From the NCBI RefSeq assembly GCF_902459745.1, contig NZ_CABPSJ010000003.1, forward strand, positions 682,001-746,000: DNA of 64,000 nt, written 5' to 3'. Of this stretch, positions 1-64,000 are shown one piece after another (positions within the stretch are counted from its first letter, which is position 1; each line of letters starts with the position of its first letter). Below the pieces are notes generated by a model that saw nothing but the letters and a program-made list of their open reading frames with translations, did not search any database and was not told the DNA's origin. The position numbers and the translations under genes were made by a program. The stretch is from Pandoraea communis. GTDB taxonomy: Bacteria > Pseudomonadota > Gammaproteobacteria > Burkholderiales > Burkholderiaceae.

Positions 1-16
1 CGAAAGGGACCCTCGC

Positions 17-880
17 ATGAGTACCGCACTGTTTCCCCTCTGGCGCAAGCCGAGTGCCTTGCCGGGCTTTGGCCTGACGATGGGCTACACCGTCGCATAC
101 CTGAGCCTTGTGGTGCTGGTGCCGTTGCTGATGGTCTTCATCAAGGCAAGCTCGCTCGACTGGACGAGCTTCGTCACCGCTGTGAGTTCGCCGCGCGTGC
201 TGGCGTCGTACCGCCTCACGTTCGGCATCTCGCTGGCGGCCGCCATCCTCAATGCCGTATTCGGTTTCATTCTGGCGTGGGTGCTGGTGCGTTACACCTT
301 CCCAGGCCGGCGATTCGTCGATGCGCTGATCGACCTGCCATTCGCCTTGCCCACGTCCGTGGCGGGCATCGTGCTGGCGGCGATCTACGCGCCGAACGGC
401 TGGATCGGACGCTGGTTCGAACCGCTCGGCATCAAGATCGCCTTTACGCCGCTGGGCATTTTCGTGGCGCTGGCGTTCATCGGACTGCCGTTTGTGGTGC
501 GCACGCTCCAGCCGGTGCTCGAAGAGTTCGAGCGTGAGCAGGAAGAGGCGGCGGCGTGCTTGGGCGCCACACGCTGGCAGACGCTGCGTCACGTGATTCT
601 TCCGGCCGTGCTGCCTGCGCTGCTGACTGGCTTCGCGCTGGCCTTCGCGCGCGCCGTGGGCGAGTACGGCTCGGTCATCTTCATCGCCGGCAACATCCCG
701 ATGGTCTCGGAGATCACGTCGCTGCTGATCGTGACCAAGCTCGAACAGTTCGACTATGCGGGCGCTGCGGCACTGGCCGTGGTGATGCTGGTGATCTCGT
801 TCGTGTTGCTGCTGCTTATCAATACCCTGCAATGGTGGCTGCAACGCCGTCATTCGGGCCGGCGCGCCAGCGGCGTGTGA
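17..880 (+). CDS. cysT: Sulfate/thiosulfate ABC transporter permease CysT
   Basis: Inner-membrane permease subunit that, with CysW and two CysA ATPases, imports sulfate or thiosulfate delivered by a periplasmic binding protein. The 287-residue product has about six hydrophobic spans and the cytoplasmic EAA loop near residues 177-200 (EEAAACLGATRWQTL...), which docks on the ATPase. Length is normal for CysT. The ATG follows a purine-rich aaaggga Shine-Dalgarno. It is first of the visible cysT-cysW-cysA run, 30 bases before cysW. The binding-protein gene would lie upstream, outside the window. Assignment as CysT rather than ModB rests on the paired CysW and on cysB downstream. Confidence 0.95.
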   Translation: MSTALFPLWRKPSALPGFGLTMGYTVAYLSLVVLVPLLMVFIKASSLDWTSFVTAVSSPRVLASYRLTFGISLAAAILNAVFGFILAWVLVRYTFPGRRFVDALIDLPFALPTSVAGIVLAAIYAPNGWIGRWFEPLGIKIAFTPLGIFVALAFIGLPFVVRTLQPVLEEFEREQEEAAACLGATRWQTLRHVILPAVLPALLTGFALAFARAVGEYGSVIFIAGNIPMVSEITSLLIVTKLEQFDYAGAAALAVVMLVISFVLLLLINTLQWWLQRRHSGRRASGV

Positions 881-910
881 TTCAGGAAAACGAGAGAGAA
901 CGTTTCGACC

Positions 911-1816
911 ATGTCAGATTCACTCGCACTGTCACGCACCTTGCCGCGTGCGGCCAAGGCGCGTAACGCCGATCCGACCGACGAGCCCGCGCTCGTCAAG
1001 GCCGTGCTGATTGGCGTCGCGCTGCTGTTCTTCGCCTTGTTTCTGGTGTTGCCGCTCGCGTCGGTATTCGTTACCGCCCTGGGCAAGGGATTCGCTGCTT
1101 ACTGGGACGGCCTGACGAACGACGACGCGCTCTCGGCCATTCGCCTCACGGTGCTGATCGCCGTCATCGCCGTGCCGCTCAATCTGGTGTTCGGTGTGGC
1201 GGCGTCGTGGGCGATTGCGCGCTTCGACTTCAAGGGCAAGAGCGTGCTGACCACGCTCATCGATTTGCCGTTTTCGGTTTCGCCGGTGATCGCCGGGATG
1301 ACGTTCTTGCTGATCTTCGGCCGTCAAGGGCCGATTTGGGACTTTCTCGACGCCCACAACCTGAAGATCGTGTTCGCGCTGCCCGGACTGGTGCTCGCGA
1401 CGGTGTTCGTCACGTTCCCGTTCGTGGCGCGCGAATTGATCCCGCTCATGCAGGCACAGGGCAGTGAGGAAGAGGAAGCCGCTCGTGTGCTCGGCGCCAC
1501 CGGCTGGCAGGTGTTTATGCGCGTGACGCTGCCGAAGATCAAATGGGGGCTGCTGTATGGCGTGATTCTGTGTAATGCCCGCGCCATGGGCGAGTTCGGT
1601 GCGGTGTCGGTCGTCTCCGGCCATATTCGCGGCGAGACGAACACGCTGCCGCTGCATGTGGAAATTGAATACAACGACTACCACACGGTGGGGGCATTTG
1701 CGGCAGCGTCGATTCTCGCGTTGCTCGCGCTCGCCACGCTGGCCCTGAAGCTGTGGGCCGAACGCAAGCTGGCGCAGGACAAGGCCGCGCGTCGCGAAGA
1801 TGCCGTGGCGGCCTGA
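911..1816 (+). CDS. cysW: Sulfate/thiosulfate ABC transporter permease CysW
   Basis: Second membrane permease of the sulfate importer, 301 residues. A hydrophilic N-terminus of about 28 residues precedes roughly six membrane spans. The EAA loop (EEEEAARVLGATGWQ..) sits at residues 186-212 and parallels that of CysT, as expected for a heterodimeric permease. It lies between cysT and cysA with gaps of 30 and 27 bases, so the three are one transcription unit. Expression is probably activated by CysB when reduced sulfur is scarce; this is family knowledge, not visible here. Confidence 0.95.
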   Translation: MSDSLALSRTLPRAAKARNADPTDEPALVKAVLIGVALLFFALFLVLPLASVFVTALGKGFAAYWDGLTNDDALSAIRLTVLIAVIAVPLNLVFGVAASWAIARFDFKGKSVLTTLIDLPFSVSPVIAGMTFLLIFGRQGPIWDFLDAHNLKIVFALPGLVLATVFVTFPFVARELIPLMQAQGSEEEEAARVLGATGWQVFMRVTLPKIKWGLLYGVILCNARAMGEFGAVSVVSGHIRGETNTLPLHVEIEYNDYHTVGAFAAASILALLALATLALKLWAERKLAQDKAARREDAVAA

Positions 1817-1843
1817 GCGGACATCGCATCGAGGAGCAAGACA

Positions 1844-2920
1844 ATGAGTATCCAGGTACAACAGGTTTCGAAGCGGTTCGGCAATTTCGCGGCGCTCGAC
1901 GAAGTAAGTCTCGAATTCCCCACGGGCGAGCTGGTCGCGCTGCTCGGGCCGTCCGGCTGCGGCAAGACCACATTGCTGCGCATCGTTGCCGGGCTGGAGT
2001 TTGCAGACGCCGGTCGCGTCGTTCTGAACGGCGAGGATGTCGCCTCGGTTGGCACGCGCGAGCGTCAGGTCGGCTTCGTGTTTCAGCATTACGCGCTGTT
2101 CCGTCACATGACGGTGTTCGAGAACGTAGCGTTCGGGCTGCGCGTGAAGTCGCGCCGCGAACGTCTTTCGGATGCGCAGATTCGCAACAAGGTGCACGAA
2201 TTGCTCGGTCTCGTGCAGCTCGACTGGCTGGCTGACCATTACCCGGCAGAACTCTCGGGCGGACAGCGCCAGCGTATTGCACTGGCGCGGGCGCTGGCCG
2301 TCGAGCCGAAGGTGCTGCTGCTCGACGAGCCGTTCGGTGCGCTCGACGCCAAGGTGCGCAAGGAGTTGCGTAGCTGGCTGCGACGTCTGCACGACGAACT
2401 GCACATCACGACGATCTTCGTCACGCATGATCAGGAAGAGGCGCTCGAAGTCGCCGACCGCATCGTGCTGATGAATCGCGGTAAGGTCGAGCAGATCGGC
2501 GCACCGCAAGACGTCTACGACACGCCGCAGAGCGCGTTCGTCTATGAGTTTCTCGGCACCGCGAACCGGTTGCCGGGGGAACTGCGCACGCACGATTTCA
2601 TTGCAGACGCCGGCGCGTATCGCGTGACGGTGCACAAAGACGATTTGCCGGCTGTGCCGCAGGATGGCCGTGCGATTGCGTACGTGCGTCCGCACGATCT
2701 CGCGCTGCTGCCGGCGCACGATGGTGGCCCGGGTATTAACGTGGCCGTGCGCCGCGCGATTCCGCTGGGCGGCACCGTGCGCGTGGAACTCGCCGCACCG
2801 GGCGATGCGGTATGGGAGGCGGAACTCACGCGCTCGGGCTGGCAGGCGCTCGGCGCCGATGCTGGCGCCCCGCTGCGGGCAGTGCCGCGTCAGTTGCGGG
2901 TGTTCTCCGCACACGCGTGA
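1844..2920 (+). CDS. cysA: Sulfate/thiosulfate ABC transporter ATP-binding protein CysA
   Basis: ATPase that powers sulfate import with CysT/CysW. The 358-residue protein has Walker A GPSGCGKT at 35-42, the LSGGQ signature at 138-142, Walker B LLLDEP at 159-164 and an H-loop VTHDQEEAL near 193. The remaining 120 or so residues form the regulatory TOBE-like domain found in CysA/MalK proteins. A gaggagcaag Shine-Dalgarno lies about 8 bases before the ATG. It ends 124 bases before cysB. Confidence 0.96.
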
Positions 2921-3044
2921 GCCGCACGGCGGTGTCGCATGACAGCATCGAACGACAGACCACAACAAGTTGAAGCCATTGGGTACACATCGTTGACGTT
3001 TTGAGACGTCACGGACAGACAAAGCAACAAGGCGGAGTTACATC

Positions 3045-3983
3045 ATGAATTTCCAGCAATTGCGCTATGTGCGCGAAGCCGTTCGGCAGAACCTCAACCT
3101 GACGGAGGCGGCGAGTGCGCTGTACACGTCGCAGTCGGGCGTGAGCAAGCAGATCAAGGATCTCGAAGACGAACTCGGGGTGGATGTGTTCGTGCGTCGC
3201 GGCAAGCGTCTCACGGGACTGACCGAGCCCGGCAAAGCGGTGCTGCAACTGATCGAGCGCATGTTGCTCGACGCCGAGAACCTGCGCCGCGTGGCGCGTC
3301 AGTTCGCGGATCAGGACAGCGGTCATCTCGTGGTGGCGACGACGCACACGCAAGCGCGCTATGCGCTGCCGCAGGTCATCAAGCAGTTCACGAGCGTGTA
3401 TCCGAAGGTGCATCTGGCGCTGCGCCAGGGCAGCCCGCGTCAGATCGCGCAGATGGTCATCGACGGCGAAGCCGACATTGGCATCACGACCGAGGCGCTC
3501 GACCGTTTTCCCGATATCGTCACGTTCCCGTGCTATTCGTGGCATCACGTGGCTGTCGTGCCGAAGGATCACCCGCTGGTCGGGCGTGAAAGCGTGACGC
3601 TCGCGGACATTGCCGAATACCCGATCATCACCTACGACGGCGACTTCACGGGCCGCTCGCACGTGGACAAGGCATTCTCCGATCAGGGACTGGTGCCGGA
3701 CATCGTGTTGACGGCACTGGATACCGACGTAATCAAGACGTACGTCGAATTGGGGCTGGGCGTGGGGATCGTGGCGGCGATGGCTGTCGATCCGCGCAAG
3801 GATCAGGATCTGGCGGTGCTCGAACTCGACAACGCATTCGAGCCGAGCACCACGCGGATCGGCTTGCGCCGCGGTGCGTTCCTGCGCTCGTATGCTTACC
3901 GTTTCATTGAAATGCTGGCCCCGGCGCTCAAGGAGCAGGAAATTTCGACGCAACTGCGAGAAGCGCTGGAATTCGCGGCCTGA
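3045..3983 (+). CDS. cysB: CysB-family LysR-type transcriptional regulator
   Basis: LysR-type regulator of sulfur assimilation, 312 residues. The N-terminal winged helix-turn-helix begins MNFQQLRYVREAVRQ.NLTEAA with the recognition helix near residues 20-40 (SQSGVSKQIKDLE). The C-terminal half is the two-lobed co-inducer domain typical of CysB/Cbl (GEADIGITTEAL near 142, PIITYDGDFTGRSHVDKAF near 195). Its place directly after cysTWA on the same strand supports control of that operon. It could be the paralogue Cbl/SsuR, which has the same architecture; only the rest of the genome could separate them. An aaggcggag Shine-Dalgarno precedes the ATG. Confidence 0.9.
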   Translation: MNFQQLRYVREAVRQNLNLTEAASALYTSQSGVSKQIKDLEDELGVDVFVRRGKRLTGLTEPGKAVLQLIERMLLDAENLRRVARQFADQDSGHLVVATTHTQARYALPQVIKQFTSVYPKVHLALRQGSPRQIAQMVIDGEADIGITTEALDRFPDIVTFPCYSWHHVAVVPKDHPLVGRESVTLADIAEYPIITYDGDFTGRSHVDKAFSDQGLVPDIVLTALDTDVIKTYVELGLGVGIVAAMAVDPRKDQDLAVLELDNAFEPSTTRIGLRRGAFLRSYAYRFIEMLAPALKEQEISTQLREALEFAA

Positions 3984-4080
3984 CGCGGCGGAGCGCGACA
4001 TTTCCGGGGGCGGGCAGGGCGGCGCACATTTTCAGGCGTTGTCGGGCACATCCCCGTCGTTCGGCCGTGGTTTGGCCATG

Positions 4081-4112
4081 GATCCCGCCCGCTGAGGCGG
4101 GATCGATATTTT
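4081..4112 (+). terminator. Intrinsic terminator-like hairpin after cysB
   Basis: A perfect 9-bp stem gatcccgcc/ggcgggatc (4081-4089 with 4096-4104) and a 6-base loop are followed by gatatttt. It lies 98 bases past the cysB stop and just before the asparaginase promoter. The U-tract is short and interrupted, so efficiency is uncertain. Confidence 0.55.
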
Positions 4113-4118
4113 CAGCGA

Positions 4119-4147
4119 TTGGGAAGCCGGGCAGTATTGGATACAAT
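4119..4147 (+). promoter_or_regulatory. Sigma70-type promoter for the asparaginase gene
   Basis: TTGGGA at 4119-4124 and TACAAT at 4142-4147 are exactly 17 bases apart. Transcription would start about 7 bases after the -10 box, at the ATG at 4155, giving a leaderless mRNA. Confidence 0.5.
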
Positions 4148-4154
4148 CGTTGAC

Positions 4155-5195
4155 ATGACTTTGACCTCATTCAACCCCATCCCTCATTACACCGTGTCCT
4201 CGGGCGATCTGCCGCGCATTGCGCTGCTCGCCACGGGCGGCACGATCGCGGGCAGCGCGGCCGATGCGACGCGCACTGCCGGTTATCAGGCCGGGGCGCT
4301 CGGTGTGCAGGACCTGCTTGCCGCTGTCCCGGCGCTGGGCACTGTCGCGCACATCCACGCCGAGCAAGTCGCCCAGATCGACAGCAAGGACATGAGTGTG
4401 GCGCTCTGGCAGAAGCTTGCCGCCCGCGTGAACGCCTTGCTTTCGCAGCCCGATGTGGCAGGGGCGGTGATTACCCACGGTACCGATACGCTGGAAGAGA
4501 CTGCGTATTACCTGCACCTGACCATCAATAGCCGCAAGCCGGTGGTGTTGACGGCGGCGATGCGGCCCGCAACGGCGCTCTCCGCCGACGGACCGCTCAA
4601 CCTGCTCAATGCCGTGCGCGTGGCTACCGACCCGATTTCATCGGGCCGTGGCGTGATGGTCGCCATCAACAACCAGATTCACTGCGCACGCGACGTCATC
4701 AAAACGAGCACCTACAAGGTCGACGCTTTCCACTCGCCGGAAATCGGCGTGCTGGGCTGGGTGCAGGACGAGCGGGTGGCGTTCCAACGTGCGGCGTTGC
4801 AGTACCACACCGTCGAGAGCGAGTTTGTCGGACTCTCGGGCGAGTTGCCCGCCGTCGAAGTGGTCTCGAGTTATGCGGGTGTGTCGCGGATCGCCGTCGA
4901 CGCCCTGGTGGAAGCCGGCGTGCAGGGCATCGTGGTCGCAGGCACGGGCAACGGCTCGCTGCATTCATTGCTGCAACAGGCGCTGGCCGAGGCCGTGCAG
5001 CGCGGCGTGACGGTCGTACGCGCCGCACGCGTGGGCAGCGGACATGTCATGCACAACGGCGCGGCACCCGACGATCAGTATGGCTTCGTGAGCGCGGGCA
5101 ACCTGCATCCGTTCAAGGCGCGTGTTTTGCTGATGCTGGCGTTGCAGGCAGGTGTGCCGCGCGAGCGCATGCAGAGCCTGTTCGCCGAGTATTGA
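4155..5195 (+). CDS. L-asparaginase
   Basis: Hydrolyses L-asparagine to aspartate and ammonia. From the ATG at 4155 the protein has 346 residues. Both asparaginase signatures are intact: TGGTIAG at 27-33 with nucleophile T30, and THGTDTLEETA at 107-117 with T110 and D111. The substrate-loop Tyr is present (AGYQAGALG near 43). No clear signal peptide is visible, so it is probably cytoplasmic. A TTG at 4119 would add 12 residues, but that codon overlaps the -35 box of a good promoter and no Shine-Dalgarno supports it, so I chose 4155. It stands alone between cysB and the convergent garR. Confidence 0.93.
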   Translation: MTLTSFNPIPHYTVSSGDLPRIALLATGGTIAGSAADATRTAGYQAGALGVQDLLAAVPALGTVAHIHAEQVAQIDSKDMSVALWQKLAARVNALLSQPDVAGAVITHGTDTLEETAYYLHLTINSRKPVVLTAAMRPATALSADGPLNLLNAVRVATDPISSGRGVMVAINNQIHCARDVIKTSTYKVDAFHSPEIGVLGWVQDERVAFQRAALQYHTVESEFVGLSGELPAVEVVSSYAGVSRIAVDALVEAGVQGIVVAGTGNGSLHSLLQQALAEAVQRGVTVVRAARVGSGHVMHNGAAPDDQYGFVSAGNLHPFKARVLLMLALQAGVPRERMQSLFAEY

Positions 5196-5220
5196 CCCGC
5201 AGCATCCGATCGTCTGGGGC

Positions 5221-5242
5221 AAAAAAAAACGGCGCCGGCCGT
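5221..5242 (-). terminator. Intrinsic terminator downstream of garR (minus strand)
   Basis: Read on the minus strand: stem acggc/gccgt with a 4-base loop, followed by a run of eight or more U. It lies about 90 bases beyond the garR stop, between convergent garR and the asparaginase gene. Confidence 0.55.
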
Positions 5243-5332
5243 TCATTCGAACGACTTGCGCCGTGACGCCCGGCCTCCGCCAGTGCGCGCCGTATCTCCC
5301 TGATTGCCTGACGTTGCCTGCGCGGCGGTGAA

Positions 5333-6214
5333 TTACGCCACGGTATGGTTGGCGAGCATTTCCAGCGCGCGCACCATGCCCGAGTGATCCCACGCGGCGC
5401 CACCGTTGGCGGCACAGGCGTTGAACAGCTCCTGGCACGTGGCTGTGTTCGGCAGCGAAACGCCGAGGGCCTTGGCGCTCTGGAGTGCCAGATTCAGATC
5501 CTTCTGATGCAATGCGATGCGGAAGCCCGGCTCGAAGTTGCGCTTGACCATGCGCTCGCCGTGCACTTCGAGAATACGCGACGATGCGAAGCCGCCCATC
5601 AGGGCCTCTCGCACCTTGGCAGGGTCGGCACCGGCCTTCGAGGCGAACAGCAGGGCTTCGCCCACGGCTTCGATCGTCAGCGCGACCACGATCTGGTTGG
5701 CGACCTTGCAGGTCTGGCCGGCACCGCTCTCGCCCACGAGCGTGATGTTCTTGCCCATCAATTCGAAGAACGGCTTCACGTCGTCGAACGCCGCTTGTGA
5801 ACCGCCGACCATGATCGACAGCGAGGCAGCCTTCGCGCCGACTTCGCCGCCCGAGACCGGTGCGTCGAGGTATTCGGCGCCCAGCGCCTTGATCTTCTTG
5901 GCGTATTCCTTCGTTTCGATCGGCGAGATGGAACTCATGTCGACGACGATCTTGCCGGCCGAAAGGCCTTCGGCCAGTCCATCCTGACCGAACAGCACAG
6001 CACCCACGTCCGGGGTGTCCGGCACCATCACGAAGACGATGTCGGCACGCTTGGCGACTTCCTTGGCCGACGTACAGACCGTGGCCTGAGCGTCAATCAG
6101 GTCTTGCGGGGGCGTGCGGCGCTCGTACAGGAACAGCTTGTGACCGGCGTTTTGCAGATGCTTCGCCATCGGCGCGCCCATGATGCCCAGACCAATGAAA
6201 CCGAGTTGTGCCAT
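5333..6214 (-). CDS. garR: 2-hydroxy-3-oxopropionate (tartronate semialdehyde) reductase
   Basis: NAD(P)H-dependent beta-hydroxyacid dehydrogenase that reduces tartronate semialdehyde, the product of glyoxylate carboligase, to D-glycerate. The 293-residue product has GLGIMG at 8-13 (Rossmann dinucleotide site), DAPVSGG at 117-123 (substrate binding) and the catalytic lysine K170 in GQTCKVANQ. The start at 6214 has a strong aaggagtctcaaa Shine-Dalgarno; an upstream in-frame extension of 37 residues is not protein-like. It is the distal gene of gcl-hyi-garR. The symbol glxR is equally used. Confidence 0.94.
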   Translation of the reverse strand: MAQLGFIGLGIMGAPMAKHLQNAGHKLFLYERRTPPQDLIDAQATVCTSAKEVAKRADIVFVMVPDTPDVGAVLFGQDGLAEGLSAGKIVVDMSSISPIETKEYAKKIKALGAEYLDAPVSGGEVGAKAASLSIMVGGSQAAFDDVKPFFELMGKNITLVGESGAGQTCKVANQIVVALTIEAVGEALLFASKAGADPAKVREALMGGFASSRILEVHGERMVKRNFEPGFRIALHQKDLNLALQSAKALGVSLPNTATCQELFNACAANGGAAWDHSGMVRALEMLANHTVA

Positions 6215-6304
6215 TTTGAGACTCCTTGTTGCCAAAGTTTGATGTGTGATTCGCTGACGCCCGGACGAGCGGGGCGATGGCGCGCAAGCGCGTCCCCCCG
6301 TGCT

Positions 6305-6333
6305 CCGGCCGCATGCCCCCTGCATGCGGCCGG
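6305..6333. other. Strong 12-bp inverted repeat between hyi and garR
   Basis: ccggccgcatgc (6305-6316) pairs perfectly with gcatgcggccgg (6322-6333) around a 5-base loop. No U-tract follows on either strand, so it is not a normal terminator. It lies in the 246-base gap between two genes of one pathway and could stabilise or partly attenuate the shared transcript. Confidence 0.6.
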
Positions 6334-6460
6334 CGGGGCCCTTCCTCGTCGAAACCCGGTCAGCCGGCGTGCCGCTTCATCGTCGTGCAGCTACGCCGTT
6401 GTGTCGTCTGCACGCCGCCGGGGGAGGCGCAGTGCAGGGTGAACGGGGGCGTTTCGAAAA

Positions 6461-7252
6461 TCAGGCGGCTTCGCGCAAACCCGCTGCCTTGAACCAGCCG
6501 AGACCGTCGGTCGTGGTGGTCGCGGGTTTGTACTCGCAGCCGATCCAGCCGTGGTAGCCAATGCGATCGAGGAACGCGAACAGGTAGGCGTAGTTGATCT
6601 CGCCCGTGCCCGGCTCGTTGCGGCCCGGGTTGTCTGCGAGTTGCACGTGAGCGATACGCGCCAGATTCGTCTCGATGGTCTTGGCGAGTTCGCCTTCCAT
6701 GCGCTGCATGTGATAGATGTCGTACTGCAAGAACAGGTTGTCCGAGGCGACAGCGTCGAAGATATCCAGCGCCTGTTTCGTGCGGTTCACGAAGAAGCCG
6801 GGAATGTCATACGTGTTGATCGGTTCAACCAGCAGGCGGATGCCTTCGGCCTTGAGCGCTGCGGCGGCGAAGCGAAGGTTTTCCACAAGCGTTTCCTGGG
6901 CAGCTTGCGTCGACAGGTCGGCGCCTTGCTTGCCCACGAGGCAGTTCAATTGCTTCACGCCCAGCGCCTTGGCGTAGGTGATCGCTTCGCCCACACCGTC
7001 GCGGAATTCGGCAACGCGATCCGGGAAGATGGCGATGCCGCGCTCACCGGCTTCCCAGTTGCCGGCCGGCAGGTTGTGCAGCACGAGGTCAAGCTGATAC
7101 TGGTTCAGCTTGTCGGCGATCTGGTCGCGGTGAAACGAATAGGGGAACAGAAACTCCACGCCGCGAAAGCCCGCTGCGGCGGCCGCCTTGAAGCGGTCGA
7201 GGAACGGCACCTCGTTGAACAGCATGGTCAGGTTGGCGGCAAATTTCGGCAT
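6461..7252 (-). CDS. hyi: Hydroxypyruvate isomerase
   Basis: Interconverts hydroxypyruvate and tartronate semialdehyde in glyoxylate metabolism. The 263-residue TIM barrel matches the Hyi family length. It shows GFRGVEFLFPYSF near 28-40, the putative catalytic Glu E143 in LLVEPINTYDIPGF, and a C-terminal WIGCEYKP carrying the second acidic ligand. A gagaggagtcagcgc Shine-Dalgarno precedes the ATG. It lies between gcl (165 bases upstream) and garR (246 bases downstream) on the same strand. Confidence 0.93.
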   Translation of the reverse strand: MPKFAANLTMLFNEVPFLDRFKAAAAAGFRGVEFLFPYSFHRDQIADKLNQYQLDLVLHNLPAGNWEAGERGIAIFPDRVAEFRDGVGEAITYAKALGVKQLNCLVGKQGADLSTQAAQETLVENLRFAAAALKAEGIRLLVEPINTYDIPGFFVNRTKQALDIFDAVASDNLFLQYDIYHMQRMEGELAKTIETNLARIAHVQLADNPGRNEPGTGEINYAYLFAFLDRIGYHGWIGCEYKPATTTTDGLGWFKAAGLREAA

Positions 7253-7417
7253 TGCGCTGACTCCTCTCTCTCTTTTTTAGGGGGTGGTTTCGACGATTTC
7301 GATGCAAGGGTGTTGCCGGGTTGCGGGGCGCGCACTTTGGCCGTTCACGGGCGCTAGCCGAAAGCGGAGGGGACGCACGCGCCCCGCAATCCTGTTGCAG
7401 ATCTGGCTGGCTTCGGC

Positions 7418-9184
<1,767 letters not shown>

Positions 9185-9242
9185 GTGACTCCTCCAATGG
9201 GTAATGAATAATGACGTCGGAGCTCACTTTAAGCCGGTACGA

Positions 9243-9263
9243 TTTGTTTGATAAGATCACAAA
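9243..9263. promoter_or_regulatory. LysR-type operator candidate between gcl and its regulator
   Basis: TTTGT (9243-9247) and ACAAA (9259-9263) form a perfect TTTGT-N11-ACAAA dyad, the T-N11-A pattern bound by LysR regulators. It sits in the AT-rich divergent gcl/LysR intergenic region, 40 bases before the LysR start. Confidence 0.55.
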
Positions 9264-9305
9264 AGATCGTTTTTTTAAGAACAAAAAGTATCGAATGGAG
9301 GCGTG

Positions 9306-10217
9306 ATGGACCGTTACAAACAGATCGAAACCTTCGTGCATGTAGCTGAAGCGGGCAGTCTGGCAGCCGCAGCGCTAAAGGAAGGTGTCTCGCCGGTGAT
9401 TCTTGGGCGGCGCATCGATGCCCTCGAAAAACGGCTTGGCATCAAGCTGATGTACCGGTCCACGCGCCGGCTGGCGCTCTCGGAGGAGGGCGGCGCTTTT
9501 CTCGAGCGCTGCAAGCAGTTGCTCGGCGACTGGGAGATGGCGGAGAACGAGATCAGCGCGGGACGCCATGCCGTCTCGGGGCATTTGATCGTGTCGGCGC
9601 CTGCGGCGTTCGGTCGCAAGCATGTGGCCCCGCACGCGCCGGCGTTTCTGCGCCTGCATCCGGAGGTTCAGATTTCGTTCAATCTGACCGACCGGGTGGT
9701 CGACATCGTGCGCGAGGGGTACGACATGGGCATTCGCATCGGCGGCTCCGTCGACCCGAACTTCGTGGCCGTGAAACTCGCGCAGAACCGGCGCGTGGTG
9801 TGCGGCACGCCGGCATATTTCGCGCGGCATGGCCGCCCTAAGACGCTGGAAGACCTGGCCAAGCACAATTGCCTTGCGTTTAACCTGCAAGGCGGCCAGC
9901 AACGCGGCTGGTACTTCAAGCGGCAGGGCAAGCTCGTGACGATTCGCGTGGCGGGCAGTCTGGACTGCAACGACGGCGAGTTGCTGCACCGCTGGGCGTT
10001 GGAAGGGCTGGGGCTGGGCTGGCGCTCGACGTGGGAAATCCAGCGCGAACTGCTCTCGGGAGCGCTGGAGACCGTGCTCGACGAATACGCGCTGCCCGAC
10101 TACGACATTCTCGCCGTGTACCCGCAACAGCGCTTCCAGCCCGCCCGGGTGCGTCTTTTCATCGAGCAGTTGCGGCAGATCTACGCCCGTCCGAACTACT
10201 GGCTGGAGAATGCCTGA
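9306..10217 (+). CDS. LysR-family regulator, probable regulator of gcl-hyi-garR
   Basis: LysR-type transcriptional regulator of 303 residues. The N-terminal helix-turn-helix starts MDRYKQIETFVHVAEAGSLAAAAL, and the co-inducer domain resembles the CrgA/YafC-type subgroup (GYDMGIRIGGSVDP near 140, CGTPAYFARHGRPKTLEDLAKH near 164). An in-frame GTG at 9303 lies directly before the ATG. The ggagg at 9297-9301 is spaced 4 bases from ATG 9306 and only 1 base from GTG 9303, so 9306 is preferred. Divergent placement from gcl and a shared T-N11-A site suggest it controls glyoxylate use; the inducer is unknown. Confidence 0.88.
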   Translation: MDRYKQIETFVHVAEAGSLAAAALKEGVSPVILGRRIDALEKRLGIKLMYRSTRRLALSEEGGAFLERCKQLLGDWEMAENEISAGRHAVSGHLIVSAPAAFGRKHVAPHAPAFLRLHPEVQISFNLTDRVVDIVREGYDMGIRIGGSVDPNFVAVKLAQNRRVVCGTPAYFARHGRPKTLEDLAKHNCLAFNLQGGQQRGWYFKRQGKLVTIRVAGSLDCNDGELLHRWALEGLGLGWRSTWEIQRELLSGALETVLDEYALPDYDILAVYPQQRFQPARVRLFIEQLRQIYARPNYWLENA

Positions 10218-10284
10218 GGCAGGGCTGACGGTACCCGGGAGCGGGCGCCGGGACGCAAGTCGGACGGCACCGATAGGGCGGGAG

Positions 10285-10313
10285 TTGATGATCGACATGA
10301 ATTCCGCTAGAAT
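10285..10313 (+). promoter_or_regulatory. Sigma70 promoter of the rpsF cluster
   Basis: TTGATG (10285-10290), 17-base spacer, TAGAAT (10308-10313). The predicted leader to the rpsF ATG is about 60 bases and contains aaggagctc next to the start. Confidence 0.7.
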
Positions 10314-10380
10314 CGCGGGTTCTGCAACCTTGCTGCACTGGTTCTGACGCCCAGGCGGCTTTGTCCATAAGGAGCTCTAT

Positions 10381-10758
10381 ATGCGTCATTATGAAATCGT
10401 ATTTATCGTTCACCCCGATCAGAGCGAGCAAGTGCCTGCGATGATCGAGCGCTACAAGGGCATGGTGACGGCCAAGGCTGGTCAGATCCATCGCGTCGAA
10501 GACTGGGGCCGTCGTCAACTGGCCTACATGATCGAAAAGCTGGCTAAGGCTCACTACGTCTGCATGAACATCGAGTGCGACCAGGAAACCCTGGACGAGC
10601 TGGAACACGCATTCAAGTTCAACGACGCCGTTCTGCGCCACCTCGTGGTTCGCATGAAGAAGGCCGAGACCACGCCGTCGCCGATGATGAAGGAAGTGGC
10701 CCGCGAAGAAGCCAAGAAGGCTGCCGCCGTGCCCGCGACCGAAGCTGTTGCTTCGTAA
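10381..10758 (+). CDS. rpsF: 30S ribosomal protein S6
   Basis: Small-subunit protein that binds 16S rRNA together with S18. The 125-residue product begins [25 protein letters not shown], the typical S6 start, and carries the [17 protein letters not shown] core. An acidic, alanine-rich tail of about 25 residues ([14 protein letters not shown]) follows the conserved fold. A taaggagctctat Shine-Dalgarno precedes the ATG. It is first of rpsF-priB-rpsR-rplI. Confidence 0.98.
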
Positions 10759-10804
10759 TTAGCGCACCGGAACGCATCAGGGTGCCAACGGAAACATCGA
10801 CCGC

Positions 10805-11107
10805 GTGAATCGTTTACGGCTAGAGGCCAGCATCGTCGAAATCGGCACGCTGCGCTATACCCCAGCCGGACTTCCTGTGATCGATGTCACGCTGGCCCAT
10901 GCGGGAACTGTTGAGGAGGCGAGCGTCGCTCGTCAGGTCGAGTTCTCGATGCCAGCCGTTGCGATCGGTCCCATCAGTGCCAAAGTCATGGCGTTGGGAC
11001 TCGAGAAGCCAGCCCAGTGGGCAGGTTTTCTGGCAAAAAAGCATCGCAATAGCCGCACCCTGGTGTTTCACATCACAGCATTGCAAGAATTTGAAAAGGA
11101 TTGTTGA
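10805..11107 (+). CDS. priB: Primosomal replication protein N (PriB)
   Basis: Single-stranded-DNA-binding OB-fold protein that helps PriA reload the replicative helicase at stalled forks. The 100-residue product starts at [28 protein letters not shown]. It contains the family core ([20 protein letters not shown]). Its position between rpsF and rpsR is the conserved proteobacterial arrangement, and dnaB, whose product it helps load, follows 1.1 kb downstream. It ends 2 bases before the rpsR ATG, so translation is probably coupled. Confidence 0.95.
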
Positions 11108-11109
11108 AC

Positions 11110-11391
11110 ATGCCGCGTCCTAACGGTAAAAACAAGAAGTTTGATCGTCGCCGCCAACAGCAAAACCCGCTGTTCAAGCGCAAGAAGTTCTGCCGCTTCA
11201 CCGTCGCTGGTGTCGAGCAGATCGATTACAAGGATGTCGAAACGCTGAAGGACTTCATCGGCGACAACGGCAAGATCACCCCGGCTCGCCTGACGGGCAC
11301 CAAGGCGCACTACCAGCGCCAACTCGATACGGCCATCAAGCGCGCGCGTTTCCTGGCGCTGCTGCCGTACACCGATCTGCACGGTGCTTAA
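11110..11391 (+). CDS. rpsR: 30S ribosomal protein S18
   Basis: Small-subunit protein partner of S6, 93 residues, highly basic. [18 protein letters not shown] leads into the S18 core [18 protein letters not shown] and the RNA-binding helix [18 protein letters not shown]. The true start is ATG 11110; the upstream in-frame TTG at 11101 lies inside the priB stop region. The Shine-Dalgarno aaaagga is embedded in the last priB codons, implying coupling. Confidence 0.98.
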
Positions 11392-11418
11392 TCGCCAGTC
11401 GACGAAGGAGAATAGATA

Positions 11419-11871
11419 ATGCAAGTGATTCTGCTGGAAAAGGTCGTCAACCTGGGTAACCTGGGCGACATCGTGAAGGTCAAGGATGGTTTCGCACGTA
11501 ACTTCCTGATCCCGACCAAGAAGGCCCGCCGCGCCACTAAGGACGCGATCGCCGAATTCGAAGTTCGCCGCGCCGAACTGGAAAAGGCTGCCGCCGAGAA
11601 GCTGGCTGCTGCACAAGCCGAAGGCGAAAAGCTGAGCGGTCTGACCGTGCAAATCTCGCAGAAGGCCGGTGTTGACGGCCGTCTGTTCGGTTCGGTCACC
11701 AACTTCGACATCGCCGAAGCCCTGGGCACCCAAGGTTTCAAGGTCGAGAAGATGCAAGTGCGTATGCCGAATGGCCCGCTCAAGACCGTGGGTGACTTCC
11801 CGGTCCAGGTGGCGCTGCACACTGACGTCATCATCGACGTGAACGTGTCGGTGCTGGGCGAGCACGCCTAA
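11419..11871 (+). CDS. rplI: 50S ribosomal protein L9
   Basis: Large-subunit protein L9, 150 residues: N-terminal rRNA-binding domain ([32 protein letters not shown]), long connecting helix (about 42-75) and C-terminal domain ending [10 protein letters not shown]. Full normal length. A gaaggagaatag Shine-Dalgarno precedes the ATG. It is the last gene before a strong terminator. Confidence 0.98.
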
Positions 11872-11908
11872 GTCGTATCCGCGTCAGCTTCCCGACGCGA
11901 ATAAAAGA

Positions 11909-11939
11909 CGGAAGCCGGTCCGCCGGCTTCCGTTTTTTT
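11909..11939 (+). terminator. Intrinsic terminator after rplI
   Basis: 10-bp GC-rich stem cggaagccgg/ccggcttccg with a TCCG loop followed by seven T. It closes the rpsF-priB-rpsR-rplI unit. The remaining 220 bases before dnaB show nothing else beyond the dnaB -10 box. Confidence 0.92.
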
Positions 11940-12158
11940 ATGCCTGTCTGTTCTGTTTTGCGGGTCGCCGGGATTATCCGGCTGCCGGTCATGCGCTGAT
12001 CTACGCCGACCGCCTTCCGGTTGCGCTCCCTTCCACGTTCGTTACGTTCGATAGCTCCACCTTATGCTGCCTCCAGGGAAACTGCTGAACAAACCGCGCT
12101 CGGAAAAATCGTCGCGCAAGCGGGATTTTGCCGGGGGGGACCGCGATCGCGGGGACGG

Positions 12159-12164
12159 TATAAT
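12159..12164 (+). promoter_or_regulatory. Consensus -10 box of dnaB
   Basis: A perfect TATAAT ends 7 bases before the ATG at 12172, so the predicted +1 coincides with the start codon. The -35 region 17 bases upstream (GGGGAC) is weak. Confidence 0.55.
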
Positions 12165-12171
12165 GCCCGGC

Positions 12172-13539
12172 ATGAACGCGCCCGATCCCCAGCTCGATTC
12201 ACTCAAAGTGCCGCCGCACTCTATCGAGGCGGAGCAATCCGTGCTTGGTGGGTTGCTGCTCGATAACAGCGCGTGGGATCGTATCGGCGACTTTCTGGCC
12301 GACTCGGATTTCTACCGCTACGATCACCGGATCATCTATCAGCATATCGGCCGCCTGATCGCCGGCGACCGTCCTGCCGACGTCATCACCGTTTTCGAAT
12401 CGCTCACCTCTGCCGGTAAAGGCGAGGACGTGGGCGGGCTCGCGTATCTGAACGCGCTGGCGCAGAACACCCCGAGTGCGGCGAACATCCGCCGTTACGC
12501 AGAGATCGTGCGTGACCGGGCCGTGCTGCGCAAGCTCGTCACGGTGGCCGACGAGATCGCGTCCGACGCTTTCAACCCGCAAGGCAAGGAAGTGCGCCAG
12601 ATGCTCGACGAGGCGGAGGCGAAGGTCTTCGCCATTGCCGAAGAGGGGTCGCGCAGCACGAGTGGTTTCCTTGAGTTGCAGCCGCTGCTCACGCAAGTGG
12701 TCGAGCGCATTGACGAGTTGTATCACCGCGAAGGCGGCAGCGACATCACCGGGATTCCCACGGGGTTCGTCGATCTTGATCGCATGACCTCGGGCTTCAA
12801 TGGCGGCGATCTGATCATCGTGGCCGGCCGTCCGTCGATGGGTAAAACGACCTTCTCGATGAACATCGGCGAGCATATCGCCGTGGAAGAAGGGCTGCCC
12901 GTCGCCGTGTTCTCGATGGAAATGCCGGGCACGCAGTTGGCCATGCGTATGCTGGGGTCGGTGGGGCGTCTCGATCAGCATCGGTTGCGTACCGGTAAGC
13001 TGGTCGATGAAGACTGGCCGAAGCTCACGCACGCGATGCAGAAAATGAACGAGACGCAGTTGTTCGTCGACGAGACGCCTGCGCTCAACCCGATGGAACT
13101 GCGTGCGCGCGCGCGCCGTCTGGCACGTCAGTGCGGCAAGCTCGGCCTGATCATCATCGATTACCTTCAGCTGATGAGTGGCTCGGGCGGCGGTGAAAAC
13201 CGCGCGACCGAAATTTCCGAAATCTCGCGTTCGCTCAAGGGCCTCGCCAAAGAGTTGAACGTGCCGGTGATTGCGCTCTCGCAGCTCAACCGTAGTCTTG
13301 AACAACGCCCGAACAAACGGCCGGTCATGTCGGATTTGCGTGAATCGGGCGCTATCGAACAGGATGCCGACATCATTCTGTTCATCTACCGCGACGAAGT
13401 GTATAACCCCGATACGCCTGACAAGGGCACCGCCGAGATCATCATCGCGAAGCAGCGTAACGGTCCTATCGGCCACGTGCGTCTGGCGTTTATCGGCGCC
13501 TACACCAAGTTCGACAATCTGGCGGGTCCCCAGTACTGA
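12172..13539 (+). CDS. dnaB: Replicative DNA helicase DnaB
   Basis: Hexameric helicase that unwinds DNA at the replication fork and recruits primase. The 455-residue protein has the N-terminal primase-interaction domain (about 15-115, opening VPPHSIEAEQSVLGGLLLD) and the RecA-like domain with Walker A GRPSMGKT at 219-226. LIIIDYLQLMSG is the Walker B region, and SQLNRSLEQRPNKRPVMSDLRESG is diagnostic for DnaB. I chose ATG 12172 (MNAPDPQ) because it matches the family N-terminus; the in-frame ATG at 12163 lies inside the -10 box. No Shine-Dalgarno is visible, consistent with leaderless translation. Confidence 0.97.
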   Translation: MNAPDPQLDSLKVPPHSIEAEQSVLGGLLLDNSAWDRIGDFLADSDFYRYDHRIIYQHIGRLIAGDRPADVITVFESLTSAGKGEDVGGLAYLNALAQNTPSAANIRRYAEIVRDRAVLRKLVTVADEIASDAFNPQGKEVRQMLDEAEAKVFAIAEEGSRSTSGFLELQPLLTQVVERIDELYHREGGSDITGIPTGFVDLDRMTSGFNGGDLIIVAGRPSMGKTTFSMNIGEHIAVEEGLPVAVFSMEMPGTQLAMRMLGSVGRLDQHRLRTGKLVDEDWPKLTHAMQKMNETQLFVDETPALNPMELRARARRLARQCGKLGLIIIDYLQLMSGSGGGENRATEISEISRSLKGLAKELNVPVIALSQLNRSLEQRPNKRPVMSDLRESGAIEQDADIILFIYRDEVYNPDTPDKGTAEIIIAKQRNGPIGHVRLAFIGAYTKFDNLAGPQY

Positions 13540-13572
13540 CGCATTGATTTCCGCCCATTAGTGCGGGTGTGC

Positions 13573-13601
13573 GGTGACGCGCGCCCGCAACGAGGTAGAA
13601 T
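13573..13601 (+). promoter_or_regulatory. Possible promoter for the PhoU-like/pit pair
   Basis: TAGAAT at 13596-13601 is preceded, with a 17-base gap, by a weak -35 GGTGAC at 13573. It lies in the 114-base gap between dnaB and the PhoU-like gene. Confidence 0.35.
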
Positions 13602-13653
13602 GTGACGTTTTTGTGTCGACCCGTCCCCTATCAATACCCGGAGTTTTCCAATA

Positions 13654-14280
13654 ATGTTCGGTCGCTTCATGCCCACCGAGGGCAAGTTCTTTGAGCTGTT
13701 CAACCAGCATGCAGCGTGCATGGTTGCCGGCAGTCGCGAGCTGTCCGCCATGCTCAACGATCTGCCCAATGCCGAGGCACGTACCGTTGCTGTGCAGAAC
13801 AACGAAAAGAAAGCGGATCGCATCACGCACGAGACCATCGATCTGATGCACAAGACGTTCATCACGCCTTTCGACCGCGATGAGATCCATAAGTTGATCA
13901 GCACGATGGACGACATCCTGGATCTGATGGAAGACGTGGCGACGGCCGTGTGGATGTACGACGTCAAGAGTGTGCCGAGCGAAGCCCGTACGTTGGGCGA
14001 GATCTGTGTGAAATGCTGTGAGCGTGTGCAAAGTACCGTGGCGCTGCTCAACGATATGGATCGTGCCCGCGAGATTCTGAAGCTCTGCGAAGAAATCGAC
14101 GGGCTTGAATCGGAGGCCGATCGCCTGCTGCGCGCGTCGCTGTCGAAGTTGTTCCGCGAAGAATCCGACGTGAAAGAGCTGATCAAGCAAAAGGCGGTGT
14201 CTGAATTGCTCGAATCGGTGACCGATAAGTGCGAGGACGTTGCCAACATCATCGAAGGCATTGTGCTGGAAAACGCCTGA
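13654..14280 (+). CDS. PhoU-like (DUF47) Pit accessory protein
   Basis: All-helical DUF47/PhoU-like protein of 208 residues, MFGRFMPTEGKFFELFNQHA..., full length for the family. It contains the two PhoU-type half motifs: NNEKKADRITHETIDLMHKTFITPFDRDEI near 49-78 and EIDGLESEADRLLRASLSKLFR near 149-170. Such proteins are routinely encoded with Pit transporters and are thought to modulate phosphate uptake. Here it ends 13 bases before pit. Its biochemical role is not established. Confidence 0.9.
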   Translation: MFGRFMPTEGKFFELFNQHAACMVAGSRELSAMLNDLPNAEARTVAVQNNEKKADRITHETIDLMHKTFITPFDRDEIHKLISTMDDILDLMEDVATAVWMYDVKSVPSEARTLGEICVKCCERVQSTVALLNDMDRAREILKLCEEIDGLESEADRLLRASLSKLFREESDVKELIKQKAVSELLESVTDKCEDVANIIEGIVLENA

Positions 14281-14293
14281 GCGGAGACTTTCG

Positions 14294-15304
14294 ATGGCAA
14301 CGCTGCACATCAGCCTTTGGCTGATCGGACTATTGGTCGCTCTGGCGCTCTTGTTCGACTTCATGAACGGCTTTCACGACGCCGCCAACTCGATCGCCAC
14401 GGTGGTCTCGACGGGCGTGCTCAAGCCGCATCAGGCGGTGGCTTTCGCCGCCATGTTCAACATCATTGCATTGTTCGTCTTTCATCTGAAAGTCGCGGCG
14501 ACGGTGGGCAAGGGCACGGTTCACCCCGAGATCGTCGATCACTATGTGATCTTCGGCGCTCTCGTGGGCGCTATCGCATGGAACATCATCACCTGGTACT
14601 ACGGCATTCCGTCGAGTTCGTCGCACGCCCTGATCGGTGGTCTGGTCGGCGCGGCGGTGGCCAAGGCGGGCACGGGATCGCTCGTCGCGAGTGGTCTGCT
14701 GCAAACCGTGGCATTTATTTTTATCTCGCCGCTGCTTGGTTTCGTGCTCGGCTCGTTCTTCATGCTCCTGGTGTCGTGGCTGTTCTTCCGAACGCCACCC
14801 GCGCGCGTGGACCGCTGGTTCCGTCGCCTGCAACTGGTCTCGGCCGGTATGTACAGCCTGGGGCACGGGGGTAACGACGCGCAGAAAACCATCGGTATCA
14901 TCTGGATGTTGCTGATTGCTGCCGGCATGTGGCCGCAGGAAGCGTCGGAACCGCCGTTGTGGGTGATCGTGGGCTGCTATCTGGCGATCGGTCTGGGCAC
15001 CATGTTCGGTGGCTGGCGTATCGTGCGTACGATGGGGCAGAAGATCACCAAGCTCAAGCCGGTGGGGGGCTTCTGCGCCGAAACGGGCGGGGCGTTCACG
15101 CTGTTCTTCGCCTCGTGGCTCGGCGTGCCGGTCTCGACCACGCACACGATTACCGGGGCCATCGTAGGTGTCGGCGCCACGCGCAAGCTCTCGGCCGTGC
15201 GTTGGGGCGTGGCAGGCAACATCGTCTGGGCATGGGTGTTGACGATCCCGGCCTCGGCGTTCATTGCCGCTATCGCCTGGTGGGTGGGCAAACAGATTCT
15301 GTAA
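14294..15304 (+). CDS. pit: Inorganic phosphate transporter, Pit family
   Basis: Low-affinity cation- or proton-coupled phosphate symporter of the PiT (PHO-4) family, 336 residues with about 10 membrane spans. The two PHO-4 signatures are present: GFHDAANSIATVVSTG near 24-39 and GHGGNDAQKTIGII near 194-207; SSSHALIGG and STTHTITGAIVGVG flank them. The start is ATG 14294, 13 bases after the PhoU-like stop with gcggag as Shine-Dalgarno; the longer in-frame upstream reading lies inside the neighbour. A terminator follows. Confidence 0.95.
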   Translation: MATLHISLWLIGLLVALALLFDFMNGFHDAANSIATVVSTGVLKPHQAVAFAAMFNIIALFVFHLKVAATVGKGTVHPEIVDHYVIFGALVGAIAWNIITWYYGIPSSSSHALIGGLVGAAVAKAGTGSLVASGLLQTVAFIFISPLLGFVLGSFFMLLVSWLFFRTPPARVDRWFRRLQLVSAGMYSLGHGGNDAQKTIGIIWMLLIAAGMWPQEASEPPLWVIVGCYLAIGLGTMFGGWRIVRTMGQKITKLKPVGGFCAETGGAFTLFFASWLGVPVSTTHTITGAIVGVGATRKLSAVRWGVAGNIVWAWVLTIPASAFIAAIAWWVGKQIL

Positions 15305-15358
15305 TGTCTTTTCCGCAGTTATGCCGTCGTCATGGCGGCGAACTTGCCCGGAAACATG

Positions 15359-15385
15359 AAAAAAGCGGCTTCGGCCGCTTTTTTT
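15359..15385 (+). terminator. Intrinsic terminator after pit
   Basis: Stem gcggc/gccgc with a TTCG tetraloop, extended by A6 on the left and T7 on the right. It works as a + terminator for pit. Confidence 0.88.
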
Positions 15386-15468
15386 ATTTTCGCTTCGTGC
15401 CTCGCGTTGCACGAGCGCATTGACGCGCGATATGGCCTTCATCGAGAAAATCAATTTCAATAGTCAAT

Positions 15469-15489
15469 TGCGATTGATTATCATTTTTT
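15469..15489 (+). promoter_or_regulatory. Fur-box-like site upstream of small peptide and cupin
   Basis: Two overlapping copies (15469-15483 and 15475-15489) each match 11 of 14 informative positions of the 7-1-7 Fur motif TGATAATnATTATCA; they share TGATTATCA. The stretch is strikingly AT-rich for this genome and lies about 35 bases before a well-formed ribosome site. Confidence 0.45.
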
Positions 15490-15522
15490 ATAGCGTTTTA
15501 TCGAACCCCGTTGGAGGCTAAT

Positions 15523-15630
15523 ATGAACACACTGATTCATCATTCCCTGCGCAGCCGTCCACTCGCCGCGCTCATGGGCGTGGCAATCAATATCGGCGGC
15601 GCCGCGACACTGCTCGCGCATCTGCGCTGA
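15523..15630 (+). CDS. Small peptide, 35 residues, function unknown
   Basis: An ATG preceded by a strong ttggaggctaat Shine-Dalgarno opens a 35-codon frame. It runs MNTLIHHSLRSRPLAAL..., has a hydrophobic middle and C-terminal half (GVAINIGGAATLLAHL), and ends in Arg. It could be a small membrane peptide or a leader peptide. It lies 30 bases before the cupin gene on the same strand and behind a Fur-like site, so it may be a genuine iron-responsive small protein. I do not recognise a family. Confidence 0.5.
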   Translation: MNTLIHHSLRSRPLAALMGVAINIGGAATLLAHLR

Positions 15631-15660
15631 CCCACATTACATTGGTCACACGGAGAGCGT

Positions 15661-15933
15661 ATGCAACGCGACGCATTCGAGCGAGAACTGGCCCTGGAGG
15701 GTTTTACGGAGCTGGTGAAGGTAACGAGAGAGGCGGGCAATCTCGACGTGCATGCGCATCCCTTTGAGGCGAAGGCGCTGATTCTTTTCGGCGAGATCGC
15801 CATTCGCATCGGCGACAACGAGCGCGTGTATCACGAGGGCGATGTCTTCCATCTGAGGGCCAACGAAGCGCATGCCGAGCATTACGGCCCGGCGGGTGTG
15901 CAATATCTCGTTGGCCGCAAGACCCTACATTGA
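15661..15933 (+). CDS. Small cupin-domain protein
   Basis: Single-domain cupin of 90 residues, MQRDAFERELALEGF...VHAHPFEAKALILFGEIAIRIGDNERVY. The H-x-H pair (about residues 31-33), the E following it and the later H (HAEHYG near 71-74) form the usual cupin metal site. Such proteins bind metals or small ligands; the substrate cannot be read from sequence. A cggagagcgt Shine-Dalgarno precedes the ATG. It follows the 35-codon peptide and overlaps the convergent NlpC/P60 gene by 9 bases at the 3' end. Confidence 0.8.
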   Translation: MQRDAFERELALEGFTELVKVTREAGNLDVHAHPFEAKALILFGEIAIRIGDNERVYHEGDVFHLRANEAHAEHYGPAGVQYLVGRKTLH

Positions 15934-16758
15934 GCCGTTGGCGAAGCGGGCAATCGGATCGTCGTCCTGCGCGGGTGGCGTGACGAGGTTGGCGGTGCGG
16001 CTCGGTGGCGACACCAGTGGTGTTTCCATCGGCGACGGCGTAGCGGACGTGAGCGGCCGGTTCGGTGCGGTGTTCATCGGTGCGATCGGCACATTAGCCA
16101 GCGGTGCTGCCGCAGGCGCTTGCGCAACCGTCGCCGGGGCCGAGCGATTGACGTAGGTCGTGTTGCCTGCGGGCGCCTTGTTGGCGGCCACGCGTCGAAC
16201 GCCGTCGATCCGGCGTGCCCAGTACGGCACGTAGAGACTCTCCAGACGGACAGTGCCCCCCGTATTCGGGGCGTGCACGAACTTTCCCTGACCGACGTAG
16301 ATGCCTACGTGCGAATGGGCGCGTCCCGTGGTGTTGAAGAAGATGAGATCGCCCGAGGCGAGATCGTCGCGCTCGAGTGGGGTGCCGACACCGCTCATAT
16401 CGGCCGTCGTACGCGGCAGATTCACACCGGCGGCACGCGCCACCACATAGCGTACGAGACCGCTGCAATCGAAACCGGAATCGGGGGTATTGCCGCCGTA
16501 GCGGTACGGAATGCCAACAAGGCTCATCGCTTCGAGCGTGATTTCCTCCTGACCTGCGCTGCGCTCGGGCCCCACCGTGCGGTTGCCATAGTTCGCAGTG
16601 CCACCTTGTCTGACCGATGGGCCTGACGAGCACGCCGCCACCAGCAGCGTGAGGGTCAACGCGCCTGCGCACCGCCATAGCGCGTTCGGCAGTGCTGCCG
16701 GCAGCGTTGCGTGGCGAGCAACAAAGCGAGGAGTGCAGGGAGGGCGCTGAATTCGCAT
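15925..16758 (-). CDS. NlpC/P60-family cell-wall hydrolase lipoprotein
   Basis: Likely peptidoglycan endopeptidase of the Spr/NlpC type, 277 residues. A basic N-terminus and hydrophobic stretch lead to the lipobox LVAAC with lipidated C43. The NlpC/P60 domain spans about 70-195 with catalytic C98 (GFDCSGLV), H150 (HSHVGIY) and H162 (FVHAP). RRIDGVRRV follows, then a Pro/Ala-rich low-complexity tail of about 80 residues probably lying in the periplasm. Transcribed convergently to the cupin gene. The substrate is inferred from family (D-Glu-diaminopimelate bond). Confidence 0.88.
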   Translation of the reverse strand: MRIQRPPCTPRFVARHATLPAALPNALWRCAGALTLTLLVAACSSGPSVRQGGTANYGNRTVGPERSAGQEEITLEAMSLVGIPYRYGGNTPDSGFDCSGLVRYVVARAAGVNLPRTTADMSGVGTPLERDDLASGDLIFFNTTGRAHSHVGIYVGQGKFVHAPNTGGTVRLESLYVPYWARRIDGVRRVAANKAPAGNTTYVNRSAPATVAQAPAAAPLANVPIAPMNTAPNRPLTSATPSPMETPLVSPPSRTANLVTPPAQDDDPIARFANGSM

Positions 16759-16898
16759 GCGCCGAGTTTACGACGCTTGCCGGGCAAATGCATCGCAAAA
16801 GTGCCGAAATACGGGCGTTCTGTGGCATTGATGTCACAAATGCGTCGATTCCCAGGCGATTTTGTCATCGACACACCGTGCCGCCTGTATCGAGCACA

Positions 16899-16926
16899 AT
16901 AAAAAACGGCGCCCGAAGGCGCCGTT
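16899..16926 (-). terminator. Intrinsic terminator of the phoH-like gene (minus strand)
   Basis: 9-bp stem aacggcgcc/ggcgccgtt with a 4-base loop, followed on the minus strand by a run of U. It starts 39 bases past the phoH-like stop. Confidence 0.9.
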
Positions 16927-16964
16927 GCGATGAGCGTTGAATGCTCGTCATTGGCCCGAAGACG

Positions 16965-18704
16965 TCAGAGAATTTCCGCCGCGTAATCGGCCAGACGCGA
17001 GCGTTCGCCGCGCGCGAGCGTGACGTGTCCGCTGTGACCCCAGCCCTTGAAGCGATCCACCACGTAGGTGAGGCCCGAGCTGCCTTCGGTCAGGTAAGGC
17101 GTATCGATCTGCGCGATGTTGCCCAGACAGACCAGCTTGGTGCCGGGACCCGCGCGCGTGACGAGGGTCTTCATCTGCTTCGGCGTCAGATTCTGCGCCT
17201 CGTCGATGATGACGAACTTGTTCACGAACGTGCGCCCGCGCATGAAGTTCATGCTCTTGACCTTAAGTCGCGAGCGAATCAGTTCCTGCGTAGCCGCGCG
17301 GCCCCATTCACCTGCGGAGTCGTCCGTCTTTTGCAGCACTTCGAGGTTGTCGTCGAATGCGCCCATCCACGGTTGCATCTTCTCTTCCTCGGTACCCGGC
17401 AGGAAGCCGATATCTTCACCGACGGGCACGGTCGCGCGCGTGATGATGATTTCGTTGTAGCGCTTCTCGTCGAGCGTTTGTGCCAGGCCTGCAGCGAGGG
17501 CGAGCAGCGTCTTGCCGGTACCGGCCTGACCGAGCAGCGTGATGAAGTCCACTTCGGGATTCATCAGCAGATTCAGCGCAAAGTTCTGCTCGCGGTTGCG
17601 TGCCGTGATGCCCCACACATTGTTCTTGTGGTGCCCATAATCGCGCAGCGTTTGCAGTAGCGCCGTCTTGCCGTTGATCTCGCGAACCTGTGCGTAGAAG
17701 GGGGCCTCACCGTTGTTCGTCTCCAGATAGACGAACTGGTTGATGAGGAAATTCATGCACAGCGGCCCGGTAATGCGATAGAACGTGGTGCCGGTACGGT
17801 TGTCCTGCCAGCTCTCCATGCCCTTGCCGTGCTTGGTCCAGAAGTCCGGCGGCAGAGCCATCACACCCGAGTACAGCAGATCGCTGTCCTCGAGCACCTT
17901 GTCGTTGAAATAGTCTTCCGCAGGCAGGCCAAGCGCATGCGCCTTGACGCGCATGTTGATGTCCTTCGACACCAGCACAACCTGACGATCGCGGAATTTG
18001 TCCTGCAGTGCGCGCACGACGCCGAGAATCTGATTGTCGGCTTTGCCTTGCGGCAATCCTTCGAGCGGCGGCACTTCGTGCAGATCGGTCTGGAAGTACA
18101 GGCGGCCCGTGGCGTCCTTGTTGCCGAGCCGGGAGAGGGGAATGCCCTCGGCCATCGACTTCGTGCCGCTTTCCGCGACCAGTCCATCGAGGGTGCGGCT
18201 CACCTGACGCGCGTTGCGCGCCACTTCCGACATGCCTTTCTTGTGGTTGTCCAGCTCCTCCAACGTCATCATTGGCAGATAGACGTCGTGCTCTTCGAAG
18301 CGGAACAGGCTGCTCGGGTCGTGCATGAGCACATTCGTGTCGAGCACGAAGAGCTTGGCGGGTTCCAGATCCTTGTTGCGGGCACGCTTCGAACCACCGT
18401 TCGTCGCCGTCGACTTCACGGCCTTGAGAGACGGGGTTGCGCCGGTCGAGTCGGCTGCCGGAGGCGGCGATTGGGGCGAGCGTGCTGCGGGCGACGGCTG
18501 TGGTGCAGTCTGCGTCACCGGACCTGTTTTCGGGACGACCTTCAATTCGGCCGTGCCTGCTGCACCGGACGTCTCGCCCAGTGCATGTTGTTCAGATGAG
18601 GGGATCGGTTTCTTGGCCTCCGTGCGCGAAGGTTTGAGGCGAGTGGGGAATTGTTCCGGGGCAAGCAGCGTGCCCGGTTTGGTCGGCGCCGATGGCAATG
18701 GCAT
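16965..18704 (-). CDS. PhoH-family protein with N-terminal PIN domain (PhoH2/YlaK type)
   Basis: A PIN ribonuclease domain (about 118-255, opening KLFVLDTNVLMHDP with acidic residues D122, E149 and D151) is fused to a PhoH ATPase with Walker A GQAGTGKT at 392-399 and VIIDEAQNLTPKQMK as Walker B. This PhoH2 arrangement couples RNA unwinding to RNase action. The first 110 residues are Pro/Ser/Ala-rich and probably disordered. I chose ATG 18704 (579 residues); a TTG five codons upstream is possible. It lies downstream of bcp on the same strand with a terminator between them. Confidence 0.9.
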   Translation of the reverse strand: MPLPSAPTKPGTLLAPEQFPTRLKPSRTEAKKPIPSSEQHALGETSGAAGTAELKVVPKTGPVTQTAPQPSPAARSPQSPPPAADSTGATPSLKAVKSTATNGGSKRARNKDLEPAKLFVLDTNVLMHDPSSLFRFEEHDVYLPMMTLEELDNHKKGMSEVARNARQVSRTLDGLVAESGTKSMAEGIPLSRLGNKDATGRLYFQTDLHEVPPLEGLPQGKADNQILGVVRALQDKFRDRQVVLVSKDINMRVKAHALGLPAEDYFNDKVLEDSDLLYSGVMALPPDFWTKHGKGMESWQDNRTGTTFYRITGPLCMNFLINQFVYLETNNGEAPFYAQVREINGKTALLQTLRDYGHHKNNVWGITARNREQNFALNLLMNPEVDFITLLGQAGTGKTLLALAAGLAQTLDEKRYNEIIITRATVPVGEDIGFLPGTEEEKMQPWMGAFDDNLEVLQKTDDSAGEWGRAATQELIRSRLKVKSMNFMRGRTFVNKFVIIDEAQNLTPKQMKTLVTRAGPGTKLVCLGNIAQIDTPYLTEGSSGLTYVVDRFKGWGHSGHVTLARGERSRLADYAAEIL

Positions 18705-18773
18705 AGATTTCCCGTTCAAGAAAACACAACACTACTCGGCCAGGACAGACAGCGATACCACACGTCCCGGCAA

Positions 18774-18813
18774 CAAAAAAGCCGCCTGCCCGGACGCACC
18801 GGAGAGGCGGCTT
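18774..18813 (-). terminator. Intrinsic terminator between bcp and the phoH-like gene
   Basis: Minus-strand hairpin with stem aagccgcct/aggcggctt (18779-18787 with 18805-18813) and a 17-base loop holding a small inner hairpin, followed by U6. Nothing else is seen in the 333-base gap 18705-19037. Confidence 0.75.
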
Positions 18814-19037
18814 GGCTGAAGGCGCCGCCGTGGCAACGCCTGCAATAGTCTCGTTCAATGCGCTTGATCATTACGGCCGACTATAACGTCTCTTGCCGGA
18901 CTTGTATAGCGTCGAATGCTCTCGACGACGGCCGCTATCGACCTGTTCGCAACACCCTTACAGATAGCGCCCGTCCCGGTTCAATGGCGATGCCCGGCGC
19001 CCATTTGTCCCGGAGCATCGCACGTGCCGGCGGGTGT

Positions 19038-19499
19038 TCAGAGCGCCTGTACGGCAGCCAGGACATCCGCAACGTGATCGGGCACGCGCACGCCGCGCCA
19101 CTCCTGGCGCAACACGCCTTTTTCGTCGATCAGGAAGGTGCTGCGCTCGATACCCAAATGCTCTTTGCCATACAGTTTTTTCAACTTGATGACACCGAAC
19201 AGCTTGCAGACGGCTTCGTCACCGTCCGAGATCAGCGCAAAAGGCAGTTCGAGCTTTCGCTGGAAATTCTCATGCGATCGAAGGCTGTCGCGCGACACGC
19301 CGACGATCTGCGCGCCGGCAGCCCGGAACTGATCATAGCTGTCGCGGAAATTCATGCCTTCCGTCGTGCAGCCGGGGGTGTTGTCCTTCGGGTAGAAGTA
19401 GATCACCAACTTCTGGCCGCGATGCGCCTTGAGCGAAAAATCGCCGCCGGTGGCCGGTGCGGTGAAATCGGGCACGGGAGTGTCGATGGCTACCGTCAC
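19038..19499 (-). CDS. bcp: Thioredoxin-dependent thiol peroxidase (Bcp/PrxQ)
   Basis: Reduces hydroperoxides with thioredoxin. The 153-residue product has the peroxidatic C44 in DNTPGCTTEG. The nearby second Cys of E. coli Bcp (about residue 50) is replaced by Asn in the sequence EGMNFRD; C98 (EAVCKLFGV) is the only other Cys and could resolve. So the disulfide arrangement may differ from the common PrxQ type. GTG start at 19499 with a good aaggagacc Shine-Dalgarno. It lies 57 bases after arnD on the same strand. Confidence 0.93.
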   Translation of the reverse strand: MTVAIDTPVPDFTAPATGGDFSLKAHRGQKLVIYFYPKDNTPGCTTEGMNFRDSYDQFRAAGAQIVGVSRDSLRSHENFQRKLELPFALISDGDEAVCKLFGVIKLKKLYGKEHLGIERSTFLIDEKGVLRQEWRGVRVPDHVADVLAAVQAL

Positions 19500-19556
19500 T
19501 ATGGTCTCCTTGGGTGGCCTTTCAAGGCCGAAACGGGGAAGCAGGTCGAGGCGGGT

Positions 19557-20462
19557 TCAGGCAACGGCCTGCCCCTCGAGAATCAGATCGCCTGAGCGGC
19601 CCGGAATTTCGCCCCACACGACGGGATGCGCCGGCAGCGAGGCGAGATCGAGCGTCTCGTAGTACTGGCCCATCGTCACCAGATCGTGCCCTTGACGACG
19701 CCATCCGGCCAGCAATTGACGGAACAACGGGGCCAGTTTTTGGCCCTCAAGCTCTGCGTGAAGCGTGAACACGTGATGTTGCGCCGGATCGCGGGTCAGG
19801 GCAAGCAGGTGCTCGGCCACGCCGTTGATATCGCGGCCGTCGATACCGAGCAACTCATCTACAGTGGGCAGCGTCGTCGGCATTTGCACGTGTTTCAGGC
19901 GCACGCCATCGACGATCGGGTAGTGCGGCGCCGTACCACGCCCGTCCGACGCATATTTCATGCCCCAGGCGTCGATCTGCCGGAAGGCGTCATTGTTCAT
20001 CTGCCAGCCGGCCGCGCCGTGCGTGAGCGGCGGTGCGCCGAAGATCTGCGTGAAACGTGCATAGGCCTGCGACATCTGCCGCTGCGTCCAGGCGGCGTCG
20101 CGCGTGCGCACGTTGTCTTGCCAGTAGGTGTGGTCCCACGTGTGGATGCCGGTCTCGTGTCCGGCGTCCTGAACGGTGCGCATGACGCTGGCCGCGCGCA
20201 GCCCGATGTCCGGGCCAGGGAGCAGGGTGCCGTACATGAGCGTCTTGAAGCCGTAGTGTTCGACGACCGAAGTGCGCGAGACCTTCTTCAGAAAGCCGGG
20301 GCGGAAGACGCGCTTGAGCGCCCAGCCGGTGTGATCCGGCCCGAGGCTGAACAGGAACGTCGCTTGTGCCTCGTGCTCGGCCAGTGCCGCAAGCAGATTG
20401 GGCACGCCTTCACGCGTACCGCGCAGCGTGTCGACGTCGATCTTCAGGACAATCTTGGCCAT
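19557..20462 (-). CDS. arnD: 4-deoxy-4-formamido-L-arabinose-phosphoundecaprenol deformylase
   Basis: NodB-type polysaccharide deacetylase that removes the formyl group from undecaprenyl-phosphate-L-Ara4FN on the cytoplasmic side. The 301-residue product begins MAKIVLKIDVDTLRGTREGVPNLL, nearly identical in pattern to enterobacterial ArnD, with D9/D11 and GIHTWDHTYWQ (His ligands near 126-131) as metal site. It is the last arn gene, separated from the decarboxylase gene by 175 bases that contain a terminator, so it may have its own promoter or depend on read-through. Confidence 0.94.
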   Translation of the reverse strand: MAKIVLKIDVDTLRGTREGVPNLLAALAEHEAQATFLFSLGPDHTGWALKRVFRPGFLKKVSRTSVVEHYGFKTLMYGTLLPGPDIGLRAASVMRTVQDAGHETGIHTWDHTYWQDNVRTRDAAWTQRQMSQAYARFTQIFGAPPLTHGAAGWQMNNDAFRQIDAWGMKYASDGRGTAPHYPIVDGVRLKHVQMPTTLPTVDELLGIDGRDINGVAEHLLALTRDPAQHHVFTLHAELEGQKLAPLFRQLLAGWRRQGHDLVTMGQYYETLDLASLPAHPVVWGEIPGRSGDLILEGQAVA

Positions 20463-20533
20463 AGCCGCCCTCAGGTGGGGGATCGCGCAGACTTCGCGCC
20501 ATCTCCCGAATGTCGAATGAAAAATGTCGAGTC

Positions 20534-20567
20534 AAAAACGCCCGATGCGCCGAGGGCGCACCGGGCG
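20534..20567 (-). terminator. Intrinsic terminator inside the arn locus (minus strand)
   Basis: Minus-strand hairpin of two 6-bp GC-rich blocks (cgcccg/cgggcg and tgcgcc/ggcgca) separated by one mismatch, loop of 3, followed by five U. It lies 70 bases past the decarboxylase gene and 72 bases before arnD. Confidence 0.75.
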
Positions 20568-20637
20568 TGCAGTGCGATGTCTTACCCGCGACCGAGTGGC
20601 GGCGGGCCAGAGCTTTGCACCTTGGCTCGTAACTCGG

Positions 20638-21687
20638 TTACTCGCCTTCGACCAGACGGCGAGCTTCGGCAACGTGGCTACGATACGCTTCGAAAATCTT
20701 GCGCAGTGCGTCGTCCATCGAGGTGGTCGGTGCCCAGCCGAGTTCCTGCATGGTGTTCTCGATCTTTGGCACGCGGTTCTGCACGTCCTGATAGCCGTTG
20801 CCGTAGTACGCGCCCGACGAGGTTTCGACAAGCTGAACCTTTTTGGCCGTGTCGGCGTACTCGGGGTATTCGGCGGCCAGCTTGAGCATCATGTTGGCCA
20901 ACTCGCGCACCGAGAAGTTGTTCGTCGGGTTGCCGATGTTGTAGATCTTGCCGCTGGCAATGTTGTTCTTGTTGTCGATGATGCGTACCAGCGCGTCGAT
21001 ACCGTCGTCAATATCGGTAAAGGCGCGCTTCTGGTGGCCGCCGTCGACCAGACTGATGTTCTCGCCACGAGCGATGTGGCCGAGGAACTGCGTGACCACG
21101 CGCGACGAACCTTCCTTCGGCGTGTAGATCGAGTCGAGACCTGCGCCGATCCAGTTGAACGGACGGAACAGCGAGAAGTTCAGGCCTTCCTGCATGCCGT
21201 AGCCCCAGATCACACGATCCATGAGCTGCTTCGAGCAGGCGTAAATCCAACGCGGCTTGTTGATCGGGCCATAGATCAGCGGCGAGTTTTCCGGATCGAA
21301 TTCGCCGTCGGTGCACATGCCGTAGACCTCGGAGGTCGACGGGAACACCAGATGCTTGCCGTACTTCACGGCCGAGCGCACGATCGGCAGGTTCGCCTCG
21401 AAGTCGAGTTCGAACACGCGCAGCGGGGCCTTCACATAGGTGGCCGGCGTGGCGATGGCCACCAGCGGCAGGATCACGTCACACTTGCGGACGTGGTACT
21501 CGACCCATTCCTTGTTGATCGTGATGTCGCCTTCGAAGAAGTGCATGCGCTCGTGGTTGATCAGATCGCCCAGGCGATCCGTGAGCATGTCCATGCCATA
21601 AACTTCCCAGTCGGTCGTCTCCAGGATGCGCTTCGACAGGTGGTGGCCGATGAACCCGTTGACACCGAGAATCAGGACTTTTTTCAT
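20638..21687 (-). CDS. arnA: UDP-glucuronate 4-oxidative decarboxylase (ArnA C-terminal activity, separate gene)
   Basis: NAD-dependent SDR enzyme that converts UDP-glucuronate to UDP-Ara4O, the first L-Ara4N-specific step. The 349-residue product matches the C-terminal half of enterobacterial ArnA: GVNGFIG at 8-14 (NAD), STSEVYGM with S119/E120, the Y149-x3-K153 pair, and YQDVQNRVP with the late Arg implicated in decarboxylation. Start ATG 21687, 7 bases after the formyltransferase stop. In E. coli both activities are in one 660-residue chain; here they are two adjacent genes in the same order. Confidence 0.94.
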   Translation of the reverse strand: MKKVLILGVNGFIGHHLSKRILETTDWEVYGMDMLTDRLGDLINHERMHFFEGDITINKEWVEYHVRKCDVILPLVAIATPATYVKAPLRVFELDFEANLPIVRSAVKYGKHLVFPSTSEVYGMCTDGEFDPENSPLIYGPINKPRWIYACSKQLMDRVIWGYGMQEGLNFSLFRPFNWIGAGLDSIYTPKEGSSRVVTQFLGHIARGENISLVDGGHQKRAFTDIDDGIDALVRIIDNKNNIASGKIYNIGNPTNNFSVRELANMMLKLAAEYPEYADTAKKVQLVETSSGAYYGNGYQDVQNRVPKIENTMQELGWAPTTSMDDALRKIFEAYRSHVAEARRLVEGE

Positions 21688-21694
21688 ATTACGG

Positions 21695-22600
21695 TCAGTG
21701 ATTGAGCTGGGAAAACTGTTCCGGCGTGACAGGCTTGCCGTCCAGCAATAGTTCATGAATGACGATGGCATTTGCGTCGCCGCAAACGCCAAGGAGCGCA
21801 TTATCCACTACTTGCAGTCCGCAGGGCAAACCGGAGGGAACCGGCGAGCGTGACAGACGGGCGCGCGTGACCACCCAGCGGTGGTCCGCTGCGTCGGTAA
21901 ATGCGCCGGGATAGGGCGGCGCAACGGCGCGAATCAGGTTATAGACATCTTGTGCCGGCTTCGACCAGTCGATACGGCCGTCCTCCGGCTTGCGTCCGCC
22001 GAAGTAGCTGCCCGCGCTCAGATCGTTGAGATGACGCGGTGCCGTGCCGGCGATCAGGCCGGGCAGGCAGCGCCAGAGCGTCTGCTCGGCCGCGACCGTC
22101 ACTTTCTCGAACACTTCGCCGGCCGTGTCATCCGGCAGGATCGGCACCGCCGTCTGGTCGATGATCGCCCCGGCGTCCGGCTTGGCGGCCATTTCGTGCA
22201 GTGTGGCGCCCGTTTCTATTTCGCCCTTCAAAACCGCCCAATTCACCGGTACGCGGCCACGATACTTCGGCAGCAACGAACCGTGCATGTTGAAGGCGCC
22301 TCGAGGGGCGATTTCGAGCACCGCCGGGGGAATCATGTGGCGGTAGTAGAACGAGAAGATGAAATCCGGCGCAATGGCACGGATTTGCTCGGCAAGCGCG
22401 GGATCGGCGGGATCGTCGGGGGTGACGACCGGGATGCCGTGCTCGGCGGCGACACTGGCGACGCTGCCGAACCAGATGTTCTCGTTCGGATTGTCCTGAT
22501 GCGTGACGACGAGTGCGACGTCGACGCCGCGCGCGAGCAGCACCCGAAGGCAGCGCACGCCAACGTTGTGATAGGCGAAAACGATGGCTTTGGCGCTCAT
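21695..22600 (-). CDS. arnA: UDP-L-Ara4N formyltransferase (ArnA N-terminal activity, separate gene)
   Basis: N-10-formyltetrahydrofolate-dependent formylation of UDP-Ara4N, which drives the pathway forward. The 301-residue product has the transferase signature FNMHGSLLPKYRGRVPVNW with N104 and H106, and D142 in AAKPDAGAIID, matching the catalytic triad of ArnA. The ATG overlaps the arnC stop by 4 bases (ATGA), and the stop is 7 bases before the decarboxylase gene, so the three are co-translated. Confidence 0.93.
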   Translation of the reverse strand: MSAKAIVFAYHNVGVRCLRVLLARGVDVALVVTHQDNPNENIWFGSVASVAAEHGIPVVTPDDPADPALAEQIRAIAPDFIFSFYYRHMIPPAVLEIAPRGAFNMHGSLLPKYRGRVPVNWAVLKGEIETGATLHEMAAKPDAGAIIDQTAVPILPDDTAGEVFEKVTVAAEQTLWRCLPGLIAGTAPRHLNDLSAGSYFGGRKPEDGRIDWSKPAQDVYNLIRAVAPPYPGAFTDAADHRWVVTRARLSRSPVPSGLPCGLQVVDNALLGVCGDANAIVIHELLLDGKPVTPEQFSQLNH

Positions 22601-23619
22601 GAGGCGTGCGATCCCAGTTCCGTCGCGCCGGTGGTCCGGCTGGCGCTTGAGGGGCCGCCGGCGGCGTTCTCCGAACGGCCCGACGGGTGTTCTTCAAGCA
22701 CCGCCTGAACCAGATAGCGCGGGCGCTGACGAACCTGCTGATAAATGCGGCCGATGTATTCGCCGAGCAGACCCATGCCGAACAGAATCACGCCAAGCAG
22801 GCAGAACGTGACGGCGAACAGCGTGAACACCCCCTGGACTTCCGAGCCGAAGAGGAAGCGGCGGGCGATCAGCACAATGAACAACAGGCCGGAGGCGGCG
22901 GACAGTGTGATGCCTACGCCCGAGAGCCATTGCAGCGGCACCACCGAGAAACCGGTGACGAGGTCGAAATTCAGACGAATCAGGCTATAGAGCGAATACT
23001 TCGACTCGCCCGCAAAGCGTTCCTCGTGAGCCACATCCACTTCCGTGGGGTTTTGCGCGAACGTGTAGGCCAGCGCCGGAATGAACGTGTTGATCTCGCG
23101 GCACTGATTGACCGTGTCGACGATGTGACGGCTGTAGCCGCGCAGCATGCAGCCCTGATCGGTCATGCGAATACGCGTGATGCGCTCGCGCAGGCGGTTC
23201 ATGGCACGCGACGCATGGCGGCGGAACCATGTGTCCTGACGGTTCATGCGCACCGTACCGACATAGTCGTGACCTGCGGCCAACTGCTCGACGAGCTTGC
23301 CGATTTCTTCGGGCGGATTCTGCAGATCGGCGTCGAGCGTGATGACCCACTCGCCGCGCGTGTGCTCGAAGCCGGCCAGAATGGCCATGTGTTGTCCATA
23401 GTTGCCGTTGAACAGCACAACGCGCGTCACATCCGGACGCGCGCGGTACTGCTCGGCGAGCAGCGCGGCAGAACGGTCGCGGCTGCCGTCGTTGACGAAC
23501 ACCACTTCGTAAGTCACGCCCAGTTGGTCGAGCGCCGGGTACAGCCGGTCGAAGAGGGCGGCAAGTCCTGCCTCTTCGTTATAAACCGGGATGACGACGG
23601 AGAGTTGTGGACAATTCAT
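22597..23619 (-). CDS. arnC: Undecaprenyl-phosphate 4-deoxy-4-formamido-L-arabinose transferase
   Basis: Family 2 glycosyltransferase that moves Ara4FN from UDP to undecaprenyl phosphate. The 340-residue protein has the GT2 start LSVVIPVYNEEAGL, the metal-binding DAD at 96-98 (ITLDADLQNPPEE), RDTW..HASRAMN, and two C-terminal membrane spans (about 230-300). It is coupled to arnB upstream (ATGA overlap at 23616-23619) and to the formyltransferase downstream. Confidence 0.94.
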   Translation of the reverse strand: MNCPQLSVVIPVYNEEAGLAALFDRLYPALDQLGVTYEVVFVNDGSRDRSAALLAEQYRARPDVTRVVLFNGNYGQHMAILAGFEHTRGEWVITLDADLQNPPEEIGKLVEQLAAGHDYVGTVRMNRQDTWFRRHASRAMNRLRERITRIRMTDQGCMLRGYSRHIVDTVNQCREINTFIPALAYTFAQNPTEVDVAHEERFAGESKYSLYSLIRLNFDLVTGFSVVPLQWLSGVGITLSAASGLLFIVLIARRFLFGSEVQGVFTLFAVTFCLLGVILFGMGLLGEYIGRIYQQVRQRPRYLVQAVLEEHPSGRSENAAGGPSSASRTTGATELGSHAS

Positions 23620-24782
23620 TTTTGATGATCAGCGCAAATGGCATTAACGGCTTCGCAGACGCGCGCAACGTCGGCATGGGTCATGGCCGGGAACAGCGGC
23701 AACGTCAAGAGCGTGCGGCCGAGGCGTTCCGTATGCGGGAACTGCCCCTCATGGAAGCCGAGTGAACGATACATTGTAAACAGGTGGATAGCAGGGTAGT
23801 GGACGCCGCTGCCGATACCGCGCGCCTTAAGTTTTTCCATGACGCCGGCACGGGTGATCGTGAGCCGCTCCAGCGGCAACTCGACCTGGAACATATGCCA
23901 GTTCGAGTTCGTGAAGTCGGCATGCGGCAGACCGAGGCCCAACGCCACTGCGGGGCCTCCCGCGAGCGTATCGAAGTACAGGCGGACCAGTTCCTTGCGA
24001 CGCGCGTTGAATGCCGCCAGGTGCGGCATCTGACCGAGGCCGACGCGGGCGGCGACATCCGTCAGGTTGAACTTGCCGCCGAGCACGTCGACGTCCATGC
24101 CGTCGAAGCCGGTGCGGGTCACGCCCTGCAGGCGGTACTTCTCGGCCAGACGTGCCTCGTCCTCATTGTTGAAGACGAGGGCGCCGCCTTCGATGGACGT
24201 CAGATTCTTATTGGCGTGGAAGCTGAACGATACGAGATCGCCCAGGGCGCCGATGCGCTCGCCGCGCCACGTCGATCCCATCGCTTGCGCGGCATCTTCG
24301 ATCACGCGCAGGTTGTGACGGCGTGCAATGTCGTACAGCCGGTCCATATCGACCGGCAGTCCGGCGAGATAGACGGGGATAATGGCGCGCGTCTTGGGCG
24401 TGATCGCCTTTTCGAGCAGATCGAGGTCGATGTTGCGCGTGACCGGATCGACGTCGACAAACACGGGCGTCGCGCCGACTTCCAGAATCACGTTGGCCGT
24501 AGCGACCCACGACAGCGACGTGGTGATGACTTCGTCGCCGCCTTGGACGCCGGCGAGGCGCAGGCCGATCTCGAGCGTCGCGGTGCCGGAGTTGAAGGCG
24601 CGCACAGGGCGTCCGCCAAAAAACTCGGACAGCGCTTTCTCGAAGGCCTGCACTTGCGGGCCCGAGGTGATCCAGCCGGAACGCAGCACCTCGGCGACGC
24701 CAGCAATGGTGGCGTCGTCGATGCTCGGCCGCGTGAACGGCAGGAACGGTTGATTCGATTGGGAGGTTGCCGAGTCGCTCAT
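23616..24782 (-). CDS. arnB: UDP-4-amino-4-deoxy-L-arabinose-oxoglutarate aminotransferase
   Basis: PLP enzyme of the DegT/DnrJ/EryC1 family that aminates UDP-Ara4O using glutamate. The 388-residue protein has the PLP lysine K192 in SFHANKNLTSIEGG, matching ArnB, and FNSGTATLEIGLRLAG near 63-79 for phosphate binding. I chose ATG 24782 rather than a TTG four codons upstream. It lies 85 bases after the SMR gene and overlaps arnC. Confidence 0.95.
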   Translation of the reverse strand: MSDSATSQSNQPFLPFTRPSIDDATIAGVAEVLRSGWITSGPQVQAFEKALSEFFGGRPVRAFNSGTATLEIGLRLAGVQGGDEVITTSLSWVATANVILEVGATPVFVDVDPVTRNIDLDLLEKAITPKTRAIIPVYLAGLPVDMDRLYDIARRHNLRVIEDAAQAMGSTWRGERIGALGDLVSFSFHANKNLTSIEGGALVFNNEDEARLAEKYRLQGVTRTGFDGMDVDVLGGKFNLTDVAARVGLGQMPHLAAFNARRKELVRLYFDTLAGGPAVALGLGLPHADFTNSNWHMFQVELPLERLTITRAGVMEKLKARGIGSGVHYPAIHLFTMYRSLGFHEGQFPHTERLGRTLLTLPLFPAMTHADVARVCEAVNAICADHQK

Positions 24783-24867
24783 GATGTAAGACAAAGCCTC
24801 AGGTAAGCATTGGGGGATGCGTCAGCACTTGATGCGGCGCACGCGTCGATTCCATCGGCTCACAGCC

Positions 24868-25239
24868 TTAGCTGCGCGCCAGAATATAAACACCGATCAG
24901 AATGATGCCGATAGCCACGACACGTTGCATCGACAGCGTCTCGCCAAACAGGTACCAGGCGGCGACCGCGTTCACGACATAACCGAGCGAGAGCATCGGA
25001 TAGGCGATCGAGACTTCGACGCGCGAGAGCGCCAGAATCCAGACGACCACGCTAATGGCATAGCAGACGAGCCCACCCATGATCGGTACTTGTGTGGCGA
25101 GCTTGATGCCGATGGGGACGATATTGGCGCGCGTGAATTCGAGCGCGCCAATCGAGCCGGCACCGGCCTTGAGCAACAACTGGGCGCACGCGTTGAGCAG
25201 CACGCCCGTGAGAATAAGGGAAAACGTAGCGAGATTCAT
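24868..25239 (-). CDS. SMR/EamA-type small transporter, probable undecaprenyl-P-L-Ara4N flippase subunit
   Basis: A 123-residue protein with four membrane spans of the small multidrug resistance fold. The YPMLSLGYVVNAVAAWYLFGE pattern of ArnE/ArnF is seen near 79-99. In enterobacteria ArnE and ArnF form a heterodimer that flips undecaprenyl-P-L-Ara4N to the periplasm; here only one such gene lies between arnB and arnT, so it may act as a homodimer. Start ATG 25239; a TTG nine codons upstream is less likely because it falls in a direct repeat. Confidence 0.82.
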   Translation of the reverse strand: MNLATFSLILTGVLLNACAQLLLKAGAGSIGALEFTRANIVPIGIKLATQVPIMGGLVCYAISVVVWILALSRVEVSIAYPMLSLGYVVNAVAAWYLFGETLSMQRVVAIGIILIGVYILARS

Positions 25240-25240
25240 G

Positions 25241-25260
25241 GAACGTTTGTGAACGTTTGT
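25241..25260. repeat. Tandem 10-bp direct repeat upstream of the SMR gene
   Basis: gaacgtttgt occurs twice head to tail (25241-25250 and 25251-25260), followed by a partial third gaaca. It touches the SMR gene start codon. The 141-base gap up to the arnT stop holds nothing else recognisable. Confidence 0.7.
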
Positions 25261-25380
25261 GAACAATTATGGATGTTGCAAATTGGCTGGCGCTTAGCCC
25301 TGCTAAGCCTCCGGCCTCGTAATGCTGCCGCTGTGCGGCGCGAATGATCGGGGAAGCAAGTCAATCGACGGGCAAGCGCG

Positions 25381-27147
25381 CTATTTTACGTTGTCTCCCG
25401 GCTGCGGTTTCGAGATCACTATGCGGCGACTGTCACGCGCGATGATGTGCATCGGCAGATGTTGCGCTTCGAGCTGACCGAACGTGCCCGGGTCGACCAG
25501 CGCGAGGGCTTTGGGGTCGGCCCGCCAGCGGGCGTAGAAGTCATCAAGCGTCGGCAGCCACTTCTGCGGCTCCTGCGTCACGCCGAATTCGAGTTCGTCC
25601 GGATGCTGCACCATGATCATCGTGCGGCCGAGGTAATACGGCATGGTGTGATCGAGCACATTCACGGAATAGAAAGGCACGTTCGGCCCGAGACGCTGCA
25701 TCTCCGACTCGATCGCCGGCACGAGCAGTACGCCCGAGCTTTGGCGGCCGAACACTTCATGCCCCATGCCGCCGACCATCACAAGCAGCAGCATGGCGCC
25801 GGCAAAGGTGAGCAGGGCGCGACGTGCGCTGTGCCGCGCCAGCCGCCAGGCCACGAGGGTTCCCGCCAGACCGATGCCGAGTGCGAAGTACAACCAGATC
25901 TGGAAGGCTTTGTACAACTCGTTCGGGTTGCGCACGCTGCCTGCGCGCCCCACGAAGATGGCCACCATGACCAGCGCTGCGATCAGGAAGATCGCGTAAC
26001 CGGCCAGATGCAGGCGTACCGTTTCGCGGCGCAACTGTGCCAGATACAGGCCGAAGAGCAGGGCCATGGCGGGTGCGATGGGCAGCAGATACGAAATCAG
26101 CTTCGAGTGCGAGGCGCTGAAGAACGCAAAGATGAACAGCGACCACACCCAGAGCATCAGCGCCGGGGCAAAGCCGTTGGGCTGGCGCGGCATGCGCAGC
26201 GTGGCGCGCACGGTACCCGGCAGCACCGACAACCAGGGCAGGAAGCCGACGATGAACACGGGGACGAAGTACCACGGCGCGCCATCGCGATTGTGGCCCG
26301 CCATCGCGAAGCGGCGGAAGTGCTCGTTGATGAAGAAGAAGTCGAAGAATTCCGGATTGTGAATCTGCACGAGCACGAACCACGGGGCCGCAATCGCAAA
26401 GAAGACGATCAGGCCGCTGCCCAGATACAGGCGCCGCCACAAGGCCCAGTCGCGTGCGACGAACGTGTAGATGACGAGCACGCCGCCCGGCAGCACGATG
26501 CCGACCAGCCCCTTGCTCAGCACGGCGAGCGCCATGGCCGCCCAGCACAGCCACATCCAGCCGCGCACGGCGGCGCGCGCCAGCCCTGGGCGCTGGGCCA
26601 GCAGCAGTGCGCACAGTGAAAGGCCCATAAAGAACGACAGGCCCATGTCGAGCACGTTGAAGTGCCCGAGCAGCGACCACAGCGGCGCGCAGGCCAGCGC
26701 TGCGGCGGCGAACAGGCCGACACGCGCATTGAACACCCGGCGGCCGGTGAAGCCAACCATCAGCACACCGGCAAAGCCGGTGAGCGCTGTCCACAGCCGG
26801 GCTTGCCATTCGCCGAGTCCGAAGGCGACAAAGGTGAGCGCGTTCATCCAGGTTTGCAGCGGCGGCTTCTCGAAATATTTGTAGCCGTTGTAGCGCGGCG
26901 TAATCCAGTCGCCGGTGACCCACATTTCGCGTGCCATTTCCGCATAACGCCCTTCGTCGCTCGCAATCAGATGGCGATAATCGAGCGCGCCGAACCACAC
27001 AAGCGCGAACGCCACAAGAAGCAGCCAGAAAGCAGCGGGGGACAGCGGATAGGACGAGGGGGGCGCGTTGGAGGCGTTGGACGCTGAGAGCGGAGGTGGA
27101 GCGAGGGGTTCGGCCGATAGGCCGGAGGCGAGCGGGCGGCGGCTCAC
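25381..27147 (-). CDS. arnT: 4-amino-4-deoxy-L-arabinose lipid A transferase (ArnT-type GT39/83)
   Basis: Integral membrane transferase that moves L-Ara4N from undecaprenyl phosphate to lipid A at the periplasmic face, giving polymyxin resistance. The 588-residue protein has about 12 membrane spans. It carries the ArnT periplasmic motif DEGRYAEMAREMWVTGDWITPR near 65-86 and FEKPPLQTWMNAL near 92-104, then FFIN.HF.RF..AGHNR.GAPWYFVPV near 272-298. GTG start overlaps the Mth938-like stop by 4 bases (GTGA). Polymyxin resistance is family knowledge. Confidence 0.93.
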   Translation of the reverse strand: MSRRPLASGLSAEPLAPPPLSASNASNAPPSSYPLSPAAFWLLLVAFALVWFGALDYRHLIASDEGRYAEMAREMWVTGDWITPRYNGYKYFEKPPLQTWMNALTFVAFGLGEWQARLWTALTGFAGVLMVGFTGRRVFNARVGLFAAAALACAPLWSLLGHFNVLDMGLSFFMGLSLCALLLAQRPGLARAAVRGWMWLCWAAMALAVLSKGLVGIVLPGGVLVIYTFVARDWALWRRLYLGSGLIVFFAIAAPWFVLVQIHNPEFFDFFFINEHFRRFAMAGHNRDGAPWYFVPVFIVGFLPWLSVLPGTVRATLRMPRQPNGFAPALMLWVWSLFIFAFFSASHSKLISYLLPIAPAMALLFGLYLAQLRRETVRLHLAGYAIFLIAALVMVAIFVGRAGSVRNPNELYKAFQIWLYFALGIGLAGTLVAWRLARHSARRALLTFAGAMLLLVMVGGMGHEVFGRQSSGVLLVPAIESEMQRLGPNVPFYSVNVLDHTMPYYLGRTMIMVQHPDELEFGVTQEPQKWLPTLDDFYARWRADPKALALVDPGTFGQLEAQHLPMHIIARDSRRIVISKPQPGDNVK

Positions 27148-27530
27148 TCAGCCGCCTCGGTCTCGATGAGCAGCGCGAGCACGACCCGGCGTCCTTCGCT
27201 CATCAGAATGTTGTAGGTGCGGCAGGCCGCCTGGGTGTCCATGGAGTCCACGCCGATACGGGTGCTGGTGAGCGTGCTGGTCAGCCGGGGATGGGCGAAG
27301 CGCAGGCGATTGCCGCTGCCGAAGATGACGACCTCGGGGTCGAGGGCGCGCAGCTTTTCGAAATGGGACGGATCGAGCGCGTCGAAGCGCGACACCGGCC
27401 AGGCCTGAATCTCGCCCTCGGGCGCAATGATCACACTTTGTTCGTGACGAACCTTGTTCACCTCGACGTAGCCGGGGCCGTAGCCGGTGACAGTGTTCAA
27501 TGCTTGCGACGGGTCTTGATGCAGTTTCAC
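27144..27530 (-). CDS. Mth938-like/DUF498 domain protein
   Basis: A 128-residue protein of the Mth938/NDUFAF3-like fold. It contains VTGYGPGYVEVN, the domain core IIFGSGNRLRFAHP and the tail QAACRTYNILMSEGRRVVLALL. Function in bacteria is unknown. I chose the GTG at 27530 (reading MKLHQDPSQALN), which matches what I recall of the usual family N-terminus and has AGGGA ten bases upstream; an ATG at 27551 would add seven residues without a ribosome site. It is the first gene of the run with arnT, overlapping it by 4 bases. Confidence 0.8.
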   Translation of the reverse strand: MKLHQDPSQALNTVTGYGPGYVEVNKVRHEQSVIIAPEGEIQAWPVSRFDALDPSHFEKLRALDPEVVIFGSGNRLRFAHPRLTSTLTSTRIGVDSMDTQAACRTYNILMSEGRRVVLALLIETEAAE

Positions 27531-27648
27531 TTTCGGAGATTCCCTACCCATGGGGTTAACCAATGGTTATCCAGTGGTCGACGAGCGTCGGCGGGTCGTG
27601 CAACGGTCGGGCATCTTGCCTCGCGTGGCGCAAACCGTCAATGATGCA

Positions 27649-27709
27649 TTGCCGAACTCTGTCATAATTGGCTAAATTATAGCTTTTTGCCGTACGCAGC
27701 ACGGCAAAA
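27649..27709. promoter_or_regulatory. Divergent promoter region with operator-like dyad (Mth938-arnT versus alaA-hom)
   Basis: On + : TTGCCG (27649-27654), 18-base spacer, TAAATT (27673-27678). On - : TATAAT at 27676-27681. A perfect 9-bp inverted repeat TTTTGCCGT-N7-ACGGCAAAA spans 27685-27709, overlapping the + start site and the - strand -35 zone, as an operator would. A second small hairpin gcggacc/ggtccgc (27783-27799) lies in the + leader. Nothing else is seen in the 332-base gap 27531-27862. Confidence 0.5.
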
Positions 27710-27862
27710 CCGTTGCAGTGCGGCATTTGCCACGCCGAAACCGGGGGGGACGCGGTGTCATGTGCGCTTCGCGCACACGCTTGCGGACCGCCGGTCCGCC
27801 GTGCGTCCCGCCTGCTGCCGGCCCGTTCGGACGCTGCGCCGCCCGTCAAGACCACTACCGCC

Positions 27863-29089
27863 GTGAAACCGATCCTCAAATCGCAGAAATTGCAGAATGT
27901 CTGTTACGACATTCGTGGGCCCGTGCTCGAACATGCCAAGCGCATGGAAGACGAAGGTCATCGCATCATCAAGCTGAACATCGGTAATCTCGCGCCGTTC
28001 GGCTTCGAGCCGCCCGACGAGATCGTGCAGGACATGATCCGTAATCTGCCGAATTCGGCCGGTTATTCGGATTCGCGGGGCGTGTTCGCGGCGCGCAAGG
28101 CGATCATGCACTACTGCCAGCAAAAGCGCATCAAAGATGTGCGGCTCGACGACATCTACCTCGGCAACGGGGCGTCGGAGCTGATCGTGATGGCCATGCA
28201 GGCGTTGCTCAACGACGGCGACGAAGTCCTCGTACCTGCCCCCGACTACCCGCTCTGGACGGCTGCGGTCAGCTTGTCGGGCGGCACGCCGGTGCATTAC
28301 ATCTGCGACGAGCAGGCCGACTGGCAGCCCGATCTGGCGGATATCCGCAAGAAGATCACCCCGAATACGCGGGCGATCGTCCTCATCAACCCGAACAACC
28401 CGACCGGGGCGCTGTATTCGGACGAACTCCTCAAGGATATCGTCTCGCTCGCCCGCGAGCACAAGCTCATCATTTACGCCGACGAGATTTACGACAAGAT
28501 CGTCTACGACGGCGCAGAGCACACCTCGATCGCGTCGCTTTCCGAGGATGTCCTCACCATTACGTTCAACGGCCTGTCCAAGAGCTATCGCGCTTGCGGC
28601 TATCGCTCAGGCTGGATGGTGGTGTCGGGCGACAAGCGTCCGGCGCGCGACTACATCGAAGGGCTGAACATTCTGGCCTCGATGCGTCTGTGCCCGAATG
28701 TGCCGGGCCAGTACGCCATTCAGACGGCGCTGGGCGGCTATCAGAGCATCAATGACCTGATCGTGCCGGGCGGGCGCCTGTACGAGCAGCGCGAGATCGC
28801 CCACCGTATGCTCACCGACATTCCCGGTGTGACCTGCGTGAAGCCGAAGGCGGCGCTGTACTTGTTCCCGCGTCTCGATCCTGCGGTGTATCCCATCGCC
28901 AACGATCAGGACTTCATCCTCCAGTTGCTGCTCGAAGAGAAGGTCCTGCTGGTGCAGGGCAGCGGCTTCAACTGGATGCATCCCGACCATTTCCGCGTGG
29001 TGTTCCTGCCTCACGAGGGCGACCTGGAAGACGCCATCAGTCGCATTGCCCGCTTCCTGGACGGTTATCGCCGTCGCCACGGCAAGTGA
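27863..29089 (+). CDS. alaA: Alanine-type class I aminotransferase (AlaA-like)
   Basis: PLP-dependent aminotransferase, 408 residues from the GTG at 27863 (MKPILKSQKLQNVCYDIRGPV), which matches the family N-terminus. NPNNPTG lies at 176-182 and the PLP lysine K240 in FNGLSKSYR, with the PLP-phosphate Arg in the following SYRACGYRSG. AlaA makes alanine from pyruvate and glutamate; with hom and thrC downstream, a role in feeding aspartate-family metabolism is plausible. The 50 in-frame codons upstream look like leader, not protein. It ends 37 bases before hom. Confidence 0.88.
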   Translation: MKPILKSQKLQNVCYDIRGPVLEHAKRMEDEGHRIIKLNIGNLAPFGFEPPDEIVQDMIRNLPNSAGYSDSRGVFAARKAIMHYCQQKRIKDVRLDDIYLGNGASELIVMAMQALLNDGDEVLVPAPDYPLWTAAVSLSGGTPVHYICDEQADWQPDLADIRKKITPNTRAIVLINPNNPTGALYSDELLKDIVSLAREHKLIIYADEIYDKIVYDGAEHTSIASLSEDVLTITFNGLSKSYRACGYRSGWMVVSGDKRPARDYIEGLNILASMRLCPNVPGQYAIQTALGGYQSINDLIVPGGRLYEQREIAHRMLTDIPGVTCVKPKAALYLFPRLDPAVYPIANDQDFILQLLLEEKVLLVQGSGFNWMHPDHFRVVFLPHEGDLEDAISRIARFLDGYRRRHGK

Positions 29090-29126
29090 TGCGCGCCAAC
29101 CGATTTCGACTTTTGAGTAAAACTGC

Positions 29127-30437
<1,311 letters not shown>

Positions 30438-30492
30438 GCGCCTGGGCGCCGGCGTCTGGCCACATGAACCGATACGACAGGACACGACCCAC

Positions 30493-31959
30493 ATGAAATA
30501 CATCTCCACGCGCGGCGCGGGCCTGACCTCGGGCGAGCCGCAATCGTTTTCCAGCATTCTGCTCGGCGGTCTGGCACCGGATGGTGGCCTGTATCTGCCG
30601 ACGCAATACCCGCAAGTGACTGCCGACGAGTTGCGCGCCTGGCGACAGTTGTCGTACGCCGATCTGGCCGCCAAGGTGCTGACCAAGTTCGCAGGCGATA
30701 TTCCGGCTGAAACGCTGGCGGACCTGACGAAGCGCACGTACACCGCCGAGGTGTACTGCAACGTGCGTCCGGGGGAGGACGCCGCCGAGATCACGCCGCT
30801 GCTGCCGCTAGGTGTCGAGAAGGACACGCAACTCTCGCTGCTGGCGCTCTCGAACGGCCCGACGCTCGCGTTCAAAGACATGGCCATGCAGTTGCTGGGC
30901 AACCTGTTCGAGTACGCACTGGCGCAGCATGGCGACGCGCTCAACATTCTCGGCGCGACGTCGGGTGACACGGGCAGCGCGGCCGAGTACGCCATGCGTG
31001 GCAAGGAAGGCATTCGCGTCTTCATGCTCTCGCCTGCGGGCAAGATGAGCGCGTTCCAGACGGCACAGATGTACAGCCTGCAAGACCCGAACATCTTCAA
31101 CCTCTCGGTCGAAGGCGTATTCGACGATGCGCAGGATATCGTCAAGGCGGTCTCGAACGATCATGCCTACAAGGCGCGCTACAAGATCGGCACGGTCAAT
31201 TCGATCAACTGGGCGCGTGTCGTGGCGCAGGTCGTGTACTACTTCAAGGGGTATTTCGCGGCCACGGGCGGCAAGGCAGGGCAGGACGGCGAAGTGTCGT
31301 TCACGGTGCCGTCGGGCAACTTCGGCAACGTTTGCGCGGGCCATATCGCGCGCATGATGGGCCTGCCGATCCGCAAGCTGGTCGTGGCGACGAACGAGAA
31401 CGACGTGCTCGACGAATTCTTCCGCACGGGCCGTTACCGCGTGCGCAAATCCGCCGAAACGTTCCACACGAGCAGCCCGAGCATGGACATCTCGAAGGCA
31501 TCGAATTTCGAGCGATTCCTGTTCGATCTGCTGGGTCGCGATGCCACGGCGACCGCCGGGCTGCTGTCGAAAGTGGAGCGCGAAGGCGGCTTCGATCTGT
31601 CGGGTACCGAGGCGTTCGCCCGAGTGGCGCAGTTCGGTTTCGTTTCAGGCCGCAGCACGCACGCCGATCGCGTGACGACGATTCAGGACGTGGCCAAGCG
31701 CTACGGCGTGGTCATCGATACGCACACGGCCGATGGCGTAAAGGTGGCTCGCGAAGCCCTCGAGCCCGGTGTGCCGATGGTGGTGCTCGAGACCGCGCAG
31801 CCCGCGAAGTTTGCCGAGACGATTCGCGAGGCGTTGCATCGTGAGCCGCCGCGGCCTGCCGGGTTCGAGCAGCTCGAATCGCTGCCGCAACGTTTCGAGA
31901 CCGTGCCGAACGACGTGGCTCGCGTGAAGGCCTACATCGCGGAGCACACCGGCCTGTAA
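30493..31959 (+). CDS. thrC: Threonine synthase
   Basis: PLP enzyme that converts O-phosphohomoserine to threonine. The 488-residue size is that of the longer class found in proteobacteria and yeast. The PLP lysine is K128 in GPTLAFKDMAMQLLG; GATSGDTGSAAEYAMRG near 156-172 binds the cofactor phosphate; PSGNFGNVCAGHIARMMGLP near 272-291 is typical. It ends 41 bases before moeA. thrB is not in the window. Confidence 0.97.
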   Translation: MKYISTRGAGLTSGEPQSFSSILLGGLAPDGGLYLPTQYPQVTADELRAWRQLSYADLAAKVLTKFAGDIPAETLADLTKRTYTAEVYCNVRPGEDAAEITPLLPLGVEKDTQLSLLALSNGPTLAFKDMAMQLLGNLFEYALAQHGDALNILGATSGDTGSAAEYAMRGKEGIRVFMLSPAGKMSAFQTAQMYSLQDPNIFNLSVEGVFDDAQDIVKAVSNDHAYKARYKIGTVNSINWARVVAQVVYYFKGYFAATGGKAGQDGEVSFTVPSGNFGNVCAGHIARMMGLPIRKLVVATNENDVLDEFFRTGRYRVRKSAETFHTSSPSMDISKASNFERFLFDLLGRDATATAGLLSKVEREGGFDLSGTEAFARVAQFGFVSGRSTHADRVTTIQDVAKRYGVVIDTHTADGVKVAREALEPGVPMVVLETAQPAKFAETIREALHREPPRPAGFEQLESLPQRFETVPNDVARVKAYIAEHTGL

Positions 31960-32000
31960 GCCGGCGATTGCTCTGTCCTCTGACTTCCGGGCCATTCGTC

Positions 32001-33212
32001 ATGCTGAGTACACAAGAAGCGCTTGATGCCGTGCTGGCGGCCGCCCGCCCGCTCGATCGGAGTGAGACGGTCGACACGCTGGCGGCCAACGGCCGCGTGC
32101 TGGCGGCCGACGTGATCGCCACCCTCGACGTGCCCCCCATGGACACGAGCGCCATGGACGGTTACGCGGTGCGGGTGGCCGATTTGCCGGGGGGCGAGAC
32201 GGTGTTGCCGGTCTCGCAACGCATTCCGGCGGGGCATGCGCCCGAGCCGCTCGCCGGCGGTACGGCGGCGCGCATCTTCACGGGGGCGCCGGTGCCGCAA
32301 GGTGCCGATGCCGTCGTTATGCAAGAGCAGTGCGAGGCTCGCGACGATGGTTCGGTCGTCATTCGTCATACCCCGGCCGAAGGTGAATTCGTCAATCGGC
32401 AAGGGGCGGATATTCGGCGCGGCAGCGTTGTGCTCGCCGCAGGCACGCGGCTGCGGGCGCCTGCGCTGGGGCTGGCTGCCTCCGTCGGTATGGCGAAGCT
32501 GCAAGTCGCACGCCGCCTGCGTGTGGCGGTGTTCTTCACCGGTGACGAACTGACGATGCCCGGCGAGACGTTGCGCGCGGGCAGCATCTACAACTCCAAC
32601 CGCTTCGTGCTGCGTAGCCTGTTGGAGAATCTGGGTTGCGAGATGACCGATTACGGCATCGTCCCGGACAATCTGGCTGCCACGCGGGCGATTCTGCGCG
32701 ACGCCGCACGTGCCAACGACCTGATCCTCACGTCCGGCGGTGTGTCGGTGGGGGAGGAAGATCACGTCAAACCGGCGGTGGAGGCCGAGGGCCGCCTCAG
32801 TCTGTGGCAGATCGCCCTCAAGCCGGGCAAGCCGCTGGCGTACGGTGAAGTCAATCGTGCGGGCGGCGAGACGGCGCACTTCATCGGCTTGCCGGGCAAT
32901 CCGGTGTCGAGCTTCGTGACATTCCTGCTGTTCGTGCGTCCGTTCATCTTGCGGTTGCAGGGTGTCACGGACGTGGCGCCGCGTCGCATCGCCATGCGCG
33001 CCGATTTCACGCAGACGAAGGCGGATCGCCGCAACGAGTTCGTGCGCGCCCGGATCAATGCTCAGGGCGGCCTTGACGCCTTTCCCAACCAGAGTTCGGC
33101 GGTCCTCACGTCGACCGTGTGGGGCGACGGCCTCATCGACAATCCCCCGGGCCATCGCATCGAAGCCGGGCAGACAGTGGCGTTCCTGCCGTTCTCCGAC
33201 CTCCTATATTGA
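32001..33212 (+). CDS. moeA: Molybdopterin molybdenumtransferase MoeA
   Basis: Inserts molybdate into adenylylated molybdopterin in molybdenum cofactor biosynthesis. The 403-residue protein has VPPMDTSAMDGYAVR near 48-62, IFTGAPVPQGADAVVMQE near 91-108, the MogA-like domain with TSGGVSVGEEDHV near 244-256 and GLPGNPVSSFVTF near 297-309. Start ATG 32001; the ORF can be read 11 codons further upstream but without support. It is followed by moaD and moaE, making a Moco mini-cluster downstream of thrC. Confidence 0.95.
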   Translation: MLSTQEALDAVLAAARPLDRSETVDTLAANGRVLAADVIATLDVPPMDTSAMDGYAVRVADLPGGETVLPVSQRIPAGHAPEPLAGGTAARIFTGAPVPQGADAVVMQEQCEARDDGSVVIRHTPAEGEFVNRQGADIRRGSVVLAAGTRLRAPALGLAASVGMAKLQVARRLRVAVFFTGDELTMPGETLRAGSIYNSNRFVLRSLLENLGCEMTDYGIVPDNLAATRAILRDAARANDLILTSGGVSVGEEDHVKPAVEAEGRLSLWQIALKPGKPLAYGEVNRAGGETAHFIGLPGNPVSSFVTFLLFVRPFILRLQGVTDVAPRRIAMRADFTQTKADRRNEFVRARINAQGGLDAFPNQSSAVLTSTVWGDGLIDNPPGHRIEAGQTVAFLPFSDLLY

Positions 33213-33251
33213 GAGACAGGCCCGTTGCATTTGCGGTGGGCCAGCCAGACT

Positions 33252-33509
33252 ATGCAGATCGATCTTCGCTTTTTCGCCAGCGTCCGTGAGGCGCTGAATG
33301 TCGCTGAGGAGCGCGTCGAGGTTCCGGCCGGGATTGCCACGGTGGGAGACGTGCGTCAGTGGCTGTGCGGTCGCGGCCCGGTCTGGGCCGAGACGCTGGG
33401 GGCGCAGCGCTCGCTGCGTATGGCGCTAAACCATACGATGGTGCCGGCCGCCACGCGCCTGACCGAGGGGTGCGAAGTCGCGTTCTTCCCGCCCGTCACG
33501 GGCGGTTGA
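33252..33509 (+). CDS. moaD: Molybdopterin synthase sulfur-carrier subunit MoaD
   Basis: Ubiquitin-like 85-residue protein whose C-terminal Gly-Gly (VAFFPPVTGG) is adenylylated and thiocarboxylated to donate sulfur to cyclic pyranopterin monophosphate. The core MQIDLRFFASVREAL is typical. Start ATG 33252, preferred to the TTG nine codons upstream. It lies 39 bases after moeA and 54 bases before moaE, the other subunit of the synthase. Confidence 0.95.
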   Translation: MQIDLRFFASVREALNVAEERVEVPAGIATVGDVRQWLCGRGPVWAETLGAQRSLRMALNHTMVPAATRLTEGCEVAFFPPVTGG

Positions 33510-33563
33510 GCCGCAATCGCTTACCCGCCATAGCGAAACACTGAACAAGGAGACACCGCCACC

Positions 33564-34046
33564 ATGCCGATTCGCGTACAGATGGAGGATTTCGACCTGT
33601 CGGAGGAGATTCGCCAACTGCGCGCGGGCGATCTGCGTGTGGGGGCTGTGGCGAGCTTTGTCGGCACGGTGCGTGATCTGAACGACGGCAAGGATGTTTC
33701 GCGCATGACCCTCGAGCACTATCCGGGCATGACGGAGAAGGCGCTGGAGGCGATCGTCGTGCAGGCCCGCGAGCGTTGGCGCCTGTTCGACGCGCTGGTG
33801 ATCCACCGCTACGGCGATCTGGGGCCGGGCGATCAGATCGTGCTGGTCGCTGTCACGTCGGCCCATCGGGGGGATGCCTTCGCCGCGTGCGAGTTCATCA
33901 TGGACTATCTGAAGACCGAGGCGCCGTTCTGGAAGAAGGAATCGACGCCGCAGGGCGAGCGCTGGGTCGATGCGCGCGAGACCGATACTGCTGCGCGGGA
34001 CCGCTGGGTGACGGCCGAAACGTCTGGCTCGGCGGAAAATCGCTGA
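33564..34046 (+). CDS. moaE: Molybdopterin synthase catalytic subunit MoaE
   Basis: Large subunit of molybdopterin synthase, 160 residues. It shows VGAVASFVGTVRDLN near 28-42, LEHYPGMTEKALEAI near 52-66, RYGDLGPGDQIVLVAVTSAHRG near 83-104, and the active-site lysines in KTEAPFWKKES near 118-128. An acaaggagacaccgcc Shine-Dalgarno precedes the ATG. Last gene of the hom-thrC-moeA-moaD-moaE run; it converges on the haemoglobin gene 66 bases away. Confidence 0.96.
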   Translation: MPIRVQMEDFDLSEEIRQLRAGDLRVGAVASFVGTVRDLNDGKDVSRMTLEHYPGMTEKALEAIVVQARERWRLFDALVIHRYGDLGPGDQIVLVAVTSAHRGDAFAACEFIMDYLKTEAPFWKKESTPQGERWVDARETDTAARDRWVTAETSGSAENR

Positions 34047-34112
34047 TTTTCTGTTTTTTTGCTAAAAAACGTCGGCAAACGTTCGGAATTTTCGCCGATC
34101 AGGTCATGCGAG

Positions 34113-34598
34113 TCATGCGTGGGGCTGCGTCGGTTTTGCCTGCTTCACGCTGTCGAGTAGCGCCTTCTGCGCCGGGGGCAGCGTGTACTCCCATCCGAAC
34201 AGATTCAATTGAAGGCTCTCCGCGATACGGATGGCCGGCTCCGCAAAGGCGAAGGCGGCCTGCGGCTCGAACAGGTTATCCAGCGTATCGAAGAATAGGG
34301 CGAGCCAGCGGCTGAAATGCGCTCCGCTCAGGTGACCAAAGGGCTGGTGAGCCTGCGTCACGTTGCCGCGGTACCGTTTTGCGCCGAGCACGATGCTGGA
34401 CCAGAACCCCACCATTTTTTCCAGATGCATGTCCCAGCGGCCTTCGAGCGCTTGCCGGAAAACCGGCCCGAGCATGTCGTCGTCGCGAATCCGCCCGTAG
34501 AACGTGTGGACGAGCAGGCGCACGGCATCTTCGTCAATCTCCGCGAGGCGCTTTTCGGGCCATTCGCCGGGTGTTTGGTGGGATGTTTCAGCAGGCAT
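34113..34598 (-). CDS. Group III truncated haemoglobin
   Basis: A haem-binding 2-over-2 globin of 161 residues. LVHTFYGRIRDDDMLGPVFRQAL near 29-51 covers helices B-C. The group III signature follows: WDMHLEKMVGFWSSIVLGAKRYRGN near 55-79, then HQPFGHLSGAHFSRWLALF near 83-101 with the proximal His. Proposed roles of the group are in O2 or NO handling under low oxygen; the role here is unknown. Transcribed divergently from clpB, 274 bases apart. Confidence 0.88.
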   Translation of the reverse strand: MPAETSHQTPGEWPEKRLAEIDEDAVRLLVHTFYGRIRDDDMLGPVFRQALEGRWDMHLEKMVGFWSSIVLGAKRYRGNVTQAHQPFGHLSGAHFSRWLALFFDTLDNLFEPQAAFAFAEPAIRIAESLQLNLFGWEYTLPPAQKALLDSVKQAKPTQPHA

Positions 34599-34810
34599 TG
34601 GGGGGAATCACCGGGGTGGGCGCCCGCGCCACTTCTCGTGTTTCGGCGCCGGAACGACGCATGGTGCGGCACGCTAAAAGTGGCTATTATGAGCTTCAAA
34701 CCTGGGCGTGTCCTGCGGTTGTTTCACGCTGCCGAACCCTCCCGTCGCAAGCCCTGATACCGGCTTTCACCGGCGTGGCGCGAAATGTCAATCGTCGCGC
34801 TGTAATGCCC

Positions 34811-34839
34811 CTTGAAACCCCAGGGGATTGTCCGCACAT
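34811..34839 (+). promoter_or_regulatory. Sigma32 (heat-shock)-type promoter of clpB
   Basis: CTTGAAA (34811-34817) matches the sigma32 -35 exactly. After 14 bases comes CCGCACAT (34832-34839), matching 5 of 7 informative positions of CCCCATnT. The site is 33 bases before the clpB ATG, and clpB is a classic sigma32 target. Confidence 0.65.
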
Positions 34840-34872
34840 CCGATCCAGAAAGATTTCTAACCGGAGCACTAG

Positions 34873-37500
<2,628 letters not shown>

Positions 37501-37524
37501 GCCTGAGTAGGACAAACCTGATCG

Positions 37525-37560
37525 ATCCCCGTGCTCCGAGAGGAGCGCGGGGATTTTTTT
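37525..37560 (+). terminator. Intrinsic terminator after clpB
   Basis: 13-bp stem atccccgtgctcc/ggagcgcggggat (one G.U pair) with a GAGA tetraloop and seven T. The following 220 bases to the DUF2306 gene show no further feature. Confidence 0.93.
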
Positions 37561-37782
37561 GTCTATTTTTTTACGCGTGACACCTGGCATCGTCGTGTCA
37601 CAATCATCGGCGAAAATGCGCGGCCGCAGCACGTCACCGCGCGATGCCCGCCGCCCGTCGCTTGCCGTTTGCGCCGGCCGTTCGCCGTTGGCGGCGTGTT
37701 GACGCCATTCGTCGCAAGACGGCTGCGTGCGTCGGGACAGGTTTTTATCGTAGCGCCATGATCCGTACACAGCGAGGACGTC

Positions 37783-38328
37783 ATGGCGACGATGGTGGGA
37801 ATGCACTTGGGGGCTGCGGTAGCGGCCGTACTGTTGGGCGTCGGTATTCTGCTCATGCGACGCGGCACATCGCGGCACCGTTGGGTCGGCCGGTCGTGGG
37901 TGGCGGCGATGGCCGTGACGGCAGCGACGAGCTTCGGGATCCGTGAACTCGGCGGGGGCCATCTGTCGTGGCTGCACGCACTCTCGGCTTACGTGCTGAC
38001 CGGTCTGGTGCTGGCGGTGGTGGCGATACGGCGGGGTAACGTGAGCGCACATCGCCGGCAGATGCTGGGCCTGTACGCCGGGCTAGTGATCGCCGGCGGC
38101 GCTGCCGTCCTGATGCCGGGGCGGGTGCTCAACAGCGCGCTGACGCAGATGTGGCACCATGAGGCAGCCGCCGCGCCGGGGGGCGCAGGTGGGGCGAGCG
38201 GCACCGAAACGTCGGTCACCCGCAACGGCAGGAACAGCGATAAGCAAGCAGGGGCACTAAAACAAACGCAAAGGGCGCCAGAAGCCGGGCCAGGCTCGCT
38301 CGCCATGACAGGCGGGGCAGGCGCATGA
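37783..38328 (+). CDS. DUF2306-like membrane protein
   Basis: A 181-residue protein with four predicted membrane spans (about 5-23, 35-53, 62-82, 95-113) and a hydrophilic C-terminal tail from about 135 (Gly/Ala-rich, then Thr/Ser/Lys-rich). The pattern RGTSRHRWVGRSWVAAM and HRRQMLGLYAGL is that of DUF2306 proteins. The stop overlaps the start of the sensor kinase by 4 bases, so it is translated with it and may be part of the signalling unit. Molecular function unknown. Confidence 0.72.
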   Translation: MATMVGMHLGAAVAAVLLGVGILLMRRGTSRHRWVGRSWVAAMAVTAATSFGIRELGGGHLSWLHALSAYVLTGLVLAVVAIRRGNVSAHRRQMLGLYAGLVIAGGAAVLMPGRVLNSALTQMWHHEAAAAPGGAGGASGTETSVTRNGRNSDKQAGALKQTQRAPEAGPGSLAMTGGAGA

Positions 38329-39497
38329 AACGCATGTCGACGATGAGACAACCGCAATCCGTTGAGCGCGCACACGCAGGCCCCGTCAAAGTGACGAGAG
38401 GCCTGTGGCCGACGTTTTTTCGCGAACTCGTGGGTGTGGGGCTCTTCAACACGGTCATCGCCCTGATCCTCTTTTTTGTCGGTTTCGGTGGCACCTTCGT
38501 ACAGAATTTCGTTTTCAGTCAGTGCATCGGCATTTCCATCACCGCGTTTGTCGACGGTGGACGGCGCGCGATCTGGCGTGACGGCGCGCCGGCGACGGCG
38601 CCGTTCCTGCTGCTCGTGGCGTTCGGTTGTGCGGCCGGGCTCGTGTCAGGCATCGCCATCGGTACCGCGCTGCTGGGACTGCCGATCTCGATGTGGCGGC
38701 CGTTGAACGGACACTCGCTGCCCATCGTGCTGCTCATCGCGTTGCTTGCCACCGGCATCGGCACGTATCACGGGTGGTCGCGCGCGCGGCTGTCGCAGTT
38801 GCGCGAAGCGACGGCGCAGCAGGCGCTGCGCGAGGCGGCGGCGGAAAAGGCACTCGTCCACGCACAATTGCAGACACTGCAGGCGCAACTGGAGCCGCAC
38901 TTTCTGTTCAATGTGCTCGCCAATCTGGACTCGCTCGTCGCGAGCGATCCGGCGCGCGCACGGACCTTGCTCGGGCATCTCAACCGGTTCTTGCGCGCGT
39001 CGCTCGCGGCCACACGGGCCAAGGTCACGACGTTGGCCGACGAATTCACGCTGCTCGAAGCCTTGATGGCGATCCAGCAAGTGCGCTTCGGCGAACGGCT
39101 GCGTTACACGCTCGATTTGCCCGAGGATTGCCGCACGTTGCAGGTGCCCCCGATGCTGGTGCAACCGCTTGTCGAGAACGCGGTCAAGCATGGTGTAGAA
39201 CCGCTTGCAGGCGGCGCTTCGGTGGATGTCAGCGCCCGGCGCGAGCGTTCGGCGAACGGCGAATGGCAAGTGGTGGTGCGCGTGGCGGATGACGGCGCGG
39301 GCTTTCGTGCCGCCGTGCGAAGCAATGTGCCCGAGCCTGTGGGGGGCGTCGGCCTGACGAATATTCGAGAGCGCCTGCGGGTGCTCTATGGCGACACTGC
39401 GCGCCTCACGCTCACCGAGAGCGTGCCGCGAGGCGTTGTCGCAACGTTGCGTTTGCCTGTGGGGTTCTCCGGGCCGCAAACGGTGCCAACGGCATAG
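38325..39497 (+). CDS. LytS/YehU-type membrane sensor histidine kinase
   Basis: A 390-residue kinase with about four N-terminal membrane spans (35-145), a short coiled coil (about 152-188), the His_kinase domain with phospho-acceptor H192 in LEPHFLFNVLANLDS, and an HATPase domain with the N box LVENAVKHG near 285-293 and DDGAG. It phosphorylates the LytTR regulator 26 bases downstream. The signal is unknown; coupling to the DUF2306 gene suggests a membrane cue. Confidence 0.9.
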   Translation: MKRMSTMRQPQSVERAHAGPVKVTRGLWPTFFRELVGVGLFNTVIALILFFVGFGGTFVQNFVFSQCIGISITAFVDGGRRAIWRDGAPATAPFLLLVAFGCAAGLVSGIAIGTALLGLPISMWRPLNGHSLPIVLLIALLATGIGTYHGWSRARLSQLREATAQQALREAAAEKALVHAQLQTLQAQLEPHFLFNVLANLDSLVASDPARARTLLGHLNRFLRASLAATRAKVTTLADEFTLLEALMAIQQVRFGERLRYTLDLPEDCRTLQVPPMLVQPLVENAVKHGVEPLAGGASVDVSARRERSANGEWQVVVRVADDGAGFRAAVRSNVPEPVGGVGLTNIRERLRVLYGDTARLTLTESVPRGVVATLRLPVGFSGPQTVPTA

Positions 39498-39523
39498 GTT
39501 TCCAGTCCCAGAGAGTGCAGTGC

Positions 39524-40348
39524 ATGACATCCCCCGTTGCCCTGATTGCCGAAGATGAACCTTTGCTCGCCGACGCGTTGCGCACCATGCTTGCGCAGAC
39601 GTGGCCCGGGTTGCATGTGCTGCCCGTAGCACCGGACGGGACGTCGGCGATTGCCGCCATCGCGCAGACACAGCCGGATGTCGTTTTTCTCGATATCTCC
39701 ATGCCTGGCGCGACCGGACTCGACGTCGCTCGCGCATGCGCGCGGCTGGCCCGGCCGCCGCAGATCGTGTTCGTGACGGCGTTCGATCGGTTCGCGCTCG
39801 ACGCGTTCGACGCGGCCGCCGTTGACTATCTGCTCAAACCGGTGGAGCCCGATCGTCTGGCGCGCACGGTGGCACGGGTGCGCGAACGTCTGGCCATGCC
39901 GGACAGCAACGCGCTTTCGCAACTGCTGACGACATTGCGCACGCATCTGGAGGCGGGAGCCCAGTCAGGGCAGCAGGACGGCGCGCCGGAGCCACGTATC
40001 GCCCCGCCCACGGATACCCGCGAGTATCTGCGGTTTGTCCGGGCCTCGGTGCACGACGAGATTCGCATCGTCCCCGTCGAGGATGTGTGCTTTTTCGAGG
40101 CCGCCGACAAGTACGTCGTGGTGGCGACGACCGACGGCGATCTGCTGATCCGCACGAGTCTGCGGGAATTGATGCCGCAACTCGATCCGTCGCGCTTCTG
40201 GCAGGTGCATCGCAGTACGGTGGTCAACGTTGCCGAAGTCGTGAGCGCACAGCACACGCCGTTGGGCCGTCTCACACTCAAGCTCAAGCGTCGCAAGGAT
40301 CGCGTGGCGGTCAGTCGTCAGTATGCGCATCTGTTCCGGCAGATGTAG
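39524..40348 (+). CDS. LytTR-family response regulator
   Basis: A 274-residue regulator: receiver domain (about 4-120) with acidic D11/E12 and phospho-acceptor D57 in VVFLDISMPG, then a linker, then a LytTR DNA-binding domain (about 165-272: VEDVCFFEAADKYVVVATTDG.LLIRTSLREL). The start is ATG 39524 with gagag eight bases upstream; a GTG three codons upstream is less likely. Partner of the kinase just upstream. Its last 38 bases overlap the AraC gene on the other strand. Confidence 0.9.
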   Translation: MTSPVALIAEDEPLLADALRTMLAQTWPGLHVLPVAPDGTSAIAAIAQTQPDVVFLDISMPGATGLDVARACARLARPPQIVFVTAFDRFALDAFDAAAVDYLLKPVEPDRLARTVARVRERLAMPDSNALSQLLTTLRTHLEAGAQSGQQDGAPEPRIAPPTDTREYLRFVRASVHDEIRIVPVEDVCFFEAADKYVVVATTDGDLLIRTSLRELMPQLDPSRFWQVHRSTVVNVAEVVSAQHTPLGRLTLKLKRRKDRVAVSRQYAHLFRQM

Positions 40349-41210
40349 CGTCGGGAACGGTGGCGAAGAACTCGCTGGGGGTGCGTCCGAAGGTGCGTTT
40401 GAACATCGCGGAAAACGCACTCTGACTTCGATAGCCCAATTCCCTGGCGATGCGGGCGAGCGGATATCCCTTCGATGCGAGCGGAATCGCCCGTGCCAAC
40501 ACAACATGCTGGCGCCATTGCACGAAACTCATATTGAGTTCCTGCCGGAACAGCCGTCCGATGGTACGCGGGCTGGCGCCTGCGTAGCGGGCCCATTGAT
40601 CGAGTGTCCAGGCGCGCGCCGGATCGACCAGCATCGCGTTGCATAGGGTGAGCAACCGCTTGTCGCGCGGTAGCGGCACCTCCAGGGGCAACGGTGACGC
40701 ACGCCGCAACTCGTCAAGAATCAAACCCCCCAGTAGTTGCTCGCGGGGGGCATCAAGGGTGTCCTCGGGCACGTCGATGGCCGCGATCAACTCGCGCAGC
40801 AACGGCGACACCTCCACGACTCGGCAATGATCGAGTCCCGCCGGGATGACGTCCGGATGGACGTAAAGCGTGCGCAGGTACGAAGGTTCGTTGACTTGCA
40901 GGCTGTGCACGACATTCGGCGGAATCCAGATCGCGCGCGATGGCGGTACGATCCACGCCGCATCGGCGACCGCAATCTGAATGACACCTCGTGGCGTGTA
41001 CGCGACCTGAGCCCAGGCATGCTGATGGTCGGGCACGCGGATGCCGTCGCCCAACGGCCGTGCGCGCAGCCGCACCGGGCGCGCCTGGGTCGGCATGAAT
41101 GCCGTGGGCAAAACATACGGTCCGGGGTCGACCGGTGATGACGTGGCGGCATCGGCGCCCGGTGGCTCGGCATCCAACAGGCCGGGTGACACGGGCATGA
41201 GGTTGGGCAT
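40311..41210 (-). CDS. AraC-family transcriptional regulator with cupin sensor domain
   Basis: A 299-residue regulator: N-terminal cupin-like ligand domain (about 45-150, with VPDHQHAWAQVAYTPRGVIQIAV and IWIPPNVVHSLQV) and C-terminal double helix-turn-helix (about 190-285: WTLDQWARYAGASPRTIGRLFRQELNMSFVQWRQHVVLARAI, then LGYRSQSAFSAMFKRTFGRTPSEFF). This is the NimR/YdeO-like arrangement. Regulated gene unknown. Its 3' end overlaps the LytTR gene tail to tail by 38 bases. Confidence 0.87.
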   Translation of the reverse strand: MPNLMPVSPGLLDAEPPGADAATSSPVDPGPYVLPTAFMPTQARPVRLRARPLGDGIRVPDHQHAWAQVAYTPRGVIQIAVADAAWIVPPSRAIWIPPNVVHSLQVNEPSYLRTLYVHPDVIPAGLDHCRVVEVSPLLRELIAAIDVPEDTLDAPREQLLGGLILDELRRASPLPLEVPLPRDKRLLTLCNAMLVDPARAWTLDQWARYAGASPRTIGRLFRQELNMSFVQWRQHVVLARAIPLASKGYPLARIARELGYRSQSAFSAMFKRTFGRTPSEFFATVPDATSAGTDAHTDD

Positions 41211-41380
41211 GGCGTAATCGCGACAATTTGAGTTTCATAAGTGTAAATCAGCCGCGCATGGGCGTTAGGGTCTCTCGGTTTCCATCGGTCGCTCAAGGGC
41301 GCGTGCCACAGCTTTCCGGGCGGCAAAGACGCTATGATCCAAGTCAGTATGCGGCGGACGCCGCTATATGCAGCCACAGG

Positions 41381-41410
41381 CGGTTATCGGCGGCTATCGG
41401 CGGCTATAAA
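41381..41410. repeat. Three tandem 10-bp units upstream of the GGCT-like gene
   Basis: cggttatcgg, cggctatcgg and cggctataaa follow each other with a period of 10 bases. The period is close to one helical turn, so this could be a stacked protein-binding site. It lies 68 bases before the start of the next gene in the 267-base gap after the AraC gene. Confidence 0.65.
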
Positions 41411-41477
41411 TGGCCCGACGCCTTTTCCTTCGTTCCCTGACGTTCTTCTGATCTAACGTCAGCCAATTCCGATCTGG

Positions 41478-41954
41478 ATGTTCGTGATGACAACGGTAAC
41501 GCGTGAGATGTGCGACGCCCATGACGCCTCGGACGAGGCAATCTATGCCTTCGTCTATGGCACGCTGCGTGCGGGAGAAATCAACGACATGATGCGAGCG
41601 GCCGCACGTCACGGCATTGCGGCGCCGGTCTACGTCGGCAGCGCGTCACTCGGTGGGCGGCTGTATGATTTCGGACACTATCCGGGCATGGTGTTCGCTG
41701 AAGCGGGCCAACATGTGACCGGTGACATTTACCGGATTCCGGCGGCACTGATCCCCGTGCTCGACGAGATCGAGGCGGTCTATCCGGGCGAGGCGGGGTT
41801 GTTCGTTCGGGAGATGCACGACGTCGCGTGCGACGGCGCGACGTATGCATGCATCGTTTATCCGGTGAGCGAATCGGCGGTCAGTCAGTTGCCGCAGATT
41901 TCAGGAGGCGATTGGGTTGCCTACCGTCGCGAGCGCGATGCCAACGCCGCCTGA
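41478..41954 (+). CDS. Gamma-glutamylcyclotransferase-like (AIG2/GGCT) protein
   Basis: A 158-residue protein of the gamma-glutamylcyclotransferase fold. The substrate loop YGTLRAGE is at 27-34 and the candidate catalytic Glu lies in VLDEIEAVYPGE near 94-105 (E97 or E99). Relatives cleave gamma-glutamyl peptides or amines to 5-oxoproline; the substrate here is unknown. The ATG at 41478 or 41487 are both possible; neither has a strong ribosome site. Confidence 0.75.
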   Translation: MFVMTTVTREMCDAHDASDEAIYAFVYGTLRAGEINDMMRAAARHGIAAPVYVGSASLGGRLYDFGHYPGMVFAEAGQHVTGDIYRIPAALIPVLDEIEAVYPGEAGLFVREMHDVACDGATYACIVYPVSESAVSQLPQISGGDWVAYRRERDANAA

Positions 41955-42001
41955 CCTGAGGTCTTTGCGCCACCAGCGTTGACGTAGTTGCCCCGCGCGC
42001 G

Positions 42002-42814
42002 CTATCTGCCGATGGCGAGTTGCCGAAGCATCGACATCGGAAAGCCGAACGGATTCAGCGAGGTCGCTACGTCGTAATGGTCGATGCCGTCTGCGCGTTT
42101 GAGCAGACGCGCGAGACCGACTGTCAACGGCAGCACCAGCCATTGCAGCGCGCACTTGAAGACGAACTCGAGTCCGGCCATTCGGGCCATCGCGTCGATG
42201 TCGAGCACATAGGCGAATGCCACCGCCACAAACACGACCGTGTCGAGCATGGCGGCCAGCGCGTTGCCCATCATGAGGCGCACGCTCGCCAGCCGGCCGT
42301 GCATGGCCACCTTCATGCGAGCGAGGGTGGCGGCGTTCGCAAACTCCCCCACGAGGCACGCGGAGACCGACGCGAGGAACATGTGGGCAATGGCCCCGAA
42401 CCAGTGGCGTTGCACCTCGTCGGTGAAGCCGGTCTGTGCTGCCCAGGCGGCATCGGTCGGCAGGCACGACATCAGCCATAGAAATCCGATCATCACCAGA
42501 TTGGCCGAGAGACCGCTCCAGATCACGATACGGCTGATGCGGTAGCCGTAGACCTCCGTGAGCACCGACGAAAACAGATACGCGAACGGGAAGCTGATCA
42601 GCGCGGCGGAGAACGTCAGCCGGAACGGCTCGTCCCCGATCGACCAGGGCAGCGTGACTTCACACACGCGCGCACCGAGCGCATTCGAGATCAGAAGGAA
42701 GCTCACGAAGGCAATCGCGAGCACGATCACGGCCGGCGTGATGCGTGTGGCCTGGCGCGAAGGGGGAGTGGTACAGGCGGGTGGCGTAGAGGCGGTATCG
42801 GTCATTGCAATCAT
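42002..42814 (-). CDS. yhhQ: Queuosine precursor transporter, YhhQ/VUT family
   Basis: Integral membrane importer of queuosine precursors (preQ0/preQ1), 270 residues with about six spans. Family features are VCEVTLPWSIGDEPFRLTFSAALISFPFAYLFSSVLTEVYGY, a typical YhhQ stretch containing the FPxxYxxSxxLTEVYG core, and LVGEFANAATLARMKVAM. The start at 42814 overlaps the stop of the QueF-like gene (ATGA), so the two are translationally coupled. Tight coupling to a QueF-like protein supports a role in 7-deazaguanine uptake. Confidence 0.87.
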   Translation of the reverse strand: MIAMTDTASTPPACTTPPSRQATRITPAVIVLAIAFVSFLLISNALGARVCEVTLPWSIGDEPFRLTFSAALISFPFAYLFSSVLTEVYGYRISRIVIWSGLSANLVMIGFLWLMSCLPTDAAWAAQTGFTDEVQRHWFGAIAHMFLASVSACLVGEFANAATLARMKVAMHGRLASVRLMMGNALAAMLDTVVFVAVAFAYVLDIDAMARMAGLEFVFKCALQWLVLPLTVGLARLLKRADGIDHYDVATSLNPFGFPMSMLRQLAIGR

Positions 42815-43674
42815 TGGCGAACAGTGCGGACGTTGGAAATGGCAATGGCATGCGTGGCACGTACCGGGTTGATATCGATGCCGTGACGTCGCGTGAATCG
42901 TGCGCCGACGGCCAGTCTTGTCGGGGCGCATTGGGCGAGCACGTCGGCGAAGAGCTGGTCGACGCATTGTTCGATCAGCATGGCGCTATCGCGGTACGAG
43001 AGAATGTAGGCTAATAGCGAATGCCGACAGATCGGCTCTCCCGTGTAGTCGAACCAGACGGTTCCGTAGTCGATGCCATCGGTCAGCGGACATCGCACGC
43101 TCAGCAGGTCGGAGGTCAGGCACTCGTGAAGCGGCGATGCAGGTGAGGTGTCGGCGTGACGGGCATGGCGCAGGAGATCGGCCTGTACGCCGCCGCGCAC
43201 TACGCTGACCGGTGCCAGATCGAGGCTCAGCGCGCCGGGCCCGCATGCAGTGGTCGTGCGCACGGCTTGCCTCACGGGTGTCGTGCGCACGAGGACATAG
43301 GCTTGCAGGCCGCGCGATAACTCGCCCGCCAAGTGCGCTTCGACCGCGTCGGCCGATTCGAAGCATTGGTCGCGCAGTGTGAGGAAGTAGCGTTGCGCGT
43401 CCGACATTTCCAGCGTGTACGGAGAATCGCACGGGATCACGAGTTCCACGACAGCGATCTGCGGCCGCTCATGCATGTCCAGCCACGTGACTTCGTAGTG
43501 ATTCCAGAGGTCGTACCCGCGTGGCGTCACAACCGGCAGCGGACCAGTCGAAGGGGTTCGATGCGGCAAGCGCATGCGGGGCATTGGATGGATGCCAGCA
43601 GACTTGGGGGAGGGCGATCCGTGAGATCTCGCCGTCCGGTTTGACGATGGGCTGGCGGGTGCGCGTGCCGCCAT
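42811..43674 (-). CDS. Divergent QueF-like protein (7-cyano-7-deazaguanine reductase family)
   Basis: A 287-residue bimodular protein of the QueF/T-fold family. Canonical QueF reduces preQ0 to preQ1 with NADPH. Alignment to E. coli QueF from memory: YDLWNHYEVTWLD at 54-66, E89 kept, catalytic C195 in LSVRCPLTD and D202 kept, E235 kept, and the C-terminal ARFTRRHGIDINP kept. But the NADPH signature ESKSxK is replaced by EMSDAQ (89-94), and the active-site His before E235 is Ile234. So nitrile reduction is doubtful. The start at 43674 puts E89 at the E. coli number; ATGs at 43584 and 43575 are alternatives. Coupled to yhhQ. Confidence 0.82.
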   Translation of the reverse strand: MAARAPASPSSNRTARSHGSPSPKSAGIHPMPRMRLPHRTPSTGPLPVVTPRGYDLWNHYEVTWLDMHERPQIAVVELVIPCDSPYTLEMSDAQRYFLTLRDQCFESADAVEAHLAGELSRGLQAYVLVRTTPVRQAVRTTTACGPGALSLDLAPVSVVRGGVQADLLRHARHADTSPASPLHECLTSDLLSVRCPLTDGIDYGTVWFDYTGEPICRHSLLAYILSYRDSAMLIEQCVDQLFADVLAQCAPTRLAVGARFTRRHGIDINPVRATHAIAISNVRTVRQ

Positions 43675-43764
43675 GTCCGAATATGACCAGCGTGCCGGAC
43701 ATCGATGTGGGACGATTCACGCGTTCCCATGTTTCCGGCGGCCGGTCGCGCCGCCTTTTCGACC

Positions 43765-44676
43765 ATGCGCTCATCTGACATTGCCCGTTTACTGACGCTC
43801 GCCGCCATCTGGGGCGCGAGCTTTCTTTTCATGCGCATCATCGTACCCGCACTCGGGCCATTGCCTACGGCCTTCCTGCGCGTCACCCTCGGTGCCGTGG
43901 GGCTGGCGGTGATTCTGCTGGCGTTGCGGGTTCGCTGGGAGTTCAAGGGGCTGCTTGGGGCGTCGATGGTGCTCGGCGTGATCAACTCCGGCATTCCGTT
44001 CGTGATGTACTGCCTGGCCGCCCGTGTGCTGCCTGCCGGTTACTCTGCCATCCTCAACGCGACGACACCTCTCATGGGCGTCATCATCGGCGCCCTGTTT
44101 TTCCATGATCGCCTGACGGGGGCCAAGGCGCTGGGCGTGTTGCTCGGTCTGGTCGGGGTGGCCGTGCTGACGCGCACCGGCCCGGTCACGATGTCCGGGC
44201 CGGTGGTCATGGGGGCGCTGGCGTGTCTCGTCGCGACGTCCTGCTACGGTTTGGCGGGCTATCTGACCAAGCGCTGGATCACCGATCGAGGTGGCCTCGA
44301 CGCCAAGCTCGTGGCGTTTGGCAGCCAACTGGGCGCCGCCATCGTGTTGCTGCCGTTCTTCGGCTACGTGTCGGCGACGTCTGGCATTCCCGGCCCGGCC
44401 ACGGGCGGTGTCTGGGCTGCAATGGCGGCGCTCGGCTTCCTGTGCAGTGCAGTGGCCTATATGTTGTTCTTCCGCCTGATTGCGGATCTTGGCCCGCTGC
44501 GCTCGCTGACCGTGACTTTCCTGATTCCGCCGTTCGGCGTGCTGTGGGGCGCCTTGTTCCTGAATGAGGCGGTCACGATGGCGCATTTTTTCGGCGGCTG
44601 TTTCATCGCGCTCGCGGTGTGGCTCGTGTGCAAGCCGCCGAAGGCCGTGCCGTCCACCCGTCGCGTGGCGTCATGA
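43765..44676 (+). CDS. EamA/DMT-family transporter
   Basis: Drug/metabolite transporter of 303 residues with ten spans in two EamA repeats. The first opens LLTLAAIWGASFLFMRIIVPALGPLPTAFLRV near 9-40, the second near 145-285; PPFGVLWGALFLNEAV is the usual last-loop motif. Substrate unknown. Start ATG 43765 chosen because the transporter fold begins just after it; ATGs at 43729 and earlier would add a non-conserved tail. It diverges from the QueF-like gene, 90 bases apart. Confidence 0.85.
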   Translation: MRSSDIARLLTLAAIWGASFLFMRIIVPALGPLPTAFLRVTLGAVGLAVILLALRVRWEFKGLLGASMVLGVINSGIPFVMYCLAARVLPAGYSAILNATTPLMGVIIGALFFHDRLTGAKALGVLLGLVGVAVLTRTGPVTMSGPVVMGALACLVATSCYGLAGYLTKRWITDRGGLDAKLVAFGSQLGAAIVLLPFFGYVSATSGIPGPATGGVWAAMAALGFLCSAVAYMLFFRLIADLGPLRSLTVTFLIPPFGVLWGALFLNEAVTMAHFFGGCFIALAVWLVCKPPKAVPSTRRVAS

Positions 44677-44722
44677 CCTGAGCGCCGGGCAATTCTGCCC
44701 GCGTGGAGGGCGCCCCGATCGA

Positions 44723-44751
44723 AGCCGGTAACGACTGTTACCGGCTTTTTT
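44723..44751 (+). terminator. Intrinsic terminator after the EamA gene
   Basis: 10-bp stem agccggtaac/gttaccggct with a GACT loop followed by T6. It lies 46 bases past the EamA stop. Confidence 0.9.
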
Positions 44752-44824
44752 CATGATGCGGAATGCCTTTGCGGTGCGTAAAAATTTGCGCTGCTTGGCA
44801 CAACGCCGCAATTTCAGGAAGGGA

Positions 44825-44940
44825 AATATCGTTTCACATCAAGAAATCAACTTCATATCTATTTGATTTTAATGAATAAAAAATATTATTTAAGATGCTA
44901 ATTTTCTCTGTTGCATCGCATGAGAAATGCCTACACTCTT
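44825..44940 (+). promoter_or_regulatory. AT-rich upstream region of aceA
   Basis: A markedly AT-rich block (44825-44910) contrasts with the surrounding GC-rich DNA. TTGCAT (44911-44916) and TACACT (44932-44937) with 15-base spacing are a weak promoter candidate, giving a leader of about 110 bases. No gene is seen in 44677-45055. Confidence 0.4.
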
Positions 44941-45055
44941 ATACAAGACCTGCCGATTTGGAAACGCCGAGAGTGGTCAACCGCAGTTTCGGCAACGACA
45001 AAGCAGCAAAGCGTCACCCCTCTTTATTTGTATTGAGAAACTAGGAGAGATCATC

Positions 45056-46378
<1,323 letters not shown>

Positions 46379-46550
46379 CAGGGCTGAGGGAGGGCGCGAC
46401 GCGCCCGCCTGCAACGATGCGCGTGGGGGCACATCGTCGTGGGTGGAGCGCCGCCGCGTCATGACCGCGCGTCCGGCTTATCCGGCCGGGGGCAGTCCTG
46501 ACTGTGGTCCCGTCGCGGTGAGGGCTGCAATGCACGCCTGAACGAGAAAG

Positions 46551-46585
46551 GGCCCGTGAGCTTATCCCGCTCACGGGCCTTTTTT
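46551..46585 (+). terminator. Intrinsic terminator between aceA and uspA
   Basis: 11-bp stem ggcccgtgagc/gctcacgggcc with a 7-base loop and T6. It lies 172 bases past aceA. On the minus strand it could also serve uspA, but there only a short U run follows. Confidence 0.9.
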
Positions 46586-46613
46586 CATGAGTTGCCAGGT
46601 TGGCGCAGACGGA

Positions 46614-47051
46614 TCACCGATAGACGAGTACGGGGATCTTCGAGTGCACGAGAACGCGCTGCGTCTCGCTGCCCAGCAACAGGCTGGTGAGTCCACGGCG
46701 TCCATGCGAGGCCATCAGGATAACGTCGCACCTGTGGCGTTCTGCTGCGTCAATGATGCCCAGATAGGGCGCAGGGAAAGTGGAGCTGTCGCGATCGAAC
46801 GGCACACCCGCTGCTGCAGCGGCTTCGGCCAGCTTATCGAGGTGGGCGCAGGCTTCTTCGGCAATGCGCTCGCTGAACGTGGCAGGCGCTTCCAGCACGT
46901 ACTCGCTGAAGGGGGAGTAAGGATACTCGGCGAGGCAGCAATAGCCCGTCACTCTCGCGCCGAGCGCACGCGCCAGTTCGAGTCCGCCAGTCACGGCCTT
47001 TTGAGATAGCTCCGAGCCGTCGGTCGGAATGAGGATGTGGGTAAATAACAT
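46614..47051 (-). CDS. Universal stress protein, UspA family
   Basis: A 145-residue single-domain Usp, MLFTHILIPTDGSELSQKAV. The ATP-binding signature is complete: ASHGRRGLTSLLLGSETQRVLVHSKIPVLVYR at the C-terminus, fitting G-x2-G-x9-G(S/T). Start ATG 47051 has a gggaggtcat Shine-Dalgarno; 13 codons of upstream reading are not conserved. It converges on aceA. Usps accumulate under starvation or stress; the exact role is unknown. Confidence 0.92.
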   Translation of the reverse strand: MLFTHILIPTDGSELSQKAVTGGLELARALGARVTGYCCLAEYPYSPFSEYVLEAPATFSERIAEEACAHLDKLAEAAAAAGVPFDRDSSTFPAPYLGIIDAAERHRCDVILMASHGRRGLTSLLLGSETQRVLVHSKIPVLVYR

Positions 47052-47055
47052 ATGA

Positions 47056-48594
<1,539 letters not shown>

Positions 48595-48612
48595 TTCAGG
48601 CGCACAAAAGAG

Positions 48613-48655
48613 AAAACCCCGGATGTCGACGACTGATGTCGACATCCGGGGTTTT
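48613..48655. terminator. Bidirectional terminator between pip and the DEAD-box helicase gene
   Basis: A perfect 18-bp inverted repeat (48613-48630 with 48638-48655, core ccccggatgtcgac) with a 7-base loop. Its outer four A/T pairs give U4 on each strand. It sits between convergent genes. Confidence 0.85.
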
Positions 48656-48707
48656 CAGACATTCGGGCAGGACTCGTCGATGACTCGTCCTGCCGGTGTC
48701 AGGCTAT

Positions 48708-50486
48708 TCAGTCGCTGCGACGCTTGCTGAAGCCGCTGCCGCCGTTGCGATTGCCGAAGCCACGGTCCTGACGCGGTGCGTCGAAGCTGCGGCCGCCACG
48801 TTCCTGACGGTTGCCGTCGGCCGGACGCGGCGAGCGACGCTCGAAGCGGTCGGTCGCGCTGCCGTTCGAGAAGCCATTGCCACCGTTGCCGCCTTCGCCT
48901 TGCTGGTAGCCACTGCTTTCACGGCGCTCGAACGGGGCACCGGCCGGCTTGGCGCCGCCGAAGCGTTGGCCGCCCTGATAGCCGCCATTGCCGCCATTAC
49001 CGCTGTTGTTACCGTAACGCGGGGCGCTGCTGTTGCTCCAGCGGCTGTTGCCGCCGCCTTGACCATGACGCGGACCGCCACGGCCTTGACCCGGACGCTT
49101 GCTGCCAGCACCACTGCCACCCTTCGGCGGCGAGCGACGCGGTTCGAAACCGGCCACTACGTTCACCGGCAGCGGTTCACGCGTGTAGCGTTCGATGCGG
49201 CGCACGGCACCGATTTCACCGTGTGCGGCGAGGCTCACGGCCACGCCACGACGGCCGGCACGGCCCGTACGGCCAATGCGGTGGACGTAATCTTCTGCGA
49301 ACTTCGGCAAATCGTAGTTGAACACGTGCGTGATGCCCGGCACGTCGATGCCACGTGCTGCCACGTCGGTCGCCACCAGCACGCGCACACGGCGCTCGCG
49401 CAATGCGCGCAGCGTACGGTTACGCACGCCTTGCGGCATGTCGCCGTGCAGTGCAGCGCTGTCGAAACCGGCTTGCTCGAGTTGGTCGGCGATCAAGTCG
49501 GCGTCGCGCTTGGTCGACGTGAACACGATGGCCTGATCGAGCGCGTCGTTGCCGAGCAAGTGCGTGAGCAGGCGATCCTTGTGGGCGCGGTCGTCCACAT
49601 AATGGAGCGTTTGCTCGATGTTGGCGTTGGTGCGTTGTTCGCTGCCGCGCGTGATCTCGATGGTTTCCGGATCACGCAGCAGACGACGCGTGATTTCTCC
49701 CATGCGGCCGTCGATCGTTGCCGAGAACAGCAACGTCTGACGCGATTCGGGCGTAGCGTCGACGATGGTCTGGATGTCGTCGATGAAACCCATGTCCAGC
49801 ATGCGGTCGGCTTCGTCGAGCACCAGCATCATCAGTTGCGACAGATCGATCTTGCCGCTCGAGATGTGATCGAGCAGACGGCCCGGCGTTGCCACAATGA
49901 TTTCGGGCTGCTTGGCCAGCATTTCGAGCTGACGCGGGTAGGGCATGCCACCCAGAATGCTGACCGTACGCAGACGGCGCAGTTGCTTGCCGTACGTATC
50001 GGCAGCCGTCGAGACCTGTTGCGCCAGTTCGCGCGTCGGCGTGAGCACGAGCAGCAGCGGTTGAGCCGCCACGCGGCGCACGCGCTGGCCCTTGCGGGGC
50101 TTTTCGCCCGGGGCGGCCGGCTGGTTGCGCGGATGGGCGGCCGGAGCGCGGCTGCCCAACTCGCCGCTTGCTTGCATTTCGGCGAAGCGGTGGATAGCGG
50201 GCAGCATGAAGGCGGCCGTCTTGCCCGAACCCGTCGGGCTCGACACGAGCAGATCGCGACCGGCAAGCGCAGCGGGGATTGCGCGCTGCTGAACCGGCGT
50301 CGGGCTGGTGTAGCCTGCGGTGATAAGGGCCGTCAGAATTGCCGGGTTCAGGCCGAGTTCGGCGAACGAGGGCTGACCGTCGGTGCTGACTGCCGGCGTG
50401 GCGTCAACAACAATAGCGGCGGTGTTTTCTTCAGACGTAGGGAAATACGTCTGCGCGAGCGCAGACATTTTGGAATGCTGTTCCAT
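48708..50486 (-). CDS. DEAD-box ATP-dependent RNA helicase (RhlE/DeaD-like)
   Basis: A 592-residue RNA helicase. The RecA1 domain carries the Q motif (FAELGLNPAILTALITAGYTSPTPVQQRAIP), Walker A SSPTGSGKTAAF, DEAD as VLDEADRMLDMGF and SAT (LLFSATIDG). RecA2 has VATDVAARGIDVPGITHVFNYD and HRIGRTGRAG. From about 440 a long Gly/Arg/Asn-rich tail follows with repeated GG and RGG-like elements, likely unstructured and RNA-binding. Start ATG 50486 with agaggattc; 23 upstream codons are not conserved. Long leader suggests regulation at RNA level. Confidence 0.93.
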   Translation of the reverse strand: MEQHSKMSALAQTYFPTSEENTAAIVVDATPAVSTDGQPSFAELGLNPAILTALITAGYTSPTPVQQRAIPAALAGRDLLVSSPTGSGKTAAFMLPAIHRFAEMQASGELGSRAPAAHPRNQPAAPGEKPRKGQRVRRVAAQPLLLVLTPTRELAQQVSTAADTYGKQLRRLRTVSILGGMPYPRQLEMLAKQPEIIVATPGRLLDHISSGKIDLSQLMMLVLDEADRMLDMGFIDDIQTIVDATPESRQTLLFSATIDGRMGEITRRLLRDPETIEITRGSEQRTNANIEQTLHYVDDRAHKDRLLTHLLGNDALDQAIVFTSTKRDADLIADQLEQAGFDSAALHGDMPQGVRNRTLRALRERRVRVLVATDVAARGIDVPGITHVFNYDLPKFAEDYVHRIGRTGRAGRRGVAVSLAAHGEIGAVRRIERYTREPLPVNVVAGFEPRRSPPKGGSGAGSKRPGQGRGGPRHGQGGGNSRWSNSSAPRYGNNSGNGGNGGYQGGQRFGGAKPAGAPFERRESSGYQQGEGGNGGNGFSNGSATDRFERRSPRPADGNRQERGGRSFDAPRQDRGFGNRNGGSGFSKRRSD

Positions 50487-50748
50487 GAATCCTCTTGCGG
50501 ATTGAAAGGTGATGTCGGGGCGTTGGCGCCAATCGGCAAACCCAATTCGTCGCAAGCAGGAAGCAAATCGCGGATGGGGCAGAAAGCGGATCGAAATCCG
50601 TATCGTAAGCCAGGGACGGCGGCGGGTCGTTCCATCAGGAACGCCAGTACCGGCAAGAACTACAGCGGCTTATCACAGGATTGGGGCAAAACGCAGTTTT
50701 TCGTCGCCTGACGAGGTATTTCATAGAACCCCGCGAAGCGAAGCGCGG

Positions 50749-50754
50749 ATTATA
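50749..50754 (-). promoter_or_regulatory. -10 box for the DEAD-box helicase gene (minus strand)
   Basis: Perfect minus-strand TATAAT preceded by an A8 tract. The predicted start near 50742 gives a leader of about 255 bases, opening with a small hairpin ccgcg/cgcgg. No gene is seen in the 429-base gap 50487-50915. Confidence 0.45.
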
Positions 50755-50903
50755 CCTGTTTTTTTTGAAAAGTGCACGTTCGGATTTTCACGGGGTCGCA
50801 GGAGTCCCTTGGGCATGCATTTCAGGGGAGTACCGCAGTGGCTGGCGTCAGCTTTGGCGCGGGTTGCCGTCGATCCCGCTAGGTTGCTTGTCGCGCGCCC
50901 GAT

Positions 50904-50909
50904 TACAAT
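50904..50909 (+). promoter_or_regulatory. -10 box of tsaB
   Basis: TACAAT ends 6 bases before the tsaB ATG at 50916, so the predicted +1 is the start codon. No good -35 and no Shine-Dalgarno are visible. Confidence 0.45.
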
Positions 50910-50915
50910 AGCGCC

Positions 50916-51677
50916 ATGTCTTCGATTACGCTTCTCACTCTGGATACCTCGACCGAGTTTTGTTCGGTCGCCTTGTATCGTCACGATCCCGCCAGTGGGG
51001 CGCCGGCCCTTGTGTTCGAGCGTCATCTCGATACCGGCCCCGTCTCCAGTACCCATATTCTTCCGGCTGTGCGCGATGTCTTGCGCGAGGCTGGTGTGAC
51101 GCTTGCCGAATGCGATGCGATCGCCTTTGGCGCCGGCCCTGGCTCGTTTACCGGGCTGCGCACCGCGTGTGGCGTTGCGCAGGGGTTGGCCTTTGGGGCC
51201 AAACTGCCCGTCGTGCCGGTGGGCACGTTACTGGCTTGTGCCGAAGCGGCGCGCGCTTTGCGCGTCGACACGCAGCGGGTTCTTGTCGCGCTCGATGCGC
51301 GGATGAACGAGGCTTACTGGGCCGACTATGCCTGGGACGCCGCGGCCGAAGACTGGCGCGAAGCGCAGTCGCCGTCGCTCGACGCCGCCGAACAGGTGCG
51401 TGCCCCCGACGCCGCTTTCGTCGTCGCCGGTAATGCCGTGCTGGCGTTTGGCGAGCGTTTGCAGGCAAGCGTGCAGGCGCAGGCCGTGTTGGTCGATGCC
51501 ATGCCGCGTGCGCGTTACGTCGCGACGCTGGCGGCGCGCGCCTTCGCTCGAGGCGAGGCGATTCCTGCCGATCAGGCCATGCCGTTCTACCTCCGTAACA
51601 AGGTGGCGCAGACGACGGCCGAGCGCGAGGCCATCAAGCAGGCGGCGGTGCAGGGCGCCGGCAAGGAGACGCCCTGA
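50916..51677 (+). CDS. tsaB: tRNA threonylcarbamoyladenosine biosynthesis protein TsaB
   Basis: Partner of TsaD/TsaE in making t6A37 of ANN-decoding tRNAs. The 253-residue ASKHA-fold protein begins LLTLDTSTEFCSVALYRHD, contains HLDTGPVSSTHILPAVRDVL and the family core AIAFGAGPGSFTGLRTACGVAQGLAFG near 69-95. The ATG is probably at the transcript 5' end. The stop overlaps the rimI ATG by one base. Confidence 0.94.
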   Translation: MSSITLLTLDTSTEFCSVALYRHDPASGAPALVFERHLDTGPVSSTHILPAVRDVLREAGVTLAECDAIAFGAGPGSFTGLRTACGVAQGLAFGAKLPVVPVGTLLACAEAARALRVDTQRVLVALDARMNEAYWADYAWDAAAEDWREAQSPSLDAAEQVRAPDAAFVVAGNAVLAFGERLQASVQAQAVLVDAMPRARYVATLAARAFARGEAIPADQAMPFYLRNKVAQTTAEREAIKQAAVQGAGKETP

Positions 51678-52156
51678 TGCGCCAGACCGGTCCGAATCAT
51701 TTTTCGCCGATGACGTTGGCTGATCTCGATGAGGTTGTCGCCGTCGAGGTGCGCGCATACCCGTTTCCGTGGACGCGGCAGAATTTCGCCGATTCGATGG
51801 ATGCCGGGCATCAGGGGGTCTGCCTGCGCGCGGTCGATGGCTCGTTGCTGGGCTATTTCCTGTTGATGCCGGTCGTCGACGAGTCGCATTTGCTCAACGT
51901 GTGCGTCGTGCCGGAAATGCAGGGTAACGGTCTGGGTGTGCAGTTGCTCGAAGAGGTGGTACGCGTGTCGCGTGAGCAGGGTATGGGCGGGGTGTTGCTG
52001 GAAGTGCGCCCGTCGAATATGCGGGCGTTGCGCATCTATGAGCGTTTCGGTTTCGAGCAGATCGGCCGGCGCAAGGGATATTATCCGGCGAGTGGGCGTC
52101 GTGAAGACGCCATTGTGATGCGCCTGTCGTGGGAGACCGATCGTGCCGTGGCCTAA
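51677..52156 (+). CDS. rimI: Ribosomal protein S18-alanine N-acetyltransferase RimI
   Basis: GNAT enzyme that acetylates the N-terminus of S18 (rpsR is 40 kb away in this window). The 159-residue protein has the acetyl-CoA motif VVPEMQGNGLGVQLLEEVVR near 76-95, LEVRPSNMRALRIYERFGFEQIGRRKGYYP near 114-143, and a closing region AIVMRLSW. tsaB-rimI adjacency is the classic arrangement. The 3' end overlaps the uracil-DNA glycosylase start by 14 bases. Confidence 0.93.
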   Translation: MRQTGPNHFSPMTLADLDEVVAVEVRAYPFPWTRQNFADSMDAGHQGVCLRAVDGSLLGYFLLMPVVDESHLLNVCVVPEMQGNGLGVQLLEEVVRVSREQGMGGVLLEVRPSNMRALRIYERFGFEQIGRRKGYYPASGRREDAIVMRLSWETDRAVA

Positions 52157-53210
52157 AGCGATTCTGGAAGAGTTTGGGCTGTGGCCGGTGTGGATGTCGC
52201 ACGATGCCGTGGCCAGGGCGGCGGTGGTGACTGCCGAAGACGGCGATGTGGCAACGCTCGCCGAAACGGTGGCCCTTCGGGGCGGTCTGCCGGCTGACGA
52301 TATGCCGCCATGGGATGTGTCGCCGTCCGTCGCGCAGGGCAGCGTGCGTGCCGCTGCGCGTGCTGCGAGCCTGGATGAGGCGCCGGCTGCACCTGTCACG
52401 CGTATAGCGCCTGTCCGCGCGGAAGTCGCGCGAGGGTCGCCCCAGAGCGGCGGTGCCAACCGTCGCATGGCCGATCTGCCGCCCGACGACATCCCGATGT
52501 GGCTCGATAGCGATGGTAACGGCGACGGCGATGCTGCCGCCGACGCCGCATTGTGGTCAATCGTGCGCGATGCGGGCGAGACCGGCGCGCCGTCACGCCC
52601 TGCATTGCCGGGCGTCGAGACGCTGGACTGGGAGGCGCTGACCGAGCGTGTCGCCAATTGCCGCTTGTGCGGCTTGTGCGAGAAGCGTACGCAGACGGTC
52701 TTCGGCGTAGGTGACCGCGAGGCCGATTGGCTGCTCGTGGGCGAAGCGCCGGGCCAGCAGGAAGACTTGCAGGGCGAGCCGTTCGTCGGTCAGGCAGGCA
52801 AACTGCTCGACAACATGTTGCGAGCCTCGGCGTTGCGGCGCGGTGAGAACGTCTATATCGCGAATGTGCTCAAGTGCCGTCCACCGAACAATCGCGACCC
52901 GGAGGCGGACGAAGTCGCGAACTGCGAGCCATACCTGAAGCGTCAGGTCGCGCTGCTCAAACCGCGAGTGATCGTGGTGATGGGGCGCTTCGCGGCGCAA
53001 AGTATCCTGCGCACACAAGCGAGCATTGCCAGCCTGCGCGGGCGTGTGCATGAGTATGAAGGGGTGCCGGTGATCGTGACGTACCATCCGGCCTATCTAT
53101 TACGCAGTCTGCCCGACAAGGCCAAAGCCTGGACGGATTGGTGCCTGGCGCGGGCTACCTACGAGGCAGTGTGCGAATCGACTCCGGCCAACAAGCCTAC
53201 GGCGAACTGA
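52143..53210 (+). CDS. Family 4 uracil-DNA glycosylase with long N-terminal extension
   Basis: Iron-sulfur uracil-DNA glycosylase for base-excision repair, 355 residues from a GTG. The catalytic part (about 165-340) has the cluster cysteines in CRLCGLC and later in VLKCRPPNNRDP and ANCEPYL, and VGEAPGQQEDLQGEPFVGQAGKLLDNML near 199-226, the uracil-binding loops, with YHPAYLLRS late. The first 160 residues are Ala/Asp/Pro-rich and probably unstructured; they repeat a short motif DDMPPWD (about 56-62) and DDIPMWLD (about 117-124). It overlaps rimI and the DUF1853 gene. Confidence 0.9.
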   Translation: MPWPKAILEEFGLWPVWMSHDAVARAAVVTAEDGDVATLAETVALRGGLPADDMPPWDVSPSVAQGSVRAAARAASLDEAPAAPVTRIAPVRAEVARGSPQSGGANRRMADLPPDDIPMWLDSDGNGDGDAAADAALWSIVRDAGETGAPSRPALPGVETLDWEALTERVANCRLCGLCEKRTQTVFGVGDREADWLLVGEAPGQQEDLQGEPFVGQAGKLLDNMLRASALRRGENVYIANVLKCRPPNNRDPEADEVANCEPYLKRQVALLKPRVIVVMGRFAAQSILRTQASIASLRGRVHEYEGVPVIVTYHPAYLLRSLPDKAKAWTDWCLARATYEAVCESTPANKPTAN

Positions 53211-54358
53211 TCGAAACGCTACGCGAGGCGCCGGTGCGCGACCTCGCGTGGCTATTGCTGTCTGCCGACCTTCTCAGTGCTACCCGTTTTCCGGCGGCAC
53301 TCGCCCATTTCGATAGTGTGCAGGCGGCGGCCGATGTGGCGCCCGACGACCCTGCCATTTCCGTATCCGGCATCTTGCCGGGGACACTGCCGAGTGTCTC
53401 GGAACCGGTCTTCCACTCCCGACTCCTGCACGATTGGCTGCAGGCTTGCGATGCGAATCCCGAGCCGTTGCGCGAATTTCTTGCGCGTGGCGAAACCAGC
53501 CGGCTGGGGCGTTATGCGGAGCAACTGCTGCATTTCGCGCTAATGCACAGCCCTCGGTTCGATCTGCTTGCCGCGGGTTTGCAAGTGCGCGATTCGCGGC
53601 GGGGCAACATGACGCTCGGCGAGTGCGACTTCCTGCTGACGCGTCGCGCCGACCACCAATTGCTTCATTGGGAACTGGCGGTAAAGCTGTACTTGTTCGT
53701 GCCGCCGGCGCTCCCGGCGCCGGTGCTCGACGAACGCGCCGCCCAGTTTCATTGGCTGGGGCCGAATCTGGCCGATAGTCTGGCCGACAAGGTCGCGCGC
53801 TTGCTCGGTCATCAACTGCGCCTGACGACACTCGAAGCTGCGCGCAGCGCGTTGCCTGCCGCCGGGCCATGGCTGCCGCAGGTGTATCTCAAGGGGTGGT
53901 TATTCCATCCGCTCACGCAACGCGGGCAGGTGCCGCAGGTGGCGTCTGAATCGCACGGTCGAGGCTGGTGGGCGACGCTCGACGAATGGTGGGCGCATGC
54001 GCAGTCGACGTCTCACGACGCCGTGGCGTCGGGCGAGCGGCGCTGGGCCATGTTGCCGCGGGCACGTTGGCTTGCGCCTGCCCGTGTGGACGACTCGGCC
54101 GCTTTATCGCTTGCCGCGATACATGTGCGCATCGAGACGCACTGGCGCGAACGTGGTATCGCCGAGCCATTGTTGATCGTCTCGTTGTCGCAGCGAGCGG
54201 GCAAGGAGGGGTGGTTCGAGTGCGAACGAGGATTTATCGTGCCGGACTACTGGGCGCCGCGCGCTCGCCATCGTATCGAGGAATTGAGCGAGCGGGCCGG
54301 TGCGGCGGCGCGTCGTGCGCTTGCGCGCAGTGTGGACGACGGCGCGCCGTCAATCTGA
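53171..54358 (+). CDS. DUF1853 family protein
   Basis: A 395-residue protein of unknown function from GTG 53171 (MRIDSGQQAYGELIETLREAPVRDLAWLLLSADLL). Family-like stretches are SRLGRYAEQLLHFAL near 116-130, AAGLQVRDSRRGNMTLGECDFLL near 138-160 and HWELAVKLYLFVPP near 169-182. The conserved LGECDFLL...HWELAVKLYL pattern looks like a PD-(D/E)xK nuclease-type core (E, D, E-x-K), which I offer as a guess. A TTG at 53138 is an alternative start. It overlaps the glycosylase by 40 bases; converges on thiD. Confidence 0.78.
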   Translation: MRIDSGQQAYGELIETLREAPVRDLAWLLLSADLLSATRFPAALAHFDSVQAAADVAPDDPAISVSGILPGTLPSVSEPVFHSRLLHDWLQACDANPEPLREFLARGETSRLGRYAEQLLHFALMHSPRFDLLAAGLQVRDSRRGNMTLGECDFLLTRRADHQLLHWELAVKLYLFVPPALPAPVLDERAAQFHWLGPNLADSLADKVARLLGHQLRLTTLEAARSALPAAGPWLPQVYLKGWLFHPLTQRGQVPQVASESHGRGWWATLDEWWAHAQSTSHDAVASGERRWAMLPRARWLAPARVDDSAALSLAAIHVRIETHWRERGIAEPLLIVSLSQRAGKEGWFECERGFIVPDYWAPRARHRIEELSERAGAAARRALARSVDDGAPSI

Positions 54359-54379
54359 TTCGGTGCCCGAGCGGGCGCC

Positions 54380-55204
54380 TCAATCCTTGGGCCAGACCGC
54401 GTGGAAGTGATGGACGGGGCCGATGCCGCGACCGATATGAAGCGCGTCGCTGGCGGCGAGTGCACCATTGAGATACGCCTTGGCGTCGCGCACGGTGTCC
54501 GACCAGTTGTCGCGACGGGGACGCAACGCGGCCAGTGCGGCGGAGAGCGTGCAGCCCGTGCCGTGCGTGTTGTGAGCGGCGATGCGCGGTGCGCTGAATC
54601 GTTCGACGCCTGCGGCGCTCACGAGCCAGTCCGGGCTCAGATCGCCGGCGAGATGGCCTCCCTTGACCAGTACATTGCGGGCACCGAGCGTGCGCAGCGC
54701 TTGCGCCTGTTGCTCCATCTCGCTTTCGTCGGTAGCGGGCGCGACACCGAGTAGCGCGGCGGCTTCCGGCAGATTCGGGGTAATCAGGTCCGCCAGCGGC
54801 AGCAGTTCATCGCGCAGCGCGGCAACGGCATCCGGTTGCAGCAACGCGTGACCGCTCTTCGAAATCATCACGGTATCGAGCACGACGAAGCGCGGTTTGT
54901 ATCGCCGCAATCCGGCGGCCACCGCGCGCACGACCTCGGCGTTGGCCAGCATGCCGAGCTTGACCGCATCGACTTCGAGGTCCTGAAACACGGCGTCCAT
55001 CTGGGCGGTGACAAAGCTCGCCGGCGGTGTGTGGATACCGGTCACGCCTTGCGTATTCTGCGCGGTGAGGGCGGTAATCACGCTCGCGCCGTATGCGCCG
55101 AGCGCGGAAAACGCCTTGAGGTCGGCTTGGATGCCTGCGCCACCGCTGGAGTCGGAGCCGGCGATGGTGAGGGCAATGGGTACGGGCGAATGACGCAAAT
55201 TCAT
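54380..55204 (-). CDS. thiD: Hydroxymethylpyrimidine/phosphomethylpyrimidine kinase ThiD
   Basis: Phosphorylates HMP twice in thiamine biosynthesis. The 274-residue ribokinase-fold protein has [41 protein letters not shown] near 10-51 (substrate site), VKGGHL, and the anion-hole/catalytic [17 protein letters not shown] near 207-223. Start ATG 55204, one base after the lplT stop; a TTG seven codons upstream lies within lplT. Coupled to lplT on the minus strand. Confidence 0.94.
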
Positions 55205-55205
55205 A

Positions 55206-56498
55206 TCAATGCTTGACTTCGCCAATGAGCGAGACCGAATCGAATTCGCGCTGATTGGCCTGATGACGCTTCATGACAAGCCACATCGTGCCCGACACAA
55301 ACACGCCAAACAGAATGATGACGACCCCGACCGGCACGTTGAACCAGATCAGCAGTGCATAGAGGCACAGCATGATAAGTACGGACAGGTTCTCGTTGAA
55401 GTTCTGCACGGCGATGGAGTGGCCGGCCGAGAGCAGCACGTGGCCGCGATGCTGGAGCAGGGCGTTCATCGGCACCACGAAGAAACCTGCGAGTGCACCG
55501 ACGATGATGAGGAAGATGTACGCGACGATCAGGTAGAGCGGCACTTTCCACTCGGTGCCGTACGGCAGCAGATCCTTCGAGAAGAACGCCATCGCCATCA
55601 CCGCGAGGCCCATGGCGATGCCGACGGGCAACACCGAGAGAGAGCGCTTGAGCGGAATACGCGAGGCCGCCAGGATGGCGCCGACGGCGACGCCCACGGC
55701 CGATACGGCTTGCAGAATGGCACCTTCGGACAGCGACATGCCGAGCGCTTTTTCGGCCCAGCGCAGCACGATGAACTGCAAGGTTGCGCCTGCGCCCCAG
55801 AACAGTGTGGTGACGGCGAGCGAGATCTGGCCCAGCTTGTCGCGCCAGAGCGTGACGAAGCAGTCGGCAAAATCGGAGACGAGTTTGATCGGATTGCGTT
55901 CCTGACGCGCATAACGTGCGCCCGTGTCCGGAATGCGCAGATTGAACAGCGCGGCAATCACATAAATGGCCATGATGACGACCATCGCGGCCATCGCCGG
56001 CGAGCTGATCACCTCAGGAGTGCGCTGGAGAATCCACTCCGATATATGCGGACTGATCAGTGTGCCGCCGAGCACTGTGCCGAGAATGATCGAGCTGACG
56101 GTGAGGCCTTCGATCCATCCATTCGCGGCGACCAATCTCTCGGCGGGGAGTAGCTCCGTGAGAATGCCGTACTTCGCGGGCGAGTATGCCGCCGCGCCGA
56201 AGCCCACTACGCCATACGCTAAGAGAGGGTGCGAGCCGAACAGCATCAGCAGACAGCCTGCGACCTTGATCGAGTTGCTGATGAACATGACCTTGCCCTT
56301 GGGCATCGAGTCGGCGAAGGCGCCCACGTAAGCGGCAAGAATGACGTACGAGAGAACGAAGAAGAGTTTGAGCAGCGGCGTCATCCACTGCGGGGAATGC
56401 AAATCTTTGAGGAGTGCGATTGCGGCGATGAGCAATGCATTGTCGGCCAGCGACGAAAAAAACTGCGCGGCCATGATGGTATAAAAGCCTTTCTTCAT
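55206..56498 (-). CDS. lplT: Lysophospholipid transporter LplT-like (MFS)
   Basis: Major facilitator of 430 residues with about 12 spans that flips lysophospholipids for re-acylation. MKKGFYTIMAAQFFSSLADNALLIAAIALL opens the protein, followed by PKYGILTELLPAERLVAANGWIEGLTV, the LplT/Aas-type motif AxKYGxLxEL. Start ATG 56498; 28 upstream codons are leader. No acyltransferase (aas) gene is adjacent in the window. Confidence 0.9.
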   Translation of the reverse strand: MKKGFYTIMAAQFFSSLADNALLIAAIALLKDLHSPQWMTPLLKLFFVLSYVILAAYVGAFADSMPKGKVMFISNSIKVAGCLLMLFGSHPLLAYGVVGFGAAAYSPAKYGILTELLPAERLVAANGWIEGLTVSSIILGTVLGGTLISPHISEWILQRTPEVISSPAMAAMVVIMAIYVIAALFNLRIPDTGARYARQERNPIKLVSDFADCFVTLWRDKLGQISLAVTTLFWGAGATLQFIVLRWAEKALGMSLSEGAILQAVSAVGVAVGAILAASRIPLKRSLSVLPVGIAMGLAVMAMAFFSKDLLPYGTEWKVPLYLIVAYIFLIIVGALAGFFVVPMNALLQHRGHVLLSAGHSIAVQNFNENLSVLIMLCLYALLIWFNVPVGVVIILFGVFVSGTMWLVMKRHQANQREFDSVSLIGEVKH

Positions 56499-56646
56499 CG
56501 GTACTTGAGTCGATCCCGTGCGGCGTAAAACTTGCGTGTCTCGGTTGTCGGAATCCGCGGTGCCCGCAAGGGGCTCCCACACGGGAAGAAACCGGGCTTA
56601 AACACAGGGGTATCTGCGCACATCAGTCGCTCAAATGTCGCTAATC

Positions 56647-56662
56647 GACCGTATATTCGGTC
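56647..56662. repeat. Small inverted repeat in the lplT/alr divergent region
   Basis: gaccg-tatatt-cggtc is a 5-bp perfect dyad with an AT-rich core. It is the only structured element I see in the 338-base gap 56499-56836; it could be an operator or part of a promoter. Confidence 0.3.
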
Positions 56663-56836
56663 TTGCAGCCCCCGTGCCGGGCGCCCGTTCGCCCTCGGTC
56701 TGAGACCGATATTGTCATCGGGAAAAAGATTTCAGCAAAACAAGTTGTGCGCACGGCTTTATAACACGAAAATATGCCGATGCGTTATGCCGCCAGCCTG
56801 TCCTGGCGAGCTTCTCCTCTGATTCTGTATCCGCCC

Positions 56837-57907
56837 ATGCCTCGTCCAATCAAAGTCTCGATTCATACTGCAGCCCTTGCCCATAATCTCGATGTCGCCC
56901 GTCGCCATGCCCCGAACGCCAAGGTGTGGGCGGTGGTCAAGGCCAACGCCTACGGGCACGGCATCGATAACGCATTTCCCGGATTGCGCGACACCGACGG
57001 CTTCGGCCTGCTCGATCTCGACGAAGCCGTGCGTCTGCGCGAACTCGGCTGGGCCGGCCCCATTCTGCTGCTCGAGGGCTTCTTCAAGCCCGAGGATCTG
57101 GCGATCGTCGACGAGTACGGTTTGACGACTACCGTGCATAGCGACGAACAGTTGCGCATGCTGGAGATGGCGCGTCTGAAGAAGCCGCTCAACGTGCAGC
57201 TCAAGATGAATTCCGGCATGAACCGCCTCGGCTTCTCTCCCGAGCGCTATCGCGCCGCATGGGAGCGTGCTCGTGCAATTCCCGGCGTGAGCCAGATCGT
57301 GCTGATGACCCACTTCTCCGATGCCGACGGCGCGCGCGGCATTCAGTATCAGATGGAAGCGTTCGAGCGCGGCGCCCGCGATGTGCCAGGTGAGCGCAGC
57401 CTTGCCAATTCCGCCGCCACGCTGTGCTATCCGGAGACGCATGGCGCGTGGGTCCGTCCCGGCATCATGCTCTATGGCTCCTCGCCGAAGGGGCTCGAGG
57501 TCCCGGCGGCGACGTTCGATCTGCAACCGACGATGACGCTCGAAACCGAGTTGATCGGTATTCAGGAGATTCCGGCGGGCGGCACGGTGGGCTATGGCAG
57601 TATCTTTACCGCCGAGACGCCGATGCGCGTGGGCACGGTCGCTTGCGGCTATGCCGACGGCTATCCGCGTGTCGCCCCCACTGGCACGCCGATCCTTGTC
57701 GACGGTGTGCGCACCCGCACGCTGGGCCGCGTGTCGATGGATATGCTGTCCGTCGATCTCACGCCGGTGCCGCAGGCGCGCGTGGGCTCGTCCGTGACGC
57801 TCTGGGGGCGTGGACTGAGCATCGACGAGGTTGCGGCCTCGGCAGGCACGCTCGGCTATGAGCTGATGTGCGCCGTGGCGCGTCGCGTGCCCGTGCACGC
57901 GAACTGA
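56837..57907 (+). CDS. alr: Alanine racemase
   Basis: PLP enzyme that makes D-alanine for peptidoglycan. The 356-residue protein has the PLP lysine K35 in [26 protein letters not shown]-like substrate region ([15 protein letters not shown] near 122-136), THFSDAD, the second catalytic Tyr in [15 protein letters not shown] near 251-265, and [10 protein letters not shown] near 299-308. Start ATG 56837; 21 upstream codons are leader. It ends 19 bases before radA. Confidence 0.96.
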
Positions 57908-57926
57908 GCGTCGCCACAGGATTTCC

Positions 57927-59300
57927 ATGGCCAAAGCCAAGACTGTCTACATCTGTACCGAATGCGGCGGACAGACACCCAAGTGGGCGGGGCAATGCCC
58001 CAACTGCAACGGCTGGAATACGCTCGTCGAGTCGGTGGCGGAAACGACGACGGGTCATCGTTATCAATCGCTCGCCAAGAGCACGCCGGTACTTAAGCTG
58101 GCGCACATCGAAGCGGCCGACGTGCCGCGCTTCTCCAGCGGCGTGAGCGAGTTTGACCGCGTGCTGGGCGGAGGGCTCGTGGCCGGCGGTGTGGTGCTGA
58201 TCGGCGGCGATCCCGGCATCGGCAAGTCGACCTTGCTGCTCCAATCGCTTGCACATCTGGCGCGCGAGCGGCGTGCACTGTATGTCAGCGGCGAAGAGTC
58301 GGGCGCGCAGATTGCTTTGCGGGCGCAACGGCTCGGCCTTGGCGCGGCGGGAGAGGGCGGTGGCGAACTGGACCTGCTCGCGGAAATTCAGCTCGAAAAG
58401 ATTCTAGGCGCGATCGAGTCCGAAAAGCCCGACGTCGTGGTGATCGATTCGATTCAGACGGTCTATTCCGAAGCGCTCAGCTCCGCCCCCGGTTCGGTGG
58501 CGCAGGTGCGCGAATGCGCGGCGCAGCTCACGCGAACCGCGAAGCAGAGCGGCGTGACCGTCATCATGGTCGGCCACGTGACGAAGGAAGGCAGCCTCGC
58601 GGGGCCGCGCGTGCTTGAGCACATTGTCGACACGGTGCTGTATTTCGAGGGAGATACGCACTCGTCGTATCGGCTGGTACGGGCGTTCAAGAATCGCTTC
58701 GGTGCCGTCAACGAGTTGGGTGTGTTTGCGATGACCGAGAAGGGGTTGCGCGGCGTAGCGAATCCGTCGGCGTTGTTCCTCTCGCAGCATGAACAGAGCG
58801 TGCCCGGTTCCTGCGTGCTCGTCACACAAGAGGGCACGCGGCCACTGCTCGTTGAGGTACAGGCGCTGGTCGATACCGCGCAGGTGCCCAACCCGCGGCG
58901 GCTGGCGGTAGGACTTGAGCAGAACCGTCTGGCGATGTTGTTGGCGGTGATGCATCGCCATGCGGGCATTGCGTGCTTCGATCAGGACGTGTTCCTGAAT
59001 GCCGTTGGCGGTGTGAAGATCACCGAACCGGCGGCGGATCTGGCGGTGTTGCTGGCCATTCATTCGTCGCTGCGCAACAAGGCGCTCCCGCGCGGCATCG
59101 TGGCGTTCGGCGAAGTCGGGCTGGCGGGGGAGATCCGTCCTAGTCCGCGTGGTCAGGATCGTCTCAAGGAAGCCGCCAAACTCGGCTTTTCCATTGCGAT
59201 CATCCCGAAAGCGAACGCGCCGAAACAGCCCATCGACGGCCTCGAAGTGCACGCCGTCGACCGGCTGGAGCACGCGATTTCGGTGGTCGCGGGGTTGTAA
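57927..59300 (+). CDS. radA: DNA repair protein RadA
   Basis: RecA-like ATPase with a Lon-protease-like tail that processes recombination intermediates. The 457-residue product has a C4 zinc finger (C10, C13, C24, C27), Walker A GGDPGIGKST near 92-101, the RadA-specific KNRFG motif (FKNRFGAVNELGVF near 255-268) and the Lon-like C-terminal domain (about 290-455). Same strand as alr. A terminator follows. Confidence 0.97.
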   Translation: MAKAKTVYICTECGGQTPKWAGQCPNCNGWNTLVESVAETTTGHRYQSLAKSTPVLKLAHIEAADVPRFSSGVSEFDRVLGGGLVAGGVVLIGGDPGIGKSTLLLQSLAHLARERRALYVSGEESGAQIALRAQRLGLGAAGEGGGELDLLAEIQLEKILGAIESEKPDVVVIDSIQTVYSEALSSAPGSVAQVRECAAQLTRTAKQSGVTVIMVGHVTKEGSLAGPRVLEHIVDTVLYFEGDTHSSYRLVRAFKNRFGAVNELGVFAMTEKGLRGVANPSALFLSQHEQSVPGSCVLVTQEGTRPLLVEVQALVDTAQVPNPRRLAVGLEQNRLAMLLAVMHRHAGIACFDQDVFLNAVGGVKITEPAADLAVLLAIHSSLRNKALPRGIVAFGEVGLAGEIRPSPRGQDRLKEAAKLGFSIAIIPKANAPKQPIDGLEVHAVDRLEHAISVVAGL

Positions 59301-59320
59301 GCGCGCACGGCTAGCATGAA

Positions 59321-59349
59321 AAAAGCCCGGTCGGATCGACCGGGCTTTT
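59321..59349. terminator. Bidirectional terminator between radA and the ABC-F gene
   Basis: Perfect 13-bp stem aaaagcccggtcg/cgaccgggctttt with a 3-base loop. A tract on one side and T tract on the other, so it can stop transcription from both convergent genes. Confidence 0.93.
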
Positions 59350-59400
59350 CCTTTGGCGTCGCGGCATGGACTGCGTCGTGTGGCCGCTGCCGCTATCGGA

Positions 59401-61341
59401 TCAAGCGATCTGCTCGAGGGCTTCCTGGGCTTCGAGCCATTCGGCTTCCACGTCCGAGAGCTTTGCCGTGACGTCGGCCTGTTGCTTGAGGCTATCGGTC
59501 AGCAAGGCCTTCCTGGCGTCTTCATAGGTGCTGCTGTCCGCGAGGATAGCGTCGAGCCGGGCTTTTTCGTCCGAGAGCTTCGCGATGGACTGCTCCAGCT
59601 TCTCGATCTTCCTTTGCAGCGGCTTGCGCAGTTGTGACAGCCGCTGACGTTCCTGCGCCTCGGCACGCTTCTGATCCTTGCGGTTGACGCCGTCGGCACC
59701 GTCGCTACCTTCGCCATTGCCGCTGCTGGCGTCTCGTGCTGCCGCACGTTGGTCGGCTGCGTGTTGCAGCAACCAATCGCGGTAGTCATCGAGATCGCCG
59801 TCAAACGGCTGCACTTCGCCGCCGGCCACCAGCAGAAACTGATCCGTGGTCGCGCGCAGCAAGTGCCGATCGTGCGAGACGAGAATCAGCGTGCCGTCGA
59901 ACTGGGCGAGCGCCATCGTGAGGGCATGGCGCGTCTCGAGATCCAGATGGTTGGTCGGTTCATCGAGCAACAGCAGGTTCGGCTTGCGCCAGATGATGAG
60001 CGCCAGCGCCAGACGCGCCTTCTCGCCACCGGAGAACGGCGCAATCGACGACGTCGCCATATCGCCGCGGAAGTTGAATCCGCCAAGAAAGTCGCGCAAT
60101 TCCTGTTCGCGCGTGTCGGGGGCGAGGCGTTGCAAATGCTGCAACGGAGAATCGTCATGGCGCAGGGTTTCGACCTGGTGCTGGGCGAAATAGCCGATCT
60201 GCAAGCCCTTGCCGGTCTTCACCTCACCCGCCAGTGGCGCAAGCGTGCCGGCGAGTGTTTTGATGAGCGTCGATTTGCCCTGACCGTTGGCGCCCAGCAG
60301 GCCGATACGCTGTTCGTTCTGCACCGACATCGTGACATGCGGGAGGATGACCTTCTCGCTGCCGTCTTCGAGCGGATAGCCGCAACGCACCGCATCAAGC
60401 ACGAGCATCGGGTTCGGCGCGCTGTCGGCCGGACGGAACTCGAACGTAAACGGCGACGCGATATGCGCGGGCGCGATGCGCTCCATCTTTTCGAGCGCCT
60501 TCATTCGGCTCTGCGCCTGACGCGCCTTCGTTGCCTTGGCCTTGAAGCGCGTGATGAACGATTCAAGGTGCGCAATCGTCTTCTGCTGCTTGTCGAACGC
60601 GCTTTGTTGCAGCACCAGTTGCTGGCCGCGCAGAATCTCGAACTGGCTGTAGTTGCCGCCGTAACGCTTGATCTGTTGATTCTCGATATGCAGTGTGACG
60701 TTGCAGACTTCGTCGAGAAACTCGCGATCGTGTGAGATCACGATCAGCGTGCCGGGGTATCGCTTGAGCCAGTCTTCGAGCCAGACGATGGCGTCGAGAT
60801 CCAGGTGATTGGTCGGTTCGTCGAGCAGCAATAGATCGGACGGGCACATGAGCGCCTGCGCCAGATTCAGGCGCATGCGCCATCCGCCCGAGAAACTGGC
60901 GACAGGCAACTGCGTTTGCGCAAGCGTGAAGCCGAGTCCGAGCAGCAGGGCTTCGCCACGGGCGGGGGCCGTGTAGCCGTCTGCGTCGGCGAAGGCGGCG
61001 TGCGCCTCGGCTTGCGCGTGACCGTCATGCGCAGCTTCGGCGGCCGCGATGGTTGCTTCGATCTCGCGCAGCCGCGTGTCGCCGTCGAGCACATAGTCGA
61101 GGGCAGTGCGCTCGACGGCAGGTGTCTCCTGCATCACGTGGGCGACGCGCCAGCTGCTGGGCACGAAGACATCGCCGCCATCGGCGTGCAACTGACCGCG
61201 CAGCAACGCGAAGAGGGTGGATTTACCCGCGCCGTTGGCGCCGACGAGGCCAACGCGCTCGCCTGGATTGAGCGTTACGGAGGTGTCCTCGAAGAGCGGC
61301 TTGGTGCCGCGTGCGAGGGTGAGATGTTCGAATCGGATCAC
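59401..61341 (-). CDS. ABC-F family ATPase (YheS-like)
   Basis: Soluble ABC-F protein of 646 residues with two ATP-binding domains and no membrane spans. Walker A is GANGAGKST at 34-42 and GANGQGKST near 350-358; signatures are SFSGGWRMRL and PFSGGEKARL. LLLDEPTNHLDLDAIVWLE and LLLDEPTNHLDLETRHALT follow. A charged coiled-coil tail (about 560-646) is typical of YheS/Uup. ABC-F proteins act on the ribosome to relieve stalling; the exact paralogue is uncertain. Converges on radA. Confidence 0.9.
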   Translation of the reverse strand: MIRFEHLTLARGTKPLFEDTSVTLNPGERVGLVGANGAGKSTLFALLRGQLHADGGDVFVPSSWRVAHVMQETPAVERTALDYVLDGDTRLREIEATIAAAEAAHDGHAQAEAHAAFADADGYTAPARGEALLLGLGFTLAQTQLPVASFSGGWRMRLNLAQALMCPSDLLLLDEPTNHLDLDAIVWLEDWLKRYPGTLIVISHDREFLDEVCNVTLHIENQQIKRYGGNYSQFEILRGQQLVLQQSAFDKQQKTIAHLESFITRFKAKATKARQAQSRMKALEKMERIAPAHIASPFTFEFRPADSAPNPMLVLDAVRCGYPLEDGSEKVILPHVTMSVQNEQRIGLLGANGQGKSTLIKTLAGTLAPLAGEVKTGKGLQIGYFAQHQVETLRHDDSPLQHLQRLAPDTREQELRDFLGGFNFRGDMATSSIAPFSGGEKARLALALIIWRKPNLLLLDEPTNHLDLETRHALTMALAQFDGTLILVSHDRHLLRATTDQFLLVAGGEVQPFDGDLDDYRDWLLQHAADQRAAARDASSGNGEGSDGADGVNRKDQKRAEAQERQRLSQLRKPLQRKIEKLEQSIAKLSDEKARLDAILADSSTYEDARKALLTDSLKQQADVTAKLSDVEAEWLEAQEALEQIA

Positions 61342-61515
61342 GAAAAAGGCCGAAGGGAAAGCGGGTCAGTTCGTCCTGAGTCCGCGTGGCGAGCCGGGTA
61401 TCGCCGACCCAACGGGGAGCGAACGAGCCGTGCATCGAAACCGTGGTGCGGGGGGACGGCAAAACCGGCATTTTACCGGTCTGAGCGCATGAAAGCGATG
61501 CGCACCCCGCCGCGC

Positions 61516-62943
61516 CTACAGAATTGGGGCGAAAAGCCGCGCCAGACGCATCACAATCTGACGCCATCTCGGAATCTTCCGGAAATCGTCCTTGTTCAGC
61601 AGGGCGGCCTGCTCGAAGTCGTGCGTCAGCATGTACGCGACGTCGTCGGCGAAGGCGCGGTCAACGGTGAGCAGCATGATTTCGAAGTTGAGACGGAACG
61701 ACCGGTTGTCGAGATTGGCGCTGCCGACGGCGGCTGCGCTGTCATCGATCAGCACGACTTTCTGGTGAAGGAAGCCATGTTGATAGCGATAGACGTGGAT
61801 GCCGCTGCGCGCGGCCTCGAACGCGTACGAGGTGGTCGCCTCGAACACGACATAGTGATCGGCCCGATCCGGGATCAGAATGCGCACGTCTACGCCGCGC
61901 AGCACCGCCAGACGCAACGCGGAGAACACGGCTTCATCGGGCACGAAGTAGGGCGTGGTGAGCCAGACTCGCTTCTGTGCGGCGTTGACGGCGGTGACAA
62001 AGAAGAGGGACGACGTCTCCAATCGGTCAGCAGGGCCGCTCGGCACGACCTGACAGTGCATGTCTTCGCCGGAGGCGGCTGGCAGGCGGTTGAGTTCCGG
62101 TACCGTACCCGTGCTCCAGTGCCAGTCTTCGGCAAATGCGCGCTGGATACCCACCACCGCAGGTCCACGCACGGAGATATGCGTATCGCGCCATGGGGCC
62201 AACGGCGGTTTCTCGCCGAGATACTCGACCCCGACGTTGTGTCCGCCGATAAACGCTTCGTTGCCGTCGATCACCACGATCTTGCGGTGATTGCGAAAGT
62301 TGAGCTGAAAGCGGTTGACGAAAATGCCGCGTTTCGCAGCCGCGAACTCGTGCACCGTCACACCGCCCAGGCGCAGCTTCTCGCAATAGCTGCTCGGCAG
62401 ATCGTGGCTGCCGATACGATCGTAGAGGAAGTACACCTTCACGCCCGTCGCGGCGCGCGCGAGCAGACGCGCGGACAAGGCGCGTCCGAGCGCGTCGTCC
62501 TTGACGATGAAGAACTGAACGACGACGTAGTCACGCGCGCGATCGATAGCGGCAAAGATGGCGTCGAACGTGGCCCGGCCGTTCACCAGCAGACGCACCC
62601 GATTGCCCGCCACGAACGACATCCCCGTCATGGCGGTAAGCGCGGCAAACTCCGGGTGCGCTTCCATCGCGACGGGCGGCTCACCGCTCCACTGCGTTTC
62701 GCCCATGCGTGATTGCAGCGCCTCGTTGCGCGCACGGCGCGCCTCGACATAGCCGATGAATTTCGACCGGCCAAGGAACAGATAGGGGATGAGGGTGAGG
62801 TAGGGTATCGTCACGAGCGATACTGCCCATGCCACCGCGCCTTGCGACGTCCGTACCGTTAGAACGGCATGGATGGCGGCGATGGCTCCCATCACGTGAA
62901 GACAGGCGACGGCAAAGCCGACGTCGAGCAAATTGAACGCCAT
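61516..62943 (-). CDS. cls: Cardiolipin synthase
   Basis: Phospholipase-D family enzyme that condenses phosphatidylglycerols to cardiolipin. The 475-residue protein has two N-terminal spans (about 5-25 and 36-57) and two HKD motifs, HRKIVVIDGNEAFIGGHNVG near 217-236 and HQKVVLIDDSAAAVGSANLDNRS near 395-417. Start ATG 62943 with ggaggaagg upstream. It could be ClsA or ClsB type; the membrane-anchored N-terminus favours ClsA-like. Confidence 0.93.
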   Translation of the reverse strand: MAFNLLDVGFAVACLHVMGAIAAIHAVLTVRTSQGAVAWAVSLVTIPYLTLIPYLFLGRSKFIGYVEARRARNEALQSRMGETQWSGEPPVAMEAHPEFAALTAMTGMSFVAGNRVRLLVNGRATFDAIFAAIDRARDYVVVQFFIVKDDALGRALSARLLARAATGVKVYFLYDRIGSHDLPSSYCEKLRLGGVTVHEFAAAKRGIFVNRFQLNFRNHRKIVVIDGNEAFIGGHNVGVEYLGEKPPLAPWRDTHISVRGPAVVGIQRAFAEDWHWSTGTVPELNRLPAASGEDMHCQVVPSGPADRLETSSLFFVTAVNAAQKRVWLTTPYFVPDEAVFSALRLAVLRGVDVRILIPDRADHYVVFEATTSYAFEAARSGIHVYRYQHGFLHQKVVLIDDSAAAVGSANLDNRSFRLNFEIMLLTVDRAFADDVAYMLTHDFEQAALLNKDDFRKIPRWRQIVMRLARLFAPIL

Positions 62944-63062
62944 GACGGACTACCTTCCTCCATGCCGAGAGTCGCGCGGACCCGGGAACCCGAGTGTAAC
63001 CGGGGTACGTGGACTTAGACGAGGGCTCGCGGCAAAACGCGAGCCCCGAGGGAGTTACTGCA

Positions 63063-63959
63063 TTACGGCAGATCGGCTGCCTGCACCAGGAAGACCATAT
63101 CGTCGCCGGCACTCGTCGCCAGCCACGTCATCGGCAGATCCGGGAACGCCGCCTCGACGAAGTGACGTTCGTTACCGACTTCCACGACCAAAACGCCGTC
63201 ATCGGTCAGATGCTCTCGGGCACCGGCAATGATGCGGCGAACCACATCCATGCCGTCGTCGCCGCCGGCCAATGCCAGACGTGGCTCGTGACGGTATTCG
63301 GCCGGCAGTGCCTGCATCGAACCTTCGTTGACGTACGGCGGATTGGTGAGAATGACTTCATAGCGCTTGCCCTGTGGCAGCGGCGCATAGAGATCGCCCA
63401 GATGGAGCGCGATGCGGTCGTCGAGACCGTAGTCGGCCACATTGATCTTGGCCACGGCCAATGCGTCCGGGGAAATGTCGACCGCATCGATCTGCGCCGC
63501 CGGGAAGGCTTCGGCGGCGAGGATCGCAAGGCAGCCGGAGCCAGTGCACAACTCGAGCACGTCCGCGACGTCTTCGGCGTGATCGACCCATGGCTGCAAG
63601 GCGTCTTCGAGCAACTCGCCCACGAACGAACGCGGCACGATGACGCGTTCGTCTACATAGAACCGGCGGCCATGCATCCACGCTTCATTCGTGATGTACG
63701 ACGCCGGCACGCGCTCGCCTGCGCGACGGTTGATGACTGACAGCACGCGCTCGATTTCCTCGGGCAGCAAACGCGCGTCGAGAAACGGGTCGAGCGTATC
63801 GATGGGCAGGTGCAGCGTATGCAGCAGGAGATAGGCGGCCTCGTCGTAAGCCGTGGCCGTGCCATGCCCGAAGGCCAGTTCGGCCTCGGTAAAGCGCGAG
63901 ACGGCGTAGCGCAGCAGATCGCGCAGCGTCCGGAACGGGTGGGGTGCCTGAGTCGTCAT
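63063..63959 (-). CDS. prmB: 50S ribosomal protein L3 N5-glutamine methyltransferase PrmB
   Basis: SAM-dependent methyltransferase that modifies a Gln of ribosomal protein L3. The 298-residue protein has an N-terminal helical domain, the SAM motif VLELCTGSGCLAI near 136-148, VDISPDAL near 161-168 and the catalytic NPPYVNEGSMQALP near 208-221. LLHTLHLPID and AYLLL near the start favour PrmB over PrmC. It lies 20 bases downstream of the probable dapE end, the arrangement seen in Burkholderia. Confidence 0.93.
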   Translation of the reverse strand: MTTQAPHPFRTLRDLLRYAVSRFTEAELAFGHGTATAYDEAAYLLLHTLHLPIDTLDPFLDARLLPEEIERVLSVINRRAGERVPASYITNEAWMHGRRFYVDERVIVPRSFVGELLEDALQPWVDHAEDVADVLELCTGSGCLAILAAEAFPAAQIDAVDISPDALAVAKINVADYGLDDRIALHLGDLYAPLPQGKRYEVILTNPPYVNEGSMQALPAEYRHEPRLALAGGDDGMDVVRRIIAGAREHLTDDGVLVVEVGNERHFVEAAFPDLPMTWLATSAGDDMVFLVQAADLP

Positions 63960-63978
63960 GATGATTACCTCGCGCGCC

Positions 63979-64000
63979 TTAGGCCACCAGGCGCTTCAAC
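63979..64000 (-). CDS. 3' end of a gene cut by the window edge, probably dapE
   Basis: On the minus strand the last codons read LKRLVA then TAA. Upstream of prmB in Burkholderia the neighbour is dapE (succinyl-diaminopimelate desuccinylase), whose C-terminus is of this kind. Six residues are too few for identification, so the product is inferred from synteny only. Confidence 0.35.

Follow-up and report, generated by a model that had tools for sequence, protein, structure and literature searches.

A QueF paralogue without the NADPH signature, kept beside a COG1738 transporter gene in Pandoraea

The window, a stretch of 64,000 nucleotides from Pandoraea communis, carries a gene, here called queF2, whose product is a second, bimodular homologue of the nitrile reductase QueF; it keeps the residues associated with capture of the nitrile, has another motif in place of the NADPH signature, and is a faster-evolving protein under purifying selection. 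Judged from these residues, QueF2 may well be a preQ0-binding, thioimide-forming derivative of QueF that no longer reduces with NADPH, a reading in which we place about as much belief as doubt. The gene is followed by one for a transporter of the COG1738 family, and the two form a pair at a fixed site of the genus (Table 1).

Table 1. Features of the queF2 locus and codons of selected residues, in window coordinates
Feature	Position	Strand	Remarks
GGACT (gamma-glutamyl cyclotransferase-like) gene	41478..41954	+	left-hand flank of the fixed locus
COG1738/Vut_1 transporter gene (yhhQ-like)	42002..42814	-	ATG overlaps the queF2 stop by ATGA
queF2 (P0001)	42811..43674	-	bimodular QueF homologue, T-fold protein, without NADPH signature; 287 aa; start codon uncertain
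I234-E235 codons	42970..42975	-	equivalent to Vc H233-E234; Ile in 12/15, His in 3/15, Glu in 15/15
D202 codon	43069..43071	-	equivalent to Vc D201; 15/15 orthologues
C195 codon	43090..43092	-	thioimide cysteine position (Vc C194); 15/15 orthologues
E89-Y96 codons (EMSDAQRY)	43387..43410	-	in place of canonical ESKSxKLY; E and Y retained
EamA transporter gene	43705..44676	+	divergent; right-hand flank of the fixed locus

Residues kept and lost in queF2

The protein encoded in the window (P0001) contains both modules of a bimodular QueF, scoring 57 bits against the Pfam family QueF_N (cut-off 25.6) and 51.9 bits against QueF (cut-off 27.3); against the NCBIfam equivalog model TIGR03138 it reaches 185.3 bits, under the cut-off of 293.45, where the other QueF of the genome reaches 385. 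In an alignment to the QueF of Vibrio cholerae (Vc), its residues E89, C195, D202, I234, E235 and C237 stand opposite E94, C194, D201, H233, E234 and C236, with MSDAQR opposite SKSFKL; the C-terminus reads RFTRRHGIDINP. The AlphaFold2 model of P0001 (mean pLDDT 86.3, pTM 0.83) matches V. cholerae QueF over its full length (best E 1.3e-26, TM 0.77/0.84, about 270 columns). Titles of PDB entries include the V. cholerae QueF variants H233A and R262L.

The N-terminal start of QueF2 is uncertain, because the ATG at 43674, which is the one used by the ORF call, lies inside a block whose conservation extends to genomes that have no queF2. This block, CGCCATGTCCGA(A/T)TATGACCAGCG, occupies about 43669-43692 of the window, upstream of eamA, and shows few changes among core-clade genomes with or without queF2; it is probably a control site of eamA, and its candidacy as a control site of queF2 was rejected for the same reason, its retention where queF2 is absent.

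Of 32 Pandoraea genomes, 15 have a full-length queF2, and the 14 copies besides that of the window are 67-83% identical to P0001. The NADPH signature is missing from all 15 and present in the canonical QueFs of Pandoraea (32/32). The replacement is itself conserved: every queF2 reads E-M-[SAT]-[DN]-A-[QHR]-[RH]-Y at this place, over codons that vary synonymously (E89 is GAA in 4 and GAG in 11; Ala93 is GCG in 11, GCC in 2 and GCA in 2), a pattern suggesting that selection maintains the motif. E89, C195, D202, E235 and C237 are likewise kept in all 15. The position of the active-site His is occupied by Ile in 12 of the 15 and by His in three (G019, G015 and G022); in the tree these three branch together as sister to all other queF2, and the most parsimonious order puts the loss of the signature before that of the His. 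In two of 35 signature-bearing QueFs (L075 and L091) this position is Gly; the His is thus not strictly required beside an intact signature. The same two proteins also differ at the conserved His that comes before it (position 230 in P0001).

The earlier note on this DNA had given E89, C195, D202, E235 and the C-terminus as retained, EMSDAQ as standing for the signature and Ile as preceding E235, all of which is correct to the residue; what it said of the thioimide and purine-anchoring residues (C195, D202, E89 and E235), that they are kept, and of the signature, that it is lost, extends to all 15 orthologues. The loss of the active-site His, which it placed beside the loss of the signature, is true of P0001 and of 12 of the 15, and His is still there in the other three, so that of the substitutions whose fixation across the family it had proposed to check, the signature loss is fixed (15/15) and the His loss is not (12/15). 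Nor is the His loss peculiar to this family, since two signature-bearing QueFs of the 35 have Gly there.

The loss in queF2 is wider than the signature alone, since 21 of the 74 columns conserved in the 35 signature-bearing QueFs are found in none of the 15 queF2, 41 being found in all 15 and 12 being mixed. The absent columns include S90, K91, S92, K94, L95, K192, N194, Q200, P201, W203, H230 and G264. Signature columns are over-represented among them, five of seven being absent from all 15 queF2 (hypergeometric P 0.017, to be read as indicative only, as most of the 35 comparison QueFs were chosen by a signature regex); the 35 do include L072, L075 and L091, three proteins that this regex had dropped. 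Around the catalytic Cys and Asp the changes are K192S, N194R, Q200G, P201I/V and W203Y/L; together with those at H230 and G264, they suggest that substrate and chemistry may have shifted by more than one step.

Selection, distribution and locus

Over the 15 genomes, the median Nei-Gojobori dN/dS of queF2 is 0.117 (from the 102 pairs, out of 105, whose dS is finite), at a median dS of 1.36, which is near saturation; restricted to the 19 pairs whose dS is under 0.8, it is 0.109. Canonical queF from the same 15 genomes gives 0.062, and the adjoining transporter gene (yhhQ) 0.103, from 8 of 14 sequences recovered. In paired genomes, the dN of queF2 exceeds that of canonical queF by a factor of 3.7. 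None of the 15 full-length frames contains an internal stop. Since dN/dS is low and the replacement motif is conserved through synonymous changes, queF2 is not decaying. The earlier note had named orthologues showing plain decay as the outcome that would speak against a new function; none of the 15 has an intact signature, and their dN/dS is about 0.11.

queF2 is an accessory copy, since the genome of the window also has an ordinary QueF, QueC and Tgt. The ordinary QueF, which the earlier note had proposed to look for elsewhere in the genome, is encoded on another contig, has the signature ESKSFKLY and is 37% identical to P0001. A canonical QueF, 35-39% identical to P0001, is present in all 32 Pandoraea genomes, each time with ESKS(F/L)KLY and FHEQC, as are QueC and Tgt (32/32 each; for Tgt, one TGT-family match over the cut-off per genome, matched at family level), so that the reduction of preQ0 is already covered without queF2. 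A third PF14489 match in the window's genome is an open frame resembling GTP cyclohydrolase I, another T-fold protein. Second, diverged QueC-like proteins occur beside the main QueC in two genomes (G002:C21:90451-91053 and G027:C1:6568-7167, with 105.3 and 108 bits); these could belong to defence systems.

All ten queF2 loci confirmed in a scan of genome contigs, which may omit records near the window's own, come from Pandoraea. A sample of 398 genomes of the family returned, at E <= 1e-50, the 15 Pandoraea copies and a sole outsider, in G043 (41% identity), and a sample of 399 genomes of the order, in which the genus is represented by the window's genome and G017, returned its own copy only with the 15-sequence profile at E <= 1e-55; at these thresholds, signature-less paralogues of greater divergence would go undetected. 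Plasmid and phage proteins gave 31 and 37 matches, none of them reaching 60% identity (the 20 listed of each are at 27-34%), the three phage matches examined each have the full signature, and a scan of viral contigs found no relative of queF2. Within the range of these searches, a mobile origin or wider spread of queF2 was rejected, plasmids and phages having given only more distant QueF matches.

The pair of queF2 and transporter gene is found at one site, between the GGACT gene and the divergent eamA, and in 12 of the 30 genus loci examined the pair is absent and these two genes are direct neighbours. The queF2 tree agrees with the genome tree, which was built from eamA and canonical queF (G014 and G016 without canonical queF, G017 and G023 omitted) and has several weak nodes. 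On the assumption of a single gain in the ancestor of the main clade, queF2 has been lost about ten times: seven times fully, twice with fragments left behind (G003 and G013, which have fragments only) and once with the transporter kept (G014). By these losses queF2 is dispensable, yet it is conserved where retained.

Around the pair, no preQ1 riboswitch was found, the one listed match, TMV_UPD-PK1, lying under its gathering score, and a scan of 43600-43800 for consensus promoters and terminators found nothing. The Zur-like pattern is GTTATNNNATAAC, and no such site was found near the pair. It was sought because queC and queF appear in the accessible part of a Zur regulon table for Neisseria meningitidis (PMC6103462); in Pseudomonas aeruginosa, an excerpt of PMC7763554 gives queF as a member of the copper-responsive CopRS regulon.

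A role of queF2 in 7-deazaguanine modification of DNA (dpd) was rejected: among the 32 genomes, a second TGT-family match, under the threshold, is confined to G030, a genome with a dpd island and without queF2; PF01702 detects DpdA weakly, so that other DpdA proteins could be missed. The island (L154, G030:C1:4056000-4074000) holds DpdC, two DpdB, DpdA, an extra QueC, an IS66 transposase and DpdE, and a COG1738-type match lies nearby.

Class membership and the adjoining transporter

The defining features of QueF are the catalytic Cys, Asp and Glu together with the motif E(S/L)K(S/A)hK(L/Y)(Y/F/W), which includes Glu94 and holds the NADPH-binding residues; in the available part of the source, sequences without these features were excluded as non-QueF, and the back-door Cys (Vc C236) is given for 100% of bimodular QueF (PMC5372742). 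Set against this description, all 15 queF2 have the catalytic residues (C195, D202 and E235) and the back-door Cys (C237), and none has the motif, of which the S, K, S, K and L are absent throughout and the Glu and Tyr retained; queF2 is thus not QueF by the published definition. With the bimodular QueFs of E. coli and V. cholerae it shares the QueF_N and QueF domains, the Cys, the Asp, both Glu and the back-door Cys, at 31% identity between P0001 and E. coli QueF over 235 positions, whereas it differs from them in the missing NADPH motif (15/15), the change of His to Ile (12/15) and a score under the NCBIfam cut-off.

Archaeal QueF-L is not known to have the NADPH motif, which is absent also from all 15 queF2. 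The QueF-L of Pyrobaculum calidifontis, an archaeosine synthase with the QueF fold (PDB 5jyx/5k0p), matches one domain of the P0001 model, over about 105 columns and with a TMq of 0.31; it is a single T-fold chain of about 109 residues, whereas queF2 is bimodular, and the profile match has an E value of 0.7. Being bimodular, queF2 is not QueF-L, and kinship with the archaeal protein, which the earlier note had brought in for comparison, is not supported; it is bimodular QueF that the model matches over its full length. In mechanism, one and the same thioimide arises at the conserved Cys of QueF and of QueF-L, the Asp serving as acid/base, and the two differ thereafter, hydride following in QueF and ammonia in QueF-L; the latter acts on preQ0-tRNA, and its thioimide with free preQ0 was unreactive to ammonia, only the preQ0-tRNA adduct having reacted (PMC5485725, in the portion available). 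Phage proteins that HHpred had called QueF-L went with preQ1 in DNA, according to an excerpt of PMC6884629, so that sequence-based guesses in this family can fail. The best name for queF2 is signature-less QueF paralogue. Among the matches listed in the CC-licensed literature no title concerns a signature-less bimodular QueF, the accessible parts of PMC11130926 and PMC5041015 mention none, and the same literature yielded no paper on Pandoraea with queuosine or 7-cyano-7-deazaguanine.

The adjoining transporter passes the profiles of the COG1738/YhhQ family, with 98.4 bits against the Pfam family Vut_1 (cut-off 27.2) and 51.3 bits against the queuosine precursor transporter model TIGR00697, 0.35 above its cut-off of 50.95. 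From E. coli YhhQ it differs by its low identity (24% over 135 aa), and its uptake of preQ0/preQ1 is a prediction. With this identity and this margin, the name "queuosine-precursor importer" has the standing of an annotation only; of the coupled importer claimed by the earlier note, the ATGA-overlapping COG1738-family gene is what stands. The gene is found in 16 of the 32 Pandoraea genomes, namely the 15 with queF2 and G014, and it adjoins queF2 in all 15, cut in G024 by the contig end. The ATGA overlap between the queF2 stop and the transporter start, in frame with a long ORF, is seen at 11 of the 15 loci, that of the window included, and at three the transporter starts a few bases further on. 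A Vut_1 search of the genus genomes added to these 16 no more than three weaker matches, in G011, G018 and G030. The pair can be seen breaking up in both directions: in G008 (L102) queF2 stands beside a disrupted transporter frame, and in G014 (L048/L103) the transporter stands without queF2.

Signature-bearing queF genes also occur beside COG1738 genes. The outsider in the Burkholderiaceae genome G043 (L034) encodes ESKSMKLY and FHEQC and is followed by a COG1738-like remnant; it has GYDLWNHYEVSWLD and INPVRST in common with queF2 and, unlike it, the full signature, and its COG1738 gene has an internal stop and lacks an inner part. In G1101 (L086), one of 30 QueF loci, a COG1738-like match starts about 420 bases after queF. 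Vibrio phage 2.275.O (L153, MG592671.1:325000-345000) has a queF gene (ESKSIKLY) directly followed, 46 bases on, by a COG1738 transporter gene, in a cluster that continues with a queuosine biosynthesis protein, GTP cyclohydrolase I and, further on, a QueD-family gene; together these make up a deazaguanine cluster of a phage that includes a gene for uptake. Judged from these arrangements, the pairing of queF2 with its transporter probably predates the loss of the signature.

A non-reductive reading and its alternatives

In the reading that we favour, queF2 would go back to a single early event, an acquisition or a duplication, that gave the ancestor of the main Pandoraea clade a second bimodular QueF along with the COG1738 gene. 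On its stem the NADPH-binding motif would have been lost, and the Glu pair that holds preQ0, the thioimide Cys, the acid/base Asp and the back-door Cys kept. QueF2 would most likely take imported preQ0, or a 7-deazaguanine nitrile closely resembling it, and bind it covalently as a thioimide on its Cys, after which hydride transfer from NADPH would no longer follow. Two continuations can be envisaged: either ammonia or water would attack the thioimide, releasing an amidine or an amide, or QueF2 would keep the adduct and work with the transporter by binding the ligand and passing it on.

The grounds for a non-reductive reading are that QueF2 keeps the thioimide half of the mechanism and is without the NADPH half, as these are described in the accessible parts of PMC5372742 and PMC5485725, and that the QueF fold can form a preQ0 thioimide attacked by ammonia instead of hydride (PMC5485725). 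The stability to ammonia of the QueF-L adduct with free preQ0, as given in the same portion of that source, favours either a changed pocket in QueF2 or the holding role. Counting against this reading are that same stability, the changes at further conserved positions near the catalytic Cys and Asp and at H230 and G264, the roughly ten losses, by which queF2 is dispensable, and the occurrence of queF2 without an intact transporter (G008) and of the transporter without queF2 (G014). A more specific proposal, which we advance tentatively and with more doubt than belief, is that queF2 encodes an uptake-coupled non-reductive enzyme whose 7-deazaguanine nitrile thioimide is released by ammonia or water, in an independent parallel to QueF-L, and which serves a role in tRNA, metabolite or salvage that would be new in Bacteria.

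It is unlikely that the molecule is a different one, that is, that the transporter imports some other purine or purine-like compound and that QueF2 binds or converts it with the old Cys/Asp/Glu pocket. Such a ligand would accord with the 24% identity of the transporter to E. coli YhhQ over 135 aa, with its TIGR00697 score of 51.3 against 50.95, and with the several positions near the Cys and Asp that are altered in 15/15; but both Glu anchors, the Cys, the Asp and the back-door Cys are present in 15/15 as well, and the signature-bearing queF genes beside COG1738 genes in G043 and Vibrio phage 2.275.O point to a deazaguanine theme. Still less probable is that QueF2 has remained a nitrile reductase, which binds NADPH or another reductant through different residues: five positions of the motif said to hold the NADPH-binding residues (PMC5372742, available part) are lost in 15/15, and a signature-bearing QueF is already at hand in 32/32 genomes, even though three queF2 orthologues have the full Cys/Asp/His/Glu set, the His is not universal in signature-bearing QueFs either (Gly in 2/35), and the phage proteins called QueF-L by HHpred turned out, in the excerpt of PMC6884629, to go with preQ1 in DNA.

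QueF2 could also bind a ligand and form no adduct, for example as a regulator or in association with canonical QueF or with the transporter, whose gene queF2 overlaps. The changes around the Cys (N194R and K192S) and the loss of the His in 12/15 would fit such a role, which we nevertheless regard as improbable, the Cys, Asp and Glu being fixed in 15/15 despite a dN about 3.7 times that of canonical queF, which argues for chemistry. That queF2 is a decaying duplicate, as the roughly ten losses on the genus tree and the bare fragments in G003 and G013 might suggest, is rejected as very improbable in view of 15 full-length frames without internal stop, a dN/dS of 0.117 and a conserved replacement motif.

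In 2017, the reaction of QueF was described as the sole known biological nitrile reduction (PMC5372742, in the part available). If the thioimide-forming, non-reducing reading is true, queF2 would offer, in a relative maintained by selection with the nitrile-capture half and without the reductant half, a clean comparison for how the second step of a T-fold enzyme changes, and it would be a possible bacterial counterpart of QueF-L. Its orthologues constitute a natural series, in which the signature is lost in 15/15 and the His in 12/15, and they warn against annotating such proteins as QueF.
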